64,000 bases of DNA. Source: a virus. This document shows positions 1 to 64,000 of the stretch, piece by piece. The notes under the pieces are model-generated. The model did no database searches. It worked only from the letters and a program-made list of their open reading frames with translations, and was not told the DNA's origin. Within the stretch, counting starts at the first letter, position 1; each line of letters starts with the position of its first letter. A program made the position numbers and the translations under genes. The DNA lies in the IMG/VR virus record IMGVR_UViG_3300022591_000004, positions 31,669-95,668 of that record; one strand, 5' to 3'.

Positions 1-816
1 CTTTTCAATGTTAATTTCTAGCTGGTCGTGGAGCTTAACAAGCTGCTCGGTATCTATAGGGGCACCAGCAAGCTTCATTTCACAAAGAACCTTAAGGACA
101 CCCATCTCTAGGTGCATTACCTTGGTTAACTGTCCTTCTTCTAATTTCTTAACAAGGACATTCTTGTAAAGCAAAAATGTGTACTTAGCGTCAAGGTAAG
201 CGTACTTAGCTACCGTACTGAACGAGTACTTCTCGACCTCTTTACCGACGCCTTTAACCATGTGATAGCCGAACTCTCGAGCTAAGCAGTCATCAAGACT
301 GACCTTGTTCTTGTTCTTGTTATCGTATAAAAACGAAGCTATTAACGTGTCAAAGTAAGGACCTGTGGGGACCTGTCCGTCATAGTATTTAGCCACAGAC
401 GTTAAATCAAAAATTAAGTTGTGACCAACAAGGGTTCTGCCAGTGCCGAACATCAAAGGCTTAAGCGCCTCAAAAACTTCTGCAGGGAATAGCTGCTTAG
501 GTGAAGGGCCAAAGGTAACTGTGGCTTTTTTCTTGTCTTTTGAATAATCGATTTCACGCAAGGTAAGACCTGCTGCAGCTCTTTTTTCGCCAACACCTGT
601 TAGGGGAAACTCTTCTGAGAGAAACTCGCCGTTAGGGTGACCTAATGGGATTACATCTCCTCGCCCGTGTGTTGCGAGAGAAATCCATAAAACTTCGTTT
701 ACTACAGTAATAACTCTTTGTGGACCTACGGTTTCTACGTCATAGGCAAACGCGTCTTGCTGGAGATAATAATTAACTAACTCATCTAACTGTTCTTTGG
801 TCGTAATAATGTTCAT
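1..816 (-). CDS. Family A DNA polymerase, 3'-5' exonuclease portion (C-terminus beyond window)
   Basis: This is an open frame starting at ATG 816 and still open at base 1, so about 272 residues are visible. It reads as a DnaQ-like proofreading exonuclease domain. Exo I is DVE near residue 25. Exo II is in the NLIFDL segment near residue 133. Exo III has the Y-x3-D pattern in YAYLDAKYT near residue 208. The helical LVKLHDQLEI stretch at the cut end resembles the start of the linker to a polymerase domain. Phages of this type usually carry this domain on a DNA polymerase I-like replicase, and the gene follows helicase, primase and SSB-like genes. The polymerase domain itself is not visible, so a stand-alone exonuclease remains possible. 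Confidence 0.8.
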   Translation of the reverse strand, partial: MNIITTKEQLDELVNYYLQQDAFAYDVETVGPQRVITVVNEVLWISLATHGRGDVIPLGHPNGEFLSEEFPLTGVGEKRAAAGLTLREIDYSKDKKKATVTFGPSPKQLFPAEVFEALKPLMFGTGRTLVGHNLIFDLTSVAKYYDGQVPTGPYFDTLIASFLYDNKNKNKVSLDDCLAREFGYHMVKGVGKEVEKYSFSTVAKYAYLDAKYTFLLYKNVLVKKLEEGQLTKVMHLEMGVLKVLCEMKLAGAPIDTEQLVKLHDQLEINIEK

Positions 817-837
817 ATAGTTCCCCTTATGGGCGGA

Positions 838-868
838 AAAGGCAGACCAAGGGGATAGGTCTGCCTTT
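838..868 (-). terminator. Hairpin between SSB-like and polymerase genes
   Basis: An 11-bp perfect inverted repeat (AAAGGCAGACC with GGTCTGCCTTT) encloses a 9-nt loop. It lies between the stop of the SSB-like gene and the start of the exonuclease/polymerase gene. The T run after the stem is short, so it may be an attenuator or processing site as well as a terminator. Confidence 0.6.
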
Positions 869-880
869 CCCACATCTATG

Positions 881-1534
881 TTAGACGAGTGCGTCTACGA
901 CTTCGTTAAGCTCTTCAACAGACTTACGAATTACTGACTCAGCAGTAAATGGAACCATCTCTGCAATTGCAGCTTCGGCGGTAGCCTCGTCGATGCTCCA
1001 GTCTTCTTGGAGGTCACGACCCTTAACAGGGTTGAGGATGTAAGTAGTTTGCTGCATCTGACCGCGACGAGCAACTGCCCAATAGTTCTTGGACAATGGG
1101 CCCGCTGGTGAATGATGCGCTGCATGAAGCGACTTAAAGAACAATGGAGAAACGACCATCTTTGTTAGGGTGGTTCCCTCAGGTGTGAGAACCGCTACAG
1201 AGAACGCATACTTCTTCTCTGGCTTGTGGTTAAGACGAACGCAAATTGGGCATCCGCTACCAAGGCACGTGTATGAACGTTGTCCTTCTGTTTTTTCAGT
1301 AAGGAAGTGAAACCCGTAAATAGCGTATGGGCCATCTGGGTCAAGGAACTTGATTACCTGAAGAGTCTCGGTAATCTTGAAGTCTTTTGCAAACTCCTTG
1401 GGCTTAATCAGAGCTTCTGCTGCTTCCCAACCAGACTTAATTGCGTCTGTGGGATTTCCTGTTGGACGGTCATCTACGTTTTCGATAGAAAACTCGTCAA
1501 CCTCTGGAACGAATGAATCTGTTTGAACTGACAT
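881..1534 (-). CDS. Putative single-stranded DNA-binding protein
   Basis: A 217-residue protein between the DNA polymerase and the helicase/primase genes. Near residues 88-100 it has a cysteine cluster, C-x4-C-x2-C (SYTCLGSGCPIC), within an otherwise beta-rich middle section. The N-terminus is acidic and probably disordered, and the C-terminal third is acidic and helical. This arrangement (zinc-like knuckle in an OB-like core, acidic end) is what one expects of a gp32-like or other phage SSB. It is the best candidate here because no other SSB is present among the replication genes. The assignment rests on context and composition, not on a diagnostic motif. Confidence 0.5.
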   Translation of the reverse strand: MSVQTDSFVPEVDEFSIENVDDRPTGNPTDAIKSGWEAAEALIKPKEFAKDFKITETLQVIKFLDPDGPYAIYGFHFLTEKTEGQRSYTCLGSGCPICVRLNHKPEKKYAFSVAVLTPEGTTLTKMVVSPLFFKSLHAAHHSPAGPLSKNYWAVARRGQMQQTTYILNPVKGRDLQEDWSIDEATAEAAIAEMVPFTAESVIRKSVEELNEVVDALV

Positions 1535-1578
1535 GGGTACTGCTCCTTTGTATGTTTGAACTGCTTGGCTTTGAACTG

Positions 1579-2046
1579 CTAGATTTTTGTTTCGGTAGCC
1601 AGGATTTTACTCCAAGCCTCAGCTATCTCCACAGGGAGCTGCTGGTGTTCAGACCATTCTATACGCTTGACTTCTAAAAGTCCAGCCTTATCAAATAAGT
1701 CCACCGCAGCTTCAATCATGGCTCGGCTATAGAGGCGACGCCCCTTATGTTCCTCACCATGCTTGTTCTTTTTCGTAGGTAGGCGGTACGGAGCGGTAGG
1801 AAGGTAACCTAACTTGTTCCACAATCTGATGGAAGCAAATGGCCTTCCTAAAGCTTGAGCTAGTGAACCCGCAGCAAACAACTCAATGTCTTTACCATTG
1901 GATAATGTTTTTACAAAGGGTTTGGCGTCCCAAGCAGGCACGTCTGCTCTGACTTCCTTTACCTTGGGCTCACGTCGCTTTCGTTTACTGCCTGGGTAAA
2001 AGACGTCCAGGTCGGCAAACGTTGAGTCAATGAAGTCGTCGGACAT
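1579..2046 (-). CDS. MerR-like helix-turn-helix DNA-binding protein
   Basis: A 155-residue protein with a basic N-terminal arm (KRKRREPK near residue 21). The central segment, around residues 55-110, resembles a MerR/excisionase winged helix: AAGSLAQALGRPFASIRLWNK (helix-turn-helix and the R-x-W position), then GYLPTAPYR, then GRRLYSRAMIEAA. It probably binds DNA as a regulator or recombination accessory factor. It sits 2 nt downstream of the coiled-coil gene in the replication transcript. No effector domain is recognisable. Confidence 0.6.
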   Translation of the reverse strand: MSDDFIDSTFADLDVFYPGSKRKRREPKVKEVRADVPAWDAKPFVKTLSNGKDIELFAAGSLAQALGRPFASIRLWNKLGYLPTAPYRLPTKKNKHGEEHKGRRLYSRAMIEAAVDLFDKAGLLEVKRIEWSEHQQLPVEIAEAWSKILATETKI

Positions 2047-2048
2047 TG

Positions 2049-2438
2049 TTATCCGTTGACTAGAAATGCGTAGGAGACTTTGACAGGGAACATCTTTTCA
2101 ATCTCTTCTTCTGTAAGCAGGTCTTTTGCATATGCAATCATAATCGCATCTTGGTCTAAGGTAGTTACTACCTTAGTGCAGGACTCTTCCAAGCCATGCT
2201 CTTGAAGGATTTGTTTTGCTATATCCATATCGAGGTTTTGAGACTCTTTACGCTGTTTAGTTAACTTGATTCCGTCAACTTCGAGAACGGTATGTCCTCT
2301 AGCGTCTAGCTCACCAATAGCCTCTACTGATTCCAGAAGGCGCTTTTTAAGCTCTGATTCGCGTTCAGATAAGAACTTCATCTGTTGCTTCAGAGCAACG
2401 TATTGCTTTGCGTATTGATTGACTTCTGTTGTGTCCAT
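2049..2438 (-). CDS. Hypothetical protein with N-terminal coiled coil
   Basis: A 129-residue protein whose first 45 residues are rich in K, E, Q and L in a heptad-like pattern (QQMKFLSERESELKKRLLE), predicting a coiled coil. A small beta-rich segment follows (HTVLEVDGIKLTKQ), then a helical C-terminus. This layout is common in phage proteins encoded beside nucleases and SSBs, but no family is recognised. It is co-directional with and immediately upstream of the MerR-like gene. Confidence 0.5.
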   Translation of the reverse strand: MDTTEVNQYAKQYVALKQQMKFLSERESELKKRLLESVEAIGELDARGHTVLEVDGIKLTKQRKESQNLDMDIAKQILQEHGLEESCTKVVTTLDQDAIMIAYAKDLLTEEEIEKMFPVKVSYAFLVNG

Positions 2439-2477
2439 TAAATCCCCTTCGATTCATGGACGAGATTAGTAGGCTAC

Positions 2478-2627
2478 TTATGCCTTGTCAACTAGATAGG
2501 ACTCAAGCGCGTCAATAATTACGCTGGTCACAGTTACGCCTTCGCTGGCAGCCTTCTTCTGTACGGCTTTCCAGATGTCGTCAGAAACGCGAATAGTACG
2601 CGTAGGGGTCTTAGGCATATTAGGCAT
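2478..2627 (-). CDS. Ribbon-helix-helix (Arc/CopG-like) DNA-binding protein
   Basis: A 49-codon gene. The product has the RHH pattern: a beta strand TRTIRVSDDIW, then helix VQKKAASEGV, then TVTSVIIDALESYLV. Such proteins bind DNA as dimers through the strand and usually autoregulate small phage operons. An in-frame ATG three codons downstream (base 2618) has AGGG at a better distance, so the true product may be 46 residues. It lies alone between the helicase stop and the coiled-coil gene. Confidence 0.75.
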   Translation of the reverse strand: MPNMPKTPTRTIRVSDDIWKAVQKKAASEGVTVTSVIIDALESYLVDKA

Positions 2628-2652
2628 CCCTATAGTCTAAAGAATACGCGTT

Positions 2653-2677
2653 AAAAAAAGTCCTTAAAAGGCTTTTT
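2653..2677 (-). terminator. Terminator after the SNF2 helicase gene
   Basis: A stem of AAAAAGCC and GG(A)CTTTTT with one bulged base, followed by more T residues on the minus strand. It overlaps the helicase stop codon and would separate helicase transcription from the RHH gene. Confidence 0.55.
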
Positions 2678-4265
2678 ATACTGAGGCTAGTTGTAAAAAC
2701 TGGCGCAAACTACCCACTGTAAGGGGTACTCCGCCCTTATCGTCGATACCTTCTCCGTCAATAATAGCGCTAGCCACTGACGTCTTTTGCTGGAGTGATT
2801 CGTACTGGCGCTCTTCAATAGAGCCCGCAATTAATATATCTTGAATGACTATTGAGGGCCAAGTAGAGGACGCACGTTTGATTCGTCCGTTACGTTGAGT
2901 AGCAGCGCCTGAAGACCAAGGTAAATCATAGTTAACCAGTAGATTTGCGGCGGGCAAATCAACGCCATAACCACCTGCATCAGAGCTAATGAGCACCCGT
3001 ACTTCCAGTAACGTGTTGAAAGCAATTTTATTCTCCTCTTTAGTCTTAGCGTCTAACTTACCTGAGTATAGACGGCAACGGTCAGCCCCTAAGCGTTCCG
3101 CTATCTTGTCTAGCATGTCTACATAGGTGGCAAAAATAACTACCTTATTGGCTGGGTTAGCGTCTAGAAAATCAGATACGTACTCTACAAGAGTCTCTAG
3201 CTTGCTAGAGCTGGTAAGACCTTCTAAAAGCCCTTCTTGGACAAGCTCATTAGCATAGCTAGAACCCTCTCCACTGAGCTGTAAAAACTTCTGTGCGCTG
3301 GTACGCAATAAGTCTGGGTGAGAGCACAGCATCTTTAGGGCGCCAATTTTAGACATAATCTTGCCACGCCATTCATCTTCTGGGCCGTTGCGTTTACTCT
3401 CATAGCCGTAGTGAGCCATGATGTTAAACGAGCCACCAAAGAGTGCTTGAGCCTCATCTAAATCAGCAAGCAAGTCTTTTCTAATTCGTTCGTAGAGACG
3501 AGAAGACTTTCTATCAAAGACGACCTTGATAGGGTCTTTGTGGATGGAGTCAGGCAAGAAAGGAGCAACGTCTGGGTCTTTTTGAGATTTGCGAACAGAC
3601 GCAGTTTGCATAATTCCAAAGAGAACGTCTAGATTTTTATAGCGCTCTACTCCACCCCACGAATTGCGAATGATGTATAGCTGGTCAAAGTAATCAAACC
3701 TTTTGAGAACGTCGGGGTCTACAAACTGCATGATAGAGAACAGCTCTTCGGGCTTACCGTTTTCAATAGGAGTTCCCGTAAGAGCAAACTTAAATTCTGC
3801 TGTGCCTAAACGCTTTGTGTATTTAGACCTCTTAGACTTAAAAGACTTGATAGCAGTTGCTTCGTCAAGTACTACAAATCCTCTGGGGAGTTTTTTGACG
3901 AAATCCCAGTCGTTAACAATTTGCTCATAATTGAGGATAATGTAGTCGACTTTGGTGGTTCGCCAATTGTATGCAGCGTCGTACTGCTCTGCTCTTTTAG
4001 CTTTGGTTCCATCAATGACCAAAGCACGTGAAGTACCATCGGTAAATTTCTCAATCTGATTAGCCCACTGATATTTCAGTGATGATAAACAGATTACCAA
4101 ACCAGGCTCTTTAATTTGTCGTGAATCCATAAGCCGTTCTATAGCGGCAATAGTTAACACAGTCTTACCTAAACCTAAATCATAAGCAACGAGCATCTTC
4201 TTGCGCTCGCACATACGTTCTACTGCTTCGGGTTGGTAAGGAAGCAGTGTTCCTTTAAACGACAT
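2676..4265 (-). CDS. SNF2/DEAD-like ATP-dependent helicase
   Basis: A 529-residue superfamily 2 helicase. Motif I is GLGKT (residues 31-35), motif II is DEAT near residue 135, motif III is LTGTP near residue 165. The C-terminal RecA lobe has VVIFATYVDML and the Q-RNGRIKR motif VI near residue 465. This set fits SNF2-type helicases of phages, acting in replication or recombination. ATG 4265 is chosen because GGGGAG lies 4 nt upstream (spacer TTTG); a TTG one codon upstream is unlikely. The start overlaps the end of the kinase gene by 11 nt, suggesting coupled translation. A terminator-like hairpin overlaps the stop. Confidence 0.9.
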   Translation of the reverse strand: MSFKGTLLPYQPEAVERMCERKKMLVAYDLGLGKTVLTIAAIERLMDSRQIKEPGLVICLSSLKYQWANQIEKFTDGTSRALVIDGTKAKRAEQYDAAYNWRTTKVDYIILNYEQIVNDWDFVKKLPRGFVVLDEATAIKSFKSKRSKYTKRLGTAEFKFALTGTPIENGKPEELFSIMQFVDPDVLKRFDYFDQLYIIRNSWGGVERYKNLDVLFGIMQTASVRKSQKDPDVAPFLPDSIHKDPIKVVFDRKSSRLYERIRKDLLADLDEAQALFGGSFNIMAHYGYESKRNGPEDEWRGKIMSKIGALKMLCSHPDLLRTSAQKFLQLSGEGSSYANELVQEGLLEGLTSSSKLETLVEYVSDFLDANPANKVVIFATYVDMLDKIAERLGADRCRLYSGKLDAKTKEENKIAFNTLLEVRVLISSDAGGYGVDLPAANLLVNYDLPWSSGAATQRNGRIKRASSTWPSIVIQDILIAGSIEERQYESLQQKTSVASAIIDGEGIDDKGGVPLTVGSLRQFLQLASV

Positions 4266-4791
4266 CAAACTCCCCTAGATTGGCTGCAATCTGACCTTTG
4301 AGACCATCCAACCCTGTGTTATTCATAATTACTCGGTCAAACTTCCAATAGTCTAACGCTGACTCTGAAGGATGGTCGTTTACTGGTGAGTAACCTGGTC
4401 GCATAACGCGCCATACTTCACCATTCAAATCTTTGATAGCGCTGGCTTCATTAGGAAACCGAACATCGGTAAAGACGACCTTCTGTGACGAAGATACTCC
4501 CTTCATCGCTTGGTCAATCCAAAAGTTCTCGCCAAACATATCTCGACCTACTTCAGTGCCAAATACTTGTAGAAGACGTCGAGCGTCGGTATAACGCTTG
4601 GCATACTCCCATCCGTGCATGTCAATTATTTCTTGAAGTCGTGTCCCTCCTGCAACAAAAGGGTTTAGCGCGTAAAGAGCGGTACGCATGGGCTCAGCAA
4701 AAGCGCGGTTGTCGTAACCATGCAGTCCAATAAGCATTCCTGCCACGGTGTCCTTGCCAGATTGTGCGTATCCTGATAGACCAATAATCAT
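4255..4791 (-). CDS. Deoxynucleoside monophosphate kinase
   Basis: A 178-residue P-loop kinase. Walker A is GYAQSGKDT at residues 6-14. Later landmarks are FAEPMR near residue 35, RRLLQVFGTEVGRD near residues 91-104, and VVFTDVRFPNEA near residue 130. These match the phage dNMP kinase family (T4 gene 1 type), which phosphorylates dNMPs to dNDPs for DNA synthesis. ATGA overlap with the primase upstream and an 11-nt overlap with the helicase downstream place it in the replication operon. Confidence 0.85.
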   Translation of the reverse strand: MIIGLSGYAQSGKDTVAGMLIGLHGYDNRAFAEPMRTALYALNPFVAGGTRLQEIIDMHGWEYAKRYTDARRLLQVFGTEVGRDMFGENFWIDQAMKGVSSSQKVVFTDVRFPNEASAIKDLNGEVWRVMRPGYSPVNDHPSESALDYWKFDRVIMNNTGLDGLKGQIAANLGEFDVV

Positions 4792-5717
4792 AAGAAAGCC
4801 CTCTTTCCGTGGATGGAGTGACGTGCGTTGTTTAACCCGAACATTATCTCAGCCTTGCTCATTCCTCCAATGTCCTTCATGTCTGTTTGCTCATAGTTGA
4901 AGAACCAACACTCAAATCCCATGGTGCGCGAATACTCTAATAAAGTCGCTGATGAGCTTATTCCAGCTTCATCATTATCCATAGCAAAGACAACCCTATC
5001 GGCTGAACGAATAAGGTTAATCTGTTCTTTAGATACTCCAGAGCCACAGGTAGAGACGCCGCCTAAGATGCCTACAGAAGCTAAACGAGCTACATCCAAC
5101 GGAGACTCTACAACAATCATTTCAGAGCCGATGTAGCGTTCATAGCCAAATAAACACGAAGACTTACTTACCTTAGGAGGAAAGTTATTAAATCGTCGTT
5201 CTTTAAACCACTTCTCTTGCCAACCAATTAACTTATTAGTAAAAGGGTCGCGTAAGGGCAAAATCCAACTGCTGTTCTTCTCATTCCACAAGATGCCGTA
5301 ATAGTCCGCAGCGACACCTGTCAATCCGCGAGATTTAAGCGCATAGTCTGGAGGGGTAACAAAAGCGCTTAACATAGACTCAGTAACAGGCTCTGTGCGC
5401 TCAGGTAGTGGGGCTGGAGTAATCAGCTTTTGAAACGCTTTGCTAAGGTTGCGTTCCCCGCTGTTTACCCATTGAGTTGCCATCTCTGAATCAAATCCCT
5501 GAACATAAGAAACAAGACTTTGTACACCACCTTTGAAGTGGCAGGAGAAGCAGTTATGAGCACCTGTATCGGCGTTGATAGACCACGAAGGGTTGCTGTC
5601 TAGCTTTCCCTTGCGCTCTAAGTGAGCTGGGCAGTGCCCTTTAATTTCATCGCCGTTGATAGAAACAATCTCAATACCCAGTCTGTCGAGCAGGTCTTCC
5701 ATCTCTTCTACGGTCAT
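4788..5717 (-). CDS. DNA primase (CHC2 zinc finger plus Toprim)
   Basis: A 309-residue primase. The N-terminal zinc-binding module uses C29, H32, C56 and C59 (GHCPAHLERK and CFSCH). The Toprim catalytic core is seen as VVESPLDVARL near residue 200 (catalytic Glu) and VVFAMDNDEAG near residue 247 (Asp pair). It is short compared with bacterial DnaG (about 600 residues) and lacks a helicase-interaction domain; a separate DnaB-like helicase precedes it. It synthesises RNA primers at the fork. ATGA overlaps on both sides put it in one operon with helicase and dNMP kinase. Confidence 0.9.
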   Translation of the reverse strand: MTVEEMEDLLDRLGIEIVSINGDEIKGHCPAHLERKGKLDSNPSWSINADTGAHNCFSCHFKGGVQSLVSYVQGFDSEMATQWVNSGERNLSKAFQKLITPAPLPERTEPVTESMLSAFVTPPDYALKSRGLTGVAADYYGILWNEKNSSWILPLRDPFTNKLIGWQEKWFKERRFNNFPPKVSKSSCLFGYERYIGSEMIVVESPLDVARLASVGILGGVSTCGSGVSKEQINLIRSADRVVFAMDNDEAGISSSATLLEYSRTMGFECWFFNYEQTDMKDIGGMSKAEIMFGLNNARHSIHGKRAFL

Positions 5718-6940
5718 AGGTCGGTCTCGTCAATCTCTCGGAAAGCGCCAGTATTCCAATCCCACAACATGGATACTTCCATGTTTCCTGAGTTACGTGA
5801 AGCAATAACTTTAAGAAGACGAGTGCTGTCTACATTTTCGTCTTCGCGTTGAAGACCAAAAATAACATCCGCGTCTTGGTGGAATGAGGAAGAGTAGCCA
5901 ATAGCGTCAGTTGTTACTTGGCCGTTGCGCATTTTATTTTCCAAAATCTGAGTGGAAATAATGACAGGCTTATTTACACGCTGAGCCAAACGCTTGAGAG
6001 AACGAGTGATATTAGTAAGCGCTTGTGGGCTGCCTGGCTTCTCACCGTTTTCATCAATCATCAAGTACATACCGTCAATGAACACCACATCAGGCTGAAG
6101 TATCTGAATCTTGCTAGCTACCGCTGAAACGGTTGAACCCTCTGTTGCCCCTACCAACCAAAACTTTTCACGCATTTGAGAAACCGCTTTCAGCTTTGCT
6201 TTAACGCGGGACTCTTCTTCGTCTGTTAAAGCTCCGCTTTGATAACGCGTGTGTGAGACACGTGAGCGCATAGCGACATAGCGAGAGAGCTGCTCTTGGT
6301 TCGTCATCTCAAACGACTGAAACATTGGAGTACTACCTTTAAGGTGGATGTTCTGAGCAATCTGCATAGCAAGAGTGGACTTACCCGTCTTTGGCGGTGC
6401 AACAATAATAATCAGTTGACCATTTTGTAATCCATTTGTTGCCTTATCAATCGTAGGAAACCCTGTGGGAACTCCTAGCAATCCTGGATTGCTTTTGCGG
6501 TACAGGTAGTCGTCCCACAACTGCATGGGGTTTTCGGTAATGTCAATGTCAGAAGACTTTGTTAGTCCTTCTTCTTCTAACTTAACTATTCCACGTTGTA
6601 GAGAAATAAGTGCGGCTTCGTGGTCGCGTTCTTTTTCTAATTGGTCAATCGCTTCTCCCACCATACTGATGGTGGCAATCTTGCGACGACGAGCGACAAT
6701 CTCATCTAATAGGTAATCAATACTGTCCTGGACAGGTGCAACTTTGTATGTAGGAAAATTTTCTGTGACTACATCAAGGCTCGGGCACTCGCCATACTTA
6801 GTAAAATGAGATTTAAGAAGAGCCCACACTTTGCGGTCTTCGTTATCCATGAACCATGAGTCATTGACATTGCGCTCAAATAACTTAGTCAGGTCACGTG
6901 TCTCAATGACCTTGCTAAGAAGCAGCTGCTCTTTGTTCAT
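5714..6940 (-). CDS. Replicative DNA helicase, DnaB-like
   Basis: A 408-residue RecA-fold helicase. Walker A is APPKTGKST near residue 182, Walker B is DVVFIDGMYL near residue 285, and VIISTQILENKMR follows near residue 330. An N-terminal helical domain precedes the ATPase, as in DnaB, which loads as a hexamer and unwinds the fork. ATG 6940 is preferred to an upstream codon because it makes an ATGA overlap with the preceding gene. It is adjacent to a DnaC-like loader and a primase, so a complete helicase-loading set is present. Confidence 0.9.
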   Translation of the reverse strand: MNKEQLLLSKVIETRDLTKLFERNVNDSWFMDNEDRKVWALLKSHFTKYGECPSLDVVTENFPTYKVAPVQDSIDYLLDEIVARRRKIATISMVGEAIDQLEKERDHEAALISLQRGIVKLEEEGLTKSSDIDITENPMQLWDDYLYRKSNPGLLGVPTGFPTIDKATNGLQNGQLIIIVAPPKTGKSTLAMQIAQNIHLKGSTPMFQSFEMTNQEQLSRYVAMRSRVSHTRYQSGALTDEEESRVKAKLKAVSQMREKFWLVGATEGSTVSAVASKIQILQPDVVFIDGMYLMIDENGEKPGSPQALTNITRSLKRLAQRVNKPVIISTQILENKMRNGQVTTDAIGYSSSFHQDADVIFGLQREDENVDSTRLLKVIASRNSGNMEVSMLWDWNTGAFREIDETDL

Positions 6941-7344
6941 AGTTGTGTGAAGTCCAATCCCCAATGTCCGTACCGTAGCAGCCTAGTCGGTAAATCCAAA
7001 ACCCCAACAACTTCTGGTCGGTATGGCAGTTCAGAGACTAGGTGCTCTACTGATTCATACTTAGTAAAATAACGAAAGGGATTAGTCCCCATCTCATCCA
7101 AGTGGTTAATCATCTCTTGAAGGGCGTCCTCGTTTAAGGTAAAGGATGCAAGCTCCATGGTATACCCCTTATTTTGGGAGTATACGTAAAGACGGCTAAG
7201 TAACGTCCTATTGAGCTTAGCTTCTTTAGACGCTACTGGTATTACTTTAAGAACCTTTTTTACGGTAATGTCGTAATCAAAAAAAGTATCAGTAGTAACG
7301 ATAATGCGCTTAGGCAAATCGTTACTGATGTCCCCTTTGTACAT
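6937..7344 (-). CDS. Hypothetical protein in the replication operon
   Basis: A 135-residue protein of unknown family between the SWIM protein and DnaB. The N-terminal half is beta-rich (RIIVTTDTFFDYDITVKKV), and the C-terminal half is helical and acidic with aromatic residues (NPFRYFTKYESVEHLVSEL). No catalytic or metal motif is visible. ATGA overlap with DnaB implies co-translation, so it may be a fork accessory protein; this is inferred only from position. Confidence 0.6.
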   Translation of the reverse strand: MYKGDISNDLPKRIIVTTDTFFDYDITVKKVLKVIPVASKEAKLNRTLLSRLYVYSQNKGYTMELASFTLNEDALQEMINHLDEMGTNPFRYFTKYESVEHLVSELPYRPEVVGVLDLPTRLLRYGHWGLDFTQL

Positions 7345-7659
7345 TTACAAAACCTCTGGTATTCCAAACTTTAGTAAGAACTCTCTATTATGTTTAGTAG
7401 AAAGCTTGGCCTTAGCCACATCTGTTTCTGTAACGTTTTTAGATAAAGAAGGCTCATAAATACCGTCATTCATATCCATGCGAAGCTGGACAAGATTAAC
7501 GTGTTTGCACCTTCCTCGCCCTTTGTAATTTGGGCAGGTGCAGACAAGCTTGTCATCAAGGGTAAGACCAACTTCAAAAACGCTGGGTGAAGGGATTTGA
7601 GTGTCGTTCAGAAAAATCTGAAACAACATGATGTCCTCTTGCACTGCACGCTCCTTCAT
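7345..7659 (-). CDS. SWIM-type zinc finger protein
   Basis: A 104-residue protein with a C-x-C-x7-C-x-H motif (CTCPNYKGRGRCKH near residues 35-48), the signature of SWIM zinc fingers, which bind DNA or proteins. The flanking segment FEVGLTLDDKLVC is beta-rich as in SWIM domains. It lies directly between the helicase loader (ATGA overlap) and another replication-operon gene, so a role in DNA handling at the fork is plausible. No other domain is seen. Confidence 0.7.
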   Translation of the reverse strand: MKERAVQEDIMLFQIFLNDTQIPSPSVFEVGLTLDDKLVCTCPNYKGRGRCKHVNLVQLRMDMNDGIYEPSLSKNVTETDVAKAKLSTKHNREFLLKFGIPEVL

Positions 7660-8354
7660 CGTTGAGACCTTCTTAAGTCTAACTCTCCGTCTACGGGAAC
7701 ATAAAGAAACGCTTCTCGTATAAAGCTTCCTGTGGCGTCTCCGTACGTTTCTGCCCAGTTGTCTCGCTTGATATTGCTAGTAACAATCGTAGGCAATCCA
7801 TTGTTGAATCTGGTGCGCAACACATGATGAAGCATATTTTTTTGCCATCCAGACAGACTAGAGTGCTCTTTTCCTATGTCATCAATAATCAAAATTCTAA
7901 TGTTGTAAGCATCATCTCGGCATTCACCAAGCATTCCGTCATACAGGACTTTATCGCTCTCATACGGCTCGTCGTCCATAAGGCGCCCTTTTAGGTCTAA
8001 GACATCGTTAAAGGTGGCAAAGTAACATGGGCGAACAATGACCTTGCCCTCTTGAGGTACAAAAGCCTCTAGTGGAAACGTAGCCATAACCTCTTGGATA
8101 ACCGCCAAAGCAAGGGTAGTTTTTCCTCTACCTGGCTCTCCGTAAAAAAGGATTCCTCGGCCGCATTTAGCCCCTCCAGCCTTCAGGATGTATTCACCTG
8201 ACAAAGCAAGCTTAACCCAGCCTCTAACGGCCTCTAAAGCCTTTTCTGGGGCATCTGTACAGTCACCTAAAGTCCACCCTAAACGAGCTGTGGGTATAGA
8301 GGCGGACTGCACCCATGAACGACGGCGAATTTTTAGGTCTTCTAGCTTAAACAC
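7656..8354 (-). CDS. DnaC-like AAA+ helicase loader
   Basis: A 232-residue ATPase. Walker A is GEPGRGKTT near residue 73 and Walker B is IRILIIDDIGKEH near residue 140. LPTIVTSNIKRDNW near residue 190 is a sensor I-like segment. This is the DnaC/IstB pattern: a protein that loads DnaB onto single-stranded DNA. GTG 8354 is chosen because GGGGAGG lies 6 nt upstream and the preceding gene stops at 8347; a longer ATG form would overlap that gene deeply. It directly precedes the SWIM, DnaB and primase genes. Confidence 0.85.
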   Translation of the reverse strand: MFKLEDLKIRRRSWVQSASIPTARLGWTLGDCTDAPEKALEAVRGWVKLALSGEYILKAGGAKCGRGILFYGEPGRGKTTLALAVIQEVMATFPLEAFVPQEGKVIVRPCYFATFNDVLDLKGRLMDDEPYESDKVLYDGMLGECRDDAYNIRILIIDDIGKEHSSLSGWQKNMLHHVLRTRFNNGLPTIVTSNIKRDNWAETYGDATGSFIREAFLYVPVDGELDLRRSQR

Positions 8355-9213
8355 CAAAATCCTCCCCAAACTCTCGTTTCCACTCTTCTTCTGCCTCAAC
8401 CATAGCGGTTGCCAAATCATCTGACGAATTGAGACGGGCTTTGGCTTGAAGAGCTAGCTCAGGAAACCGTTTGATAAAGGTTTTCCACAACATGTCACCG
8501 TTAGTCTCTTTATTGACTTTAAGGGCGCCAAAAAACAACCGCATCATTTCTTGTTCTACTTCTCCGTCAGTGTCGTATGTCTGACGAGCTTTGGACAGGG
8601 CTATAAAAAATCGGCTTCCAGCAAGTTTCCACGGAGGAATCCCCCAAATGGCACTCATCTGAGAAACAAACTCATTAGCGGACTGGTTAACGTTCCAGCC
8701 TTTAGGAGAAGCGGTTTCTCTGTCAACGACGTCTTTAGCGTGTTTTTCTGACTTCTGCTCTTGATAGGTAGCTTTGCGCTCAGCCATCGCTTTAAGGCGT
8801 TCGGCTTGGCGCTCATCAGCATCGGAGCTTGAGGTGCTCTTGAAAAACTCGTACCCCACCTTTTCCTCCAATCGCCCGATTGATGTTTTATTAATATCTA
8901 TAACTGAATTAGCTAATACTTGTATTAAGCTATTCTGCTCACTGTGTAGTATCTGAGGACGGCTTTTCAGGCCCCAGGAAGCCGCCTCCATAAATCCCTT
9001 TTCAGTTACATAACTTACAGTCTTGACCTCATTGTTGACCCGTTCTTTGCGGGTAACAATCAGTCCAGCCTCTCGCAGCTCTTTCAGTGCGGTTCGTATT
9101 GCGTCTCGTCCTTCAGCTACCTCTTCGGCAAGGCGTGCAGCACTGATAGACATATCAGCGTTGATGAAGTACGCCAAAGCACCACGTGCCCGAAGAGATA
9201 GTTTTTTATCCAC
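8347..9213 (-). CDS. Winged-helix replication initiator-like protein
   Basis: A 288-residue protein. Residues 1-75 form a winged helix: SLRARGALAYFIN, then ISAARLAEEV, then recognition helix RDAIRTALKELREAGLI and wing VTRKERVNNEVKTVSYV. The rest is helical with a DnaD-like C-terminal part (MSAIWGIPPWKLAGSRFF and FGALKVNKETN). This organisation resembles phage replication proteins that bind the origin and recruit the helicase loader. It is encoded immediately upstream of the DnaC-like gene. The exact family is not certain. Confidence 0.65.
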   Translation of the reverse strand: MDKKLSLRARGALAYFINADMSISAARLAEEVAEGRDAIRTALKELREAGLIVTRKERVNNEVKTVSYVTEKGFMEAASWGLKSRPQILHSEQNSLIQVLANSVIDINKTSIGRLEEKVGYEFFKSTSSSDADERQAERLKAMAERKATYQEQKSEKHAKDVVDRETASPKGWNVNQSANEFVSQMSAIWGIPPWKLAGSRFFIALSKARQTYDTDGEVEQEMMRLFFGALKVNKETNGDMLWKTFIKRFPELALQAKARLNSSDDLATAMVEAEEEWKREFGEDFGV

Positions 9214-9776
9214 TATAGTGTCTTTAATGTTTCCTTGAGAGTCTTAACGAGCTCTTCAGCGTTTTTAAGCGCCTTTTCTACTTGAGCCCTAGTGTCTTCT
9301 AGGATAGGTGAGCTTAATGGCAGCTGGTCAGGCTCTTCCTTTACAGCCAGCTTCGGCGTTTCCTTAGGTTCTTCTACCTCATTGAGGGGGACAAGCCCGT
9401 CACAGAGATTAAAGGCGGGAATTTGGCTAGCGATGCAGGACGCCAAAATACTGTTGTCCTCATTCCACAGTAGGTAGGCAACAGAATCCTGACCCGCCAT
9501 AAACTTGATAGCGTCCTCTACAGGATTAAGAGATGGGGATTGCGAGGCGCCAGGAATTCCTATAGTGCTGGCGTCGTCGTTGCAAAAAACCATAAGGTCT
9601 TTGCCTACTTCTTTTGAGTATTGGGCGGCAAAACTTTGGCTCTTAGTAGGTTGCTTGTCGTAAGCAACGACTAGAGTTCCTTCTTCACCTTTTGCGTAAT
9701 AGTGGTCTTCCACCAGGGCTTCAATATTTGCCCGAGTGCTTTCTCCACTACCCGCAACTAAAACGTAATAAGTCAT
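9213..9776 (-). CDS. Hypothetical protein, Rossmann-like N-terminus and coiled-coil C-terminus
   Basis: A 187-residue protein. The first 130 residues alternate strands and helices (YYVLVAGSG, GTLVVAYDK, DLMVFCNDD, VAYLLWNED), suggesting a small Rossmann-like sheet with GSGES near residue 9. The C-terminal 45 residues are a Lys/Glu/Leu helix likely to form a coiled coil. A link between the two is Pro/Glu-rich. It begins the replication gene run after the membrane protein gene. No family is recognised. Confidence 0.55.
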   Translation of the reverse strand: MTYYVLVAGSGESTRANIEALVEDHYYAKGEEGTLVVAYDKQPTKSQSFAAQYSKEVGKDLMVFCNDDASTIGIPGASQSPSLNPVEDAIKFMAGQDSVAYLLWNEDNSILASCIASQIPAFNLCDGLVPLNEVEEPKETPKLAVKEEPDQLPLSSPILEDTRAQVEKALKNAEELVKTLKETLKTL

Positions 9777-9812
9777 GGGTCCTCCTTTGATGGAGGCACA
9801 GACTACACAGGT

Positions 9813-10097
9813 TTAGCGCTCTTTGCCAACTGCGTGGATAACCGCGGCTTGGTAGGTGTTGATGCGTTCTGCCACGATAACTAACAGAGAGCCAAAAAAT
9901 GCTCCAGAAACAGAGTAAATAATAAAGTTCTTTACTCCGCCTACGTTACTAAGGCCAGTAGCTCCAGCAGAGGTAAGAAGGCATAAAAACGCCCGAATAA
10001 GGCGCATATCCATAAAAGCTTCTAAAACAGAAATAAGTTGGTTAATGACCGCAAAAACAAACGCGGTAAATCCAGAGATAAGAAGTAAGGTCAGCAT
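9813..10097 (-). CDS. Small membrane protein
   Basis: A 94-residue hydrophobic protein with about three membrane segments: residues 2-24 (LLLISGFTAFVFAV), 33-52 (IRAFLCLLTSAGATGL) and 58-80 (FIIYSVSGAFFGSLLVIVA). The C-terminus is short and charged. It lies between the last baseplate gene and the replication genes. A holin or membrane-anchoring role is possible, but better holin candidates lie near the endolysin. Confidence 0.55.
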   Translation of the reverse strand: MLTLLLISGFTAFVFAVINQLISVLEAFMDMRLIRAFLCLLTSAGATGLSNVGGVKNFIIYSVSGAFFGSLLVIVAERINTYQAAVIHAVGKER

Positions 10098-10109
10098 GAA
10101 CCTATCATA

Positions 10110-12140
10110 CTATGTATTAGGTTGTGCAAAGAACAACTCAAAAGTGCTGCCTGACATTATCCAATCAGGGATTTTAGCGATAAGGCGACTTTCAATAGAA
10201 AATCGGTTTTTATAATAGTGGCTTCTGGAAGCGTCTGTAGTGCCTTCCCAGAATACGTCACTCAGTTCTGCTACGCCGTGTGACCCATCAAAGTACGTGT
10301 TCATACTAGAGCTTTTTTCAAAGAGGGCAGAGTCGACCACAACCTGATTTCCTGTTCCAGCACTTCCAGCAGCGGTGGCGGTCCAGGTTATTCCTACAAC
10401 AGCAGTAGCTGCGGTATCGGGGGCAATATCAGTAACAAAAGGGCGAACAAAGTGGGTAGTCGCTGTCTGAGGCGTACCAGTAGCAGTACTGATTAACGAG
10501 TTACTGCTGTCATACCACTTAATAAACGCAGTGACTGGCGTCGGAGAATCTCCTGCATCAGTCGCACACGAATAAGCACTAAACGTGTAGTCGTTATTTG
10601 CAAGGATGTTCATAGGCGCTGAAGAAAGAGTCACCGTTCCAGCAGAGCTAGCATACATTTCCCCTGCTTCAGTACTGTTAACGACAGAACCCGCCAAACC
10701 CAAAATATCTCTAGGGTCTGTGGAGAGCGCAATAGTTCCGTTATCTACGGACCAAAATGTTTGAGGAAATGCAAAGTTTGGGTTAAGAATTTCGTTAATA
10801 CGAGTGGCAATTAATGTGATTTCTATTTGACGAGCGTCTTGGAAAAAAGTAGCTGAAAAACCAGATTCAAACTGAAGCGCATCAAAGTAGTGCTTTTCTC
10901 CCAAAGATGGGCTGGCAATCTTAATGTTTGGAACGGCAAACGCTGCAGATGAAGGAGCTGTAACAGATGATGTTATACGAGTCCAAGAGCTAGTATTAGT
11001 TGTTGTAGTAGAACCGTAAGAAGATGCAGTTAGCGCGGCGCCTTTAATGTCGTACCAAAGTATTTGCGCATTAACCGCACGACCAGTGGAACCAGCTTTA
11101 CTGTACGCGGTAAAAGTGTAACTAGAGCCTCCTGTTACGGGAATTCCGTAATGAAGCGGCGTATCCCCAGACAATCCAATGATTACGTTTGCGCTAGCAA
11201 CAGCAGATACCTGCAACGTTGCCTTTTGTAGATTAGGGAACTGTGCCTGACTAGAAGATTCAATATAAGGTGTTATAGTAGGTGAGTCTGTAGACAAGTG
11301 TCTTATCAAAGTAGCGTTTGATACAGATACCCAATTACCAATAGTTTGTTCAAAGGAAGAATCGTTTTGGTCCAACATTAAATTTTTTCCTCTAACAATA
11401 GTGTTGTCGTATCCAGCATACGATTTAATAAAGTCTTTTAGTCCTAGTAAAGTTCCTTTAATAAGAAACAAGCGTGAGATATTACGCAAAAAGATTTTAG
11501 ACTGCTTGATTCCTAGTGCAGGTTCGTATTTAAGTCCAAATTCTTGCATAAAGGTAGGAATAAGAAGCCCATTGAGATTGGTTACATCATAACGATTGGT
11601 GATATTTTCAGCAGAGCTTTTGTACACATCTAGTTGAAAAGCAAAGAGAGTGATAAAACGCTGTAAAAAAGTGTTTGTTGATTCTAATGAAGTGTCATTA
11701 GGAATCTGTGAGCTAAGAATTTCAGGCAAGTACCTAAACATTGCCGAAGAAGTTCCGTAATCTTTAACAGAAACTCCAATAGCGTCACCAGCACGCTGCC
11801 AGGTGTAGTGCACAGTTTCTCGTACAAATAAGCTGTAATAATATGGCTTAGCTGGGCCAAGCTTAACGTTATTTGGTACTTGACCCGAATCTAGATAGGA
11901 AGTTCGTGAGGCGCCGTTTTCATCCTCAAACAATACGTCGCCATCTTCAGCGTTTACAGCAAATCCGTATGGGCTGCGAACCAAGCGAATAAAGTCCCAT
12001 GCTCCTGAAGGAGTAAACCACGAAAGCTGAACCTGTTGGTAGTAATAAGGCTTAGCTAGGAAGTTTCCCGCAACGTATTCTGTAAGATTATTGGCACCGT
12101 AATACGCGGTGTCATAATAATCAATTCCATATTTAGCCAA
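10110..12140 (-). CDS. Baseplate protein, P2 gpI-like with two carbohydrate-binding-like modules
   Basis: A 676-residue protein. Residues about 130-260 match the P2 gpI-like baseplate protein (LPEILSSQIPNDT, FLQRFITLFAFQLDVYK, FGLKYEP, GTLLGLKDFIKSYAGY). Two beta-sandwich modules of about 170 residues follow. Each begins with an asparagine/phenylalanine-rich strand near GNWVSVSN or TFWSVDNG, contains a YTFSAYS or YTFTAYS strand, and ends in a FD-L-E or VDSALFE strand, as in CBM4/9-like domains. gpI normally joins the baseplate wedge to tail fibres, so these modules may contact host surface glycans. It is the last tail gene before replication. Confidence 0.7.
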   Translation of the reverse strand: MAKYGIDYYDTAYYGANNLTEYVAGNFLAKPYYYQQVQLSWFTPSGAWDFIRLVRSPYGFAVNAEDGDVLFEDENGASRTSYLDSGQVPNNVKLGPAKPYYYSLFVRETVHYTWQRAGDAIGVSVKDYGTSSAMFRYLPEILSSQIPNDTSLESTNTFLQRFITLFAFQLDVYKSSAENITNRYDVTNLNGLLIPTFMQEFGLKYEPALGIKQSKIFLRNISRLFLIKGTLLGLKDFIKSYAGYDNTIVRGKNLMLDQNDSSFEQTIGNWVSVSNATLIRHLSTDSPTITPYIESSSQAQFPNLQKATLQVSAVASANVIIGLSGDTPLHYGIPVTGGSSYTFTAYSKAGSTGRAVNAQILWYDIKGAALTASSYGSTTTTNTSSWTRITSSVTAPSSAAFAVPNIKIASPSLGEKHYFDALQFESGFSATFFQDARQIEITLIATRINEILNPNFAFPQTFWSVDNGTIALSTDPRDILGLAGSVVNSTEAGEMYASSAGTVTLSSAPMNILANNDYTFSAYSCATDAGDSPTPVTAFIKWYDSSNSLISTATGTPQTATTHFVRPFVTDIAPDTAATAVVGITWTATAAGSAGTGNQVVVDSALFEKSSSMNTYFDGSHGVAELSDVFWEGTTDASRSHYYKNRFSIESRLIAKIPDWIMSGSTFELFFAQPNT

Positions 12141-12626
12141 TTACATTCCGCCTAATAGTAAGTTTTCTGTGTAGTCGGTTGCACCTAGCTGAGGGTTAGT
12201 TGCATACAAAATGCCATCTGGACCGATACGCGTCATCACCGTTCCGCTGGAGTTCTTCCATTGCATAAGGTCAGCGGTTTGGCCCGAGGCAGCAGTAATA
12301 GTAATACCTACTGTGCTGGCTGTAGGGGAAATAGTGCTTCCACCAGCCACTTTTACATACTGAGAGTGCGTATCAGCAACGATTCCTGCTTCAATATTTG
12401 CAAGACGAGCAATAACGGTGGAAAAATCACGTCCATCGTTGTACCAAGAAGATGATGCCGTTGGAGAAGTAGAGAGTGAAGGGGTAACTCCCAAAGTGGT
12501 TTCAATAGAAACTACCTCTACACGAAGTGTATTTGGGTCAGCTGCGTCAATAATGTCAACGTTGTTTTGCTTATTAGGCCCAAAGTTAACAACGCTAGCT
12601 GGATATGTAGGTGTGTATGAGGTCAT
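12141..12626 (-). CDS. Hypothetical baseplate-associated protein
   Basis: A 161-residue protein between baseplate J and the gpI-like gene. ATG 12626 is chosen because AAGGAT lies just upstream; an earlier ATG would overlap gpJ by 70 nt. The sequence has DIIDAADPNTLRVEVVSIE and a long Ser/Thr-rich stretch ending in MQWKNSSGTVMTRIGPDG, a pattern frequent in tail fibre tips and fibre-attachment proteins. Function is not known; a structural role is inferred from place and composition. Confidence 0.55.
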   Translation of the reverse strand: MTSYTPTYPASVVNFGPNKQNNVDIIDAADPNTLRVEVVSIETTLGVTPSLSTSPTASSSWYNDGRDFSTVIARLANIEAGIVADTHSQYVKVAGGSTISPTASTVGITITAASGQTADLMQWKNSSGTVMTRIGPDGILYATNPQLGATDYTENLLLGGM

Positions 12627-12634
12627 TTTTATCC

Positions 12635-14371
12635 TTAACTTATGATTCCGCCGAGAGGAGTAATATCGAATACTCCGCGCATAGGGAGCTCGTTTAGTGC
12701 ACAAGAAACAGTATTAACTCCAGTTAACGCTAATGAAGATGTCCAGATATTAGCGCTTGCGTTTGTTCCAGTGCCTCCAGCATTAGCAGACATAGTGATG
12801 GTTCCTGAGCCCTTGTTAATAGCTGTTATTGTCGTACCATCAGGAATAGTTACTGCGCTAGAGATACCTGCGACAAGAGACACATCTTGTCCCACAGCCA
12901 CGTTTAAAAATGAAGATACGCTGCTAATGGTGGGTGAGCCCGCTGTAATGCTCCCTGTAAACGTTGCATCTGCTCGAGTAAGGAGGGTTACATCTACGTA
13001 GTCCACGCCAGGGACAGATGCAGAGATAACGTTGTGAATGTATTGAAGAGCAACCGTTTCTCCAAATACCACATTGTCAAAGTCAAGAAGAGATAGCAAA
13101 GCTGCGTTAATTCCCTTTGTTACATCGCTCTGTTTGTAGTTAGGAAGAATATGCGCGTTTAACGAAATGTTAATAGGTACATAGGTTGGGGGGTTAATAG
13201 TAATTGTCGTAGTAGCGGGAGCCTTATCCGTAATAAAAGTGATGACGTCACCAGATGCGTTAGTAAAGGTTGTTGTCTGACTTCCGTCAGCAGCTACGCC
13301 AGGAGTTCCTAGACTAGAGTCTCCAAAAGGCGCGATATACAGAACAATGCTGTTGTAAGCAGCGCCAGAATCCGCGATAGCTTTGGCTACGGATGGAACC
13401 TGCACAGCAAGCGCTCCAGCGTCAGCTAGTGATACTAGGCGGTTCAGAGCCGTGTACGCTAGGGGAGCATTGATACGAATGCTGTCTGTAGTCTCTGGGT
13501 CAGCTCCACCAGTAGCCGCAGATGCGTTGGTAACTCGTAGTCCTGCAACAACGTTGTTTAGTTGATAGGTCAGCGTTCCTGGACCAACGTTTCCTGAAGC
13601 TCCGCCACCTACGCGGTAAGTAACATAGATAGAGCTTGTAGGAGGAATTCGTCCGCTGATACCGTCGCCAAATGTAATATATGAAACGTTGTTGGCGTCT
13701 GTGGATACAGAGTACACAGGGTCGTTATAGCCAGCATCAATAAGGTAAGAGAGCTCTGTGTACGAAGAACCTGTTGGTACTCCACCGACTAGTGAACCGA
13801 CAATGACGCTTGATGTGTTAGCAATTAAAGGGGACTTAGATAGAGAGAATACCTGGTTAGCATTTCCGTTTGAGTCACCTACATACTCGTAATTAATCGT
13901 AGTTCCTTGAGTAGCGGTAACAGAAACAGATGAGTTAGCTGCCACGCTTACAGGAGTTGTGTTATCTGTTTCAAAAACAATCTGAGTATTGACGCCGTTA
14001 ACAGTAGTGGTAGTAGCCACTTGAGTCTTTGGTCCCACGTTTAGTGTAGAGCCCGTAGAGTTTGTAAATGTTAACGTTACCTTTGCAGGAGCTCCTGGGC
14101 TAGGAGTGTATCCAAGCATGTTAGCAATAGACAATACTGAGCTACGTTGTGTAGCTGTCTGGATAAAGCCTTCGTTGGCTGCTCGGTCGATATAGTAGTT
14201 CAGCATGTCACCCATGTAGGCAAACAGCTCAATAAGGGTGATACCAAAGTCTGAGGCATCTGTACTTGTCCACTCTGGCAAAAGAGACGGAATAAGGTTA
14301 ATCATGTCGTCACGAATAGCAGCATAATCACGTGAGGTGTAGTCCACCTGCGGGATAAAGTTCGATGCCAT
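12635..14371 (-). CDS. Baseplate wedge protein J (gp6-like)
   Basis: A 578-residue member of the Baseplate_J family. The N-terminus carries the typical DYTSRDYAAIRDDMINLIP and FGITLIELFAYMGDMLNYY segments. The middle has TFGDGISGRIPP near residue 230 and the later IVLYIAPFG and GAPLAYTALNRL-type strands. These proteins dimerise to form the wedge ring that triggers sheath contraction. It overlaps by 1 nt the gp25/W-like gene upstream and is followed by the gpI-like gene, the conserved J-I order of contractile tails. Confidence 0.9.
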   Translation of the reverse strand: MASNFIPQVDYTSRDYAAIRDDMINLIPSLLPEWTSTDASDFGITLIELFAYMGDMLNYYIDRAANEGFIQTATQRSSVLSIANMLGYTPSPGAPAKVTLTFTNSTGSTLNVGPKTQVATTTTVNGVNTQIVFETDNTTPVSVAANSSVSVTATQGTTINYEYVGDSNGNANQVFSLSKSPLIANTSSVIVGSLVGGVPTGSSYTELSYLIDAGYNDPVYSVSTDANNVSYITFGDGISGRIPPTSSIYVTYRVGGGASGNVGPGTLTYQLNNVVAGLRVTNASAATGGADPETTDSIRINAPLAYTALNRLVSLADAGALAVQVPSVAKAIADSGAAYNSIVLYIAPFGDSSLGTPGVAADGSQTTTFTNASGDVITFITDKAPATTTITINPPTYVPINISLNAHILPNYKQSDVTKGINAALLSLLDFDNVVFGETVALQYIHNVISASVPGVDYVDVTLLTRADATFTGSITAGSPTISSVSSFLNVAVGQDVSLVAGISSAVTIPDGTTITAINKGSGTITMSANAGGTGTNASANIWTSSLALTGVNTVSCALNELPMRGVFDITPLGGIIS

Positions 14372-14766
14372 TAGTACTCCTGAATAACGTCGCCAGAACG
14401 GGTAAGGGTTCCTGTCTTCAAAGAAGTTTGAGCTTTTTCTTTATTAGGCAGGGTATAGTCAATTGTAATGGTTAATATGCCTGATTGCTGGTCCATACTG
14501 ACCGACACATTGTTAAGTACGAGGGCGTCTAAGTGCTTGGTGAATACTTCGCGCACGCTTGCAGCCGCTGTGTTAGCCGCGTCTTGTGGAGCCTGAAATA
14601 GAGCGCTTCGTATAGTGCCGCCGTATCCGTTTCTAAATACTCGTTCCCCAACGCCAGTCATAACGGCAGCAGTTACTCGGCTTTGCCAGATTGCTCGTTG
14701 GTCATTGGACGACAGAATTGAGCCCGAAGCATCCACAGAAAAAGGAAGAATTATTGCGCGTTCCAT
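14371..14766 (-). CDS. Baseplate protein W (gp25-like)
   Basis: A 131-residue protein of the gp25/gpW family: ERAIILPFSVDASGSI at the start, GERVFRNGYGGTIRSALF near residues 45-60, and a C-terminal strand pair ILTITIDYTLP. This family joins sheath to wedge at the baseplate. It lies between the spike gene and gpJ with no gap, the usual V-W-J order of contractile tails. Confidence 0.9.
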   Translation of the reverse strand: MERAIILPFSVDASGSILSSNDQRAIWQSRVTAAVMTGVGERVFRNGYGGTIRSALFQAPQDAANTAAASVREVFTKHLDALVLNNVSVSMDQQSGILTITIDYTLPNKEKAQTSLKTGTLTRSGDVIQEY

Positions 14767-15114
14767 TTAGTACACTCCTACCCATAGAGGAAAGTTGGTA
14801 TCTCCACCTTCAAACATAACCCATACACCTTGACCGATAGACGGAACTTTAATGTGGTCAGAATGTGCTGAGTTTAAAGTTACAGAATGCGTGTGGGACC
14901 CATAGCTTCCCACGCTAGCCGCCGTAGTCGTGTAAGAATCCGTATGGGGGTCGTGCGTAGAGTTTCCTGTAATTGGGTTTACTGGATAGGCCCAGGTTGT
15001 CCAATTTGTATTTAGCACCTGTGGGACCGTAAGGCGAATTTTATTTGCGTTATCAGGGTCCTGGTTATCCTGGCATACGCCTCGGTATATTCCGTAGTAC
15101 ATGTTATCGACCAT
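14767..15114 (-). CDS. Short baseplate spike/OB-fold protein (gpV/gp5-like)
   Basis: A 115-residue protein. The opening MYYGIYRGVCQDNQDP and the closing GQGVWVMFEGGDTNFPLWVG are the hallmarks of the gp5 N-terminal OB domain. Unlike T4 gp5 or P2 gpV it has no long beta-helix spike. Instead it has an insertion rich in His, Ser and Thr (THDPHTDS, SHTHSV, SAHSDH) near residues 53-90. The spike plugs the tail tip on the gpD/gp27-like hub encoded next door. Confidence 0.85.
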   Translation of the reverse strand: MVDNMYYGIYRGVCQDNQDPDNANKIRLTVPQVLNTNWTTWAYPVNPITGNSTHDPHTDSYTTTAASVGSYGSHTHSVTLNSAHSDHIKVPSIGQGVWVMFEGGDTNFPLWVGVY

Positions 15115-16426
15115 GTGTGTTCACCATTTTTTTCATAACTGCTGCTGGCATCTTTTTCTCTGCAATAGTGGGGGCTTTTAAGTTCCCTCCAGCCCCTACC
15201 CATTGGTGCGTAGGAATGCCCTTGGCAGAGACCTTAGAAACGTTTTTTACTTTAGACACAGGAGCTTTGTATGACTCCTTTACTGTAACTCCGACCTTTT
15301 TTAGCGACGTAGTTGGCAAAGAGTTCTTTTGACGTACTCCAGGGGTGACAACTCTTTTTATAGTCTCGTTGGGAGACACGATGTTTTTGTTATCTGTCCA
15401 CTGAGTAGATAGTCCTAAGGAATCCGCACCTACTGTTATAGTAGTTGTGTATTCAGCGTTGCCTTTAATGTTATGAGATACAGAGAGCACTGTCCAGTAT
15501 CCAGAATACGTAGGGCCTATTCCATCAAGATATACAGGGCTATCAGGCAATAACGAGGGGTTTCCTAAAACAACTGCCTCGCCTCGGTAGGCATATCGGT
15601 TTCTTTCGTCAGCAGCGGTAGCCTCATACTGCGCAATTTCATAGGTAGGTGCTACTACTTTAGTGTGATAAGCGTCAAATATAGGAGCAACTTGCTTTGC
15701 TCTCGTATGGTTAATAGGGGTTTGGTTAACATGGGTATGCTCGGTAACAGACGACCTATCTACGCCACTAACAGCAACTGTAGTTTTAGTTGCATCTGCG
15801 TAAGGAATGGCTTCTCCCACCATAGGAGTGAAAGAGAATATACCTGTAAATTTTACGTCTAACCCTTTCATTATGAAATACGCAGCCTCTTGGCGAGTAT
15901 CAGTAAACTCTTGGGTTAACGGTTGAAAGATGATAGTTGTGTTATCGGCTTTTAAGGAGTACCCGTTTTGTTTTGCTAGTTTTACCATGAACTCCCAGTC
16001 AGACAGACCTGCCTGTGAAATTTGGTCGTACATACGTGGCGTAGGCACTGCAATATACGAAAAGTTATTAGCATTAGCTATATCGGCTATTACTTGGTCC
16101 GCAGTTGTGTTTAACCACACTCTTTGAGATTGTTGCTTAAGTATCCTAGAGGCACCAATAAGGGTGATATCCACATAGTTTTTATCTGGAGCTAGGTCAG
16201 GGACAATATGATGAACATACCCATTAAAAACTCTGTTATTACCTACTCCGCGGATATTAACAGTGACGGGGGTTCCGTCTGAAATTGAGTCGTAAGGGAC
16301 AGCCCAGTCGATAAATCTAACGGTTAAAAGCTCGTGCTCGTACCTAGCCCAAGACGAGTGCAGGCTGTATCCACGACTAGGCGGAATACTTAATGTAGGA
16401 AACTCTACGTTAAGGTAATTAAACAC
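15104..16426 (-). CDS. Baseplate hub protein (gpD/gp27-like)
   Basis: A 440-residue protein in the position of the late control protein D/gp27. Features include HSSWARYEHELLTVRF and NRVFNGYVHHIVPD near the start, the DVDIT-type segment KNYVDITLIGASRIL, and SDWEFMVKLAKQNGYSLKADN near residue 145, which matches gpD. The C-terminal 100 residues are Lys/Thr/Val-rich and ungrouped, probably a tail-end extension. It forms the trimeric hub under the spike. It overlaps the spike gene by 11 nt and the LysM gene by 8 nt. Confidence 0.85.
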   Translation of the reverse strand: MFNYLNVEFPTLSIPPSRGYSLHSSWARYEHELLTVRFIDWAVPYDSISDGTPVTVNIRGVGNNRVFNGYVHHIVPDLAPDKNYVDITLIGASRILKQQSQRVWLNTTADQVIADIANANNFSYIAVPTPRMYDQISQAGLSDWEFMVKLAKQNGYSLKADNTTIIFQPLTQEFTDTRQEAAYFIMKGLDVKFTGIFSFTPMVGEAIPYADATKTTVAVSGVDRSSVTEHTHVNQTPINHTRAKQVAPIFDAYHTKVVAPTYEIAQYEATAADERNRYAYRGEAVVLGNPSLLPDSPVYLDGIGPTYSGYWTVLSVSHNIKGNAEYTTTITVGADSLGLSTQWTDNKNIVSPNETIKRVVTPGVRQKNSLPTTSLKKVGVTVKESYKAPVSKVKNVSKVSAKGIPTHQWVGAGGNLKAPTIAEKKMPAAVMKKMVNTHGR

Positions 16427-16697
16427 GAGGAACCTTAATGATTGTTCCAGGAGCGATATTAATAAAATCTACAATTGTAGGGTTGTACTCAGGTATGACC
16501 CACCACAACTCAGGACGTTTGTAGTACTGGTACGCAATTTGTTCCAGCCGCTCACCCTCGACGTATTGGTGCTCCCACCAGCTGATAAGGCCAGGGGCAT
16601 CTACGTTGTAGTAAACAATAGGGTTGGCGTTGCCATCCTCAGTAATTGCAACAAAGTCAATCAGTTCGTTGTAGTAACGAGAGTTTTGGTAAATCAA
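16419..16697 (-). CDS. LysM-domain baseplate protein (gp53/gpX-like)
   Basis: A 92-residue protein with one LysM-like domain: GERLEQIAYQYYKRPELWWVI, then N-x-T and INIAPGTIIKVP at the C-terminus. Short proteins like this sit between sheath/tube and hub genes in contractile tails (P2 gpX, T4 gp53) and help attach wedge to tube. It is coupled to its neighbours by overlaps on both sides. Confidence 0.85.
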   Translation of the reverse strand: MIYQNSRYYNELIDFVAITEDGNANPIVYYNVDAPGLISWWEHQYVEGERLEQIAYQYYKRPELWWVIPEYNPTIVDFINIAPGTIIKVPRV

Positions 16698-18175
16698 TTG
16701 CCCACCAACCCACTATTTGTGACCATCTGCGTATTAACACGAAGGTCAATAGTCACACTGACATCTGTTCTAATAGGAATCATATCCCTAGTGAACGCTA
16801 AATGCGTTACGTTTACGCCAGAAAGAACGCCTACAAATTTTTGCTGACCTAAGTCTACACGCACGTAGGCCATTTTTAAGTACCCAATATTAGCTGTAAT
16901 TTTTCCACCGATACCGATAGCATCTTTTCCATTTGTAGACGCATACAGATACTCTAGGTCAGCCTCAGTACCATAAGTAAGAAGGTCAATAACTTTTTGC
17001 TCAATTTCAGTATCAGAACCGCTTGGAGTCCCAATATTGTAATAATCCAAATAGCTTTTTTTAATTACTGGCAGTGTATCTAATTTCTTTTTAGAAGAGC
17101 CAGCATTAGCAAGCTCAATAAGTTTATTGTTAGCGATACTAGCGCCAATATCCATATCGCCTTTCATAGACGCAAAGTCATTAGTGCGGTCTAACCGAAG
17201 AGTAAAGGTCAACGAAGAATTACCTGTTACAAATCCTGTAGATGCTGCAGAGGGGTCAGATGCGTTTGGAGTGATGTTAGAGTTCGTAGACGTATCTTGA
17301 CTAAACGTTTCTGGGTTCCAAATAAACTGAAATCCATAATTATTTGTTGTTGGAGGAGGGGCTGCCTTTCCTTTTTTAGAAGATGCAGTTGTTGGAGTTC
17401 CCGTAGTTGTAGTTCCTAAATAAGGTTGGTACATCCAAATGCGCCCACGACGAGTTTGGTGAAAGTTATCTAACCTTTTATTAGTAGCGTCAGGCGCAAT
17501 ATCATAAGGGTCTACAGGTAGGCTCCATGCGTGAGGAGGCAAGTTCCACATAAAATTATCGGGTGGATTTTCTGGAGGTAACTCTTGAGTTTGAGGTTGC
17601 GCAGGAGGGACCTTCTTTGCTGATGTTCCCGAAAACAAAGTATTAGTGTTTTTATTAATTAGGCTATTATTTTTAGCGAGAGCGGACTTTAAGCTGTTTA
17701 CCTTAGTTTGAATTTTTGACGTTTGGTTAAGCAGGTAAGTAATGTCGCTGTTCAACAACGCTTTGTCAGGAGAGCTTAATGTGCCACTATACGCAGAGGT
17801 TCCTACACGAGCGTGTATCTGTCTGTTATACGTGTTAGTTATAGTGGAGCTTGGGACAGGAGTAGCTAAGGTGTAGTTGGCGCCCCAGTCACTGTCGGTT
17901 ACTATATTTTGCTCCCAAATGATTACTTTGTTGTAGGCAGCAATCTGTTCTTCCATAGTAGTAGCGCTAGCTCTATCACTAGGAAAAAGGTCATTAGAAG
18001 GAATTCCGTAGGTGCTTGTAAGCTGAGCATTGATAGAGTCGTTCGCTTTAATAAGCGTAGATAGTTTAGTATTAGCTTGTTGAGCTTCCAGCGCTAGTTT
18101 GTGTTGGGCGATAGCTTTATCAAGAGTAGTTTGAACGCTAACGGCGCCCTTTTTTGACGTGTTTATGCTTGACAT
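16694..18175 (-). CDS. Tail/baseplate structural protein of unknown family
   Basis: A 493-residue protein. The first 170 residues are helical with Gln, Ala and Lys (long coiled coil), a Pro-rich linker follows, and the C-terminal half is beta-rich (FQFIWNPETFSQDT, SLTFTLRLDRTND, YVRVDLGQQKFVGVL, HLAFTRDMIPIRTDVSVTIDLRV). The latter resembles tail-tube-end or hub adaptor domains. It lies between tape measure and LysM genes, a position taken by tube initiator proteins (T4 gp48/gp54). A role there is likely but not proven. Confidence 0.65.
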   Translation of the reverse strand: MSSINTSKKGAVSVQTTLDKAIAQHKLALEAQQANTKLSTLIKANDSINAQLTSTYGIPSNDLFPSDRASATTMEEQIAAYNKVIIWEQNIVTDSDWGANYTLATPVPSSTITNTYNRQIHARVGTSAYSGTLSSPDKALLNSDITYLLNQTSKIQTKVNSLKSALAKNNSLINKNTNTLFSGTSAKKVPPAQPQTQELPPENPPDNFMWNLPPHAWSLPVDPYDIAPDATNKRLDNFHQTRRGRIWMYQPYLGTTTTGTPTTASSKKGKAAPPPTTNNYGFQFIWNPETFSQDTSTNSNITPNASDPSAASTGFVTGNSSLTFTLRLDRTNDFASMKGDMDIGASIANNKLIELANAGSSKKKLDTLPVIKKSYLDYYNIGTPSGSDTEIEQKVIDLLTYGTEADLEYLYASTNGKDAIGIGGKITANIGYLKMAYVRVDLGQQKFVGVLSGVNVTHLAFTRDMIPIRTDVSVTIDLRVNTQMVTNSGLVGN

Positions 18176-20454
18176 TATGAACTAGCCACCTTTGAGTGTA
18201 TACCTATAGACATAAGCTCTTTTTTAATAAGAGATGCAAGCTTTTGCTCGTCAAATTGTGAACCTTGTGGCACCGTAATAGGAATCGTTATATCCCCATA
18301 TGTGATGGTTGTACCACCATTGTTTGAAGATGGGTCAAGTGTACCATTCTTAGGATTAATAGATAAGTATGATTTTGCCATTTTTGCAGAAGAGTAGTTG
18401 AGGGTTGACGAGCTAGCTCCCTGCCCAATACCAGAGCCACCTGCCATTCCACCGCTCATAGCGGAAGATGGTGAGTACCCCATAAGCTCATTCATGTTAA
18501 GGCCCTGGATGCCACCGCCAGTCATGCCACCCGACAAGCTAGCCATAAAGCTGTTTAGGTCTCCTACAGCTCCGTTGCTTCCTGAACCGTTGAGCAAGTT
18601 GCTGTTAATAGATGTTCCAGTCGCACCATTAATGACGCGTCGTGCAGCCACTACAGTACTGAGGTCTACACCGACGACTTCTACAGCACCGCCTGTATGA
18701 GGCGCCTGAATAATTTGGTTGTTACCCATGTAGATAGCTACGTGACCTGGTGCGTTAGCTGGGCCATCAAAGAACAACAGGTCACCAGGCTGTGCATTGC
18801 GAGGGTCAACCGCTGTACCACAATTTACCTGTGCGTAAGTAGTACGTGGAAGCATCACACCGACCTTGGCAAATGCGTACTGAACAAAAGATGAGCAGTC
18901 AAAACCTACTGTGTTAGAGCCCTGATTAGTTCCCCGTGTAGGGCCGCCAATACTTCCGCCTCCCCATGAATAAGGGGTGCCTACCGCAGATAGACCAGCA
19001 CGTAGAGCGCCAGATACTCCAGACGAGCTTGAAACACTGGTAGTTTGTGGCTTTACTGTTGCGCCTAAACCAAGACCACCAGAAGCCGCTGCCCCTGCAG
19101 CACCAGCTACAGCTGAGGTTCCCGCTAAAATAGCGGCGTCAACGAGTAGGCCTCCGCCAGCAGGGTCAACAATTTCTCCTGCAATTCCTCCAGCAGCCAG
19201 TTCAACGTCTTTTATAATGCTCTTGCCTTTAAACAGGCTACCTATTTTAGAGAATAAACTTTGTCCAGTCTTGCTTCCAGCAAGAGCTTTTCCTGCGCCC
19301 AAAAATCCACCCAAAGCAGATGCAATTCCACCAGCAATTGACTGGCCAATATTATTGTTAAGACCTGTTTCTAGCTTAGCTAGCTGCTTAACAAGCCCTT
19401 GATTTGCGGTCACAATTTGCGCTAATTGATTCGTTGCCTTAACAAGAAGGTTGTTTGCTTCTGTAAATCCTTGAGCCATAGGATTCTGAGCAGCGGCAGT
19501 TAAACCAAACTGAGATTGATTAAGTGCACTTGCGGAGTTAAGAGCCGCGGTAGTCTGACCAGTTGCTGTCGTGCTTGCTTTACTTAGGCTACCTCCTTGA
19601 GCAAATTGAAGTGCTGCAGTCTGTAGTGCTTGGAATAGAGTAGGGTCTCCAGCTGAAGCGGCTTGAAGAAGGTTGTACAAACCGTTTCCAGGCTGAAGGG
19701 CAATAGCAATATTGCTTGCGTTTAGCTTTCCACCTGATTGAGAGACAGCCAAATTCCAAATATCTTTAAAGATAGCGGCTGGACTACGCTCAGCTCCGTT
19801 TGAACCTCGAACTTGAATGCCCATCATACGTAATGTGTTAACGGATTGAGCAGAGTTTAAAGAGGCTGTAGCTTTCATTGCGCTCTGGAAACTGCCCGTA
19901 AGGTTGGATACCTGAGCTACTCCAGGAAGAATCTGACTGTTGTAGCCAGGAAGTCCTGGAAGAACTCCATTGGCCGTTCCTTGCGCAATAGCCTGTTGTA
20001 AATCAGATGAGCTAGAAGAAGTTCCCATGCCCATAATATTTCGTACAGTGGCGTTTACGTTCCCCTGCATCCCTGAAAATTTTGCTTGGGAAGTTAATAG
20101 CTGTGAGGAAACTGCTTGTTGAACAGTAGGAAGGGCGTTAGCAAAAGAGGCTCCCATTCCCAAAGCAGCAGTTCCTAAAGATGAGACAACTCCACCAATA
20201 GTAGAGAGTGCACCCCCACCAGAGCCAAATCCACCAGTAAAGCTTCCTCCGCCAGCTGCTATCGAGGAACCACCACCGCCAAGAACACTACTAAGAAATC
20301 CAGAGGCGCCAGAAGTACCGCCAAGATTCTTAGCGATACTTTTGGTCTTGTCATCCATAGCCCCCAACATAGTAAGGGCTTTTTGCAACGCGGTATTAAG
20401 GTCGGCAACAGCCTTGCTCATAGTGCCAGAGTCCATATTAAACTCGTTAGCCAT
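18175..20454 (-). CDS. Tape measure protein with NlpC/P60 peptidase domain
   Basis: A 759-residue protein. The first 430 residues are Gly/Ser/Ala/Gln-rich and helical, typical of tape measures. Near residues 485-610 there is an NlpC/P60 cysteine peptidase: GTPYSWGGGS, GFDCSSFVQYAF (catalytic Cys), PGDLLFFDG, and GHVAIYMGNNQ (catalytic His). The order D-C-S and H-V-A-I fits a cell-wall endopeptidase. Such lytic domains on tape measures help DNA pass through the peptidoglycan. At about 1.5 angstrom per residue the tail would be near 110 nm, a rough value only. The gene follows the frameshifted chaperone pair. Confidence 0.9.
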   Translation of the reverse strand: MANEFNMDSGTMSKAVADLNTALQKALTMLGAMDDKTKSIAKNLGGTSGASGFLSSVLGGGGSSIAAGGGSFTGGFGSGGGALSTIGGVVSSLGTAALGMGASFANALPTVQQAVSSQLLTSQAKFSGMQGNVNATVRNIMGMGTSSSSSDLQQAIAQGTANGVLPGLPGYNSQILPGVAQVSNLTGSFQSAMKATASLNSAQSVNTLRMMGIQVRGSNGAERSPAAIFKDIWNLAVSQSGGKLNASNIAIALQPGNGLYNLLQAASAGDPTLFQALQTAALQFAQGGSLSKASTTATGQTTAALNSASALNQSQFGLTAAAQNPMAQGFTEANNLLVKATNQLAQIVTANQGLVKQLAKLETGLNNNIGQSIAGGIASALGGFLGAGKALAGSKTGQSLFSKIGSLFKGKSIIKDVELAAGGIAGEIVDPAGGGLLVDAAILAGTSAVAGAAGAAASGGLGLGATVKPQTTSVSSSSGVSGALRAGLSAVGTPYSWGGGSIGGPTRGTNQGSNTVGFDCSSFVQYAFAKVGVMLPRTTYAQVNCGTAVDPRNAQPGDLLFFDGPANAPGHVAIYMGNNQIIQAPHTGGAVEVVGVDLSTVVAARRVINGATGTSINSNLLNGSGSNGAVGDLNSFMASLSGGMTGGGIQGLNMNELMGYSPSSAMSGGMAGGSGIGQGASSSTLNYSSAKMAKSYLSINPKNGTLDPSSNNGGTTITYGDITIPITVPQGSQFDEQKLASLIKKELMSIGIHSKVASS

Positions 20455-20456
20455 GG

Positions 20457-20609
20457 CTACCTACCTCGTCTCTTTATGGCTCTTTCAAGCCAGTTGTTAC
20501 GCTCTCTAAAAGAAAGAGAACGTATGTCACTTAATGTCCAACCTGGAAACGCTCTAGTAAGCGCCTCAAAGGAATCTAATAAGTTTTCGTACTGTTCGCT
20601 GCTATAGGC
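20457..20609 (-). CDS. Tail assembly chaperone extension (frameshift part)
   Basis: A 50-residue open frame that has no ATG, GTG or TTG start and is entered only from the preceding gene. It reads AYSSEQYENLL, then RAFPGWTLSDIRSL, then SFRERNNWLERAIKRR. The last segment, R-x-R-x-x-W near the end, resembles the C-terminal domain of gpT-type extensions of tail assembly chaperones. The frame is +1 relative to the upstream gene and ends 2 nt before the tape measure ATG at 20454. It would be made as a fusion of about 310 residues. Confidence 0.75.
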   Translation of the reverse strand, partial: AYSSEQYENLLDSFEALTRAFPGWTLSDIRSLSFRERNNWLERAIKRRGR

Positions 20610-21393
20610 GAAACAAAGCTACGAGACTAATAGGAGTATCAACAGATGCTCCACATGCCTCGCAGTTCTTCTTCACCTCCCCAAGGCGTGGGCCTGGGTT
20701 CTTTTCTAAAATTTCATTGATGATAGTTTCGCGGTCCTGCATGCCCAGCTTAAGAACTGTTGATGCTCCCAGTGAGCCCTTGCCGTTTACCGAAAGGACG
20801 CAACCTTCAAGAAGAATGGTATTCAGCTCAGCTGAAGTTTTATCTGCATTCTCTGTTAGTAGCCGTTGCACGTAGCCATTAGGCAAAGTAAGGACTGCTG
20901 TGCCGTTCTTTAACTGAACTTCCCAGTTACGGTCATCGATTGGGTTCTTTAAATAGATGGTTGGGATATCCTCGTTTAAATCAATAGGGACAACAGAGGT
21001 TACTCCGCAGTTACATGTAAACTGATAGTCTGCTGTATCTCCAAAGGTTACTCGACGAATAGCAAGAAGAATTGCATCGCGGTCTGCAGCAAGGATGTCA
21101 TCTAGGTCCTCTTTGCGAACCTTTTCTCCACCAATGCTTACTAACCCTCTTTGAAGAATGGTAGTCAAGACACGTCCTAGACCGCCAGCTTTTGCAATAG
21201 CTTCTTCATCAGCACCATTAAGTTCTCGCACTTCTGCGTACTTAACTAGGGTGCCTTCCTGGGTAATAAAACCCCCAGGAAGGTTAACCTCACTATTTGA
21301 TGGTGGTACCGTTGTTACCTGTGGTGCTGCTTCTTTTGTTACTTCCTCAATAGCAGCGCTAACTGCCTTGGGGTCTTGTGTTAATGTGCTCAC
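20602..21393 (-). CDS. Tail assembly chaperone / baseplate hub-type protein, frameshift donor
   Basis: A 263-residue protein. A Pro/Glu-rich head (residues 1-45) is followed by a segment with LAAIRRVTFGDTADYQFTC and CNCG, and by a C-terminal NCEACG (C-x2-C). The two cysteine pairs could bind zinc. Position directly upstream of the tape measure, and a +1-shifted continuation without its own start, identify it as the tail chaperone (gpG-type role). Similarity to T4 gp26/gp28-like baseplate proteins is also possible. Confidence 0.7.
   Translation of the reverse strand: MSTLTQDPKAVSAAIEEVTKEAAPQVTTVPPSNSEVNLPGGFITQEGTLVKYAEVRELNGADEEAIAKAGGLGRVLTTILQRGLVSIGGEKVRKEDLDDILAADRDAILLAIRRVTFGDTADYQFTCNCGVTSVVPIDLNEDIPTIYLKNPIDDRNWEVQLKNGTAVLTLPNGYVQRLLTENADKTSAELNTILLEGCVLSVNGKGSLGASTVLKLGMQDRETIINEILEKNPGPRLGEVKKNCEACGASVDTPISLVALFRL
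20608..20613 (-). promoter_or_regulatory. Putative +1 frameshift site, TTT-C
   Basis: Reading the minus strand, the codons are TTG TTT CGC CTA TAG. A Phe-tRNA on TTT can slip one base forward to TTC, skipping the C at 20610 and continuing as GCC TAT AGC. The zero-frame stop is only two codons downstream. The shifted frame is blocked upstream by a TAG two codons before, so the shift must occur within about 12 bases. Confidence 0.65.
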
Positions 21394-21417
21394 GTATTAT
21401 GCTCCTTAGAGTGTTAG

Positions 21418-22059
21418 TTAATTAGCGACTCCGCCAGAAGTACTGGCGTCATCGGCTCCTGCTGTAGACATAAAGCCAACAGATAGACCTTCGTGTACAA
21501 GCGTCATTTGCTCGAACAAGATGTTCTGGTCACCAGCGTTTAGGTCTGAGTACTGAAGGGTGGTAATCCAAGCGTTGTGCACCTTGAAGTGCATTTTTGC
21601 TGACTTTACTAAGTCGTCTTTATCGCCCACCTGTGCAGGATGGTCAAGAACGTAGATATCCACATCAACGCGGAAATCTCCACTACCTGCAGCGGTAGCG
21701 ATTCCTTCTCCAGCAGCAGCTGCAAAAAGCCCGCGCATCCACTTGATGCCCTGGTAGTTACCTACAAGGGTACCGTGTTGGAAGGTGATAGGTGTGAAAG
21801 TCGTCATTCCTGGAATCTGGTGAATGGTGGTGTTGTATCCGCCTTCACGGTAAGGAATAGACTGAGTGTTAATTCCCAAACCAGTGATGCTGGTAAAACC
21901 AGCTACGGTTGTAGGGGTGATATCAGTGCTGAAGACTCCTGTGCTTCCGTTCTTAGTCGCCGCAGAAAACTCTGCAATGAACTTAAAGTTACGTAAGGGG
22001 TCTGTCGCAAGACTTGACCAACGTTGGATACTTGATGTTGGAGTTGGGGGTGTTGCCAT
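21418..22059 (-). CDS. Tail tube protein (gp19-like)
   Basis: A 213-residue protein. FKFIAEFSAATKNG, GFTSITGLG and EGGYNTTIHQIPGMT followed by TPITFQHGTLVGN are the landmarks of the T4 gp19 tube family. Then WMRGLF, DVDIYVLDHPAQ and WITTLQYSDLNAGDQNILFEQMTLVHEGL complete it. It stacks as hexamers inside the sheath. It lies directly downstream of the sheath gene. Confidence 0.92.
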   Translation of the reverse strand: MATPPTPTSSIQRWSSLATDPLRNFKFIAEFSAATKNGSTGVFSTDITPTTVAGFTSITGLGINTQSIPYREGGYNTTIHQIPGMTTFTPITFQHGTLVGNYQGIKWMRGLFAAAAGEGIATAAGSGDFRVDVDIYVLDHPAQVGDKDDLVKSAKMHFKVHNAWITTLQYSDLNAGDQNILFEQMTLVHEGLSVGFMSTAGADDASTSGGVAN

Positions 22060-22071
22060 TTATTGGGCTCC

Positions 22072-23568
22072 TTACGCCACAGTGACGGTTGCGCCGCCAT
22101 CGAACTGACCGATATTGATTACTACGAACTCAGCTGGACGCTGCAACGCAACGCCTACCTGAATGTTGACCTGACCCGCCTCTACAGTAGACAAGGTGTT
22201 GTTTGAAGAGTCGCACAGCACAAAGAAAGCTTGCTGAGGAGTAGAGCCACGAAGTCCGCCTTGAGACCAGAAATTAGTCAAGAATCCATTAAGGATGCTG
22301 CTAATACGACGGTAAAGAACAGTGTCGTTTGGCTCAAAGATGGCAAAGTTGGTGAGGTCAACAAGCGCCTTCTCTAAGTAGATAAGCGAACGACGTACTG
22401 GTACGTACATACTTGCGTAACCAGACTCAAGTGTGCGAGCGCCCATAACAACGATTCCAGAACCGTTAATATAGCGAATCGCGTTCACTGGAGCTCCAGC
22501 GCTATTTAGAGCGTCCAAGTTAGCGTTAGTTAACGACGGAACTGAAACAGCTCCTGCAAGGCGCACAGAAAGTCCAGCTGGAGCTTTCCATACACCGCGT
22601 GCCTTATCCGTAGCAGCATACTTACCTACAATTGCTCCGCCTGGGTTTGCAGCCGTAATTACTGTTCCTGGCGTGCTATTTGTTGGGTCGTTGATAGTAA
22701 TAGGTGGATAGTAAACTGCTCCGTACGAAGTTTGAGTGTATGCAGCTGACAACGTTAGTTGGTTAGTTACCGTGTCATTGATTGGGTCAATAACAACAAA
22801 TACATCACCACGTGCTGAGGCATACGCCAATAGCTCGTTAACAGATGTTGAGTCGGTTACGCCTGGCGCGTTTAAAATAAGAGACTGTGTAACAGTATCA
22901 AACGCATTAACTCCGCCAGCAATATCAGATGCTCCAGGAGCCGTACCGTCAGCTCCAGATGTTAGGGCTGTCACTGATTGTGGAGAAGGGTTACGAAGAG
23001 CTCCAGAACCAGATGAACCTGCGTCTACAGCTACAATATACGCAGACTGTGAGTTAATCACAGAAGTAGCGTATCGAGCATCAGATGCTGTCATTGACAA
23101 GTTAGTATAGGTTTCTACCTTGTTTGATGCAGCAGTTCCGCCGTAGTACACGATAAGGTCAAAGGTGTTAGCTGAACCTGGTGAGTTCTGGATAAGGATG
23201 TTAATTCCATTCCCCCACGCACCAGGGTTATTAGCCTTGATAGTCAAAGTATTTGCTGGGGATTCTTGGTTATCTTGGAATGTACGGGTTGCCTGTGCAG
23301 TAGAGCCCTTAATTACGCGTGTAACGTACGCTTGGCTTCCACCGTTAGCAAAGTACAAGAACACGGCAAGAGCGAGGCTATTATTAGCTCCCCAACCGCC
23401 GAACTTGTTGAGGTAATCACTCCACGAGCTAACGAGAGTAGGTGTCAGAGGACCACGAGCGTTGACGCCAATAAAAGCGGCTACTGAATCGGAGTTTGCT
23501 CCAACAACAGGTGCGATTGGGTTCAGGGTTTCCTGAACGTACACTCCTGGGCGTTGATATGCAGTCAT
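22072..23568 (-). CDS. Tail sheath protein
   Basis: A 498-residue sheath protein. It opens with QRPGVYVQE, followed by FIGVNARGP and LALAVFLYFANGGSQAYVTRV. The C-terminal domain has YINGSGIVVMGARTL, VPVRRSLIYLEKAL, FEPNDTVLYRRISSILNGFL and LQRPAEFVVINIGQFDGGA. These are signature stretches of phage sheath family proteins, which contract on infection. The tube gene follows. Confidence 0.95.
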   Translation of the reverse strand: MTAYQRPGVYVQETLNPIAPVVGANSDSVAAFIGVNARGPLTPTLVSSWSDYLNKFGGWGANNSLALAVFLYFANGGSQAYVTRVIKGSTAQATRTFQDNQESPANTLTIKANNPGAWGNGINILIQNSPGSANTFDLIVYYGGTAASNKVETYTNLSMTASDARYATSVINSQSAYIVAVDAGSSGSGALRNPSPQSVTALTSGADGTAPGASDIAGGVNAFDTVTQSLILNAPGVTDSTSVNELLAYASARGDVFVVIDPINDTVTNQLTLSAAYTQTSYGAVYYPPITINDPTNSTPGTVITAANPGGAIVGKYAATDKARGVWKAPAGLSVRLAGAVSVPSLTNANLDALNSAGAPVNAIRYINGSGIVVMGARTLESGYASMYVPVRRSLIYLEKALVDLTNFAIFEPNDTVLYRRISSILNGFLTNFWSQGGLRGSTPQQAFFVLCDSSNNTLSTVEAGQVNIQVGVALQRPAEFVVINIGQFDGGATVTVA

Positions 23569-23583
23569 TATTTATCTCCTTGA

Positions 23584-24201
23584 TTAGGGTTGAACGGGTG
23601 TAAAACCAGTTGGTATGTTCGTAGTAATCCGATTGATTTCAACAGTTTGTACGGTGGATAGGGCGCTATTAGCAGTCGATGGTGTCATCTCACTAATAAC
23701 TCTTACGGTGAAGACGCTTCTAAAGAGGCGTCGTCCATCCTCAATCATGTCTCGCTTAACGAAACCATCGAGGAACATACTGCGGTATGCAGTCTCTGTA
23801 CCAAGCTCATTAGGGACTTCTAGGCTTCCGTATTGGCTTGGAAATTTATTCTGTAGCTGGAAAAGTATGCCGCGGTCATGCCGTGGATGGCGCGAATATG
23901 CAGCTACTTGATAGGTAATGTCATAAGGCAACGGTGTTTGGTAGCGGTAGACAGAGCCTTCTGCAGGTGCGACTGTTCCACGATTGTCGTTGTCATAAAT
24001 CATTCCTGACATCTGACGCTCTTTGGCAGCACGAATGTCAATAAGCTCAATAATAATATAAGGATAGCTTTGAACAGTAACTTCAACGTCTGGGTATCCA
24101 AACCACACTTTGACAGGTCGTACTGACGCCTTTTCATCAGAGACGTTAATTCCCTGAAGCAAGTTCTTCATGGCAGCGTCTTCAGCAAGGATAAAGCTCA
24201 T
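23584..24201 (-). CDS. Tail terminator-like protein
   Basis: A 205-residue protein. VKVWFGYPDVEVTVQSYPYIIIELIDI and RYQTPLPYDITYQVAAYSRHPR are typical of phage tail terminator/completion proteins (gp15- or gpU-like), which cap the tube and sheath before joining the head. Its place between the HK97 gp10-like protein and sheath supports that role. Family membership is judged by eye. Confidence 0.65.
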   Translation of the reverse strand: MSFILAEDAAMKNLLQGINVSDEKASVRPVKVWFGYPDVEVTVQSYPYIIIELIDIRAAKERQMSGMIYDNDNRGTVAPAEGSVYRYQTPLPYDITYQVAAYSRHPRHDRGILFQLQNKFPSQYGSLEVPNELGTETAYRSMFLDGFVKRDMIEDGRRLFRSVFTVRVISEMTPSTANSALSTVQTVEINRITTNIPTGFTPVQP

Positions 24202-24542
24202 TAGAACATCCTCATTTCTGCCATGATAGCTACAACGCTATCTTCAAGGATATTTCCTAGGTGTCCACCAACCCGAGCAACAAATGGGCGAATAACAGAT
24301 GAGGAGGCTGAGTTAGGAGTTCCGTACTCTAAGTTGTTTACTTCGTCGTCCAGCTCTTCTGGGTAGGAGACATGTAGCTCTCCGTCCTGAGGCTTGATAG
24401 AAAGGCTAAGCGCAACATCCGCAGGCCATCCCGCAGCAAGAGCAAATTTTTGTAACATGGGGGTGAGTTGTTCAGACGCTTTTTCACTAGCGTCTTTGAC
24501 GGCTGTGCTTACGGCCGCGTTCACTTGCGAAACAATCGCCAC
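24201..24542 (-). CDS. HK97 gp10-like tail completion protein
   Basis: A 113-residue protein. The segment NNLEYGTPN with ASSSVIRPFVAR near residues 70-95 matches the Y-x-E-Y/F-G-T and R-P-F pattern of gp10-like proteins, which link connector and tail. The N-terminus is helical. GTG 24542 starts it inside the end of a 43-residue upstream gene; the nearest Shine-Dalgarno-like AAGGG is weak. Confidence 0.65.
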   Translation of the reverse strand: MAIVSQVNAAVSTAVKDASEKASEQLTPMLQKFALAAGWPADVALSLSIKPQDGELHVSYPEELDDEVNNLEYGTPNSASSSVIRPFVARVGGHLGNILEDSVVAIMAEMRMF

Positions 24543-24652
24543 AAAGCAGCAGCGAGAATACCCTTAGCTAACACATGGTTGTCTGGAGCAGAGGGTGCAG
24601 AAAACGCGCCCTGTACAAACTCTTTCTCAGACGGCTTGTCAATTTCAGCCAT
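24521..24652 (-). CDS. Small hypothetical protein
   Basis: A 43-residue gene starting at ATG 24652 with GGAG at the right distance upstream. The product reads EKEFVQGAF, then VLAKGILAAALWRLFR at the C-terminus, a possible short amphipathic or membrane helix. It overlaps the gp10-like gene by 22 nt. It is the first gene after a terminator, so it may head the tail operon. No family is recognised. Confidence 0.6.
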   Translation of the reverse strand: MAEIDKPSEKEFVQGAFSAPSAPDNHVLAKGILAAALWRLFRK

Positions 24653-24727
24653 AGCAAAACTCCATTCGGAGGGTATTACGCAAGGTACTGCCTGAAGCCC
24701 CGCACAGGACTTCCCTTAAAGTATAAA

Positions 24728-24751
24728 GGCCCCCCTATTTCTAGGAGGGCC
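24728..24751 (-). terminator. Rho-independent terminator before the tail operon
   Basis: GGCCCTCCTA and TAGGGGGGCC form a 10-bp stem (two G-U or mismatched positions) around a GAAA loop, followed by TTTAT on the minus strand. It separates the Lys-rich gene at 24.8-25.0 kb from the tail completion genes. Confidence 0.8.
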
Positions 24752-24766
24752 TAACTACTAAGTCTT

Positions 24767-24976
24767 TTACTTAGACTTCTTTACCTTAGAGGCTAGTGCC
24801 TTGTCCATCTTGGCATCTGCCTTAGCCGATGGCTTCTTTGCATCCATCTTCTTGTCAGCCTTTTCAAAAGCTGACTTCTGCTTAGGAGACATGCCCTTCA
24901 TTACCTTGGCATCTTGCTTCTTATCGGCCTTCTTAGACATAGGGCCCTTTTTACCGCATCCACATGTAGCGCACAT
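24767..24976 (-). CDS. Lysine-rich small protein with N-terminal cysteines
   Basis: A 69-residue protein with CATCGCGKKG at the N-terminus (three cysteines) and then a highly basic, repeated KADKK/KMDAKK pattern. The composition suits a nucleic-acid-binding or structural protein in the capsid or connector. It overlaps the upstream acidic protein gene as TAATG. The basic/acidic pair may interact. No family known. Confidence 0.6.
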   Translation of the reverse strand: MCATCGCGKKGPMSKKADKKQDAKVMKGMSPKQKSAFEKADKKMDAKKPSAKADAKMDKALASKVKKSK

Positions 24977-25314
24977 TATTCGGCATCCTCTTCTTCGTCG
25001 TCAGAATCATCTTCTGAATCTTCTGAATCATCCCAGTCTTCGTCTGAATCGTCAGAGTCGTCTTCTGAATCATCAGCCTCAATAGCTGAGTCATCTTCTG
25101 AGGTTTCGTCCGCTTCTGGAGCGTCTACTGGGGCTGTTGTCACATCGTCTGCAGGAGCAGCGGCGTCAGCAACAGGAGCAGCGACGTCAGTTGCGTCTAC
25201 TGGAGTTGTTGTATCGTCAGACATTTTTGTACCTTTTTTCCTGGCTAAGCGCCGTTGGTTTTTAGCAGCCCTCTTATGTCGGGCTAAGCTAATTTTAACA
25301 TTATTCTTTTTCAC
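24976..25314 (-). CDS. Acidic protein with basic head
   Basis: A 112-residue protein. GTG 25314 is supported by a GTGA overlap with the upstream gene. The first 30 residues are strongly basic (RHKRAAKNQRRLARKK), the middle is Ala/Pro/Asp/Thr-rich, and the last 40 residues are almost only Asp, Ser and Glu. Alternatively ATG 25224 (MSDDTTTP) could start a shorter form, which also has an AAAGG upstream. The role is unknown. Confidence 0.6.
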   Translation of the reverse strand: MKKNNVKISLARHKRAAKNQRRLARKKGTKMSDDTTTPVDATDVAAPVADAAAPADDVTTAPVDAPEADETSEDDSAIEADDSEDDSDDSDEDWDDSEDSEDDSDDEEEDAE

Positions 25315-25490
25315 TTCTTACCTTTAGCAGCCATTTTTTCCATCTTAGCCACGCCGTACTTTTTGATGCCAGCGGCAGCTGCTACAGCGGCTGGATTCTT
25401 GGCGCCAGACTTCTTAGCCTTCTTTTCAATCGCTTCAAAGCGCTCTCCTGAACCGAGCTTAGCCTTTTTTGCGGTCTTCTTTTCTGCCAT
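25311..25490 (-). CDS. Small basic hypothetical protein
   Basis: A 59-residue gene, GTGA-coupled to the next gene. It reads EKKTAKKAKLGSGERFEAIEKKA, then NPAAVAAAAGIKKYG, then MEKMAAKGKK. The pattern GSGERF-EA and AAxAGxKKYG is of a type seen in small phage and bacterial basic proteins; function unknown. It starts inside the end of the 50-residue gene upstream by 32 nt. Confidence 0.65.
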   Translation of the reverse strand: MAEKKTAKKAKLGSGERFEAIEKKAKKSGAKNPAAVAAAAGIKKYGVAKMEKMAAKGKK

Positions 25491-25611
25491 TTTTCTTACC
25501 TACTTTCTTGGGCAACGTCTTGCCCTGAGGGGTTTCTTTCTGCCATTGTCGTGCCATCTTTGGGTGAGTAGCGTACATCCACCCTTTTTGCGCCTCTGAT
25601 TTAAAAGGCAT
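25459..25611 (-). CDS. Small conserved-looking phage protein (KGWMYATHP motif)
   Basis: A 50-residue gene starting with TAATG coupling to the upstream connector-like gene. It reads PFKSEAQKGWMYATHPKMARQW, then ETPQGKTLPKKV. I recall similar small proteins (S-x-A-Q-x-x-W/F-M-x-A-x-H-P-x-x-A-x-x-W) in many phages; that is memory, not a search. Function is not known. Confidence 0.7.
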   Translation of the reverse strand: MPFKSEAQKGWMYATHPKMARQWQKETPQGKTLPKKVGKKNGRKEDRKKG

Positions 25612-26228
25612 TAAGGCGTTCCTCCATCAATAACTGTTTCTGAAGGGGGAGGCAGCATAATTGTAGGAGAAGGATAAGGAGGGTAAGTGTTTGCTGGTGC
25701 TTCCCAATTGTCAGGTACATTTGAGGCGTAGTCAAGGAATTGAGTGGAGTTGACCATTTCTTCAGGGGCAAGCTGGATACAGTCAACTACTACAAGGGCA
25801 AATCGCTCACCGATAATTCCGCGCTGCTGAACACCATAAGGACGGAAGATTTCGCCCTTCCATAAGATGCGGCCACGGTTTTGGATATCGGGGTTGTTCA
25901 AGACATTAGAGTCAATCTTCTCAATGTCTCGAGAGTTTAAGGTTAGATGAAGAGTATCGGTGTTGTAGAAGCCGCGCTCATCCTGAGGAACTTGACCTTG
26001 AGAAATGACCGCCCGAACGATGGGAAGCTTGTAAGGGCCTTTCCATACGAGACCTTCTGTAGAGCTGCCCGTGTCATAAATAGGGTCTACCGTAGAGTGA
26101 ACGTTGTCGTATACCCACCACAAGGCATGAGTTCCTACTGGGTTCTTGAGGTCCCAGTCAATGCCGTCTTGGATGGCATCAAATTCATAGTCGGCGTCAA
26201 AACGACCGCCAGGAGTATACCCGCGCAT
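25611..26228 (-). CDS. Putative head-tail connector/neck protein
   Basis: A 205-residue protein located between fibre-decoration genes and the tail operon. It reads DADYEFDAIQDGIDWDLKNPVG, HALWWVYDNVHSTVDPIYDTG, then ILWKGEIFRPYGVQQRG and FALVVVDCIQLAPEEMVNS. The acidic, aromatic, beta-rich composition and the position resemble head-closure proteins. The last 25 residues are Pro-rich. No diagnostic family motif is visible. Confidence 0.55.
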   Translation of the reverse strand: MRGYTPGGRFDADYEFDAIQDGIDWDLKNPVGTHALWWVYDNVHSTVDPIYDTGSSTEGLVWKGPYKLPIVRAVISQGQVPQDERGFYNTDTLHLTLNSRDIEKIDSNVLNNPDIQNRGRILWKGEIFRPYGVQQRGIIGERFALVVVDCIQLAPEEMVNSTQFLDYASNVPDNWEAPANTYPPYPSPTIMLPPPSETVIDGGTP

Positions 26229-26269
26229 ATAAGTATTATCTCCTACTTGCAGGTAGTTGTAAGGTCTTT

Positions 26270-27253
26270 CTAACGATTGTAGGCAGGAGGAATGTACCGC
26301 TCCATATATGGCCCATAAATAGGATGGACTTTGGCGTACTTGTAAAACCTATCAATTTTGTCTTTATTACTAGGGTCTTTAACAAAAGTTAAATAAGACT
26401 GCTTAATCTCATCAGCGTATTCCTTTTTAGAAAGCAGTTTGGGGTTGGCCCCACTAAGTCGGTAGCTATCTGATTCAACAACAAAGTTTACATTATTTAA
26501 GTACAGATGTGATATAGGGACTACTTGATTAGGAGAAACTAAAGAAAACCCTGCGTCTAGCAAATTCATGGTTTGAATGAGTTCTTCTTCCCAAAATATA
26601 GTTGTTTCAGGAAGACCTGAGTATTCATAGAAATGCTTATTTGAAAACGCGAACTGAGCACTGAACTTTACTGCAGGCAAAAACAGCTCACCTCTTAAAA
26701 ATGAGGGTTCATGCACCAGGTCTTTATCTTCCCAACTAGGCAAACCACCAGCAAATTTAAAGTCTTTTATAAAAAAACAGTACTTAGCAACACGTGGTCG
26801 GTTGTAGTAATCACGCATCCCTGCGTCATCATGCTCGTAAGAAGGAAGATAAGACGTTAAAATCGTCTTCTCATTTTTAGTTTCCTTAACTGCATCTGTA
26901 AACATATCAACAAGTTTGGTATCCCAGTCCTTATCAAACATTGTGTGAGAGTCTATCTGCAGTATGTAATCCTCGTTATTGTACATAGATAAAGCAGTGT
27001 TTCTACCGAACCCAATGCTAGGTGTGTACTCTCCAACTTTAAAGTGTTTAATCTGTATTTGTGGGTACCTTTTTAACGGTAAAACTTTATTGTTAAAGAA
27101 CTCACTTTCGGATAAACCATTGTTTGCAGGAACCTCCATGAATACAAGACCAATTGAAATGTCCTGCGGGTTACTGGCGTTCTCTATGGCTTCCTGAACG
27201 GTAAAGGGCAACTGATTGTCTAAAAAACTAGGTATAGCAATGTAGATAGACAT
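26270..27253 (-). CDS. Glycosyltransferase, GT60/GlcNAc-transferase-like
   Basis: A 327-residue protein. The opening IYIAIPSFLD, the segment SIGFGRNTALSMYNNEDYILQIDSH near residues 78-102 with its D-x-D/H pair, then FDKDWDTKLVDMF, GLPSWEDK and GLPETTIFWEEELIQTMNLL match polypeptide GlcNAc transferases of the GT60 type, known for modifying hydroxyproline or Thr/Ser in eukaryotes. It is embedded among fibre genes, so a virion protein is the likely acceptor. The substrate is inferred, not shown. Confidence 0.75.
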   Translation of the reverse strand: MSIYIAIPSFLDNQLPFTVQEAIENASNPQDISIGLVFMEVPANNGLSESEFFNNKVLPLKRYPQIQIKHFKVGEYTPSIGFGRNTALSMYNNEDYILQIDSHTMFDKDWDTKLVDMFTDAVKETKNEKTILTSYLPSYEHDDAGMRDYYNRPRVAKYCFFIKDFKFAGGLPSWEDKDLVHEPSFLRGELFLPAVKFSAQFAFSNKHFYEYSGLPETTIFWEEELIQTMNLLDAGFSLVSPNQVVPISHLYLNNVNFVVESDSYRLSGANPKLLSKKEYADEIKQSYLTFVKDPSNKDKIDRFYKYAKVHPIYGPYMERYIPPAYNR

Positions 27254-27450
27254 TACTGCTCAACCTCAACAAAGGTGGGGTTGCTTAAAAATAACGCCGC
27301 TAAACGAGGAGTATTAACTTGAAACTTTTCAATAATGACGCCCTCTACAACAACTCCTAATGTTATGGGAGGAAACTCCACATACTCTGTTGGTGGAGGG
27401 GGTAAAAACTTAGCGGATTTTTTCACGAGTAGTCCTTTATCTTTCTCCAT
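27253..27450 (-). CDS. Small hypothetical protein, proline-rich
   Basis: A 65-residue protein with LPPPPTEYVEFPP and ITLGVVVEGVIIEKFQVNTPRLAALFLSNPTFVEVE, a beta-rich body. It overlaps the glycosyltransferase start by 1 nt and the upstream gene by 28 nt, so it is translated in one message with both. Its position suggests a partner of the glycosyltransferase or a fibre cap. No family known. Confidence 0.5.
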   Translation of the reverse strand: MEKDKGLLVKKSAKFLPPPPTEYVEFPPITLGVVVEGVIIEKFQVNTPRLAALFLSNPTFVEVEQ

Positions 27451-28103
27451 ACTTTTTTATACATGGCTTTTCCTGACCGTGTTTTTGCCGCCAGTAGCGC
27501 TGTTTTTTCAGTGCTTGTCCAGTCTTGGGCATACGTCCAGCTATCACGTTTAATAGGTATTATTTGCGCGTACGGAGTTCCTGCAGGGATTACTCCTTCA
27601 AAACCAGATTTAATAAAAAATGGGATATTTCCCCAAGCGGGGTATACATCAGAGTCCACAATTGCAGACATGGTGGTAAAGGGGAGCTCAAAGCGATTTA
27701 GGGGATGAGTAACCAAACTGCTAAATCCTTTTGGTGTTTTCCATCCCCATTGACTTGGCCAAATTAAATGGTTGTCCTCATGCCCAGCAGGACGAGGAAT
27801 AGTGGTTCCTGTCTGCCCTTTACGCTCACCCACTAAAGGTTCTTTTGATTCCCATTCAAGTTTTAAGTTGCCTTCAGAATCCCGTGAAACAAAAATATCT
27901 TCAGGAGTTACTAGCGCATAACCAGAAATAAGGCCGTCTAAAAATGGAGCACATGTTTTTAGCCCAGGTACTTCTTCCCCGTGAGGGGTCTTGTAATAAC
28001 GTTCTGCACGGGTATACCATTCAGGAATAAGTCCCTTTATTGGTACAGGCCGTTTCCAACTTTTATCCACATTATGACTAGGTATGAACTTTACAAGCTT
28101 CAT
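27423..28103 (-). CDS. Hypothetical protein, possible DUF6065/cupin-like fold
   Basis: A 226-residue protein. It opens with KLVKFIPSHNVDKSWKRPVP, contains GLKTCAPFLDGLISGYAL near residues 46-65, HPLNRFELPFTTMSAIVDSD, and ends near GVIPAGTPYAQIIPIKRDSW. The last motif, a beta-turn with P-x-G-x-P-x-x-Q-I, resembles small beta-barrel (cupin-like) proteins of the DUF6065 type found near glycosyltransferases. The likeness is from memory. It is co-transcribed with the glycosyltransferase. Confidence 0.45.
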   Translation of the reverse strand: MKLVKFIPSHNVDKSWKRPVPIKGLIPEWYTRAERYYKTPHGEEVPGLKTCAPFLDGLISGYALVTPEDIFVSRDSEGNLKLEWESKEPLVGERKGQTGTTIPRPAGHEDNHLIWPSQWGWKTPKGFSSLVTHPLNRFELPFTTMSAIVDSDVYPAWGNIPFFIKSGFEGVIPAGTPYAQIIPIKRDSWTYAQDWTSTEKTALLAAKTRSGKAMYKKVWRKIKDYS

Positions 28104-28119
28104 GTATGCTCCTTATTAT

Positions 28120-29874
28120 TTAACCCGTTACTTGTGCCGTAAAGCTTCCTATAGTGTTTCCTTGGTTTTGCGGTGATTGGACAAGAATAATACCATGCAG
28201 GTTACCCGAAGGGGTAACGGAGGATGTTGTTGCAGAGCCTACTGATGTGGCAAGCGTGTTGTCGCTATACGCGGTTGCCGTAACCGTATTTCCACTTACT
28301 ACGACTTTTAAAGCAGTAGAAATAGCTGTAAGGGCGGACGAAACTACTGTAGTGACCGTTCCTGCTACAGATTGGTACAAGTTAATCGCGTAGGAAGTTA
28401 CTGCCTTTGAATCAGGCGCTGGATTAGCGTAGGCAGTATACGCGTAGTAGTAGTAGCTTGTAAACGCGCTATTGTATACATAGTATGTATAAGGGGAATA
28501 GTACGAGTACGTGTAGTAATAGTGAGGGGGAGTGTATCCTACGCCATGTATCCAAGCTGTACCGTTGTACGGTCCAGATGTTCCTGCTGGGTGATACGAT
28601 GAGCCTGTTCCTGTAGCCGAGTAAGAGTAGGTATATGCGTAAGTGTATGTATCGTTTTCTACGCTAACAGCGGCCCACCAGTTGTTGGTGTCCTGAACCA
28701 TAAAAGCAATACCAGTACCTAAAGAAGCATTTAGTGAGGTTACTGTAACAAGGGGGCTTTGTAGGTCAACAGCCGCTATGGATGCGCTTGTTGAGCTAAC
28801 AGTATCGTCTGATTCCGCTAATCCACTTTTAGCGTACCAAACTCCTTTAATGGCTTGCCATAAAGTTCCCGATGTAGTTGTGCCCAAAGAACCAGAAGTA
28901 GTGCGATTAAAATCGTCCGTAACAATAGGAATAGGCGCCACCGAGTTAGATGCGGAAGAAGGCAAAGAAGAACCATTTGCATTAACAACAGTAACAGTAA
29001 ACGTGTAAAAAATACTGGGCAAAAAGTTTCCAGTAACTGTGAGTGGGCTAGAGGAGCCCGATACAGTAAGGGGAATACTAGGAGAGCTTGTTACCGTGTA
29101 AGAGGTTATTGACGAACCTCCAGTAGCCCCTGGTGTAAAAGGAATAGAAACTGTCGTAGAGTTTGTAACAGATACAGTGCCAATAACTGGGGCATCAGGA
29201 ACTGTTTTTATTGTTACAGAGGATGATGCGGAAGAGGCGTTTGATATTCCGTTGTCGTTTGTAGCCGTTACTGTAAAGGTATAAGAAGTATTTGAGTTTA
29301 GCCCTGTAACCGTAACAGGGGAGTTTCCCGTTGCAGTAACGCCGCCAGGACTAGATGTTACCGTGTACTGTGTTATTGCTTTTCCACCAGAAGCAGGAGA
29401 GGTAAAAGAAACTGTAGCCCGTCCATTATTAAATCCAGAGCCTGAGTTTACTGCGATAGCAGAGGTTATTGTTGGAGAGTCAGGCACAGATGTAGGGGTT
29501 ACAGATGTAGTTGTAAAAGGCGATGATGAGCCTGCTCCACTTGTACCCCGAACGGAAAATGTGTAGGAAGTACCTGGAGTAAGTCCAGTAGCGATAAGTG
29601 GGTTTTGCGAACTACTTGATGTAACACTGTCTGGGGTAGAGGTAGCCGTAAGCCCTGTAGCTGTTCCTCCAGTAGAAGCAACAGTAATCGGGATAGATAC
29701 TGCCGCGCTATTAAAAGGTCTATTTGTACCAATATCCGTAGGAGTTCCTACCGATAATAAATCAGGAACATCAGGTATCTTTACTGAAGGACGACTTATC
29801 TGGCCCTTTTGATACTGCTTATCTGAAGACGTTCTAGCAGAGGCAGACTCTTCGCTGACGTGTCTAGGACCCAT
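28120..29874 (-). CDS. Fibronectin type III repeat structural protein with Tyr-rich segment
   Basis: A 584-residue protein. Three FN3 domains lie near residues 40-310, each with the P-D-x-P-x-I/S opening and an S-Y-T-F-T/S-V-x-A/T/R strand. The C-terminal 260 residues form a different beta domain (DDFNRTTSGSLG, ATSVGSATTSS, FTAQVTG) that resembles a laminin-G-like or concanavalin sandwich. It contains a long tyrosine-rich insertion near residues 405-480. FN3 domains on phage tail or head proteins usually bind cell-surface carbohydrates. Confidence 0.75.
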   Translation of the reverse strand: MGPRHVSEESASARTSSDKQYQKGQISRPSVKIPDVPDLLSVGTPTDIGTNRPFNSAAVSIPITVASTGGTATGLTATSTPDSVTSSSSQNPLIATGLTPGTSYTFSVRGTSGAGSSSPFTTTSVTPTSVPDSPTITSAIAVNSGSGFNNGRATVSFTSPASGGKAITQYTVTSSPGGVTATGNSPVTVTGLNSNTSYTFTVTATNDNGISNASSASSSVTIKTVPDAPVIGTVSVTNSTTVSIPFTPGATGGSSITSYTVTSSPSIPLTVSGSSSPLTVTGNFLPSIFYTFTVTVVNANGSSLPSSASNSVAPIPIVTDDFNRTTSGSLGTTTSGTLWQAIKGVWYAKSGLAESDDTVSSTSASIAAVDLQSPLVTVTSLNASLGTGIAFMVQDTNNWWAAVSVENDTYTYAYTYSYSATGTGSSYHPAGTSGPYNGTAWIHGVGYTPPHYYYTYSYYSPYTYYVYNSAFTSYYYYAYTAYANPAPDSKAVTSYAINLYQSVAGTVTTVVSSALTAISTALKVVVSGNTVTATAYSDNTLATSVGSATTSSVTPSGNLHGIILVQSPQNQGNTIGSFTAQVTG

Positions 29875-29883
29875 GTGAACCCC

Positions 29884-30225
29884 TTAAGCGCTGATGTCGC
29901 CGTATAGTACCCAAGCATCTGTAGAGACTTGAATAAGCTCTGCTCGAGAGTATTGGGCGCGAGTTTTTAATCCAGGTGTTCCGTTGATAGTAACTCCAGA
30001 AGCACCAGCAAAAGTTACTTGTCCAGCACCGTACTGAATAACAGATACTTTGCTACCGACAGGGATTCCTGCCACAGAGTACAAGGGAACGGTAATAGTG
30101 TTTGAGCTGCTGCTCGTCGCCAAGATAACCTTAGAAGCATCTGTTGACGCTAAGGTGTATGAGGAAGATTGCGAGTTAATCGCGCTTGGTTGCCCGATGA
30201 GTCCGCTAACGTTGGAGACAGACAT
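29884..30225 (-). CDS. Small fibre-type structural protein
   Basis: A 113-residue protein. SSYTLASTDASKVILATSSSSNTITVPLYSVAGIPVGSKVSVIQYGAGQVTFAGASGVTING is a regular beta-strand pattern that resembles the C-terminal modules of the collagen-like fibre at 33 kb (VLGSDYTVTFTAACTVTLP). It probably forms a virion surface knob. Adjacent by 1 nt overlap to another beta protein. Confidence 0.55.
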   Translation of the reverse strand: MSVSNVSGLIGQPSAINSQSSSYTLASTDASKVILATSSSSNTITVPLYSVAGIPVGSKVSVIQYGAGQVTFAGASGVTINGTPGLKTRAQYSRAELIQVSTDAWVLYGDISA

Positions 30226-30560
30226 TAAGAGAGCTCACTTCCAAAGGCGCTAAATGACATGGTTGCACTAGAGCCGTATACCTGAATTTTATCGCCAGAA
30301 GCTAGAGTCAAACCAAGAGTCAGAACTGTAGAGTCAGAACCAGCAACAGTTGCGCCGTAGATAATCCAGTGTTTAGCGGCAGTAGAGCTGTCTGCTGACG
30401 GACGGACGGCAATGCGGTAGGTAGCTGGGGTTGAAGCTTGGTTACAGATGGTGACTGTAGAAACAATCGCCTGAGCACCTGCGGTGTAAAGGGTGCCTTC
30501 TGTAGTTGCCCCAAGGGTAGCTGTTGCTACTTGACCCAAGACCTTATATGTGGTTGCCAT
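30225..30560 (-). CDS. Small beta-rich structural protein
   Basis: A 111-residue protein: YKVLGQVATATLGATTEGTLYTAG, then STVTICNQASTPATYRIAVRP, then TLASGDKIQVYGSSATMSFSAFG. The strand pattern is like head-fibre or decoration proteins of phages. It lies 1 nt from the preceding gene of the pair. Function is inferred from pattern and place only. Confidence 0.55.
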   Translation of the reverse strand: MATTYKVLGQVATATLGATTEGTLYTAGAQAIVSTVTICNQASTPATYRIAVRPSADSSTAAKHWIIYGATVAGSDSTVLTLGLTLASGDKIQVYGSSATMSFSAFGSELS

Positions 30561-30616
30561 TGATACTCCTTAAATGCGGTAGTTAATTATCTCCATATGG
30601 CGCCTTTTTTGTGCGC

Positions 30617-31180
30617 TTAACTAATCTTGCTGAGGTTGTTTTCTACCGCTGTCTTATACATAGGGGCAAGGTCTTTTTCTAAAAGGTCATTAAAGAGCTG
30701 GATAGACTCGTCCTTGCGCCCAACCCACCATGCGGCAACGGCCTTTTGAAAAGTCAAAACGTACGGGTCTATATACCCTAAGGTGAGGGGTAGAAGGCCA
30801 AGCTCTTGGGTGGAAAAGTACAGGCCAACCTCAGCTGCTGTGTAGGACTCTTGCCACTTTTTATTGCGCTCATAGTATTGCGCCAACACAAACCATGCCT
30901 CTGGACGATTAGGTAGGTAAGCAATTGCTTTGTCTATTAAGTTCTTTACTGTATTGGTGCGATTTTTTTGGCGCTCAAAGCAGTTAGAGGATTCTAATAG
31001 TGCTGCGTAGACAAGCTCTGGGGTTGAATAGTATCCGTACTCAGCAGTGCGTAGGTAAAACGAGACGGCGCTCGCAGTCTGCCCAATCTTTTCGTACTCA
31101 ACTGCAGTCATAAAGCTAAGAGCAGGATTAAATGGGTCGTTGGAAATGTCGACAATTAGTTTGTTAATAGCCTCATACAT
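30617..31180 (-). CDS. TPR-repeat protein
   Basis: A 187-residue helical protein with tetratricopeptide-like repeats: NPALSFMTAVEYEKIGQTASAVSFYLRTAEYG, then NRPEAWFVLAQYYERNKKWQESYTAAEVGL, with KAVAAWWVGRKDESIQLFNDLL at the end. These are protein-binding superhelices. ATG 31180 is preferred because GGAGG lies 7 nt upstream; an ATG 24 nt earlier is possible. It overlaps the beta-propeller gene by 8 nt, so it may be a scaffold for glycan-modifying proteins; TPRs are common in O-GlcNAc-type systems. Confidence 0.65.
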   Translation of the reverse strand: MYEAINKLIVDISNDPFNPALSFMTAVEYEKIGQTASAVSFYLRTAEYGYYSTPELVYAALLESSNCFERQKNRTNTVKNLIDKAIAYLPNRPEAWFVLAQYYERNKKWQESYTAAEVGLYFSTQELGLLPLTLGYIDPYVLTFQKAVAAWWVGRKDESIQLFNDLLEKDLAPMYKTAVENNLSKIS

Positions 31181-32171
31181 TGAGTGCCTCCTCGATGAGT
31201 TCATCTACCACTGTAGCTGGCACTTCTAGTACAAAGGCAGCGTTATCAACAAAACCAAAACTAATAATAAGAGAACTGTCATGTACTGCTGCTCCTGCCG
31301 CGAATTCAATTTGACCATCTAAGAATGACCATGACTGTGGGGATACTCCAATTAGGTTAAGCTCAGAATCCCACACACATAAACGATGGCGGTAAGTGCC
31401 ATTTTTTTGCCCCAAGTAATTCTTAAAGAGAACTACCTCATGGGTAATAGCAATATAGTTATCGCCCCACTTGACGAGCTGGCTACCGCCACGTTGGTCA
31501 GCGTTGACTACTTTACCTGGTGTTACCTGTACCTGAGTGCACTTCTCTTCATTAGGGTAAGCCTGAACAACCTCAGTAGGAGAAGTCCACTTGATGTACT
31601 GGTATTCTTTATCAAGAATAGGCATCCAGTTTTTTTCGCAGTAAGACTCTGGATTAACAGGGGCAGGTATGCGAGTGCGCGAAATCTCTTTCGCTGTCCA
31701 TGCATCCTTATCAATCTCTAGCTCAGAAAGCTCCATACGCCCCTGACCATTAGTGGTGGTGTCTCGGCGCACACCAGTTCCGTAATACCTGCCGTCCCAT
31801 TTTACGAGTCGAGCATCTTCTAGACCAACAAATGTCCAGATAGGTTGAACGTCTAACAGGGTAGTGTCGATAAGGGTGTAGTTAATGACGTTGTAGTCTT
31901 TATCCAAACGGCAGAAATAGTTCGCTGTTACTAAGCGTTGGTCTTCTTCTGGATGCAGATAAGAAAGCGGGCCCCAGATGCTAGGAAAGCGCTGGTCGTT
32001 CTCAGCGTGATAAAGGGTGTAGTTGATATGGCGCAAGATACAAAGGATGTCCCCATCATCGTCTATAAAGATAGATGGGTTCATCAGCCCTGTACCCTGA
32101 GTAACCTCAGCGGGGATAATAAGCGGCTTTAATCTACCGCCAGCCTGTACCGATTTTTGCACCAAGTTCAT
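31173..32171 (-). CDS. Beta-propeller glycosidase/phosphorylase-like protein
   Basis: A 332-residue protein. MNPSIFIDDDGDILCILRHINY, then IWTFVGLEDARLVKWDGRYYGTGVRRD near residues 118-144, then CEKNWMPILDKEYQYIKWTSP and RGGSQLVKWGDNYIAITHEV resemble five-bladed propeller folds of GH130/GH43-like enzymes, with GLEDARL a typical substrate-site motif. Such phage proteins may trim or transfer sugars. The gene is between a TPR and a glycosyltransferase gene. Catalytic identity is uncertain. Confidence 0.6.
   Translation of the reverse strand: MNLVQKSVQAGGRLKPLIIPAEVTQGTGLMNPSIFIDDDGDILCILRHINYTLYHAENDQRFPSIWGPLSYLHPEEDQRLVTANYFCRLDKDYNVINYTLIDTTLLDVQPIWTFVGLEDARLVKWDGRYYGTGVRRDTTTNGQGRMELSELEIDKDAWTAKEISRTRIPAPVNPESYCEKNWMPILDKEYQYIKWTSPTEVVQAYPNEEKCTQVQVTPGKVVNADQRGGSQLVKWGDNYIAITHEVVLFKNYLGQKNGTYRHRLCVWDSELNLIGVSPQSWSFLDGQIEFAAGAAVHDSSLIISFGFVDNAAFVLEVPATVVDELIEEALNV
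32116..32133. repeat. 18-bp direct repeat, copy 1
   Basis: ATAATAAGCGGCTTTAAT, identical to the copy at 34189-34206. Here it lies inside the N-terminal coding part of the propeller gene. Confidence 0.7.
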
Positions 32172-32187
32172 GGATTAAGTGTAGCGT

Positions 32188-32883
32188 TTATTCCTCAGTA
32201 CGTGTGTTCCACCACATCGTGTAGTAGTCATAATCAAAGTTAAAGCGCTTCATATGCTGAGCGATAGCCCCAGTATGGGCGTGGACAGGAACTCCAACAG
32301 CTTTTAATTTACGAAAAAAGACAATATCTTCGCTGACATATCGGCCCTCAAGACCCTCTTGCTCAGCAAACATTGATTGCTTGGGGTACGCCTCACGAAG
32401 CTTAGGGACGATAGATTTGTGCATAAGCACCAGTCCCATACCAGCGCAATCTACCTTGATAACTTGGTTTTCAGGAAGGGGATGAACATGCTGGATAGTG
32501 AACTCATCCACGTCATTAAAGATGACAGGCATTGGATTAGCTAGGGCTCCTTCATCGCTCTTAGAGATAAAGTAGATTCCACTAATCACAGGGCGCAAAA
32601 CTTTATGGGCTTCAGCCCAAAGAGTTTTGAGGATGTCAATAGTCAAGACGACATCGCTATCTACCCAAAGTAACCAATCGGTCTGTAGGCTATCTGCCCA
32701 GCCATCAAAGACTACCTGGCGTTGGCGACCAATCTGGTTACCTGCACAACGAGCAAAATTCTTAATATTAATTCCTGCCGCCTGAGCGTCAAGAATCGTA
32801 TAAACAAGGCCTTGAGTAAATTTGCCGTCCGTCATTCCCCCATCACACCAAGCGATGGTCAGAGTGTCCTTATTAGATGCCAT
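32188..32883 (-). CDS. Glycosyltransferase, GT-A fold
   Basis: A 231-residue protein. The D-x-D-type motif is in WLLWVDSDVVL near residues 70-80; GNQIGRQRQVVFDGWADSL precedes it and VDCAGMGLVLMHKSIV follows near residue 145. RYVSEDIVFFRKLKAVGV has the E-D motif of GT-A enzymes. It probably adds a sugar to a virion protein or host glycan. Its start is within a 10-bp inverted repeat at 32882-32917. It is transcribed ahead of the propeller gene. Confidence 0.75.
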   Translation of the reverse strand: MASNKDTLTIAWCDGGMTDGKFTQGLVYTILDAQAAGINIKNFARCAGNQIGRQRQVVFDGWADSLQTDWLLWVDSDVVLTIDILKTLWAEAHKVLRPVISGIYFISKSDEGALANPMPVIFNDVDEFTIQHVHPLPENQVIKVDCAGMGLVLMHKSIVPKLREAYPKQSMFAEQEGLEGRYVSEDIVFFRKLKAVGVPVHAHTGAIAQHMKRFNFDYDYYTMWWNTRTEE

Positions 32884-32917
32884 ATAGTAAAGTCCTTTGT
32901 TAAGGCGTTTACTATAT
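32882..32917 (-). promoter_or_regulatory. Inverted repeat spanning the glycosyltransferase start
   Basis: ATATAGTAAA and TTTACTATAT form a perfect 10-bp stem with a 16-nt loop. The mRNA stem includes the first two bases of the ATG (32881-32883). The AAAGGA Shine-Dalgarno lies in the loop. It may control translation, or be an operator: the TATAGT half also looks like a -10 box. Confidence 0.6.
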
Positions 32918-32926
32918 CAGAATACG

Positions 32927-34141
32927 TTAGTTAGACTGGACAATCTGCCAGCTAGTACCGTCAGAGATAAGCTTGCACCATTTACCTGCTGTTGCAGAGA
33001 GGATGGCCGTAGTTGCAGAGCCTCCAGCAAGTGGAACGACGTTACTAGATGCGCTAATTATTGCAGCGGCTGCAGTATTTCTAAAGTTTAGCTCTCGTCC
33101 AGAATAGCTTGATGCTGTCGGTAGTGTTACTGTACATGCAGCTGTAAAAGTAACTGTGTAGTCCGAGCCTAGTACAGTGTACGTTGATGTGGATACGGAT
33201 TTGTAGTTTACCCACAAAGAACCCCACATCTTTATGTATGTACCTGTTGCTGCAGCGTTTCCCGTGTTTGCTGCACTTCCAAGAGAAATTGTAGTAAGGT
33301 TTGCAGTTGCACTAGAACCAATATTAATTGTTTTACCCGAATTAGTTCTGGTGCCAATATTTATAGTCCCGTTAAAAGTGGTAGCGGTTGCAACGTTAAT
33401 GGTGGCAGGCAGAGTTTGTGCAATGGTGTATAAATTGGCTGTGCCACCTGCAGTTATGGCCTGCCAACTATCGCTATACGCACCATTAAACTGCGGGGCT
33501 GTGCCATACACTAAAGGGCCGCTTCCAGTTGAAGACTGTGAGTTAAAAGTAGTAATCCAAGAATTTTGCGTATTTTGTGAATTATCAATACACGTTGCTG
33601 TTATTAAAGACGCCAAAGCAGAGCTCGGTGGGTTTCCTGCTCCACCTTGAAACTGTGGGTTGGAGGTAAAGCCAGCAAGTTGCGTTGTTTGGTCTGATAA
33701 CAATACGTTGTATACGTTACCTGCGCTATTGTTCCAAAAAGTAAATGATTGACCTTTTTGCATAGTAGTTGCGTCAGGTAGGTAGTATGTTAAACCAGTT
33801 CCAGCCCCAGTTCCAGTTACTTCTTGCCAGTTTGTACTTGAACTAGTCAGTGTTACTGTTGAGATATTATCTGCGTTAGTTATGGTAACCGCCGTGGATG
33901 AGCCTCCACCACCACCGCTACCTGATGCACCTTGAACTCCTTGGATACCTTGAATTCCTTGAGTACCAGTTCCTGCTGGGCCTTGTGTGCCTGTGGCTCC
34001 TTGAGAGCCAGTAGTTCCTTGAGCACCAGTGGCAGTGCCAACAGATTGCCAGACAGTGCCTGTCCATACCCACGTACGACCACTGTAGGTATACGTGGTG
34101 ACGTTAGGGGTTAATCCTGTGGTTGGGAAGCTAATTGCCAT
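32927..34141 (-). CDS. Collagen-like tail fibre protein
   Basis: A 404-residue protein. The N-terminal part (FPTTGLTPNVTTYTYSGRTWVWTGTVW) is a fibre-tip module. GTTGSQGATGTQGPAG and GIQGIQGVQGASGSG form a collagen-like Gly-x-y stretch at residues 43-77. The rest is a Ser/Thr-rich beta domain ending in TAGKWCKLISDGTSWQIVQ. Such proteins form trimeric fibres. This is one of four collagen-like genes in the window. Confidence 0.75.
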   Translation of the reverse strand: MAISFPTTGLTPNVTTYTYSGRTWVWTGTVWQSVGTATGAQGTTGSQGATGTQGPAGTGTQGIQGIQGVQGASGSGGGGGSSTAVTITNADNISTVTLTSSSTNWQEVTGTGAGTGLTYYLPDATTMQKGQSFTFWNNSAGNVYNVLLSDQTTQLAGFTSNPQFQGGAGNPPSSALASLITATCIDNSQNTQNSWITTFNSQSSTGSGPLVYGTAPQFNGAYSDSWQAITAGGTANLYTIAQTLPATINVATATTFNGTINIGTRTNSGKTINIGSSATANLTTISLGSAANTGNAAATGTYIKMWGSLWVNYKSVSTSTYTVLGSDYTVTFTAACTVTLPTASSYSGRELNFRNTAAAAIISASSNVVPLAGGSATTAILSATAGKWCKLISDGTSWQIVQSN

Positions 34142-34176
34142 AGGTCTATTCTCTCACTATTCTTACTTTTGAGGTG

Positions 34177-34216
34177 CTATAGAAGGAAATAATAAGCGGC
34201 TTTAATTTCCTTATAG
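34177..34216. repeat. Intergenic inverted repeat with embedded 18-bp repeat
   Basis: CTATAGAAGGAAAT and ATTTCCTTATAG pair over 12 bp with bulged bases around a 14-nt loop. Part of the loop and arm is the 18-bp repeat copy 34189-34206 (ATAATAAGCGGCTTTAAT), which also occurs at 32116-32133. The structure separates a fibre gene from the small gene at 34.2-34.5 kb. There is no T run, so it is not a classic terminator. Confidence 0.5.
34189..34206. repeat. 18-bp direct repeat, copy 2
   Basis: Exact copy of the 18-bp sequence at 32116-32133, here in intergenic DNA inside an inverted repeat. Confidence 0.7.
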
Positions 34217-34221
34217 AGTAA

Positions 34222-34476
34222 CTACTGTTTTTCTGGAAGCTTGACGTGTGTTCGACCTGTTATAGCAGCAGCCTCATATGAGGAAAGGTCCTTACCTGAG
34301 CTTTTAACAAGGTCAGACTCTAGCATTTTTTCAAGTGTTAAAATGCTTTCTTTTAAGTTTACGTAAGCCACAGTATATGAAGCGCTTCTTGGAATCCAGT
34401 TGTTGATAGCCGTAACCAAGCTATCCATGTGAGAGAACGCTTTATCCACAGGCGTTGTGGGGGTTGAATCTGCCAT
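34222..34476 (-). CDS. Hypothetical small protein
   Basis: An 84-residue protein with PVDKAFSHMDSLVTAINNWIPRSASYTVAYVNLKESILTLEKMLESDL, a helical body, and RTHVKLPEKQ at the end. It starts on the minus strand about 50 nt from the divergent plus-strand island. No family known. The shared spacer may hold promoters for both directions. Confidence 0.5.
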   Translation of the reverse strand: MADSTPTTPVDKAFSHMDSLVTAINNWIPRSASYTVAYVNLKESILTLEKMLESDLVKSSGKDLSSYEAAAITGRTHVKLPEKQ

Positions 34477-34490
34477 GCGTACCTCCAGGC

Positions 34491-34517
34491 TATTATGGTC
34501 TTAACAGCATCTATGGT
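34491..34517 (+). promoter_or_regulatory. Possible promoter of the plus-strand island
   Basis: TATTAT at 34491-34496 and TATGGT at 34512-34517 are -10-like hexamers just upstream of GTG 34528. No good Shine-Dalgarno precedes the GTG. A short or leaderless transcript is possible, as is frequent in Actinobacteria. Confidence 0.35.
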
Positions 34518-34527
34518 ACACTGAAAT

Positions 34528-34983
34528 GTGGAAGAGACACTAGGTAAACACTACTGGGCTACGGAGTTTCCCTACCCCTTGGGCCCTTCCGACAGTAACG
34601 CGGAAGTATTTAAAGAAGAACTTCTGGAGGGAAGCACCCTTCTCTTAGGCTGTACAAGGAAATTAATGCCGTTGAGCGATGTTTACCTGGATATTGACCC
34701 TTGGTATGCTGGGCCCAAAGTACGTGTGGGAAACTGGGTGGATAATACGCAGTTTTATACAAATATTATTGGGGACGGGGTGTTTAACTTGACCCAAGAT
34801 TTGTGTGATGGGGTGCTAGATATGGCGAGTAGATGCTCTAATAACTTTGTGGTTCGGTCCTTTAATTACAAACTAGAAACCATGAAAGTAGCCTCATATT
34901 TTCCAAAGCCAAAAGACTTTGATATCCCACCAAGCAAAACAATTTCTTTTGAAAAGTACAGTTTTTATATATGGAAATTTTAG
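34528..34983 (+). CDS. Methyltransferase-like small protein
   Basis: A 151-residue protein on the strand opposite to its surroundings, starting at GTG. STLLLGCTRKLMPLSDVYLDIDPWY near residues 36-60 resembles motifs I and II of class I SAM methyltransferases (glycine strand, then an acidic strand end). Later parts are NIIGDGVFNLTQDLCDGVLDMASRC and FVVRSFNYKLETMKVASYF. It is shorter than a usual enzyme (about 200). It overlaps the next gene by 13 nt, so the pair is co-translated. Activity is uncertain. Confidence 0.5.
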   Translation: MEETLGKHYWATEFPYPLGPSDSNAEVFKEELLEGSTLLLGCTRKLMPLSDVYLDIDPWYAGPKVRVGNWVDNTQFYTNIIGDGVFNLTQDLCDGVLDMASRCSNNFVVRSFNYKLETMKVASYFPKPKDFDIPPSKTISFEKYSFYIWKF

Positions 34984-36014
34984 CTGACGAAACAGTGGTT
35001 CAAGACCTGTTAAAGTTATTGGACTACCTAGATAAAAGCCAGTGGACACATGTTCCTAGTTTTGAACTTATAAAAGGAATACCTGTCATAACCAGGGCAG
35101 AGCTTAGGAATAAACCTATGAAAAAGGGGATTGCTCGCACCACTACATCGGGCTCCACAGGGGAGCCAGTAACCGTAGAAAAGACTTACTCCGACTATAT
35201 TTGGCATTTGGCTACAAATATACGAGAGATTAGATGGCGTAAATGGGACGTTACCAAAACTCTAGCGTCTATAGCGCCGACCAACAAGCTCGGTGAGTTT
35301 AGCTCTTGGGGAATTCCAAAGGCTATAGAGGCTGAACAAGGTCCCTCTTACACTATAGGACTGGAGCCAATATCAGTTCTTCAAAAGTGGCTAGAAGAAA
35401 TTAGTCCTCATTACATTCATACACGTCCAAGTATTTTAAATGCTTTAGACCTAACCAAACTTTCTAATCTTACGGACACTAAGGGTACAGGTGAGCTTGG
35501 AGGGACTATGTACTCCAGTGAAGAGTTTGGCACAATAGCCATTCAATGTCCCGATAACCCTTCAGTTATGCACGTTATGGAGAACCTTATTGTCGAAACA
35601 GACAAAGATGGTGGGGCTATTATTACTAGCCTTACTAATCCCTATACAAAACGGTATAAACTAGGGGACCACGTTACTTTGGGTGAGTGCACATGTGGAC
35701 GAACTTTACAAACTATTACATCTATAAAAGGTCGAGTCCGTAATATGTTTGTAATGCCTAATGGGGATAAAAAATGGCCCCTTATAGGCTCTCTTGTTTA
35801 CTACGAACAGTTTGGAATTAAACAGTATAAGGCTGTGCAAACTTCTTTATATAATCTAGACTTGTATATTATCTGTAGTCCTTTAGGTGAACGGGAAGAA
35901 GAACTTAAAAAAACAGTCCAAGAATGGCTGGGAGTTAAAATAAATGTAGCTATCAAATACGTTGAGGCATTTGATAGCTACAAATTTGAAGAGTTTATTT
36001 CTTTTATAGAATAG
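34971..36014 (+). CDS. PaaK/CapK-like adenylate-forming enzyme
   Basis: A 347-residue protein on the plus strand. ARTTTSGSTGEPVTVEK near residues 52-68 is the Ser/Thr-rich ATP-binding loop. GTMYSSEEFG near residue 180 corresponds to the Y-x-S-x-E motif. YKLGDHVTL near 232 and CTCGR followed by SIKGRVRNMFVMPNG near 242-265 are the later motifs. This is the pattern of phenylacetate-CoA ligase-like proteins that activate acids as acyl-adenylates. It is shorter than PaaK (about 430). Its 3' end overlaps the tail of the convergent DUF1566 gene by 11 nt. The substrate is not known. Confidence 0.7.
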   Translation: MEILADETVVQDLLKLLDYLDKSQWTHVPSFELIKGIPVITRAELRNKPMKKGIARTTTSGSTGEPVTVEKTYSDYIWHLATNIREIRWRKWDVTKTLASIAPTNKLGEFSSWGIPKAIEAEQGPSYTIGLEPISVLQKWLEEISPHYIHTRPSILNALDLTKLSNLTDTKGTGELGGTMYSSEEFGTIAIQCPDNPSVMHVMENLIVETDKDGGAIITSLTNPYTKRYKLGDHVTLGECTCGRTLQTITSIKGRVRNMFVMPNGDKKWPLIGSLVYYEQFGIKQYKAVQTSLYNLDLYIICSPLGEREEELKKTVQEWLGVKINVAIKYVEAFDSYKFEEFISFIE

Positions 36015-37260
36015 TTTGTATCATGCTAACATTTACTGCAGTTGTTCCCGCATCTGTCAAAACAATACTGAGGCTTCCATCAGTTCCTGTTGCTATAGTG
36101 TGATTTATTGTTCCACCTATTTCCACAACGCCAATTTCTGTATAACTACAGCTTGTTGCAACATCATTAGAAATAATTAAAAACTTCGAAATTCTTGAGT
36201 TTGAACCCTGCGACATTCTAACAGTTGTTTCAGTACCAGTGGATGCATATGAGCCTGCAATTTGAAAACTGTCTCCATCATTTGTATATGTTTGATAGAC
36301 GCCAGACACTAACTTACCGTTACTTAAATGAACTGTACCATTAACATACGCATCACCAGAATCGAACCTACTATTAGTAGAAAGGCCTCCGTTGACGTAT
36401 ACGGTGCCATTAATATTTAGATGTTGAGGTGCATCGATTCGCATTCCACCTTCACCTAAAAAGGTGATGTACTCCTGAGGATTAGTAGATGCTCCTGTTG
36501 GGTCAACGTTTCCAATATAAGACGCTACTGATGAGTTGATTCCAGCTCCGCCAATAAACTGTCCCAAAGGACCGCCATAACTAGAGGCGCTTAAAGGGCC
36601 TTGCCAATACGTATTAACAGGGGCAGTGATTCCACGACCAGGAAGACCAAGAAATGAACGAACAGGTATAGCTGTAGCCGTATAATCTCCTTCTGTAGGG
36701 TCGCCATACAAGTAGTGGTCAATCCATGTTTGAATATTTGTCCAGTCTAATCCCGTGCTATACATGCCTTCATACGTATCCCATCTAATAACTTGTGTAG
36801 GGTCATTAGGGTTAACAACGCTTGTCCAACCACTAGAGTCCCAGCTGTTATTTGGAAAGTACCCATAACCGCTGCCAAAAACTCCCATGCCGTAATTAGC
36901 ATACGTACCAACAGCAGTATCCCCACCAAGAGCGGCAAAAGCCTCCGCTAAATTAGGCAGTCTCCAGTCCGTGTACCCGTTCTGATTAAATGCTGCACAA
37001 TATGCCTGCGCATCGGCCCACGTATAGTTTCCTTGGGTACTGAGGACACTAACATCGGCATACATTTCAGAAAAAAGACTTGTAGCAGGGTCGTAGTAAA
37101 AAACAACTCCACCACCAGGACCCGTGTCGCTATAGTTGTAGGTCTTTAGTGCCGCAGAACCGATAGAGCCATCGGTGTTTACTTTTACAACTTGATTAGG
37201 GTTGGAAGAAATAGAACCAACCGAAAGCCCGTTCTTTACTTGAAAGTTTTTATCTGACAT
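36004..37260 (-). CDS. DUF1566/Lcl-domain tail protein
   Basis: A 418-residue protein. GPGGGVVFYYDPATSLF and then TWADAQAYCAAFNQNGYTDWRLPNLAEAFAAL near residues 80-110 match the DUF1566 (Lcl C-terminal-like) pattern, a C-type lectin-like fold. The C-terminal half is beta-rich: FLGEGGMRIDAPQHLNINGT and DSFQIAGSYASTG. Lectin-like domains are common in phage receptor-binding proteins, so this may be the adhesin carried by the collagen fibres. It is convergent with the plus-strand island. Confidence 0.7.
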   Translation of the reverse strand: MSDKNFQVKNGLSVGSISSNPNQVVKVNTDGSIGSAALKTYNYSDTGPGGGVVFYYDPATSLFSEMYADVSVLSTQGNYTWADAQAYCAAFNQNGYTDWRLPNLAEAFAALGGDTAVGTYANYGMGVFGSGYGYFPNNSWDSSGWTSVVNPNDPTQVIRWDTYEGMYSTGLDWTNIQTWIDHYLYGDPTEGDYTATAIPVRSFLGLPGRGITAPVNTYWQGPLSASSYGGPLGQFIGGAGINSSVASYIGNVDPTGASTNPQEYITFLGEGGMRIDAPQHLNINGTVYVNGGLSTNSRFDSGDAYVNGTVHLSNGKLVSGVYQTYTNDGDSFQIAGSYASTGTETTVRMSQGSNSRISKFLIISNDVATSCSYTEIGVVEIGGTINHTIATGTDGSLSIVLTDAGTTAVNVSMIQTIL

Positions 37261-37295
37261 ATAAGTTCACTATCCCTTATGTAGTAGTTATTAGT

Positions 37296-40200
37296 TTATA
37301 AAGATACGCGCTGTACTTTTACAGTGGCGTTTGTATACGTTCCTGATTGAGCGATAGTCGCTGTAAGGGTCATATCAGAACCAGACACAACTGCCTCAAT
37401 AACTGGCTCACCAGTTCCCGCGCCTACTATGTTAATAATTCCATACTCAACATAGTTGACAGACGTTCCATCTGTCTGTACAAGCACCTCAGAGCTTCTA
37501 ATATCTGTACCATGTACGATAGAAACTACGTACTTAAGAGTAGTAAACGAGCTAAGAGCAACAGTGTCAATAACGGCTGTTGCAGAAGAGGTTACTGTAG
37601 TAGTAACTACGGTAGCTCCAGTAGCGCCCTGAGTTCCTTGAGCGCCTTGCGCTCCTTGAATACCTGCGGTGCCTTGGGTACCTATACCCGTAGTTCCTTG
37701 TAAACCCCGAGTTCCTTGAGCTCCAGTTGTACCAGTAGCTCCTTGCGCACCAGTTATGCCCTGAGCACCTGTAGAGCCAGTTGCGCCCTGAGCACCTGTT
37801 GTTCCTGTTGTTCCCTGAGCACCAGTTGAACCAATAGCTCCTTGTGTACCAGTTACTCCCTGAGCTCCAGTTGAACCTTGGGTACCAGTTGTGCCTTGTA
37901 AGCCTGTGGTTCCCTGTGCGCCAGTTGTGCCTTGGATACCTACCGCACCATCAAGGTTTACTGTCCAAGAAGCGTATGTTCCAGAGCCGACAATTCTGTC
38001 ATTAGTAAAGGTAAGAGAGCCTGTACCTGAGTTGTACGCACTAACAGTTCCGTAGACAAGGTTAGAGATAGTGTTAGCTACTACGATGTTTTGACCAACA
38101 GAGTAATTAAGTGCAGTACCTACTGTGATAGTAGTTGTACCAGTTCCTGTTAAAGTAAAGGATGTAGTAGATGAGGTAGCGTACTTATCGCTAGCAGTTC
38201 CTTGAATACCTTGCGTTCCTTGAGAACCTTGGGTACCATTTGAGCCGTTAGTACCTTGAGCACCAGTTGCTCCTTGAGCACCAGTGGTTCCCGTGGTTCC
38301 TTGCGTACCTGTTGAGCCTGTAGAACCCTGAGCTCCAGTAGTTCCTTGCGCACCTGTCGAACCCGTAGAACCCGTATAGCCTTGTGTACCAGTAGCGCCT
38401 TGAGTTCCTTGAGCACCCTGAAGCCCTGTTAAGTTATCGTACGGCTCAAACCACTCTGTACCGTCATAAATATATAGGCGACCATCCGTAGTGTTAAGCC
38501 AAGTAGTTCCTGTTGCAGGAGTAGCAGGAACTGTGGCAGAGACAATGTAGACACCTTGTGCGCCTTGAACGCCCTGGAGTCCTTGTGTTCCCTGGGTGCC
38601 TTGTGCACCTGTTGCACCAGTTGTGCCCTGAGAGCCTGTTGTACCTTGTGTTCCCTGCGCTCCAGTAGTTCCTTGAGAGCCAGTAGAACCAGTACTTCCT
38701 TGAGCACCTGTGTTTCCTGTGGTTCCTTGAGCACCTGTAAATCCTTGAGTACCTTGAGTACCTTGAGTACCTTGAGAACCAGTAGTTCCTTGTGCTCCTG
38801 TAGAGCCTTGGATACCTGTAGTTCCTTGGATACCTTGGGTTCCTTGGATACCTTGGTAATTAACTTGAGTGACGCGAACAAATGCTCCCGCTGATGCAGG
38901 AACTGGAGATGCTGCAGTCGCGTAGTTTAGGTACACGTTTGTGGAATCGGCGTTCCAATACACTTCGTAGTAATCGCCAGCAGTTGCGTTAACTTGCCAT
39001 ACCCAGTTAGTGATTGTTGGGGTAGTGCTAGATACTTCAGAGTCAAAAGCTGTAGATGCTGCAGTGGCGCCGTTTTTAACAAGCCAGAAGTTTGCTACGT
39101 GATTTCCTGCGCCAGTTAAAACGAGTTGACCAGCAAAATCAATCATGTATGTGCCAGTTACTGGCATTGTTACACGAGTAAGGGCAGAACCATTTGATAC
39201 TAGAGTTACACCGTTGTTAATATTGGTAGTGTCAAAAATAACTGCTGCTCCGCCAGTTGTGGCGGTTTGGTCTGCAGTTGAGTAGAAAGAGCCGTAGTTA
39301 GAGATGGCTCCACCAGCACCAGTGGCACCAGTTGCTCCTTGAACACCTACACCAGATGTTTGGGTAAAGACAATATTATCTGTTCCAATACGGATAGTTC
39401 CATCTGAGTTAGAACCGTTTCCAATTTCTAACCAAACGGTTTGTCCGTAAGATGTTCCATCAGTTACGAAGATGTAGTCGCCCTCTTCAACCTGACCAAC
39501 AACATGGTTGTCATAGTCAGTGGCTCGGGTAATCTTCCAAGGCCTACCACCAGGGTTGTTCTTACCAGTATCAGTTACTGTGTAGACACCATTTTGTTTT
39601 TGGTCAGCCTGACCAACAATAAGGAGGCGGTCACCAACAGCTAGATTTGGGGTTGTATATCCGTCTACAGAAAGAACCGCGTTAGCTCCAGCCTGAATGT
39701 AAGCCCCTACGCCCGTTCCGTTTTCGGCATCAGCAGAGCCTGCATAATATGTGCAAGAGTTATCAAGAGGCGTTGTTTGTACAGCCTCTACTGATTGGTG
39801 GGCATTCTGTGAAGATACAGGTCCAACAGCTCCCTGCACACCTTGAGTACCTTGAGTACCTTGAGTGCCCTGGGTTCCTTGCAGACCTTGTGTGCCCTGA
39901 ATACCCTGAGCACCAGTACTGCCCTGTGTGCCAACATAGCCTTGGGTACCCGTTGCTCCTTGAGAGCCAGTAGTTCCTTGCGTACCGTTAACACCTTGTG
40001 TGCCCTGAGAGCCTGTGTTTCCATTAGCTCCTTGCGCACCAGTATTTCCTTGAGTTCCTTGAAGTCCTTGAAGCCCTTGAGAACCAGTATAACCTTGAGT
40101 GCCAGTTAAACCCTGAACTCCTGTGTATCCCTGAGCACCCTGAGTTCCTTGGATACCTTGGGCACCAGTGGTTCCTTGAACAGTAGGAACATTGACATCA

Positions 40201-40541
40201 ATAGTATTTTGCGCTGAATGGTAAGTAAAGTTAATGTTTGTGTGGGTGCCGCTATTGAGGGCATCTGCAACTAATTCGGTGTGAAAGTACTTATTTGTAG
40301 CGCCTTCAAGAAGGTCATCTGTAGAGCCTAAAGCTGCGCCCGAAACAGCATTAGCAATCTCTGTAGCTAAATCTGTGGGTGTAACTGTCGCATAGTCAAG
40401 GTCTCGCCAAGAGTGAATTCCATCGCCAATTTTAAATTTGCCTGTGTTAGTCTCAAAACCAATTTCGCCTTGAGCAAGCTCTGGGTTACTATCGTGCCAA
40501 GTGGTGGAGATACCACGACGTACTTGAATCTTTGTTGCCAT
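37296..40541 (-). CDS. Large collagen-like tail fibre protein
   Basis: A 1081-residue protein. The N-terminus (TKIQVRRGISTTWHDSNPELAQGEIGFETNTGKFKIGDG) is a tail-attachment module found in fibres and major tropism determinants. At least four collagen-like blocks follow, in triplets such as TQG, AQG, IQG and TGS, with few prolines. Beta modules lie between them (near residues 240-390, 400-560, 690-730, 790-870) and a beta tip ends the chain. The repeats are rich in Thr and Gln. This is the longest fibre. Repeats at DNA level may recombine. Confidence 0.85.
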   Translation of the reverse strand: MATKIQVRRGISTTWHDSNPELAQGEIGFETNTGKFKIGDGIHSWRDLDYATVTPTDLATEIANAVSGAALGSTDDLLEGATNKYFHTELVADALNSGTHTNINFTYHSAQNTIDVNVPTVQGTTGAQGIQGTQGAQGYTGVQGLTGTQGYTGSQGLQGLQGTQGNTGAQGANGNTGSQGTQGVNGTQGTTGSQGATGTQGYVGTQGSTGAQGIQGTQGLQGTQGTQGTQGTQGVQGAVGPVSSQNAHQSVEAVQTTPLDNSCTYYAGSADAENGTGVGAYIQAGANAVLSVDGYTTPNLAVGDRLLIVGQADQKQNGVYTVTDTGKNNPGGRPWKITRATDYDNHVVGQVEEGDYIFVTDGTSYGQTVWLEIGNGSNSDGTIRIGTDNIVFTQTSGVGVQGATGATGAGGAISNYGSFYSTADQTATTGGAAVIFDTTNINNGVTLVSNGSALTRVTMPVTGTYMIDFAGQLVLTGAGNHVANFWLVKNGATAASTAFDSEVSSTTPTITNWVWQVNATAGDYYEVYWNADSTNVYLNYATAASPVPASAGAFVRVTQVNYQGIQGTQGIQGTTGIQGSTGAQGTTGSQGTQGTQGTQGFTGAQGTTGNTGAQGSTGSTGSQGTTGAQGTQGTTGSQGTTGATGAQGTQGTQGLQGVQGAQGVYIVSATVPATPATGTTWLNTTDGRLYIYDGTEWFEPYDNLTGLQGAQGTQGATGTQGYTGSTGSTGAQGTTGAQGSTGSTGTQGTTGTTGAQGATGAQGTNGSNGTQGSQGTQGIQGTASDKYATSSTTSFTLTGTGTTTITVGTALNYSVGQNIVVANTISNLVYGTVSAYNSGTGSLTFTNDRIVGSGTYASWTVNLDGAVGIQGTTGAQGTTGLQGTTGTQGSTGAQGVTGTQGAIGSTGAQGTTGTTGAQGATGSTGAQGITGAQGATGTTGAQGTRGLQGTTGIGTQGTAGIQGAQGAQGTQGATGATVVTTTVTSSATAVIDTVALSSFTTLKYVVSIVHGTDIRSSEVLVQTDGTSVNYVEYGIINIVGAGTGEPVIEAVVSGSDMTLTATIAQSGTYTNATVKVQRVSL

Positions 40542-40757
40542 TTAAGCATTTCCTCCATCAATTGGTTCAGTCCCACCAAAATTTGTGTCTACCATTCCAC
40601 CGTCCATGTTGCCCGTATTTAAGGCGCTCCATGCGCTGCCGTCGTATACGTAAACAGTGTTCTCAGTAGTATTGTAATACAGTTCGCCTGCAGATGTGCC
40701 CGTAGGGTCGCTCGCAGCCGCTAGGAGACCTAGCGGTACGAGGAAGCTACGGGCCAT
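40542..40757 (-). CDS. Small fibre-associated protein
   Basis: A 71-residue protein: MARSFLVPLGLLAAASDPTGTSAGELYYNTTENTVYVYDGSAWSALN and a Gly/Asp-rich tail. The YDGSAW motif is the same as in the neighbouring fibre proteins (YDGTEW and WNGTSW), which places it in one fibre family. It may be a cap or connector. It is 13 nt downstream of the next fibre gene. Confidence 0.6.
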   Translation of the reverse strand: MARSFLVPLGLLAAASDPTGTSAGELYYNTTENTVYVYDGSAWSALNTGNMDGGMVDTNFGGTEPIDGGNA

Positions 40758-40769
40758 CTACTTATATCC

Positions 40770-43040
40770 TTAAGCTATTACTACTACTCGGTAGGTATCT
40801 ACGAGTTGAGGTGCTACGGCAAAACCAACTGAAGCTGTAGTTGAGTTTACAGTAATATCGGTTTCAACCTTAGCTCCTGAAGCGTCGTAAACAGATATTT
40901 CAACATCTGCAGTTCCCAAATTGTGAGTGATTGGGAAGCTTGTTGTAGACGCGTTTCCAGTGATAGTTGTTGCGTACTTCTTGCCATCAACATAGCCACG
41001 GGTAGCAACTTCGTTACCTGCAGCAGCTGAGCCAACATACGCGTTACCGTCAGCGTTAAGAACTATGTCTCCGCCGTTCGAGGTAACGTTTACATCGCTC
41101 TGAGCAATAAGGTTCAACTTGTAGGCATTTGACTCTACAGTCATGTCACCTGTTGAGTTGTCTACCGAGATGTGGTTATTTGTTGAACCAGCACCACCAG
41201 CAGATTGGAAGGTAACATCACCTGTGAATGTTGGGGCAGCCTTAGGCGCCTTAGCATCCAACTGTGTCTGGATGTTAGAGGTCACACCATCAAGGTATGA
41301 AATCTCTGTCGAAGAAACAGTTACTGAGTTTACATACGTGAGTGTGTAACTCTGAGAAGGACTCTCATAATTTCCACCCGAAATGTTTGTTGCAGGTAAA
41401 GAAATGGTGTCTATAAAGTTGGTTGTAGGTGTACCATTTTTAGTAAAGGTAACTACGTGGCCATTATTGCCTGTGAACGTTAGTACTGTTCCGTTAGGAA
41501 TAGACGACAAAGTAGAAATGTCGTTTAGTGTCTTAGGGCCAGTTCCAAACTCAACAGTTCCTGAACCACTTGTGTAGAAGTAGGTTGAAGTAGAATCACT
41601 CCACCAATTGCTTCTGTCAACCGTTACGGTAGAACCAACTGTTACTGTTGGGTTATTGAAGGTAGGAGCATCACTAACGGAGATTGTATTTCCGCTAAAT
41701 GAGATGTTTGTACCTGCAGTGTATTCACCAGCAGCAGAGAACTGTGTCCATGTTCCAGCGGTTGCATCAGAAAGAATCCAACCTTGTGCGGCATGAGTTC
41801 CTTCTTCTACGAATACGAAGTCTCCCTTTGCAGGAGTTCCTTCGTCTGTTGCACGAGATAGGCTAACTCCGCCAGCAATATCAGATGCAACATAGATGCC
41901 GTTTTCAGAAGAGGTTGACTGGTCTTTAAGAAGAGCACGGTCTCCATCTGCAAGAGTGACCCCATCAAGAGTGAATACTCCTAACAGGTTAGATACGTTT
42001 GCAGAGGAAGCAACTCGTACAGAGTTCTTAACATTGAGCCCCTGAGCGACACCATCTACGTATGTCTTGGTAGCGATTACTGATGTATCAACAACGAGCT
42101 TAGTGGCGTCTGTGCCATCTGCAGTAAGTCCTGAACCGTAGTTAACAGCAAGACCAGTACCATCAGTTGTAAGGCCGAAGCCCTTGGCTACACCAAGCTG
42201 TGTTCCGTCTCCAGCTGATGTGGAAAGGGTTGAGTCTGGATTAACAACCAAGTTGTTGCTTGAAAGTCCAAGACCATTACCGTAGTTAAGGCTAAGGGCT
42301 CCTGAACCACCATCTACTGCTAGTGGACCATTAACAGAGAGGATTCCAGCGTTATAGCCTTGTGCACCCTGCATACCGTCGGCGCCTTGAGCACCGTCAT
42401 TACCATTGTAACCTTGAGCACCTTGTGCTCCGTCATTACCATTGTAACCTTGAGCACCTTGAACGCCTTGAAGCATAGCGTTGTTGATGTCAAGGATGGT
42501 TGCAATCTGGTTATCTGAAGATACTGAGCCAACGTATGCGTGGTCTCCTGAAGCAGGATTAAGAACAATGTTGTTAGAGGCTGTTACAGTGAAGTCACCA
42601 GAGCCGCCAACGTTTACTGTTGAATCGCCACTCTTGAAGAAACCATCAGTAGATAGCTGTGACTCTACGTTAGAGTAATTAAGGGTAAGGTTGCTTGAGC
42701 CATCGATAGTAAAGTCACTATTAACGCCAAGAATACCTGCGTTGTAACCTTGAGCACCCTGGGCACCATCGTTACCTGCTGCACCTTGGATACCCTGTGT
42801 TCCTTGGGAACCATCATTGCCGTTGGCGCCTTGGATACCCTGAGTACCTTGTGCTCCATCATTACCGATAGATGCGTTGAGCCAAGATGTTCCGTTCCAT
42901 GAACGAAGATAGCCAAGCGTTGTGTCAAAGTAAATCTGACCAATAGCTGGGCTAGATGGCGCGGAAGCCAGATTCTGGATTACCGCATTTTGCAGTTCGA
43001 GCTGCGTTAAATCAATTGGGGTTAAAAACTTACGTGCCAC
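40770..43040 (-). CDS. Collagen-like tail fibre protein
   Basis: A 756-residue protein. It opens with MARKFLTPIDLTQLELQNAVIQNL and YFDTTLGYLRSWNGTSWLN, the fibre-head pattern. Collagen-like blocks (GAQGTQGIQGANG and DGAQGAQGYNG near residues 60-100 and 195-230) alternate with long beta domains; LLKDQSTSSENGIYVAS near residue 390 and VITATNN-type strands follow. The C-terminal end (TYVDGK, TSFPITHNLGT) is a typical fibre trimerisation tip. Confidence 0.8.
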   Translation of the reverse strand: MARKFLTPIDLTQLELQNAVIQNLASAPSSPAIGQIYFDTTLGYLRSWNGTSWLNASIGNDGAQGTQGIQGANGNDGSQGTQGIQGAAGNDGAQGAQGYNAGILGVNSDFTIDGSSNLTLNYSNVESQLSTDGFFKSGDSTVNVGGSGDFTVTASNNIVLNPASGDHAYVGSVSSDNQIATILDINNAMLQGVQGAQGYNGNDGAQGAQGYNGNDGAQGADGMQGAQGYNAGILSVNGPLAVDGGSGALSLNYGNGLGLSSNNLVVNPDSTLSTSAGDGTQLGVAKGFGLTTDGTGLAVNYGSGLTADGTDATKLVVDTSVIATKTYVDGVAQGLNVKNSVRVASSANVSNLLGVFTLDGVTLADGDRALLKDQSTSSENGIYVASDIAGGVSLSRATDEGTPAKGDFVFVEEGTHAAQGWILSDATAGTWTQFSAAGEYTAGTNISFSGNTISVSDAPTFNNPTVTVGSTVTVDRSNWWSDSTSTYFYTSGSGTVEFGTGPKTLNDISTLSSIPNGTVLTFTGNNGHVVTFTKNGTPTTNFIDTISLPATNISGGNYESPSQSYTLTYVNSVTVSSTEISYLDGVTSNIQTQLDAKAPKAAPTFTGDVTFQSAGGAGSTNNHISVDNSTGDMTVESNAYKLNLIAQSDVNVTSNGGDIVLNADGNAYVGSAAAGNEVATRGYVDGKKYATTITGNASTTSFPITHNLGTADVEISVYDASGAKVETDITVNSTTASVGFAVAPQLVDTYRVVVIA

Positions 43041-43053
43041 TCTGTTATCTCCT

Positions 43054-44022
43054 TTAAGATAGGTAAGCGTTGCCTGCGAATTGGTTTGAGAAGGTGAGAG
43101 TTAATGAGTCCAGAGTGGTGTACGAAATCTCTCCTTCGTAAATTGTACCGCCTGAATCACGAACTGTAACGTTAGGGTAGAACCCTAAGTTATGATTAAC
43201 GACCCAAGTACTAGCCGCCACCGACTGAGTGTGTACGTAAGACACTCGGGAAGTAGTGAAGTACTTGTTTACAGTTCCTTCAGGAAGGTCGTCTGTTGAT
43301 GCAAGGGAAATTCCAGCAATAGCATCAGCTAGTTGCTGGGCAGAAATACCCCCACCTTGTAGACCTTGAATACCTTGAGCACCTTGTGCGCCCTGAGTAC
43401 CCGTACCTGTCGTTCCCTGTAAACCTTGTGTTCCTTGGGTGCCATTTGCACCTTGGATGCCTTGTGCTCCTTGTGAGCCATTAGCTCCTTGAATACCTGC
43501 GGCTCCTTGCACACCTGTAGCGCCTTGAATTCCGCCAGCACCTTGAATACCCTGAGCTCCTACGGGACCAACTGCTCCCTGAATACCTTGAGTTCCGCCA
43601 GCACCTTGAACTCCTGCAGCACCCTGAATTCCTTGAGCGCCTTGTGCTCCCGAACCAGTAGCACCTTGAATGCCTTGAGCACCTGAGATGCTTCCTACGT
43701 TCTCCCAAGCGCTGCCATTCCATACATAAAGCAAACCAGATACTAAGTAAGCATCCCCAGAGTTTCCTGTAGGATGTGCGGCAACAAGTTCAGCTTGAGA
43801 TGAGTACGAACCAAGAATAGAAACAGATTTTCCTGCAATACCTTGTGCACCCTGAATACCAGTACCTGTTGCGCCCTGTATGCCTTGTGCACCCTGCATA
43901 CCTTGTGCGCCTTGTACACCGCGTGCGCCACCCTGTCCTACAACAACAACATTAGGTCCCTGTGGATTAACATTTTGGATGCCGCAGGTGTGACGCGTGC
44001 CCACGCAACGACATCTAGTCAA
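43054..44022 (-). CDS. Collagen-like tail fibre protein with Cys-rich head
   Basis: A 322-residue protein. The start is TTG 44022, with AGGTG 7 nt upstream and an 8-nt overlap with the upstream gene; no ATG fits. The head TRCRCVGTRHTCG has three cysteines. The collagen-like part (GARGVQGAQGMQGAQGIQG and later GAVGPVGAQG) covers residues 33-60 and 115-230, followed by the fibre tip NKYFTTSRVSYVH and FYPNVTVRDSGGTIYEGEI. It resembles the other fibre genes closely in its tip region. Confidence 0.75.
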   Translation of the reverse strand: MTRCRCVGTRHTCGIQNVNPQGPNVVVVGQGGARGVQGAQGMQGAQGIQGATGTGIQGAQGIAGKSVSILGSYSSQAELVAAHPTGNSGDAYLVSGLLYVWNGSAWENVGSISGAQGIQGATGSGAQGAQGIQGAAGVQGAGGTQGIQGAVGPVGAQGIQGAGGIQGATGVQGAAGIQGANGSQGAQGIQGANGTQGTQGLQGTTGTGTQGAQGAQGIQGLQGGGISAQQLADAIAGISLASTDDLPEGTVNKYFTTSRVSYVHTQSVAASTWVVNHNLGFYPNVTVRDSGGTIYEGEISYTTLDSLTLTFSNQFAGNAYLS

Positions 44023-45079
44023 GGGTCACCTGCTGAGTGGTGAAGACCTGCCCACGAAGATAGGTGTTTTCATAGCTACTGTCGTCTGTGGCTGTTGCCT
44101 GCAGGTCCCAAAATGCGCGAGGAGGAATGTAGGCCGTAGAGCTACGGTCTAGTGACAAACGAAGTTTGCTTAGGCTTTCAGATGTAGAGATAACTTCAAT
44201 ATTAAATGAGGCGTACAAAGAAGGGGCATTGGGATATGTGCGAATTTGCGCTTTCCAAGTAAGGCCCGTGATATCAAACGGAAAGTCTATTTCTTCTGCA
44301 TAAGAGTCACCTTGGTACAAAACAATATCTTGAATCTCTACATAGCTTGGGAAAGGTTCTCGTCCCATAAGGTCATTCTGAATATATACGCGTTCTGGGG
44401 CACGAGAATCGTCAATTTCTTGAGCCATGTACACAGGAACAAGCTTGTTGGTAGTACGAGAAACGCGTCGAAGCGTTCCCATCTCCGTACGCCATAAACC
44501 AATATTAAGCTGAGCACATAGCTGGTGGTACTGGTCCCATCGGTTTTGGATAGTCTCAGTTAGCTGGCGGTACCGTTCAGAGCGCGGAATACTTACGCCA
44601 TCTGGTGCAGCGATATCAATATCAAAAGAGGCGTCTGTAGCAAGTGCCCATAGAGCCTCAATAGTTGCAAGAATAGCAATTGGGTATTCCTCGACAGGAG
44701 GAATAAGTCCGATAGTCATTTGACTACCTAAACCATTTGTTCGTTGATACGTGTGCTGAGTAACAGCGGTATTAACAAAAGTGCATATATCGTCATCTGT
44801 AAAGTAACGAAAAACATTTCCTGTAATAACAACAGAAGAGTTTGCTGGGGGAGCGGTAATAAAGTGAATGACACCGACGTCAGGTTCTGCGGTGTAGCCT
44901 GTCGGGTAGGCTACTGGGGACCCATTAACGGATACTACTAAGGTATTCAGGTCAATAGGGTGAATAGCTAAAGGGTAGTCTTTAGTAGACCCATCTCCCG
45001 TAAAGCTAAGAGCAAACTGTTTTGGCTGGTCACCTAGCTCTAAGCGTACGCGTGAGGTCAAATCGTACAAGTTTGCCAC
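44015..45079 (-). CDS. Neck/fibre-attachment protein (BppU-like C-terminus)
   Basis: A 354-residue protein. GTG 45079 is chosen because AAGGAG lies 7 nt upstream. The N-terminal part (LTSRVRLELGDQPKQFALSFTG and FVNTAVTQHTYQR) recalls connector or head-tail-adaptor proteins. Near residues 250-350 there is a beta domain IVLYQGDSYAEEIDFPFDITGLTWKAQIR, LRLSLDRSSTAYIP, FWDLQATATDDS, which resembles the BppU N-terminal fold used to fasten fibres. It heads the fibre operon, downstream of a promoter. Confidence 0.65.
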   Translation of the reverse strand: MANLYDLTSRVRLELGDQPKQFALSFTGDGSTKDYPLAIHPIDLNTLVVSVNGSPVAYPTGYTAEPDVGVIHFITAPPANSSVVITGNVFRYFTDDDICTFVNTAVTQHTYQRTNGLGSQMTIGLIPPVEEYPIAILATIEALWALATDASFDIDIAAPDGVSIPRSERYRQLTETIQNRWDQYHQLCAQLNIGLWRTEMGTLRRVSRTTNKLVPVYMAQEIDDSRAPERVYIQNDLMGREPFPSYVEIQDIVLYQGDSYAEEIDFPFDITGLTWKAQIRTYPNAPSLYASFNIEVISTSESLSKLRLSLDRSSTAYIPPRAFWDLQATATDDSSYENTYLRGQVFTTQQVTLD

Positions 45080-45095
45080 GTACACTCCTTACTAC

Positions 45096-45125
45096 GGTAT
45101 ATCCAATGATGACGCTAAATCTCAA
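45096..45125 (-). promoter_or_regulatory. Sigma70-like promoter of the fibre operon
   Basis: On the minus strand TTGAGA (45120-45125) and TATACC (45096-45101) are separated by 18 nt. They lie between a terminator hairpin and the first gene of the fibre operon. Confidence 0.5.
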
Positions 45126-45147
45126 AAAAATCTCTACATACGAAGAA

Positions 45148-45165
45148 GGCGCCCCGAAAGGCGCC
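45148..45165 (-). terminator. Hairpin after the gene at 45.2-45.5 kb
   Basis: GGCGCC and GGCGCC pair over 6 bp around a short CCGAAA loop, giving a GC-rich terminator-like hairpin after the small gene. The T run is weak. Confidence 0.55.
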
Positions 45166-45185
45166 CACTCCAACCGCATAACGTT

Positions 45186-45548
45186 TTAGATAACGTTTGC
45201 TAGGTAACCTTTTTCTTGAAGGTGCTGAGCAACGTGCTTAGTAACCTTATACTTTTGGCCCTTTTTAAAGTTGTAGTTATTACCCGAGCCAAGGGTCATA
45301 TTCTCGATATCCTCAACTACACGAATAACAACATCTGCGTCATTACTCAATACGGTTGGCTCATCTACGATAACTGTCTGACGGTCTGGAACAGTCGCGT
45401 CAACAACTTCTGTTTCTAGCTTAATCTGTGCCTCGGCTGTTGCCATAGACATAGAACTTGCACGTCCTTGCATCTCTTCGAGGTTAGCTTCGACCATAGC
45501 TTCACGCACACGGCCAGTAACGTCGGAGGGCTTTGCTTTTGCTGCCAT
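45186..45548 (-). CDS. Hypothetical capsid-region protein
   Basis: A 120-residue protein. ATG 45548 has GGAG upstream and fits better than a TTG 15 nt earlier. The sequence is helical: TGRVREAMVEANLEEMQGRA, then a Val/Asp-rich section (VVDATVPDRQTVIVDEPTV), then FKKGQKYKVTKHVAQHLQEKGYL at the C-terminus, a pattern of short beta barrel/helix found in capsid-region proteins. It lies between the capsid gene and the fibre operon. The terminal segment resembles head-tail connector or head-fibre anchors, but this is weak. Confidence 0.55.
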   Translation of the reverse strand: MAAKAKPSDVTGRVREAMVEANLEEMQGRASSMSMATAEAQIKLETEVVDATVPDRQTVIVDEPTVLSNDADVVIRVVEDIENMTLGSGNNYNFKKGQKYKVTKHVAQHLQEKGYLANVI

Positions 45549-45586
45549 TGTATTTTTCTCCAATTTAATGTCTCGGTTAGATAAGA

Positions 45587-45604
45587 CGGGCCCCGAAGGG
45601 CCCG
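45587..45604 (-). terminator. Hairpin with TTCG loop after the capsid gene
   Basis: CGGGCCC and GGGCCCG form a 7-bp stem with a TTCG tetraloop, directly after the major capsid protein stop. The following T run is weak. It probably caps the abundant capsid message. Confidence 0.65.
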
Positions 45605-45621
45605 CCCTTTAAGCTATTTAA

Positions 45622-46692
45622 TTAATTGGTCTCCGCAATGACTACGGCCTGGTCTGTGATTAGGCCAAGTCCGAAGATTGAGTACCAAGCAAGTGCGTGC
45701 TCACGACCGAAGTCCAAGATACCGCCATCGCGGAGCTCGACTGGAAGTGAGATTGCGTGACCGAATGCGTTATCTCCAATGAAGATAGCTGAGTAGCGGT
45801 CAGATGAACCATTACCTGTGTAGGTAGCTGGAGTTGTGTAGCCTCCACCAGGAGTTACTGTTGGGTTAGCAACAGCTGTATCAGTGGTGTAGCTAGTACC
45901 TGCGCCACCAGCAACCTTGAGAACCTGTGTGGTCTCAATGAATACTGTGTCGTACAAGCGGCCGATTTCACCGAGCATGAAGTTACCTGGAGCTGCGTAC
46001 TTGGTGACTTCGATGAACTCAGGATTGTCACGGAGCTTGCGGCTCTGGTGTGGGTGAACGAAGGCAACGTAGGTCTCGCCCAACCGAGGGATGTTCTTGG
46101 TTGAGAGTGTCTCAACTGCATCCTTAACAGTGTGGGTGGTGAGGTTGAAGTTACCTGTCATAGAAGCACGTGAGGTGCCCTTTGTACCGTCTGCGTACCA
46201 GTTGTTGACAGCTGACAAACCAGAACGGTCTTCACCGTAGATGGTTGAGGTAGCTGCGTAGAGGGTATCGCGTGAAAGCTGGTCAAGATAGACAGCCATG
46301 TTGCGACCCAAGAGACGTGAAGCAGAGGCCATAACATCATCGAATGATGCGTTGAGCAAGAGCTCAGACACTGCAAGTGCGTAGCCGTGTTCAGCAACAG
46401 TGATTGAGAACTGTTGTGCGGTCAACGCGTTGGTCTGCATGCGGACACCTTCGACAAGCGGTGAAGCGAAGCCGAGGTTGTTGTAACGCATGAAGTTGAT
46501 TTGAAGACCAGGAGCAACACCGAGTTCAGTCTTCTTGACTGCGAACTGCTCGAAGCGAAGGATAGGCATAGCCTGGAACAAGATTTCCTTGGACCAGATT
46601 GTCTGAATCGCTTGAGTCAGCTGGGTGTTGGTACCTGAGTATGCTGTAGGTGCTGCGGCAAGATTGCCTGTACCTGTAATACTTGATGCCAT
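45622..46692 (-). CDS. Major capsid protein (HK97 fold)
   Basis: A 356-residue protein. QAIQTIWSKEILFQAMPILRFEQFA, then NFMRYNNLGFASPLVEG and EHGYALAVSELLLNASFDD with LGRNMAVYLDQLSRDTLYAA fit N4-gp56-like major capsid proteins. The C-terminal end has YSAIFIGDNAFGHAISLPVELRD and FGREHALAWYSIFGLGLI. It follows the scaffold gene, in the usual head-gene order. Codon use is strongly biased to C/G third bases, as expected for a highly made protein. Confidence 0.92.
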   Translation of the reverse strand: MASSITGTGNLAAAPTAYSGTNTQLTQAIQTIWSKEILFQAMPILRFEQFAVKKTELGVAPGLQINFMRYNNLGFASPLVEGVRMQTNALTAQQFSITVAEHGYALAVSELLLNASFDDVMASASRLLGRNMAVYLDQLSRDTLYAATSTIYGEDRSGLSAVNNWYADGTKGTSRASMTGNFNLTTHTVKDAVETLSTKNIPRLGETYVAFVHPHQSRKLRDNPEFIEVTKYAAPGNFMLGEIGRLYDTVFIETTQVLKVAGGAGTSYTTDTAVANPTVTPGGGYTTPATYTGNGSSDRYSAIFIGDNAFGHAISLPVELRDGGILDFGREHALAWYSIFGLGLITDQAVVIAETN

Positions 46693-46735
46693 TTAGCTTT
46701 GACTCCTTGATTGGATTGGATTGGGGGGTTTAGGG

Positions 46736-47527
46736 TTATCCGAACAAGCCCTTTGTCTTCCCCTGAGCACCAGGGCTCAAAAGACGACTTCTGTATTTAG
46801 CGTATTCTTGGACAGACATTGACTGAATGTCTTCAGCCGTAAACTGACGATTCTCCGAATTAGTTTCCAGTGGTCCAGCTGCAGGAAGAGTTGTGCTCGT
46901 TCCACGCATTTCTTTACGGGCATTTTGCATTGCTGCTTGTGCCGATTCGAGAATTCTTGCAGAACGCTCCTTAAGATTATCCACACTAGCTTGAAGTTCT
47001 TCGCGGGTATTGCCTGCGATGAGGTCAACAAGTTCAGGAATAATATTGTCGCGTTCTTGGTCTAACACTTGCTGCCGATATTGCTGCAAGTCTGCATACG
47101 TTCTTTCACGCTCCAGAAGAGCGAAGGCACGTTCGCGTTCCTGACGCTCACGCTCCAACTGCTCTGTCCACTCGGCTTCTTTAAGCTTGATTAAGTCCTT
47201 GGCGTCCAAGTCGTTTTCAAGCTTAGCTTTCTGCTTAGCTTCCTTTTCAGCAGCTTCCGCCGCTTCCTTTTCAGCCTTACGAGCGGCCTTTTCTTCTTTT
47301 TCTTTCTTTAGCGCTGCAACTTCTGCCTTCAGTTGGTCTACAACAGGATAAAGCTTATCCTTTTCTTGTGAACGAACTTTTGCAAGGTCGTCCTCAGTGT
47401 AGAACTTCTGTGTAGAAGTCGGTGCTTCCTCAGTAACAGTAGGTGCGTCAACACCCGACACGTTAACTACTGGAGCGGTATTAGCTTCTGCTTCAAAAGC
47501 AGACGCCATGTTCTCTGCAGTACTCAT
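46736..47527 (-). CDS. Scaffold protein
   Basis: A 263-residue, highly charged helical protein. ATG 47527 has AAAGGAT just upstream and replaces a longer form. EEAPTSTQKFYTEDDLAKVRSQEKDKL is followed by a long Glu/Lys/Ala coiled coil (residues 70-190), and the C-terminal part is less charged. This composition and the place directly upstream of the capsid gene identify a scaffold. Confidence 0.85.
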   Translation of the reverse strand: MSTAENMASAFEAEANTAPVVNVSGVDAPTVTEEAPTSTQKFYTEDDLAKVRSQEKDKLYPVVDQLKAEVAALKKEKEEKAARKAEKEAAEAAEKEAKQKAKLENDLDAKDLIKLKEAEWTEQLERERQERERAFALLERERTYADLQQYRQQVLDQERDNIIPELVDLIAGNTREELQASVDNLKERSARILESAQAAMQNARKEMRGTSTTLPAAGPLETNSENRQFTAEDIQSMSVQEYAKYRSRLLSPGAQGKTKGLFG

Positions 47528-47642
47528 AGCTATATCCTTTGATTCTAGGGGTCGTTGTCCGAAGTGAGAGCTCATATGACCAAACGGTTGTCTTGCTATA
47601 TTTAATTTTTCTCTAACAGCACGAAAAAATCAGGCTAAACCC

Positions 47643-49364
47643 TTATCTTTCGTACTCTTCTGGATTACGACGTTGAGGCAACATCGTTCCATAAGCTTCA
47701 GTGACTAACTTGTTGCGCAAGTCAGCTTCGCCCATATTTGCTTCCGCAAGGGCCTCATCCATAACAGGTGCTACTGGCTGCATAGGTGCTTGTGCTCCAG
47801 CGCTAGAACCAGGTGTAGGTGCTCCTGGCTGACCCATAGGGGCGCCACCAGTACCAACAAGAGAACCTGTCAATTCTGCAATTTCGGTTTCAATTTGAGT
47901 CTGGAGAAGCTTGAGAGCACCATCTGCTGTAGCGTCGTCCAAGAGCTCTTGACGGATTTCATTGAGCTTCTCAGCAGGAAATTCCTCGCCCAAGGTACGA
48001 AGTGCGCCTTCCTTAGACTCCAGACCAAGGGAAAGAAGGGTCTGGATTTCGTTAAGCGCGATTAATTTATCTAGTGGCAGTGGCTGTGGGAACTGTACAT
48101 AGGAACGATAGGTAAGTGGGTCTTGTGGGTCTAGCTTGTCCAGCTGACCCTTCTTAAGCTTCACATCAGTGGTTGGGTCCCAGGTGAAGGTCTCAGGCTC
48201 TTTGACTGCAAGGCTGAGGAGGATGAGCTCATTAACGCGCTCTAATCCATGTGCGTACTGAATAATCTTCTGGTGATAGCGATTCATCAGCGGTTGAAAT
48301 TGGATAGAGAGTGCTACACCAGAAGTATTTGAAATAGGCTGTGCTTGTCCCAAAGCTGTTTCAGGGACACCAATCATTTCGTGCATGGCCTTCTTAAGCA
48401 TTGCTAGGTATTCCATAGCGCCTTTGAGACCCTGTGAACCGCCTTCAAGGTTTTCTACACGAGCGTCTTTAGGAAGACCTCCCCAGACCTTGTTAGCGCC
48501 CTTCTCTAGCTGAGAGGCCTTTGCGCCAATAATGACAGTAACAGGAGCAGCGTGATAATTAACAATATCCGCAATGTCCGTCGCCGTTTCATTATAGGTT
48601 CGGTTAATGTTGATAATATCGTTGCAGTCCGAGAGACCCCAAGGTGAACCAGAGATACGCACATTAGGAATGTGCACAACAGGGATAACACCAAGAGGGT
48701 TCGGGCGAGAGTCAATAAGTTCATCGTTGATGTACTCCTCAATCATGTCATCCGTCAAGATTTCGGTGTACGTAAATACCTGACGCGTGCCTTCAAGCGA
48801 CGTACCCCAGAAGCGATACTTAAGCTTAAAACGAATAAGACGCTCACGGTCGTGAGGATGGAATTCTGGAAAAGCGAACGACGAGTTAAGAGGTAGGATA
48901 CGGACACGTCCAGGGTGAGTGCGCCCAGCAGAATCCACATAAGCTTCTTCATACGCCACCTTAATAAAGCAGTCGCCTGACACTGAGCCTTGCTGTCCGA
49001 TTTCCCACAGAACAGTGGCTTTGTTGTTGTCTACTTCCCATACCCTCTCAAGCAGGTCTGGCACGATTGCTTCCGTTTCTTTCGGGGAACGGAAGGAGAC
49101 CCCTTTGCCGAAAGTGAAGTTAATAACAAAATCAGTAAAGGCGCGATAATAATTAAGGGCAATTTGAGACTCGCCTACTTGACGGCGATAAGAATAGTGA
49201 TGGCCTAAGTACATAGCCCAGTTGAGGCTATAACGGTTTAGACGAGGGCCGTGAACTTCAAATTCTTCATCCGCTAGCTCTACGAGTCCTAACGGGGAGA
49301 TGGAGATTGTTAAGTCGCTTGACGCCGCTCTATACGAGGGGGGTGAAAAGTCAATCGAACTCAC
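47643..49364 (-). CDS. Portal protein
   Basis: A 573-residue protein starting at GTG 49364 with GGAGG upstream. It contains NYYRAFTDFVINFTFGKGVSF, WEIGQQGSVSGDCFIKVAYEEAY, NINRTYNETATDIADIVNYHAAPVTVIIGAK and MIGVPETALGQAQPISNTSGVALSIQFQPLM, segments typical of dodecameric portals (DUF-type). It lies between the terminase and scaffold genes. The C-terminal tail is rich in Pro, Gly and Ala. Confidence 0.9.
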   Translation of the reverse strand: MSSIDFSPPSYRAASSDLTISISPLGLVELADEEFEVHGPRLNRYSLNWAMYLGHHYSYRRQVGESQIALNYYRAFTDFVINFTFGKGVSFRSPKETEAIVPDLLERVWEVDNNKATVLWEIGQQGSVSGDCFIKVAYEEAYVDSAGRTHPGRVRILPLNSSFAFPEFHPHDRERLIRFKLKYRFWGTSLEGTRQVFTYTEILTDDMIEEYINDELIDSRPNPLGVIPVVHIPNVRISGSPWGLSDCNDIININRTYNETATDIADIVNYHAAPVTVIIGAKASQLEKGANKVWGGLPKDARVENLEGGSQGLKGAMEYLAMLKKAMHEMIGVPETALGQAQPISNTSGVALSIQFQPLMNRYHQKIIQYAHGLERVNELILLSLAVKEPETFTWDPTTDVKLKKGQLDKLDPQDPLTYRSYVQFPQPLPLDKLIALNEIQTLLSLGLESKEGALRTLGEEFPAEKLNEIRQELLDDATADGALKLLQTQIETEIAELTGSLVGTGGAPMGQPGAPTPGSSAGAQAPMQPVAPVMDEALAEANMGEADLRNKLVTEAYGTMLPQRRNPEEYER

Positions 49365-49394
49365 TTAATTCCCTCCGACAAATCTAGTGGGTAA

Positions 49395-49417
49395 ACCATA
49401 GCACAATTATCGACAAA
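49395..49417 (-). promoter_or_regulatory. 23-nt motif upstream of portal (late-promoter candidate, copy B)
   Basis: TTTGTCGATAATTGTGCTATGGT on the minus strand, about 30 nt upstream of the portal GTG. It shares TTTGTCGAYAA and TATG(C/G)T at identical spacing with the copy upstream of terminase at 51964-51986 (16 of 23 positions match). Confidence 0.55.
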
Positions 49418-49434
49418 TCGTTAAAAAGATTAAT

Positions 49435-49749
49435 TTAGAAACGCTTAAAGCTTTCGCCATTAATGTTGTTTTTTCCGATTGGCTTGGTTACTTTTTTCTT
49501 TTGCTGCTCTTCTTGTTTATCTTTTGCTTCTTGCACATAATCACGGAATCGAGGGTCTACTTGGCCCTTGTTCTTTACGAACTGTCCGCCCATTTGAGAG
49601 TACTTAGCATGGACCCAGTGGGCCGCTGCAGGGGACGGATACTTAGCGAATTTAGTGCGAGCTTGCATAGTAATCATGTTCCAAAGTTTTGGATTCGCAG
49701 GCGTTTGGTCTGGCGATTCCTTTACTTCTTTACCTCGGATGAGGGCCAT
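49435..49749 (-). CDS. Hypothetical protein (head region)
   Basis: A 104-residue basic helical protein: NPKLWNMITMQARTKFAKYPSPAAAHWVHAKYSQMGGQFV, then VQEAKDKQEEQQKKKVTKP. The K-Y-P-S-P-A-A-x-x-W-V pattern is of a type seen near terminase and portal genes in phages of this group. Function unknown. The portal gene and the 23-nt motif follow. Confidence 0.6.
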   Translation of the reverse strand: MALIRGKEVKESPDQTPANPKLWNMITMQARTKFAKYPSPAAAHWVHAKYSQMGGQFVKNKGQVDPRFRDYVQEAKDKQEEQQKKKVTKPIGKNNINGESFKRF

Positions 49750-49773
49750 GAAAACTCCTTAGATACCTCAAAT

Positions 49774-49797
49774 CCCAGCCCCTAAATAGAGGCTGGG
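49774..49797 (-). terminator. Hairpin after the gene at 49.8-50.2 kb
   Basis: CCCAGCC and GGCTGGG form a 7-bp stem around a 10-nt loop, just after the upstream gene's stop. There is only a short T run. Confidence 0.45.
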
Positions 49798-49811
49798 TTC
49801 GAGTAGTTAAA

Positions 49812-50210
49812 TTAGTCTTGGACGACTGATGGGTTAAGACGCTGCTGATGTGAACCGTTGCGAACAACTTCTTCGATGCGGTTATCACCATGGTCAGCAA
49901 ATGCACCGTTTGAGAACTCAGTAAGAGTATCTGGTGCTTCTACCCAAGCTGCTGAACCGACGTGAGCGCGCTCGCGCATTGTCTCCTCAGCTGGCTTTTC
50001 AAATACGTTTGCATTACGGTTTGGACGACCTGCTGCTGGGATATAACCCTGCATTGCGCCCTTTGAGAATTCGTTTGGAACATCGGTGTCTGTTGCGATA
50101 CCTTCTTCAAAACGAAGTGGGCCGCGCTGTCCTGGTGTTGCTGGGGACATCTTGCGGTCGTATACGTTGCCAGGACGTTCTGGCATCTTTGGTGCTGGTG
50201 CAATTGTCAT
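49812..50210 (-). CDS. Hypothetical structural-type protein
   Basis: A 132-residue protein with repeated features: MSPATPGQRGPLRFEEGIA, DTDVPNEFSKGAMQGYIPA, and LTEFSNGAFADHGDNRIEE, giving a duplicated (N/S)EFS(K/N)GA motif. The two-fold repeat suggests that it is a structural protein or cement-like component in the head region. RBS is good. Unknown family. Confidence 0.55.
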   Translation of the reverse strand: MTIAPAPKMPERPGNVYDRKMSPATPGQRGPLRFEEGIATDTDVPNEFSKGAMQGYIPAAGRPNRNANVFEKPAEETMRERAHVGSAAWVEAPDTLTEFSNGAFADHGDNRIEEVVRNGSHQQRLNPSVVQD

Positions 50211-50288
50211 TAATGACTCCTTGTTAGGTTGAGGACCTCGTATAAAAGTGTCCTACAAAACAAGCCAATAATCTGGATAAAATACCTT

Positions 50289-51878
50289 TTATCTAAAGAA
50301 CGGGCTTGAGGACACTTCTACAGAGGGCATCGTTAAGTCCATAGTTAACGAGCACGCAATCGCCAAAGAGTCGGCAAAGTCATCGTGGGCATGCGCTTCA
50401 TCAGGGGCATGAGCCAAAAAGTTTGGGCCCTGAAACTTCGTCTCTAGGTCAGACATCTGCTGATAGAAGCGCTTCCACGTACGTAAACGGCGAGTTTTTG
50501 CATGAGCAGGCCATCCCACCATACGACGGTCGATAAGGGCTTTCAGGTGCTTCCAGCGCTTTGACTGCTCAGACTGGCTACTACCAAGTGAATGAACTTC
50601 AGCTCTAGGAAGAAGAATCTTTAGGCGTTGGGCAACTGCGTCACCTACACCGTTGGCATCTACTCCTACCGCAAGAACGTCATAGCTAGATAGAAACTGA
50701 ACTATCTGGAAGTATTGGTCTTCCCAGTCATCACCTTGTAGTTCTAGCCAGTTTAAGATTCTATGGTCAAAATACCCAAACTCATCTGGGCGGTCCCAAT
50801 CCACCCACACTACGGTTACTACTGTGGAGTCAACCTTACGTGCAGGGTCAATACCTACAACAACAGGGGAACGATGCCACGCCTTTACTGTTTCTTGAGA
50901 CGTGTCTCCGAGCTCATCAAGAACGTTAGAGGTGACGAACATACCTCTATCGAGTAACCACTTACAGTTGTATGACATCTGGAACTCATCTGAGTCCTCA
51001 CCAATGCGCAGCATTTCTTTTTTAATGTACTTGCCGTAGTTAGGGCTTACCTTAGCGACATCTTTGTAATCCCACTGAAAATGGTTTTGACGACCACGAG
51101 CGGTTTGACGGCGCCTATTTAACTGGATAGCTCGGTAAAAATTATTCTTATGAGTAGTCGGAGTACCTGTCTTAATCATGGTTCCGTTATACGCCGCGAG
51201 CATAGGAGAGATAGATTTAGAGACTACGAAGTCATCTGCCTCTTGGCACTCATCAATAACAATAAGATGGAACGACTTAGATTCAATCTTTGCACGAGGG
51301 TTAGCAGTCATCATCATAAGAGATGAGCCAGACTTACGAAGTTTAATCTGTCGAGTAACACCAGCTACTTTACCGATAGAGTCATCAATCTCAGGGTCGC
51401 CCAAAATCTCTAGGGCACGCTCAGAAGTCAACCGATTGACGGTACGACCAAATAACGTTTCTACCTGTGTCTCTACAGGAGCAAACATACCTACCCATAA
51501 ACCGTGCTTAAATTTGCCCAAGAGGTCTGGGTAGTGAGGGGCTAGGTGAGGAAGTAGCACCATAAGCGCAGCTACAGTGTTAGCGATAGTCTCTGATTTG
51601 CCTGACTGACGGGCCGCAAGAGCGGTGATTTCTTCACCGTCATTGATAATTACGGACTCGATAATACGTCGCGCTAAAGGTAGCTGGTAAGGGCGAAGGG
51701 CGTGGTCATCCCCTGGCTCAACGCCTACAAGGGCATCCATAAATTGGATAGTGCGGTCGATAAACCGCTGAACAAATTCTTTAGAAAGTTCATCAAGCTC
51801 TTCTTCCTCATCTTCAGGAGGGGGCGACTCGAACTCGTCTAGCTCTTCGTCTTCGTCAAAAAACTCTTGCTCGCTCAT
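50289..51878 (-). CDS. Terminase large subunit
   Basis: A 529-residue protein. Walker A is TALAARQSGKSET near residues 85-97 and Walker B is HLIVIDECQEADDFV near residues 205-219. GIDPARKVDSTVVTVV near residue 340 starts the nuclease domain, with GVDANGVGDAVAQRL and HDDFADSLAIACSLT later as acidic active-site segments. It packages DNA through the portal. Unlike many phages no separate small subunit is obvious next to it. A 23-nt motif upstream may be its promoter. Confidence 0.95.
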   Translation of the reverse strand: MSEQEFFDEDEELDEFESPPPEDEEEELDELSKEFVQRFIDRTIQFMDALVGVEPGDDHALRPYQLPLARRIIESVIINDGEEITALAARQSGKSETIANTVAALMVLLPHLAPHYPDLLGKFKHGLWVGMFAPVETQVETLFGRTVNRLTSERALEILGDPEIDDSIGKVAGVTRQIKLRKSGSSLMMMTANPRAKIESKSFHLIVIDECQEADDFVVSKSISPMLAAYNGTMIKTGTPTTHKNNFYRAIQLNRRRQTARGRQNHFQWDYKDVAKVSPNYGKYIKKEMLRIGEDSDEFQMSYNCKWLLDRGMFVTSNVLDELGDTSQETVKAWHRSPVVVGIDPARKVDSTVVTVVWVDWDRPDEFGYFDHRILNWLELQGDDWEDQYFQIVQFLSSYDVLAVGVDANGVGDAVAQRLKILLPRAEVHSLGSSQSEQSKRWKHLKALIDRRMVGWPAHAKTRRLRTWKRFYQQMSDLETKFQGPNFLAHAPDEAHAHDDFADSLAIACSLTMDLTMPSVEVSSSPFFR

Positions 51879-51903
51879 ATCATCCTTATATTAAAAGCGG
51901 TAA

Positions 51904-51924
51904 GCCTGGGTCAGAAACCCAGGC
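51904..51924 (-). terminator. Hairpin upstream of terminase gene
   Basis: GCCTGGGT and ACCCAGGC make an 8-bp stem with a 5-nt loop. It lies about 25 nt before the terminase start. Little T run follows, so it may be an RNA-stability hairpin in the leader. Confidence 0.5.
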
Positions 51925-51963
51925 CGACCGTTGCCACACGGGGAGAAGGAAGAGGCAAGCATT

Positions 51964-51986
51964 AGCATACACTATTTGTCGACAAA
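51964..51986 (-). promoter_or_regulatory. 23-nt motif upstream of terminase (late-promoter candidate, copy A)
   Basis: TTTGTCGACAAATAGTGTATGCT on the minus strand, about 85 nt upstream of the terminase start. TTTGTCGACAAA is a perfect 12-nt palindrome and TATGCT is -10-like. Blocks and spacing match the copy at 49395-49417. Confidence 0.55.
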
Positions 51987-52000
51987 ACCATAAATAGATA

Positions 52001-52273
52001 CTAGCGTGTCGAACGGCGATGTAACTCGTCTACTACAGCGTGAAGTGCTTCTGCCCCTGCCAATGCTTCGTCAAGAAACTGCTGACTACGATGCTTAGAG
52101 AACATAGACATGCAGCGACCTATTTCGTACAAAGAGTTTTCTACCCACATCTCTAGTTCTGTAGTAGGTATCTTAGCTACTCTCTTAGCTACTTTTTCAG
52201 GGAACGGTTTTACCCATGGTTCAGCCTGTTTCTTAAAAATCAATTCCTGGCGCCCCTTCTTCTCGGTGCTCAT
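52001..52273 (-). CDS. Hypothetical helical protein
   Basis: A 90-residue protein. ATG 52273 is chosen for the GGGAG-like site just upstream. EPWVKPFPEKVAKRVAKIPTTELEMWVENSLYEIGRCMSMF is followed by SKHRSQQFLDEALAGAEALHAVVDELHRRS, a helical bundle. It overlaps the next upstream gene by 41 nt. Its place before terminase might suit a small terminase subunit, but there is no DNA-binding motif. Confidence 0.5.
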   Translation of the reverse strand: MSTEKKGRQELIFKKQAEPWVKPFPEKVAKRVAKIPTTELEMWVENSLYEIGRCMSMFSKHRSQQFLDEALAGAEALHAVVDELHRRSTR

Positions 52274-52523
52274 CCCTAGCTCCCATAGCCCTAATAAGCA
52301 GCAAGTCAACGTCTTCATCTGTTAATAAATGAGGGTCGTCCACTGTCTTGAAGAGGATGCCTGCATAGTAACCAGGCTTGGTAAAGGGCACTCTAAACAC
52401 TAGGCAGTGACCCTTACGGAAGGGGATATCTGTTTCTTGAGTATGTCCAATTTCTACAATAGGCAAAAAGTGCCGATGGTAGTAGTACAGCTTTCCGCCG
52501 TATAGTGGTCCGAATGTTTTCAT
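52233..52523 (-). CDS. Hypothetical protein
   Basis: A 96-residue protein: FGPLYGGKLYYYHRHFLPIVEIGHTQETDIPF, then GHCLVFRVPFTKPGYYAGILFKTV, a small beta barrel pattern, then an acidic helix DEDVDLLLIRAMG. It is in the small-gene group preceding terminase. Unknown family. Confidence 0.5.
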   Translation of the reverse strand: MKTFGPLYGGKLYYYHRHFLPIVEIGHTQETDIPFRKGHCLVFRVPFTKPGYYAGILFKTVDDPHLLTDEDVDLLLIRAMGARDEHREEGAPGIDF

Positions 52524-52531
52524 AACTCTCC

Positions 52532-52984
52532 TTAAGAGTTAAATAGTACCCTAGTTTGCTCAGGCATCATATTAGGGTCAAAGGGCCCCATGTCGTCGTG
52601 GCTATCTAGTCCAGAGGCTGCAAGATAGCGCCCCGTAGAATTGCTGGCTTTTAAATCGTTCCACATATCGACAGGGATATCGTTGTACTCCCACCAAGTC
52701 CCGTCACGAAACTTAACAACGAGCTTCTCTGCTTCTTTGCTATAAGCAAGTTTTAACGCTCTCGGGCGACTGGGATTACTCGTAGGAGCGGTCATGTTGT
52801 TATAGGTAGGGGGAGTGCCGTAAGTATCTTGGTCTTCGGTAATGAATGTAGTCGGCTCTTGAGGGTCCATGATTTCAAAGTCTGCGTACACCTTTTCATA
52901 CGCACGCATGGCAATATTCTGCACACGGTTCAACCTGTCTTGAGAACCTGTGTAGTAGTTCTTTTGCTTTTTAAACTTGGTCAT
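52532..52984 (-). CDS. KTSC-domain protein
   Basis: A 150-residue protein. The segment LKLAYSKEAEKLVVKFRDGTWWEYNDIPVDMWNDLKASNSTGRYLAASG near residues 75-124 fits the KTSC domain pattern (Y-x-x-x-x-x-L-x-V-x-F-x-D-G-x-x-Y/W-x-Y-x-x-I/V-P-x-x-x-W-x-x-L). This domain is found in phage and bacterial proteins; its role is not established. The N-terminal half is unassigned. It overlaps the zinc protein gene by 1 nt. Confidence 0.7.
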   Translation of the reverse strand: MTKFKKQKNYYTGSQDRLNRVQNIAMRAYEKVYADFEIMDPQEPTTFITEDQDTYGTPPTYNNMTAPTSNPSRPRALKLAYSKEAEKLVVKFRDGTWWEYNDIPVDMWNDLKASNSTGRYLAASGLDSHDDMGPFDPNMMPEQTRVLFNS

Positions 52985-53241
52985 TATCCCTCGCAGGTAT
53001 GAAAGTCAGTCTCTGTCTCTAGTACTCGCTCAAAGCATGAAGCGCATCGTAACCATTTAGGGGGCACATAATTATTTTGAGCCGTTCCGCCTAGAGGTAT
53101 ATCATCCCCATATTCAGTGGAATCGTAAGCATCAACAATCTCTGGTTCACGAAAGAGCTCGCGTGGAAATGGGCCTCGAGGGTTTGCTACCTTATCTGGT
53201 ACAGGATGAACTTGAACCGCGTTATGGCGGGTCACTTTCAT
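52984..53241 (-). CDS. Small zinc-ribbon-like protein
   Basis: An 85-residue protein with RCASCFERVLETETDFHTCEG at the C-terminus (C-x2-C and later H-x-C), a possible zinc ribbon. The front is Pro-rich (HPVPDKVANPRGPFP). It is co-transcribed with the next zinc protein by ATGA-type overlap at 53238-53241. Confidence 0.55.
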   Translation of the reverse strand: MKVTRHNAVQVHPVPDKVANPRGPFPRELFREPEIVDAYDSTEYGDDIPLGGTAQNNYVPPKWLRCASCFERVLETETDFHTCEG

Positions 53242-53420
53242 TTTGGGCTCTTAGGCGCTGTCTTTGGTTTTGTTTGTGTTGGTTCTACCAAAGGGAAGTG
53301 ACCAGCAGATGCGCGGTCACGAAGCCACACAGGAAGGCAAGAGGCGCAATAATTAGCTGGGCTAACGCCTTTATCTGCGTGTGTGTAGTCCGCAGGATTG
53401 TCGCAGTTATCGCATTTCAT
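53238..53420 (-). CDS. Small zinc-binding protein
   Basis: A 60-residue protein with CDNCDNPADYTH and YCASCLPVWLRDR: two C-x2-C pairs 18-20 residues apart, a zinc-finger pattern. The C-terminus is Lys/Pro/Thr-rich. ATG 53420 stands 6 nt after a TATACT -10 box and right after a terminator, so the mRNA may be leaderless. Confidence 0.6.
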   Translation of the reverse strand: MKCDNCDNPADYTHADKGVSPANYCASCLPVWLRDRASAGHFPLVEPTQTKPKTAPKSPK

Positions 53421-53426
53421 AAGATG

Positions 53427-53432
53427 AGTATA
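53427..53432 (-). promoter_or_regulatory. -10 box of a likely leaderless promoter
   Basis: TATACT on the minus strand ends 6 nt before ATG 53420, so transcription would start at or next to the A of the start codon. Leaderless mRNAs are common in Actinobacteria. No good -35 box is seen because the terminator stem occupies that place. Confidence 0.5.
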
Positions 53433-53434
53433 GC

Positions 53435-53461
53435 AAAAAAGCGGGCACGAATGCCCGCTTT
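53435..53461 (-). terminator. Strong terminator
   Basis: AAAGCGGGCA and TGCCCGCTTT make a 10-bp stem with a TTCG loop, followed by a run of T on the minus strand. It ends the message of the gene at 53.5-53.8 kb before the zinc protein genes. Confidence 0.85.
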
Positions 53462-53475
53462 CCTGTTAAGTAAGT

Positions 53476-53769
53476 TTACGCCTTTGGAGCGTTAGCGTTA
53501 ATGGTCTTAACCGCGTCAGCTTCTGCAGTAGCGATGCCCTGAGCTACAAGTGCCTCTGGGACGCCAGTCTTCTTAGAGATAGCGTTTGCTACGGAGCTGG
53601 GGTTGAGCTTTGCAAGGGCTGGTACTACCAAACCTGCTGCCAAGGCCCAAAGGACAGACTTATAGTCGTGGTGTCCAGGGGTCTTAAGGGTGACACCAAC
53701 AATACCTACTGCGGTACCTGCGGTGCCGTAAATGTAGTGCTCTACATATGCAAGATACTTCTTGTTCAT
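53476..53769 (-). CDS. Small membrane-associated protein
   Basis: A 97-residue protein. Two hydrophobic stretches lie at residues 13-28 (YGTAGTAVGIVGVTL) and 37-54 (SVLWALAAGLVVPALAKL), and a helical tail follows (SKKTGVPEALVAQGIATAEADAVK). It resembles phage proteins named holin-like or unknown near lysis genes. A strong terminator follows. Confidence 0.55.
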   Translation of the reverse strand: MNKKYLAYVEHYIYGTAGTAVGIVGVTLKTPGHHDYKSVLWALAAGLVVPALAKLNPSSVANAISKKTGVPEALVAQGIATAEADAVKTINANAPKA

Positions 53770-53818
53770 AGTTCTCCTTGATAGACGGAAAGGCCGTGGG
53801 CCTGTTCCAATCGTACCA

Positions 53819-54073
53819 TTAAAGACTGTCGTCGATATGCTGCTCGAATCGACCTTCCAGCTTTGCTACCTTCTCCCCAATAGCAATCTGGTCAGTACGA
53901 AGCTCTTTAAGCATAGGGATAATCTCTTTATTAATCTTATCGTGGATGGAACCGCCACCATTAGGGCGCAGCTCTGAAAGGTACTTTTTAACGAGCCATT
54001 TGATACCCGCTGCCGCAGATACGACTATTGCGATTTCAGCTGAGGTAACGCCAATCCATGCGTCAATGCTCAC
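53819..54073 (-). CDS. Holin-like protein (DUF2746-like)
   Basis: An 84-residue protein starting at GTG 54073. One transmembrane segment lies near residues 8-28 (TSAEIAIVVSAAAGIKWLVKKY), followed by a helical part with EKVAKLEGRFEQHI near the C-terminus. This N-terminal TM plus coiled-coil layout matches actinophage holin/DUF2746 proteins. A TATAAT box lies about 30 nt upstream. The endolysin is 3 kb away. Confidence 0.55.
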   Translation of the reverse strand: MSIDAWIGVTSAEIAIVVSAAAGIKWLVKKYLSELRPNGGGSIHDKINKEIIPMLKELRTDQIAIGEKVAKLEGRFEQHIDDSL

Positions 54074-54100
54074 AAAACAACCACTCTCTATAGTAATTTT

Positions 54101-54106
54101 ATTATA
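54101..54106 (-). promoter_or_regulatory. -10 box (TATAAT) of the holin-like gene
   Basis: A perfect TATAAT on the minus strand about 28 nt upstream of GTG 54073. No clear -35 is found. It faces away from the plus-strand cassette promoter at 54206-54236. Confidence 0.45.
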
Positions 54107-54205
54107 GAAGTATAGTTGTCCGTGTAAATTTCACATTTAATAGTATCTATTTATACATTATTATCGGCGTGTTTGTATGCGTTAAAATAATATTTGTTGT
54201 TCAAC

Positions 54206-54236
54206 TTGACTTAACCTGTAACTCTCGTGCTACTGT
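54206..54236 (+). promoter_or_regulatory. Promoter of the transglycosylase-WhiB cassette
   Basis: TTGACT (54206-54211) and TACTGT (54231-54236) with a 19-nt spacer, about 55 nt upstream of ATG 54291. It gives the plus-strand pair its own transcription. The spacer is slightly long. Confidence 0.55.
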
Positions 54237-54250
54237 TGAGTACGACAGAG

Positions 54251-54268
54251 GTGCTAGCGATAGCGCCT
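54251..54268 (+). promoter_or_regulatory. 5' UTR hairpin with GNRA-type loop
   Basis: GGTGCTA and TAGCGCC pair over 7 bp (with one G-U) around a GCGA tetraloop. It lies in the leader of the transglycosylase gene. It may stabilise the mRNA or affect translation. Confidence 0.5.
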
Positions 54269-54290
54269 TCGCCAACTGAGAGGAGCAGCG

Positions 54291-54833
54291 ATGCTCAATA
54301 TCAGACTTAATCTCACGATTAATCTAAGAAAGGTGTTTGCAGCGGGGTTGGCAGGATTTATATTCTTCGCCCACTTGTTGACACCAGCGTACGCACTGAC
54401 AGTATCGGTCAAGGAGTCGTTACGGGAAAAGCCTGTAACAGTAAATCTCGCCTATCTGACAGTAACTACGACCAAGACGCAAGCAAAGCTGGATATTGCC
54501 AGCTCTTCGGTCAAGTACTTTGACCCACAGACGCTCGCCTTCCTCACCGTGTATGCCAAGGGATGGAAACTTAGCGAGTGGTCCTGCCTTAATAACCTCT
54601 GGAACTCTGAGAGCCACTTCAATCCAAAAGCATTGAATATGGGGTCTCGCGCATTTGGTATCGCGCAGTTCTTGCCAACAACCTGGGAAAACTATAAGGT
54701 TGTCAAGACATCAAGTGCGAAGCTACAAATCCAATACGGACTACGATACATTCAAATGAGATATGGGAGAGCATATGACCCAGCAGGTGCATGCGTTGCA
54801 TGGAAGTTCCACCAAAAGAACGGATGGTATTAA
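54291..54833 (+). CDS. Secreted lytic transglycosylase/Rpf-like protein
   Basis: A 180-residue protein on the plus strand. The N-terminus has a signal peptide (NLRKVFAAGLAGFIFFAHLLTPAYA). The C-terminal domain has CLNNLWNSESHFNPKALNMGS and AFGIAQFLPTTWENY near residues 100-140, an SLT/Rpf-like pattern with the catalytic Glu in SES. Later IQYGLRYIQMRYGRAYDPAGACVAWKFHQKNGWY is typical of Rpf-type transglycosylases. GGAGG precedes the ATG. It overlaps the WhiB gene by 59 nt. Host-derived cell-wall remodelling is likely. Confidence 0.8.
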   Translation: MLNIRLNLTINLRKVFAAGLAGFIFFAHLLTPAYALTVSVKESLREKPVTVNLAYLTVTTTKTQAKLDIASSSVKYFDPQTLAFLTVYAKGWKLSEWSCLNNLWNSESHFNPKALNMGSRAFGIAQFLPTTWENYKVVKTSSAKLQIQYGLRYIQMRYGRAYDPAGACVAWKFHQKNGWY

Positions 54834-55071
54834 GGCGCCATATTTTGATGGCACCCAACCATGTGCACAAACAGACCCCGAATTGTTTTTCCCCGAACGA
54901 GGCCTAGACGCAATCAAATCTAAAAAGATGGTCAGAGTCATTTGTGGAAGCTGTGACTTTACGGCTGAATGTTTGGAATACTCTTTAACAACAGATGTGC
55001 TCGGTACGTGGGGCGGCCTCCTAGAAAAGGAGCGTCGCGCCATTAAACGAATGAGGCGTAAAGCGTCATAA
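54775..55071 (+). CDS. WhiB-family transcription regulator
   Basis: A 98-residue protein on the plus strand. The four cysteines of the iron-sulfur cluster are in PCAQTDPELFFPE, then CGSCDFTAECLEYS (C-x2-C-x5-C), near residues 36-75. GTWGGLLEKERRAIKRMRR gives the G-(V/T)-W-G-G turn and the basic C-terminus of WhiB proteins, which bind sigma factor and DNA. ATG 54775 has GGGAGAG upstream and replaces a longer form. WhiB is essentially limited to Actinobacteria and their phages, so it marks the host. Confidence 0.9.
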   Translation: MTQQVHALHGSSTKRTDGIKAPYFDGTQPCAQTDPELFFPERGLDAIKSKKMVRVICGSCDFTAECLEYSLTTDVLGTWGGLLEKERRAIKRMRRKAS

Positions 55072-55073
55072 AT

Positions 55074-55103
55074 AAAAAGCCCCTGATTGCTCAGGGGCTT
55101 TTT
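55074..55103. terminator. Bidirectional terminator
   Basis: AAAAAGCCCCTGA and TCAGGGGCTTTTT form a 13-bp stem with a TTGC loop and T runs on both strands. It stops the plus-strand WhiB message and the convergent PASTA-protein message. Confidence 0.9.
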
Positions 55104-55114
55104 TGTATTCGCTA

Positions 55115-56206
55115 TTAGGAAGCGAAGTATGGTGTGATGGTAATTGCAGAACCTGCAGATACCGAAGCAGTTCCACCAGCAACTGATTGGGTCTTGATGG
55201 TGTTTGCACGAGCAGCAACCTTTGCGGTAACTCCTGTGATACCAGAGTGAGCTGTGATATCCGCGTGAGTCTTAGCAAAGCGGAAGTTGTTAGCGTCTGG
55301 AACAACGGTGATGGTGTAGGTACCGTTAAGGTCAGCATCGTATGCTGCTGAACCTGAACCGTTTGTAAAGCCAGCGATTGTTACTACGTCACCAACTGCG
55401 TATCCGTGACCTGTTGATGTAACGGAGGCTACGTTAGAAGCAAGTGATGCGCCAGTAATTGCTGGGGTAACTGCAGAGGCGGTTGTGACAACAAGCTCTG
55501 CATCGTTAAGGGCCTTTTGAGCATTAGCCAAAGGAGCACCAAGAACGCTAGGAACCTTTACATAGTCAACGCCAGCAACAAAAGCACCGTCGTTTGCGGT
55601 CAACTCGTCCGCATAGCGAACGCGACCTGAGATGTTGATGTAGCTACCCGTTCCTGAAGCAGAAACTGTAAAGGTGTAGCGGTTTGCAGAAGCAACAGTC
55701 AAGTTAGTTCCGTCAAGACCAGTGCCAGTAATGTTTACTGTGTCGCCTGCCTTAAGGAAGTTATTTGGAGCTGTGTAAGTCTGTGTGCTGCCATCGCCAG
55801 AAGCTTGGGTGATGATGTATACGCCCTGGTCTGAAGATGTGAAAGATGGGTATGATGCGTAGCCAGACTCTGCAATAACATGGTTATCCATGTGTACAGA
55901 GCGTGTTGGGTTGTTACCAACGGTTACTGCAACATCTCCATAAGCAAGGCTTGAGCTTGCAACCTGAGTAGTTGCTGACCACTGACGGTCGTAGTCTGAG
56001 CCACCGATGTTTGATACTGAGCCGTTACGCTCATCGTTTGGCTGAATTGGGAAGCTACGCCATACGAAGTCTACTGCAAGGTTACCAGCTGAATCTGTAG
56101 CGTGGCCATCTGCGTTTGTTCCGCCAGCCTGTGCTGCAATAGCAACGGAGTAAGCTCCTGTGCCTTGTGCAGAACCCACAGCTGCGGGTGAAGAATAGCT
56201 TGACAT
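55115..56206 (-). CDS. Structural protein with PASTA-like domain
   Basis: A 363-residue protein. The N-terminal half (AYGDVAVTVGNNPTRSVHMDNHVIAESGY) and the middle (TVNITGTGLDGTNLTVASANRYTFTVS) are beta-rich. The segment VKVPSVLGAPLANAQKALNDAELVVTT near residues 215-240 fits a PASTA repeat (V-P-x-V-x-G-x-x-x-x-x-A-x-x-x-L). HGYAVGDVVTIAGFT follows. PASTA domains bind peptidoglycan fragments, so this may be a host-wall-binding or virion decoration protein. GAGAGG precedes the ATG. Confidence 0.6.
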   Translation of the reverse strand: MSSYSSPAAVGSAQGTGAYSVAIAAQAGGTNADGHATDSAGNLAVDFVWRSFPIQPNDERNGSVSNIGGSDYDRQWSATTQVASSSLAYGDVAVTVGNNPTRSVHMDNHVIAESGYASYPSFTSSDQGVYIITQASGDGSTQTYTAPNNFLKAGDTVNITGTGLDGTNLTVASANRYTFTVSASGTGSYINISGRVRYADELTANDGAFVAGVDYVKVPSVLGAPLANAQKALNDAELVVTTASAVTPAITGASLASNVASVTSTGHGYAVGDVVTIAGFTNGSGSAAYDADLNGTYTITVVPDANNFRFAKTHADITAHSGITGVTAKVAARANTIKTQSVAGGTASVSAGSAITITPYFAS

Positions 56207-56231
56207 TAAATTACCTCTCTAGAGTTGGTTA

Positions 56232-56250
56232 TAACCCCATGCGCGTTGGG
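56232..56250 (-). terminator. Weak hairpin before the PASTA gene
   Basis: CCCCA and TGGGG pair over 5 bp around a 9-nt loop in the spacer between the small gene and the PASTA protein gene. Confidence 0.3.
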
Positions 56251-56293
56251 GCATATTAAGTTTACTGTTGGGTGTTTTAGGCGTCCCCCTAGA

Positions 56294-56461
56294 CTAGGAG
56301 GAACTTTCTCCGTTAGCGCCTCTACCAGGAGTGGCATAAACGCCTTTTTTAGCACGAGTATTGGGATTCTTTTCGACAAAGAACTTTCTAATGCCAAACC
56401 GAGAGTCAGAGACCGTAATTGGTTTAGCAATACTGGTTTTGAACTCGGAACGTCGCTTCAT
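56294..56461 (-). CDS. Small basic protein
   Basis: A 55-residue protein. ATG 56461 makes an ATGA overlap with the preceding gene. KRRSEFKTSIAKPITVSDSRFGIRKFFVEKNPNTRAKKGVYATPGRGANGESSS is a basic chain with no known motif. Its stop lies in a C/G-rich palindrome. Another frame of the same stretch (56206-56430) encodes a Leu-rich chain that lacks codon-pattern support. Confidence 0.55.
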   Translation of the reverse strand: MKRRSEFKTSIAKPITVSDSRFGIRKFFVEKNPNTRAKKGVYATPGRGANGESSS

Positions 56462-56637
56462 ACTGACCATCGGTTCCATTGAGCGGATTGAGTCTTAACA
56501 CCTGTTACTGAGCCATTAGCACGAGTAAGGGCATCTCTGAATTCCCTATCACTCATCTTGGTACGTTGAATATTCATTTGAGTCATGGACTCAGTAGCCA
56601 AGTCTTCCTTGGGCGCCAAATTTTTTCTTTTAGCCAT
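56458..56637 (-). CDS. Small hypothetical protein
   Basis: A 59-residue protein. ATG 56637 overlaps the end of the preceding gene by 8 nt. KRKNLAPKEDLATESMTQMN, then IQRTKMSDREFRDALTRANGSVTG give a charged helical chain. ATGA coupling with the next gene continues the series of overlapping small genes. Unknown family. Confidence 0.55.
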   Translation of the reverse strand: MAKRKNLAPKEDLATESMTQMNIQRTKMSDREFRDALTRANGSVTGVKTQSAQWNRWSV

Positions 56638-57106
56638 TTTCTTCTGATGCTTTTGGAGCATCTCCAAAGTTTGCACTAACGCCATTTCCAAGAGAAATAG
56701 AATTAAATTGTCGTGGCCCAGCGTGGTCTTTAAGAACACGAGAGGAGTAGTCCATTGTTTCATGTTGACGCTGCTGCGCGTTTGAAGCAGCTTCCTCTGC
56801 TTGAGAGTGCTTAAGCTTTGCCATCTTAGTCTCTTGCTTGCGAGTTAAAGAGCTTACTTTTAAGTTGCGTTCGTGGGCTTTGTCGGCCGCACCCTCTGCC
56901 ATTGCACTCTTGATTGCGTGTACACCGATGTCAACTTGTCCTTGGTGCGTAATAAGAGCGGCTCTATCTGCGGCACTAAGACCACCAGAGTTTTTATTTC
57001 CGCCAAATACTGCCTTTGCTGTTTTACCTATTGCAGCAAGTTTTCCAAATTGACGGGCGCCACCTGTAGAAGGGGCCTGATTAAAATTAAATGCTGATTC
57101 GGTCAT
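56630..57106 (-). CDS. Hypothetical protein, helical
   Basis: A 158-residue protein. A Gly/Ala-rich front (FNQAPSTGGARQFGKLAAIGKTAKAVFGG) is followed by helix-rich segments (DIGVHAIKSAMAEGAADKAHERNLK and KHSQAEEAASNAQQRQHETMD). The composition resembles phage internal or scaffold-like proteins. Unknown family. The small zinc gene lies just upstream. Confidence 0.5.
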   Translation of the reverse strand: MTESAFNFNQAPSTGGARQFGKLAAIGKTAKAVFGGNKNSGGLSAADRAALITHQGQVDIGVHAIKSAMAEGAADKAHERNLKVSSLTRKQETKMAKLKHSQAEEAASNAQQRQHETMDYSSRVLKDHAGPRQFNSISLGNGVSANFGDAPKASEENG

Positions 57107-57108
57107 AT

Positions 57109-57285
57109 CTAATGGTCTCCTAAAGTCTGACCTTTTTCTGCGTAATCAAAGTGTTTTTCTTCGCATTCACGTGCCAATGACGGGACGACATACATCGTCC
57201 CGCACAGGCCACAGGACCAGCGGTTAAAAGCTGGCTTATGCGTGATTGAAGATTTCCTGCCATGTCTTAGGGCCAACAATTCCAT
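57109..57285 (-). CDS. Small zinc-finger-like protein overlapping the endolysin end
   Basis: About 58 residues. The C-terminal part FNRWSCGLCGTMYVVPSLARECEEKHFDY has a C-x2-C followed by C-x3-H, a zinc-finger pattern. The start is uncertain: ATG 57285 lies inside the endolysin gene and AAGG is 11 nt upstream; a TTG nearby is possible. Only the part downstream of the endolysin stop is unique. Confidence 0.5.
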   Translation of the reverse strand: MELLALRHGRKSSITHKPAFNRWSCGLCGTMYVVPSLARECEEKHFDYAEKGQTLGDH

Positions 57286-58039
57286 TGGAATCAAGGCCTG
57301 GGTGACCATCTTGGATAGCAAGAATTGCCTTCTTAGTTGCTGGGCCATATTGACCATCAGCGTCAAGGTCCAAAGCTTCTTGAATAAGCTTAACGGCATC
57401 TCCAGTATCACCAGGCTTTACTTGTCCTGGGAATGGAGGAACTTGCTTTACTACAGGTGTAGCGGGGTCAGCATGAACGCCGTCCTTATAGACTGGGCGA
57501 CCAAAGCCAACAACAGAAGCCCATAGATGGCGCTTGTTATCAACCTTGTATCCACGGACGTTCATGGCGCACTCGCCACCGTTGTTTGGTGAGCCTTTAG
57601 GCTTTGAGTCAGGGGTAGTGTTTCCCTCAACAGTTGTGATAGTTCCATCGCCATTGTCTTTGACCACAATGCCAACATGTTGGATTGGGCTGTCAGGCTT
57701 AGCTGCTGGGATAAAAGAGAAGTAAACGAGGTCGCCTGGTTGTGGGTGTGCGTTAGCTGCATCTGCCCAAGCCCCTGCCTTCTTAAACGCTGCTGCACCT
57801 GCTGGGGTGTAAACAGTATTAGGAAGCTTTACTCCTGCCTTATCCGCGCACCACATCATCAAACTTCCGCACCATGCTTGGAAGTTTGCGCCCGTGAAAG
57901 CGCCATAAAGTGTTTCGTTATCCTTAGGGCCCTCAATAACACCAACCTGTGATTTAGCGACTTCAAGCATACGAGCTGCTGTCCCTGGTTGAGCGGTTGT
58001 TACTGGAGGAACTGGATTTCCTACGTTTCCTAGTGCCAT
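57236..58039 (-). CDS. Endolysin: CHAP-like amidase plus peptidoglycan-binding domain
   Basis: A 267-residue lysin. The N-terminal CHAP-like domain has AWCGSLMMWCADKAGV (catalytic Cys near residue 56), PGDLVYFSF and HVGIVVKDNG (catalytic His near residue 122), then ITTVEGNT (third polar residue). The C-terminal 70 residues are a PG_binding_1 domain: KPGDTGDAVKLIQEALDLDADGQYGPATKKAILAIQ. This pair cleaves and binds peptidoglycan to lyse the host. It lies next to holin candidates. Confidence 0.9.
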   Translation of the reverse strand: MALGNVGNPVPPVTTAQPGTAARMLEVAKSQVGVIEGPKDNETLYGAFTGANFQAWCGSLMMWCADKAGVKLPNTVYTPAGAAAFKKAGAWADAANAHPQPGDLVYFSFIPAAKPDSPIQHVGIVVKDNGDGTITTVEGNTTPDSKPKGSPNNGGECAMNVRGYKVDNKRHLWASVVGFGRPVYKDGVHADPATPVVKQVPPFPGQVKPGDTGDAVKLIQEALDLDADGQYGPATKKAILAIQDGHPGLDSNGIVGPKTWQEIFNHA

Positions 58040-58047
58040 GTTATTCC

Positions 58048-58449
58048 TTAGTTGTAGTGTGGGTCGTTTTCTGAAGCTGATTCTACAGCTGCGGCAACAG
58101 GTGCTGCAGGGGCAACTACAGGTGCAATAGAGCCATCAGCTGCAGAAACAGTGATGTCGTTTCCTGCTTGACGTGCCTGTACCTGTAGGTCAGCTGCAGT
58201 TGTTGCTTGAGTATCAACAGCGGCAAACGCTGCGTTAATCTCATCAAGAGACAGCTTTCCGTCATCCATGAATCCACGAGCTAGCTTTTCTACAACAGTT
58301 GCACAAGCGGTCAAACCTGCAACAGTCATTGCCTTAAGAGTTGAGATGTGTGCGATTGCACCAGCACCAATAACTCCAAGAGCACTAGCGGTAAACGCTG
58401 CAACAATGCGCATAAGCACATTCCAAAACAGCTTAATATTGTCTTTCAT
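58048..58449 (-). CDS. Membrane protein, holin candidate
   Basis: A 133-residue protein immediately upstream of the endolysin. Two hydrophobic stretches at residues 11-33 (MRIVAAFTASALGVIGAGAIAHI) and 38-54 (AMTVAGLTACATVVEKL) fit a pinholin or class II holin. The C-terminal half is Ala/Val/Pro-rich and acidic. Its place next to the lysin supports a role in lysis timing. Confidence 0.6.
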   Translation of the reverse strand: MKDNIKLFWNVLMRIVAAFTASALGVIGAGAIAHISTLKAMTVAGLTACATVVEKLARGFMDDGKLSLDEINAAFAAVDTQATTAADLQVQARQAGNDITVSAADGSIAPVVAPAAPVAAAVESASENDPHYN

Positions 58450-58629
58450 TTACTTCTCCTTAGGGTTTCTTAGACGAAATGATGTAATCCAGAGAAAAGT
58501 CGAAATAAGAATCGCCTCTCCGATTACTTTTTTTGCCGAACCTGTCAGAACCAGCCAACCGACAAAGAGACCAAGGAAGGTCCAAATTTGATTAGCTAGG
58601 TCTCGTATAAGCTCTCTAATGAATTTCAT
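58450..58629 (-). CDS. Small membrane protein, second holin candidate
   Basis: A 59-residue gene whose ATG 58629 overlaps the stop of the surface-protein gene as TAATG. The product has two hydrophobic segments, residues 15-30 (WTFLGLFVGWLVLTG) and 36-50 (IGEAILISTFLWIT), and a basic C-terminus (RLRNPKEK). This is a classic small-holin layout directly before the lysin pair. Confidence 0.65.
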   Translation of the reverse strand: MKFIRELIRDLANQIWTFLGLFVGWLVLTGSAKKVIGEAILISTFLWITSFRLRNPKEK

Positions 58630-60944
58630 TAGAATCTCCTTCTCAGTTGAGCTATCTGACCAACAACGAGTGTTGCGACCAGAATCTTCTTTGCCTTCTT
58701 GCGTGTGACGGGGCTCATATCGTTTCCGATGTTCTCTACAGAGACCAAGGCGTGGTTAAGTGCCTGTACCCCTGGAACGGCCGCCAGAGCCCCTTTAACG
58801 GGTGTTTCCACCACGGGGACGGCAATATCGGGGGCATTGAAAGTTGTGCCTCCAGGTTGACCTATAAAGGTCGCTACAGTAGTTATAGCTTCTGGTGGAA
58901 TCGGGAGACCAGAGCCTGGAGGCGGCGGTGGAGGCGTTAATTTGCCGTCCTCGCCTACTACTTGTGGCTGAGACTTAGTACCAAAGAACTGAATACCGCC
59001 GTTCTCAACACCTGGCTTGTCCTCTTGCACGTGAGCCACAAGAACCTCAGCAGGAGGTACACTTGGGACAGTATCCGACAAGCTATTAGGATTATCAGGA
59101 ACGAGGGTTGAAGATGAAGATTCTGGGGTTGGTTCTACCACTGGTGGGGTCGGTTGTGGTGTCGGAGTTGTGGCGGGTGAAGGCTCGGGCGTTGGCTGTG
59201 GTGCTGGGGTTGGTTGTGGCGTCGGTGACGGTGCTGGCGTGGGTTCTGGTGAAGGCGGTGGCGTAGGTGCGATATCAGTTGGCGTCGGTGCTGGCTCAGG
59301 TGAAGCACTTGAAGAGGGTTCAGGTGTTGGAGCAGGGCTTGGTGCAGGAGTGGGTTCTGCGCTTGGAGCGGGAGCTGGAGTTGGCGTTGGAGGAGCTGCA
59401 ACTGGCTCAGGGCTTGGGGCGGGTTGTGGGACAGGGACAGGTTCCACAGGAACAGCGGGCTCTGGTGCTGGCTGAGGAGTCGGTTGAGGTGTGGGAGTCG
59501 GGTCAACTGTTGGACTGGCATCAATCACCGTCACAGAATCAGTTACCGTTGATGTATGAACAACAGGAACAGGTGGAGGAGTAATTGTCACAGAATTTGA
59601 ATCCTGGGACTGACCCTGAGACGTTGAAGTATCTACAGTCGGCTGCGGAGAAGGCGTTAATGAAGTTTCGGGAGTCGGAGTTGAATCGGGAGTCGGAACG
59701 ACAGGAGGCGGAGAGGGTACGATGGGTGAAGCTATCAGAACATCAACAGGGCTAGAAAACTCAGAGTACATTTGCGCACTGTCGTTATCTGAACGAATTT
59801 TAAAGGCATAAGTTTTATCCATTCCATCTTGCGCAATAACATCTGCCCCTAAAGTAATAGATGTTGTCGTAGACGCTACACCCCAACCAGCGTTTGATGG
59901 GTCTGACCAAAACACTGCATAGCGTTCTACAGGTACTCCGCCGTCTACAGGGGCGTCCCACGTTAAAGTGATACTTCCATCGCTATTAGTAACAGCAGAT
60001 AGGTTTTGGGGCGCATTTATCGTAGGCATAGGAATAGCGTTAAGGGCCGCTATATCAGCATCTAAAGTGGCTTGGTCACTTCCTAGTTGTGCTCTAGCTA
60101 GGTCTAAAGCGGCTTGTGCGTCAGTAACAGCCGTGTTTAGTGAGGCTTCGTTATCTTGTGCAGTTTGAATTGCGGGAAGTAGAGAGTCGTCTTTTTGATA
60201 GGTAATCGTAGATGTCTGACCAAACCACGAAGATGGAACAACATTGAGGTTAGTTCCCTGCGTAGCGTAATAGAGCGTAGAACACGCACCTCCGCCATTT
60301 TCGTAGTACCAAGCATCTAATGCGTAAGCTGTACCAGCGGTTAACTGGGTGTATTGGCTCCAAGAACCGTTACAGCCTTTATCACGCCAATCGTTAATAA
60401 TAAGCTGCCCGTTAAGAGTCATATAAAACCCATCGTCAGCAATATTCATAAACCTATACTGACCAGTGGTAGGAACTGTGATAGTTCCTTGATAATGAAC
60501 AACTACATGGTCGTTGTTACATCCAGCAACGCTTCCGCTACCCCAGTTGTTATTAATCTGTGAAAATATCGTAGAGCGACAAAAGGAGCTGTCTGCGGGC
60601 GTTCTGGTGGCATAGCTATTGTAAACCGTTACGGTCAAACCAGAGCCTGACGAGGTAACTACTGGCACTGAGCTGTTGTCGTACGCAGCTTGTGCGGTAG
60701 ACACTGCTGTTGCGCCATCTACGGCCGCTTGAGTAGCTGCAGCTAAGGCGTCAGTTAACGAGGTTACGTTTGCACTATCCGTGGCAACGGTTGCTTGGTC
60801 TTGGGCCACTAATGCGGTGGCAGCGCTAACAGCGGCATGGTACTCATCTAGAGTCATGCCTTTTGCAGGTTCAGCGATTAGTGCAGGAAAAAAAGCGGCG
60901 AATAGTACGACGGATAATGCTGCGAGTACACGCAGAGCTCTCAA
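58629..60944 (-). CDS. Secreted surface protein: PA14, FN3 and proline-rich domains
   Basis: A 771-residue protein with a signal peptide (LRVLAALSVVLFAAFFPALIAEPA). A helical segment follows. A PA14-like domain lies near residues 105-250 (GYRFMNIADDGFYMTLNGQLIINDW, then AYALDAWYYENGG). An FN3 domain follows near 310-400 (APQNLSAVTNSDGSITLTWDAP and RYAVFWSDP). A long Pro/Thr/Ser-rich region (about 410-620) then leads to a short C-terminal hydrophobic stretch (KILVATLVVGQIA) and a basic end (RRRF). This is the plan of a wall-spanning surface protein. It lies next to lysis genes. Confidence 0.7.
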   Translation of the reverse strand: MRALRVLAALSVVLFAAFFPALIAEPAKGMTLDEYHAAVSAATALVAQDQATVATDSANVTSLTDALAAATQAAVDGATAVSTAQAAYDNSSVPVVTSSGSGLTVTVYNSYATRTPADSSFCRSTIFSQINNNWGSGSVAGCNNDHVVVHYQGTITVPTTGQYRFMNIADDGFYMTLNGQLIINDWRDKGCNGSWSQYTQLTAGTAYALDAWYYENGGGACSTLYYATQGTNLNVVPSSWFGQTSTITYQKDDSLLPAIQTAQDNEASLNTAVTDAQAALDLARAQLGSDQATLDADIAALNAIPMPTINAPQNLSAVTNSDGSITLTWDAPVDGGVPVERYAVFWSDPSNAGWGVASTTTSITLGADVIAQDGMDKTYAFKIRSDNDSAQMYSEFSSPVDVLIASPIVPSPPPVVPTPDSTPTPETSLTPSPQPTVDTSTSQGQSQDSNSVTITPPPVPVVHTSTVTDSVTVIDASPTVDPTPTPQPTPQPAPEPAVPVEPVPVPQPAPSPEPVAAPPTPTPAPAPSAEPTPAPSPAPTPEPSSSASPEPAPTPTDIAPTPPPSPEPTPAPSPTPQPTPAPQPTPEPSPATTPTPQPTPPVVEPTPESSSSTLVPDNPNSLSDTVPSVPPAEVLVAHVQEDKPGVENGGIQFFGTKSQPQVVGEDGKLTPPPPPPGSGLPIPPEAITTVATFIGQPGGTTFNAPDIAVPVVETPVKGALAAVPGVQALNHALVSVENIGNDMSPVTRKKAKKILVATLVVGQIAQLRRRF

Positions 60945-60970
60945 TCAATCTCCCATTGACTAGAGCTTAA

Positions 60971-61165
60971 TTATACTAAGGCGAGTTCACCTTCTGGGTC
61001 GTGAATGCCTGTTGACTTTTCACGCAGGTTAACAATCATCTCTCGTCCGTGATGCCCGCAAAAGATTAGCTCACCTGTAGAAAATGTAACGACAATCTTT
61101 CCAGCAGCGCTGCAGTAGTCACATCGGTCTTGAAGCGTTAATTCGCGTTCAATAGTCTCTACCAT
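60971..61165 (-). CDS. Small zinc-binding protein
   Basis: A 64-residue protein with DRCDYCSAAGKIVVTF and LIFCGHHGREMIVNL: C-x2-C and C-x2-H pairs, a zinc knuckle. It overlaps the HAD-like gene by 1 nt. Function unknown. Confidence 0.6.
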   Translation of the reverse strand: MVETIERELTLQDRCDYCSAAGKIVVTFSTGELIFCGHHGREMIVNLREKSTGIHDPEGELALV

Positions 61166-61527
61166 TATGGCTTCTTTGCTTTAATACCGTGCGATTCAAA
61201 CATTTTACGATTTTCTTTTTTATCATCGTAAGCTTTTTTAACTTTAAATTGACGTGAAATCTTTGTGCTTAGTTCGTGTTCTTTTTCCTTGGGGTCGCTT
61301 TCTGTATCCCCTGTAGGACGAACATCAAGCTCAGCTTTTCCTAAGCCCTCTTTTTTTAACCATGCTTCAGTAGAGCCTTTTTTATTTGCCCCTTCAGCAC
61401 TAAGAACAATCAGATGCTCTTTATCTTCATCCTTACGAGCTTTTTTGACCATGTGTTTAATCGGCTTGCCGCTATCTTTTTTTAGCGTACCGTTAAAGTC
61501 AAAAATGACAGCTTTCTCTTTACTCAT
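61165..61527 (-). CDS. HAD-like phosphatase-type protein with DFNGT motif
   Basis: A 120-residue protein starting VIFDFNGTLKKD, a HAD motif I in which the second Asp of DxDGT is replaced by Asn. HLIVLSAEGANKKG gives motif II-like Ser, and KAYDDKKENRKMFESHGI is motif III/IV-like. The first Asp (nucleophile) is present but the acid/base Asp is missing. It may be a polynucleotide phosphatase or inactive. It overlaps the small gene upstream. Confidence 0.65.
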   Translation of the reverse strand: MSKEKAVIFDFNGTLKKDSGKPIKHMVKKARKDEDKEHLIVLSAEGANKKGSTEAWLKKEGLGKAELDVRPTGDTESDPKEKEHELSTKISRQFKVKKAYDDKKENRKMFESHGIKAKKP

Positions 61528-61672
61528 TGTTTTTTGCTCGGTTAGCCTTTATCTCGTCAATCTCTTTAAGGTATTGATTGGCAGCCTGGAGGTAGCCTGC
61601 AAATAGGGGGTGTGGCGCTTCTTCATTAGGCACACGAGCTGGGTCGTTTGCGCGGTCTTCTGGATTACTCAC
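61520..61672 (-). CDS. Small hypothetical protein
   Basis: A 50-residue gene with GTG 61672, GTGA overlap with the HNH gene upstream and an 8-nt overlap with the HAD gene. SNPEDRANDPARVPNEEAPHPLFAGYLQAANQYLKEIDE shares the NDPARV motif and HP-x-F with the protein at 62786-62959. Unknown family. Confidence 0.6.
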   Translation of the reverse strand: MSNPEDRANDPARVPNEEAPHPLFAGYLQAANQYLKEIDEIKANRAKNNE

Positions 61673-61965
61673 TTTGCCTTCTTTCCTGCTCGGCGCTTAT
61701 TTTCTTTAGCAACATTCTTAGAGTGGCTCATAGCCTGTAGGTTACTTTGTCCATCATGTCCTTTACGACCACCGTTATCTTTATGGTCTACATCGGTATC
61801 ACGAGAAAGCTTCTTGCCTGTCTTGCTTTCATAGTCTACGCGTGCCTTATTAGAAGACGTGGTATGCCACTTTCCGTCCTTACCTTTTGTCTTAAAGACA
61901 TAGATAGGGCGACCACCATTTTCTTTAGAGCCTTTATAAGGCCCAAACCTCTTTGTCTCAGCCAT
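61669..61965 (-). CDS. HNH endonuclease-like protein
   Basis: A 98-residue basic protein. DTDVDHKDNGGRKGHDGQSNLQAMSHSKNVAKEN near residues 57-90 follows the HNH pattern (D-H, N-L-Q-x-M, H-x-x-K). RFGPYKGSKENGGRPIYVF at the front is a zinc-free AP2-like or beta part. HNH proteins often act as homing or packaging nucleases. It is in the small-gene run before the lysis module. Confidence 0.7.
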   Translation of the reverse strand: MAETKRFGPYKGSKENGGRPIYVFKTKGKDGKWHTTSSNKARVDYESKTGKKLSRDTDVDHKDNGGRKGHDGQSNLQAMSHSKNVAKENKRRAGKKAK

Positions 61966-62123
61966 TATTTCTTCTTTTTTCTAGATACCGCTATATTATC
62001 GACAGCGTTTGGATAAGGACGACCAGCAGCCTTAGCGCGTGCCTTAGCCTCAGACACCTTCTCTGGTGACATCTTTGTTGACTTCTTCTTTGGGTTTGGG
62101 GTGTCCCATACTTGCTTGGCCAT
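61965..62123 (-). CDS. Small basic protein
   Basis: A 52-residue gene with TAATG overlaps on both sides. KQVWDTPNPKKKSTKMSPEKVSEAKARAKAAGRPYPN is a basic helical chain with AVDNIAVSRKKKK at the end. The A-R-A-K-A-A-G-R-P-Y-P-N motif is common in such small phage proteins. Function unknown. Confidence 0.65.
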   Translation of the reverse strand: MAKQVWDTPNPKKKSTKMSPEKVSEAKARAKAAGRPYPNAVDNIAVSRKKKK

Positions 62124-62380
62124 TAACAATCCCACTTTCTTAGAGCTAGTGCTTTACGGGTTGGCTTTCCGCCTGGACCAATCATAGGCCCTGGCATACC
62201 GCCCATGCGAGCACAGAACGACTTGCGGCGTGATGCAGCTTTAGGAGAGTGCTTAGCCTCTTTAGCAGATACTGGCGGCTTAAGGTGGTGACCTTCACGA
62301 GCAGCAGAAGCACGGCCCTTGGCGTTTAATCCGCCCTCTGGGTTCTTTCCTTCTTTACGTTGCCAAGCTGGAGATGCCAT
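62123..62380 (-). CDS. DUF6321-like small basic protein
   Basis: An 85-residue protein with AWQRKEGKNPEGGLNAKGRASA at the front, then HHLKPPVSAKEAKHSPKAASRRKSFCARMGGMPGPMIGPGGKPTRKALALRKW. This follows the DUF6321 pattern (E-G-K-N-P-x-G-G-L-N-x-K-G-R-x-S, then R-R-x-S-F-x-A-R-M), widespread in phages and bacteria, role unknown. It is recalled from memory. Confidence 0.75.
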   Translation of the reverse strand: MASPAWQRKEGKNPEGGLNAKGRASAAREGHHLKPPVSAKEAKHSPKAASRRKSFCARMGGMPGPMIGPGGKPTRKALALRKWDC

Positions 62381-62605
62381 TTACTTTCCCGTCGTACGGT
62401 GGTACTTCTTAACAGAAGCCACGCCTTGCTTTACAGTCTTGGCGCCAGCCTTTTTTGTTAAATCAATCTTGTCCCACTTAGGGTCATTTTTTCCTGCATG
62501 GTTGACAATAACGTCACCCTTTTTATCTTTGTAGACCTTGTGAACAGCTCCACTGCCTTTATGTGAACCTTTAACTACAACGGTAGCTGGCTTATCTTTT
62601 TTCAT
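62381..62605 (-). CDS. Small basic protein
   Basis: A 74-residue protein: ATVVVKGSHKGSGAVHKVYKDKKGDVIVNHAGKNDPKWDKIDLTKKAGAKTVKQGVASVKKYHRTTGK. It has alternating strands with Gly/Lys turns and is strongly basic. It overlaps neighbours. I recall similar short proteins in other phages but not their function. Confidence 0.65.
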   Translation of the reverse strand: MKKDKPATVVVKGSHKGSGAVHKVYKDKKGDVIVNHAGKNDPKWDKIDLTKKAGAKTVKQGVASVKKYHRTTGK

Positions 62606-62796
62606 CGGTTGTACGTCCTTAACTGCTTATTGAGAATGTCTTGTGCTTGTTCAGAAACTTCATAACGACCCTTTTGGTCTTTGACTGCTCCCATAGGACC
62701 GTAGCCCACAGAGCGAAATTCCATAACACGAGAGCGGTTAGAAGGAAATAAGCCTGAACGCATAGCCTTTGTTTTTCCTAAAGCTCTATCCAACAT
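62602..62796 (-). CDS. Small basic hypothetical protein
   Basis: A 64-residue protein with SGLFPSNRSRVMEFRSVGYGPMGAVKDQKGRYEVSEQAQDILNKQL, a short beta plus helix pattern. ATGA overlap with the next gene. No family known. Confidence 0.55.
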   Translation of the reverse strand: MLDRALGKTKAMRSGLFPSNRSRVMEFRSVGYGPMGAVKDQKGRYEVSEQAQDILNKQLRTYNR

Positions 62797-62959
62797 TATT
62801 CATCGCCTCATCTATTTGTCGCTTAAGTGGCACACGGAATGCTGGATGCTTATTGCCTGGATGAGACATGGGCTCATCAAGCGCTTCTTCCATAGCATTT
62901 TTGGCGCCAGATAGGTCTACTACCCGTGCAGGGTCATTGGACTTATCTTCAACGCTCAT
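62786..62959 (-). CDS. Small hypothetical protein
   Basis: A 57-residue gene. EDKSNDPARVVDLSGAKNAMEEALDEPMSHPGNKHPAFRVPLKRQIDEA carries an NDPARV-x-D motif and HP-x-F that are shared with the protein at 61520-61672, suggesting paralogous small genes. It ends 11 nt into the next gene. Confidence 0.6.
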   Translation of the reverse strand: MSVEDKSNDPARVVDLSGAKNAMEEALDEPMSHPGNKHPAFRVPLKRQIDEAMNNVG

Positions 62960-62979
62960 GTCTTTATTCTCCCGCGTTT

Positions 62980-63213
62980 TTACTCTTTATCGGGGTTAAA
63001 AGCGACTTGATACTCCAGAGTGGCGTTTTCTAGTAAGCCAACGAGGACATACCCCATTTTTCTATGTTTGAGGGCAAAGTGAGCTTTCCACTCCGATGGC
63101 TCAGTAAAGCGCAAAGCACAGCCATTATTAATATCTTGGTAGACGACAGTGGCAAAGAGGCCCAAATCGCCTGGCTCTTCTTGCTGTTCTAGTACCCAAT
63201 TAAGGAAGTGCAT
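62980..63213 (-). CDS. YozE-SAM-like small protein
   Basis: A 77-residue protein: FLNWVLEQQEEPGDLGLFATVVYQDINNG, then WKAHFALKHRKMGYVLVGLLENATLEYQ. The opening F-L-x-W and G-D-L-G fits the YozE SAM-like pattern of short helical proteins. Function unknown. Confidence 0.6.
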   Translation of the reverse strand: MHFLNWVLEQQEEPGDLGLFATVVYQDINNGCALRFTEPSEWKAHFALKHRKMGYVLVGLLENATLEYQVAFNPDKE

Positions 63214-63240
63214 TGGATAAAAGTACAGGCTGAAATAAAG

Positions 63241-63345
63241 CTAGTCTTGCTTTAAGTAGTTAACTTCTTCCCTCAAGTACATGACTTCATTCCAGAGCAT
63301 CTCCATGTTGTGCTCTAGGATTTCGATGCGCTCTTCGCTAGTCAC
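63241..63345 (-). CDS. Very small coiled-coil protein
   Basis: A 34-residue gene with GTG 63345, GTGA overlap with the upstream gene, and stop TAG at 63241. SEERIEILEHNMEMLWNEVMYLREEVNYLKQD has hydrophobic residues at heptad positions and is a coiled coil. It may form a dimeric adaptor. Confidence 0.6.
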   Translation of the reverse strand: MTSEERIEILEHNMEMLWNEVMYLREEVNYLKQD

Positions 63346-63572
63346 AGACCGTTAGCCTTCTTAAATACCTCAACAAAATTTTTGCGCTCTGCAATCTGAG
63401 CCTCGGCTTCTTCTACCTGCTCAGGAGTCAACTTATCCTTACTGGACTCAAAGAGGGACTTGGTAGCCTCTAAAGCGGCATCAAACATGGCGGCTTGCAC
63501 CATACGGCGCTCTTTAATGAACTCTGCTGTGGCAGCGGCTCTAGCGGCGCGCTTCTCGGATGTTTTACTCAT
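63342..63572 (-). CDS. Small helical protein
   Basis: A 76-residue protein: SEKRAARAAATAEFIKERRMVQAAMFDAALEATKSLFESSKDKLTPEQVEEAEAQIAERK, almost wholly helical with a basic front. Overlaps the coiled-coil gene (GTGA) and the gene upstream (ATGA). Confidence 0.6.
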   Translation of the reverse strand: MSKTSEKRAARAAATAEFIKERRMVQAAMFDAALEATKSLFESSKDKLTPEQVEEAEAQIAERKNFVEVFKKANGL

Positions 63573-63721
63573 AGCTCAATTCCAATCCAAAAGAAGAGAA
63601 AGTCAAGGCTTATTGCAAATCGGTCAATAGAGATACCTAGAGCGAATCGGCGCCAAGAACATCCCCAAGATAGGTAAAGGCGTTTTTCAGTAATATGAAT
63701 GCAAGTTTCTTTATGAACCAT
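63569..63721 (-). CDS. Small hydrophobic protein
   Basis: A 50-residue gene starting ATG 63721 with ATGA overlap to the next gene. HKETCIHITEKRLYLSWGCSWRRFALGISIDRFAISLDFLFFWIGIEL has a hydrophobic C-terminal half that may be membrane-associated. The RBS is weak, so the expression signal is unclear. Confidence 0.5.
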   Translation of the reverse strand: MVHKETCIHITEKRLYLSWGCSWRRFALGISIDRFAISLDFLFFWIGIEL

Positions 63722-63740
63722 GGGGAAAGAGTAGCACAGA

Positions 63741-63824
63741 TTAAAAAATCTCTAGGTCGTCCGTGTAATCCTCAGGGTTACGACAATGAGAGAACTCGTA
63801 TACATATCTGAATAGAGGGGGCAC
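63741..63824 (-). CDS. Possible tiny ORF beside tRNA-Asn
   Basis: A 27-residue frame with GTG 63824 next to the tRNA 3' end. The sequence PPLFRYVYEFSHCRNPEDYTDDLEIF looks protein-like, but there is no ribosome-binding site. It may be a remnant. Confidence 0.25.
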   Translation of the reverse strand: MPPLFRYVYEFSHCRNPEDYTDDLEIF

Positions 63825-63826
63825 GC

Positions 63827-63898
63827 TGGTCAACTTGGACTCGAACCAAGAACCTGCCGATTAACAGTCGGCTGCTCTGCCAATTGAGCTATAGACCA
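63827..63898 (-). tRNA. tRNA-Asn (anticodon GTT)
   Basis: A 72-nt cloverleaf with D arm GCTC/GAGC, anticodon stem GCCGA/TCGGC around CTGTTAA (anticodon GTT), and T arm CTTGG TTCGAGT CCAAG. The acceptor stem TGGTCTA/TTGACCA has one T-T mismatch. CCA is not encoded after the discriminator. Phage tRNAs can offset codon-usage differences with the host. Confidence 0.9.
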
Positions 63899-63902
63899 CG
63901 GA

Positions 63903-63948
63903 ACCCCAGCCGTGTGGTCTGCTTGCGCTTCAGGGACGGTTCTGGGGT
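63903..63948. repeat. Strong hairpin between the two tRNA genes
   Basis: ACCCCAG-CCGT pairs with ACGG-TT-CTGGGGT, 11 bp with a TT bulge, around a loop of 22 nt. It does not fold as a tRNA. It may be an RNA-processing site or a small structured RNA. Confidence 0.55.
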
Positions 63949-63972
63949 GTTCAGGATAAGTATATATCTTTG

Positions 63973-64000
63973 TGCACCAAGTAGGAGTCGAACCTACAAC
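63973..64000 (-). tRNA. tRNA, 3' part only (cut by the window edge)
   Basis: The T arm GTAGG TTCGACT CCTAC and the 3' acceptor strand TTGGTGC with discriminator A are visible; the anticodon is outside the window, so the amino acid cannot be read. Confidence 0.8.

What the first reader, a model, noticed from the sequence alone, without database searches (positions are those of the whole stretch)
34528..36014. Opposite-strand pair: methyltransferase-like protein plus PaaK/CapK-like adenylate-forming enzyme inside the fibre region
Seen: two plus-strand genes overlapping by 13 nt in a region where all other genes are minus. The second has the TSGSTGEP loop, a YSSEE motif, YKLGD and CTCGR, the pattern of acyl-adenylate-forming CapK/PaaK proteins; the first has a SAM-methyltransferase-like motif I/II. 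They lie between tail fibre genes and share the region with two glycosyltransferases and a propeller enzyme. Known: such enzymes occur in capsule and O-antigen synthesis. Inference: a fibre or host-glycan decoration system carried as a moron. A function in phages of this type is not one I know.
Basis: partly seen in the sequence, partly recalled or inferred. Interest (0 to 1): 0.8.

Follow-up and report, generated by a model that had tools for sequence, protein, structure and literature searches.

The report
Phage methyltransferase–CapK enzyme gene pair
A pair of overlapping genes, a very small methyltransferase-like protein and a shortened acyl-activating enzyme of the capsule-gene (CapK/PaaK) type, recurs as a unit in about 25 distinct phage lineages, often beside tail-fibre genes, and probably makes a chemical decoration for the virion or the host surface.

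Summary
Two plus-strand genes (34528-34983, 151 aa; 34971-36014, 347 aa) overlap by 13 nt in an otherwise minus-strand fibre region of an uncultured contractile-tailed phage. The 347-aa protein is a shortened member of the PaaK/CapK adenylate-forming superfamily: profile comparison with bacterial CapK/PaaK proteins gives E=2e-34 over the whole length, and P-loop, E185, D233, R255 and catalytic Lys338 are conserved. The 151-aa protein has no sequence family but folds as a minimal class I SAM-methyltransferase (pLDDT 89). The pair recurs in 25 distinct phage lineages plus one diverged clade, with unrelated neighbours, under purifying selection, and the two proteins co-vary. The phage CapK forms one clade (100/100). 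Tail fibre/propeller genes are enriched within 2 kb. One methyltransferase is fused to an Lcl_C domain, the domain carried by the fibre gene next to the pair here. Cultured phages gave only two remote matches; the papers searched gave none. Best reading: a self-contained cassette that activates a carboxylate and methylates it or its product, to decorate virion fibres or a glycan precursor. Substrate and target are unknown; the decoration step is inference. A new variant of known enzyme families.

The parts
34528..34983 (+). Gene 1: 151-aa minimal class I SAM-methyltransferase-like protein (GTG start)
   Evidence: AlphaFold2 model pLDDT 88.8; PDB fold matches are nearly all methyltransferases, best CcbJ 4hh4 E=2e-4; G41, T43, D/E55, W70, D83, G84 and others invariant in 38 relatives
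34971..36014 (+). Gene 2: 347-aa shortened PaaK/CapK-like adenylate-forming enzyme
   Evidence: hhalign against bacterial CapK/PaaK set: prob 99.9, E=2.3e-34; hmmsearch PDB 4r1l PaaK E=1.5e-5; NCBIfam FlxY 3.4e-7; P-loop, E185, D233, R255, K338 conserved
34971..34983 (+). 13-nt gene overlap, compatible with translational coupling
   Evidence: overlaps of 4 nt or more recur in most relatives
34477..34527 (.). 51-nt divergent intergenic region before the pair; no sigma-70-like promoter found
35945..35982 (-). 16-pair hairpin followed by UUUAUUUU on the minus strand, inside the 3' end of gene 2: likely intrinsic terminator for the convergent fibre gene 36004-37260
   Evidence: fold z-score -9.8 on the minus strand, 0 of 200 shuffles as stable
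36004..37260 (-). Context: 418-aa fibre-like protein with an Lcl_C domain, convergent neighbour
   Evidence: PF07603 E=1.4e-7, 32.2 bits, just under the 34.9 cut-off; an Lcl_C domain is fused to the methyltransferase in L019
37296..40541 (-). Context: 1081-aa protein rich in collagen-like Gly-X-Gln/Thr repeats (probable tail fibre)
   Evidence: sequence
32927..34141 (-). Context: 404-aa collagen-like tail fibre protein
   Evidence: phrog_819 tail protein E=1.9e-7, phrog_366 tail fiber E=3.5e-5
32188..32883 (-). Context: phage glycosyltransferase
   Evidence: phrog_34859 E=4.3e-104
26270..27253 (-). Context: GlcNAc-type glycosyltransferase
   Evidence: PF11397 E=1e-21
31173..32171 (-). Context: GH130-like propeller candidate
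   Evidence: PF04041 E=0.029 only, below cut-off
30617..31204 (-). Context: TPR protein with a weak match to a phage beta-1,4-glycosyltransferase family
   Evidence: PF13431 E=1e-7; phrog_13126 E=1.9e-4

Best explanation
The pair is a transferable two-gene phage cassette. Gene 2 is an active-site-complete, phage-specific PaaK/CapK-type enzyme that uses ATP to activate a carboxylic acid (or amino acid) as an acyl-adenylate and passes the acyl group to an acceptor. Gene 1 is a small SAM-dependent methyltransferase that methylates the same acid, the acceptor or the product. Together they most likely put a methylated acyl/aminoacyl substituent on a sugar or protein at the virion surface (tail fibres, perhaps on glycans built by the neighbouring glycosyltransferases), changing receptor binding or protecting the fibre. 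Shown: family of gene 2, fold of gene 1, pairing, conservation, selection, residue retention, fibre neighbourhood. Inferred: enzymatic activity, joint action, substrate, and the fibre or fibre-glycan as target.
For: CapK homology over the full length, E=2.3e-34, with P-loop, E185, D233, R255, K338 and a Cys/His set C193/H201/C240/C242 conserved in the phage proteins. Methyltransferase fold. 21 of 25 non-redundant phage lineages have the two genes adjacent on one strand and all 25 have both within 6.5 kb; the reciprocal search from gene 1 found CapK in 45 of 55 loci, including a clade only 40-43% identical. Distances of the two proteins correlate (Mantel r=0.62, 0 of 2000 permutations). Phage CapK is one clade, 100/100. 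A fibre/propeller family covers 18% of DNA within 2 kb of the pair against 3% beyond 4 kb. Gene 1 is fused to an Lcl_C domain in L019, the domain of the adjacent fibre gene here; those are the only two Lcl_C-like hits among 1116 ORFs around the pair. Bacterial relatives on plasmids sit in polysaccharide clusters. Neighbours in other phages include glycosyltransferases, a TylF O-methyltransferase, a sulfotransferase-like and a pyruvyltransferase gene.
Against: No substrate, acceptor or carrier protein is identified. Gene 1 matches no Pfam, PHROG or NCBIfam model and its helix after strand 1 is very short, so SAM binding is not certain. Fibre genes are not next to the pair in every phage; in some (L024, L040, L049) neighbours are unrelated. 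Three related contigs (L077, L083, L084) and a diverged clade carry gene 1 without CapK, so joint action is not obligatory. The CapK structure prediction failed (pLDDT 41).
Confidence: 0.4

Rival explanations
1. Host-surface modification: the pair adds an acyl/methyl group to a host capsule or cell-wall glycan precursor in the cytosol, blocking later phages (superinfection exclusion) or altering the envelope; the fibre neighbourhood is only because fibre regions are where phages collect such genes.
For: Bacterial CapK relatives lie in capsule/polysaccharide clusters. Glycosyltransferases inside fibre regions of aquatic T4-like phages have been interpreted this way (PMC7029224).
Against: No multi-spanning membrane protein (flippase/GtrA type) is predicted anywhere in the 95.7-kb record. 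A WhiB-like gene suggests an actinobacterial host, which lacks LPS, so an O-antigen reading is poor for this phage. The immediate enrichment is for fibre proteins.
Confidence: 0.3
2. Small-molecule or nucleic-acid role: the pair makes a methylated acyl/aminoacyl metabolite or modifies a nucleotide, tRNA or DNA base, unrelated to glycans.
For: PaaK-like enzymes also serve natural-product pathways (AjiA1 6wuq is among the weak PDB matches). Neighbours vary widely.
Against: No recurrent nucleotide-modification or biosynthesis partner gene near the pair; no defence-system model matches.
Confidence: 0.2
3. Two independent, coincidentally neighbouring genes of a hypervariable island, each with its own function.
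For: Gene 1 exists without CapK in a few contigs (L077, L083, L084; L114, L115, L118, L119, L123, L124).
Against: The pair recurs in 25 lineages with otherwise unrelated neighbours, mostly overlapping, with correlated divergence.
Confidence: 0.07
4. Metabolic PaaK for aromatic-acid degradation, as annotated for some viral contigs in a freshwater virome study.
For: Same superfamily; PMC9554406 reports two viral PaaK genes.
Against: NCBIfam PaaK equivalog score 10.7 bits against a cut-off of 646; no phenylacetate pathway gene seen near; protein about 80-90 residues shorter.
Confidence: 0.02

Closest known systems
Bacterial CapK-type 'phenylacetate--CoA ligase family' proteins of polysaccharide clusters (e.g. 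Deinococcus CP029777 CapK; Pirellulales JALHMI010000014)
   Same: Whole-length profile homology (E=2.3e-34), same P-loop, Glu, Asp, Arg and catalytic Lys, same Cys/His motif
   Different: Phage protein is 347 aa instead of about 430-460: N-terminal region and a segment before YSSEE are missing; 29% identity to the best bacterial relative; separate clade 100/100; small methyltransferase partner not found next to the bacterial relatives examined
PaaK phenylacetate-CoA ligase (PDB 4r1l)
   Same: Superfamily, hinge and P-loop region
   Different: Far below equivalog cut-offs; no phenylacetate pathway context
FlxY flexirubin acyl-CoA ligase (NF053551)
   Same: Best NCBIfam match, 26 of 27 members
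   Different: 29 bits against a cut-off of 520 for the window protein
Small class I SAM methyltransferases (CcbJ 4hh4, TehB 2i6g)
   Same: Methyltransferase fold; acidic residue after strand 2
   Different: TM-score only 0.45-0.61 by query length; 151 aa, very short first helix; no sequence family match
Phage proteins A0A6J5KQB2 and A0A6J5T1K0 (uncultured Caudovirales, uncharacterised, BFVD)
   Same: Same family as gene 1: TM 0.92 and 0.89, 49% and 31% identity
   Different: Unannotated; whether CapK lies beside them was not checked
Host-recognition clusters of pelagimyophages/cyanomyophages (PMC7029224)
   Same: Glycosyltransferases interspersed with tail fibre genes, collagen repeats in putative receptor-binding proteins
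   Different: A search of that text for 'methyltransferase' found none, and no CapK-type enzyme is mentioned in the passages read

Membership tests
PaaK/CapK-like adenylate-forming (ANL) superfamily | Full-length profile homology to PaaK/CapK proteins | tested here: met
   hhalign prob 99.9, E=2.3e-34, 305 columns; the phage profile also recovers longer (about 430-900 aa open frames) PaaK-like proteins in 32 of 294 genomes of the Pirellulales relative's phylum
PaaK/CapK-like adenylate-forming (ANL) superfamily | P-loop (T/S)SG(S/T/A)TG and acidic residue of A5 | tested here: met
   G61, T63, G64 and E185 identical in all 31 proteins, S60 in all 30 phage proteins
PaaK/CapK-like adenylate-forming (ANL) superfamily | A7 Asp, A8 Arg, A10 catalytic Lys | tested here: met
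   D233, R255, K338 identical in 31 of 31 proteins; L110 has the classic GKFEEF. The assignment of these residues to motif numbers rests on alignment and general knowledge of the superfamily
PaaK/CapK-like adenylate-forming (ANL) superfamily | Forms acyl-adenylate from ATP and a carboxylate | not testable with these tools
   needs ATP-PPi exchange assay
PaaK phenylacetate-CoA ligase (equivalog) | NCBIfam TIGR02155 cut-off (646 bits) | tested here: not met
   10.7 bits
Class I SAM methyltransferase | Rossmann-like methyltransferase fold | tested here: met
   pLDDT 88.8 model; PDB matches with probability 1.00 are nearly all methyltransferases, though TM-scores are moderate
Class I SAM methyltransferase | Glycine motif after strand 1 and acidic residue after strand 2 | tested here: met
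   LLG-x-T with G41, T43 invariant; D/E at 55 in 38 of 38; the glycine motif is degenerate compared with GxGxG
Class I SAM methyltransferase | Match to a curated methyltransferase sequence model | tested here: not met
   no Pfam, PHROG or NCBIfam match
Class I SAM methyltransferase | SAM binding / methyl transfer | not testable with these tools
   needs binding assay
Phage moron (autonomous accessory cassette) | Present or absent independently of flanking genes | tested here: met
   unrelated neighbours in 25 lineages; the four flank orientations are about equal (8/7/6/6)
Phage moron (autonomous accessory cassette) | Own promoter and terminator | tested here: inconclusive
   terminator-like hairpins at the capK stop in L016 and L031; no promoter identified in the window
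Known anti-phage defence systems | PADLOC model match | tested here: not met

The most novel reading that the evidence does not exclude
A dedicated two-enzyme phage pathway, spread among phages of very different genomes (27-54% GC), that installs a methylated acyl or aminoacyl group on tail-fibre proteins or on phage-built fibre glycans: a chemical tailoring system for phage receptor-binding structures for which I found no described precedent.
Probability: 0.3. Interest if true: 0.78.

Novelty: new variant of a known kind. Interest (0 to 1): 0.6.

Why it matters
Phages are known to carry glycosyltransferases near fibre genes, but a conserved acyl-activating enzyme plus methyltransferase moving as one unit would mean that phages tailor their own virion or the host surface with chemistry beyond simple sugars. 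That would bear on host recognition and on the many unexplained genes in fibre islands. It also flags a likely misreading, since such genes can be annotated as phenylacetate-degradation genes in viral metagenomes.

Tried and rejected
AlphaFold2 of the CapK protein with a 9-sequence alignment gave pLDDT 41 and was not used. hmmscan of the single CapK protein against Pfam and PHROGs found nothing; profile-profile comparison was needed. tblastn in 50,697 phage records found only two remote gut-phage matches to CapK (26%, C-terminal part) and none to the methyltransferase; plasmids gave only generic PaaK/CapK proteins. The methyltransferase profile found nothing in 294 genomes of the Pirellulales relative's phylum or around the bacterial CapK genes, so no cellular parent is known; an empty search there proves little. 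Transport by homing endonucleases was considered because HNH genes lie near the pair in some loci, but near and far gene sets have similar HNH counts. Shared promoter motif: CTATGGTACACT upstream of the pair is not repeated in the window beyond chance. A defence-system reading was rejected. Literature searches for CapK or adenylate-forming enzymes in phages returned nothing relevant.

Full report
What is there. The two ORFs are exactly as described: 34528-34983 (GTG, 151 aa) and 34971-36014 (ATG, 347 aa), plus strand, overlapping by 13 nt. They lie between minus-strand genes for collagen-like or Lcl_C-bearing fibres, two glycosyltransferases, a TPR protein and a GH130-like propeller candidate. 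The record (95,668 bases, window = 31669-95668) encodes a tail sheath, baseplate wedge, portal and large terminase, so it is a contractile-tailed phage. A WhiB-like protein at record position 27944-28282, recognised by eye in the listing, suggests an actinobacterial host; one paper uses this gene as an actinophage marker (PMC10202952). No protein in the record has more than two predicted membrane helices.

Gene 2 is a PaaK/CapK-type adenylate-forming enzyme. Single-sequence Pfam and PHROG scans are empty, but NCBIfam gives several PaaK-like models, a 9-sequence profile hits PaaK 4r1l in the PDB (E=1.5e-5), and hhalign of 27 phage proteins against four bacterial CapK/PaaK proteins gives probability 99.9 and E=2.3e-34 over 305 columns. 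In 30 phage proteins plus the Pirellulales relative, G61, T63, G64, E185, D233, C193, C240, C242, R255 and K338 are identical. A metal site formed by C193, H201, C240 and C242 is inference. The phage enzyme is shorter than bacterial relatives (347 against about 430-460 aa): the N-terminal part and the piece before YSSEE are missing (alignments). The phage proteins are one clade with 100/100 support, although several bacterial rows have long branches.

Gene 1 is a minimal methyltransferase-like protein. No sequence library matches it. Its AlphaFold2 model is good (pLDDT 88.8), and the best PDB matches are class I SAM methyltransferases at probability 1.00, TM-score 0.36-0.61 by query length among the ten with E<=0.001; two uncharacterised phage proteins match at TM 0.92 and 0.89. 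L40, G41, T43, W70, D83, G84, R110 and others are invariant in 38 relatives and position 55 is always Asp or Glu. The first helix after strand 1 is almost absent, so catalytic competence is likely but not certain.

The two genes form a cassette. The CapK profile finds 44 loci in IMG/VR; with the window these fall into 25 phage clusters at 90% identity. In 21 the methyltransferase gene is directly upstream on the same strand, generally overlapping; in L020, L023 and L025 it is near but on the other strand, and in L031 one ORF intervenes. The reverse search from gene 1 gives 55 loci, 45 with CapK, including a clade (L108-L112) only 40% (gene 1) and 43% (CapK) identical. Flanking genes are different in nearly every cluster and their orientation relative to the pair is evenly spread. 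GC content of the pair follows that of each phage, from 27% to 54%. Divergence of the two proteins is correlated (Mantel r=0.53 overall, 0.62 in the core set, 0 of 2000 permutations). dN/dS is 0.03-0.26 for CapK and 0.10-0.40 for gene 1. In three related contigs (L077, L083, L084) CapK is missing; in L084 gene 1 is followed directly by the glycosyltransferase that follows CapK in L035, so gene 1 may keep a role without CapK. Six contigs with the diverged form of gene 1 show no CapK at all, but the records may be incomplete.

Context. A family of fibre/propeller structural proteins covers 18% of DNA within 2 kb of the pair, 10% at 2-4 kb and 3% beyond. Near genes also include glycosyltransferases, a pyruvyltransferase, TylF, a sulfotransferase-like protein and a nucleotidyltransferase. 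In L019 gene 1 is fused to an Lcl_C domain (E=9.6e-11) and in the window the convergent neighbour carries Lcl_C; these are the only two Lcl_C-like hits found among 1116 ORFs. Bacterial CapK relatives on plasmids lie in polysaccharide clusters.

Transcription. A 16-pair hairpin at 35945-35982, inside the CapK coding sequence, is followed by UUUAUUUU only on the minus strand and begins 22 bases after the stop of the convergent fibre gene; it folds far better than shuffles (z=-9.8 on the minus strand). It therefore looks like the terminator of the fibre operon. In L016 and L031 a 13-pair perfect hairpin lies at the CapK stop. No sigma-70-like promoter was found before the pair.

Mechanism. Most likely CapK activates a carboxylate as acyl-AMP and hands it to an acceptor, and gene 1 methylates acid, acceptor or product. 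The place of action (virion fibre or its glycan, or host-surface glycan) is inferred from neighbours, from the Lcl_C fusion and from the polysaccharide context of bacterial relatives. An LPS O-antigen target is unlikely in this phage if the host is actinobacterial.

Comparison with known systems. Gene 2 belongs to the superfamily but is not PaaK in the strict sense (10.7 bits against a 646-bit cut-off). I found no description of the pair; a freshwater virome study lists two viral 'PaaK' genes as aromatic-degradation genes (PMC9554406), which might be this family, untested. Novelty is therefore at the level of a new phage-specific variant and a new gene pairing; new chemistry is not shown.

Noticed in passing
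window 35945-35982 (-): A terminator-like hairpin for the fibre gene is written into the 3' coding sequence of the opposite-strand CapK gene.
   Followed up: yes
L019 9246-9995 (+): Methyltransferase-like protein fused to an N-terminal Lcl_C domain (PF07603 E=9.6e-11).
   Followed up: partly
L031 8146-9252 (+): The same methyltransferase-like domain fused behind an FkbM methyltransferase (PF05050 E=1.3e-12), with another methyltransferase-like ORF between it and CapK.
   Followed up: partly
L084 7529-9087 (+): CapK apparently absent between the methyltransferase-like gene and the glycosyltransferase that follows CapK in L035 and L051.
   Followed up: partly
record G000 27944-28282 (-), just upstream of the window (L127): WhiB-like protein recognised by eye, suggesting an actinobacterial host for this contractile-tailed phage.
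   Followed up: no
window 26270-27253 (-): GlcNAc-type glycosyltransferase (PF11397, E=1e-21), a family best known from eukaryotes (own knowledge), in the fibre region.
   Followed up: no
window 27423-28103 (-): 226-aa protein of unknown-function phage family phrog_7084 (E=5.5e-34) between the glycosyltransferase and a fibronectin-type fibre.
   Followed up: no
L045 11400-12965 (-): 521-aa protein combining a sugar-nucleotidyltransferase-like and a kinase-like (APH) region beside the pair.
   Followed up: no
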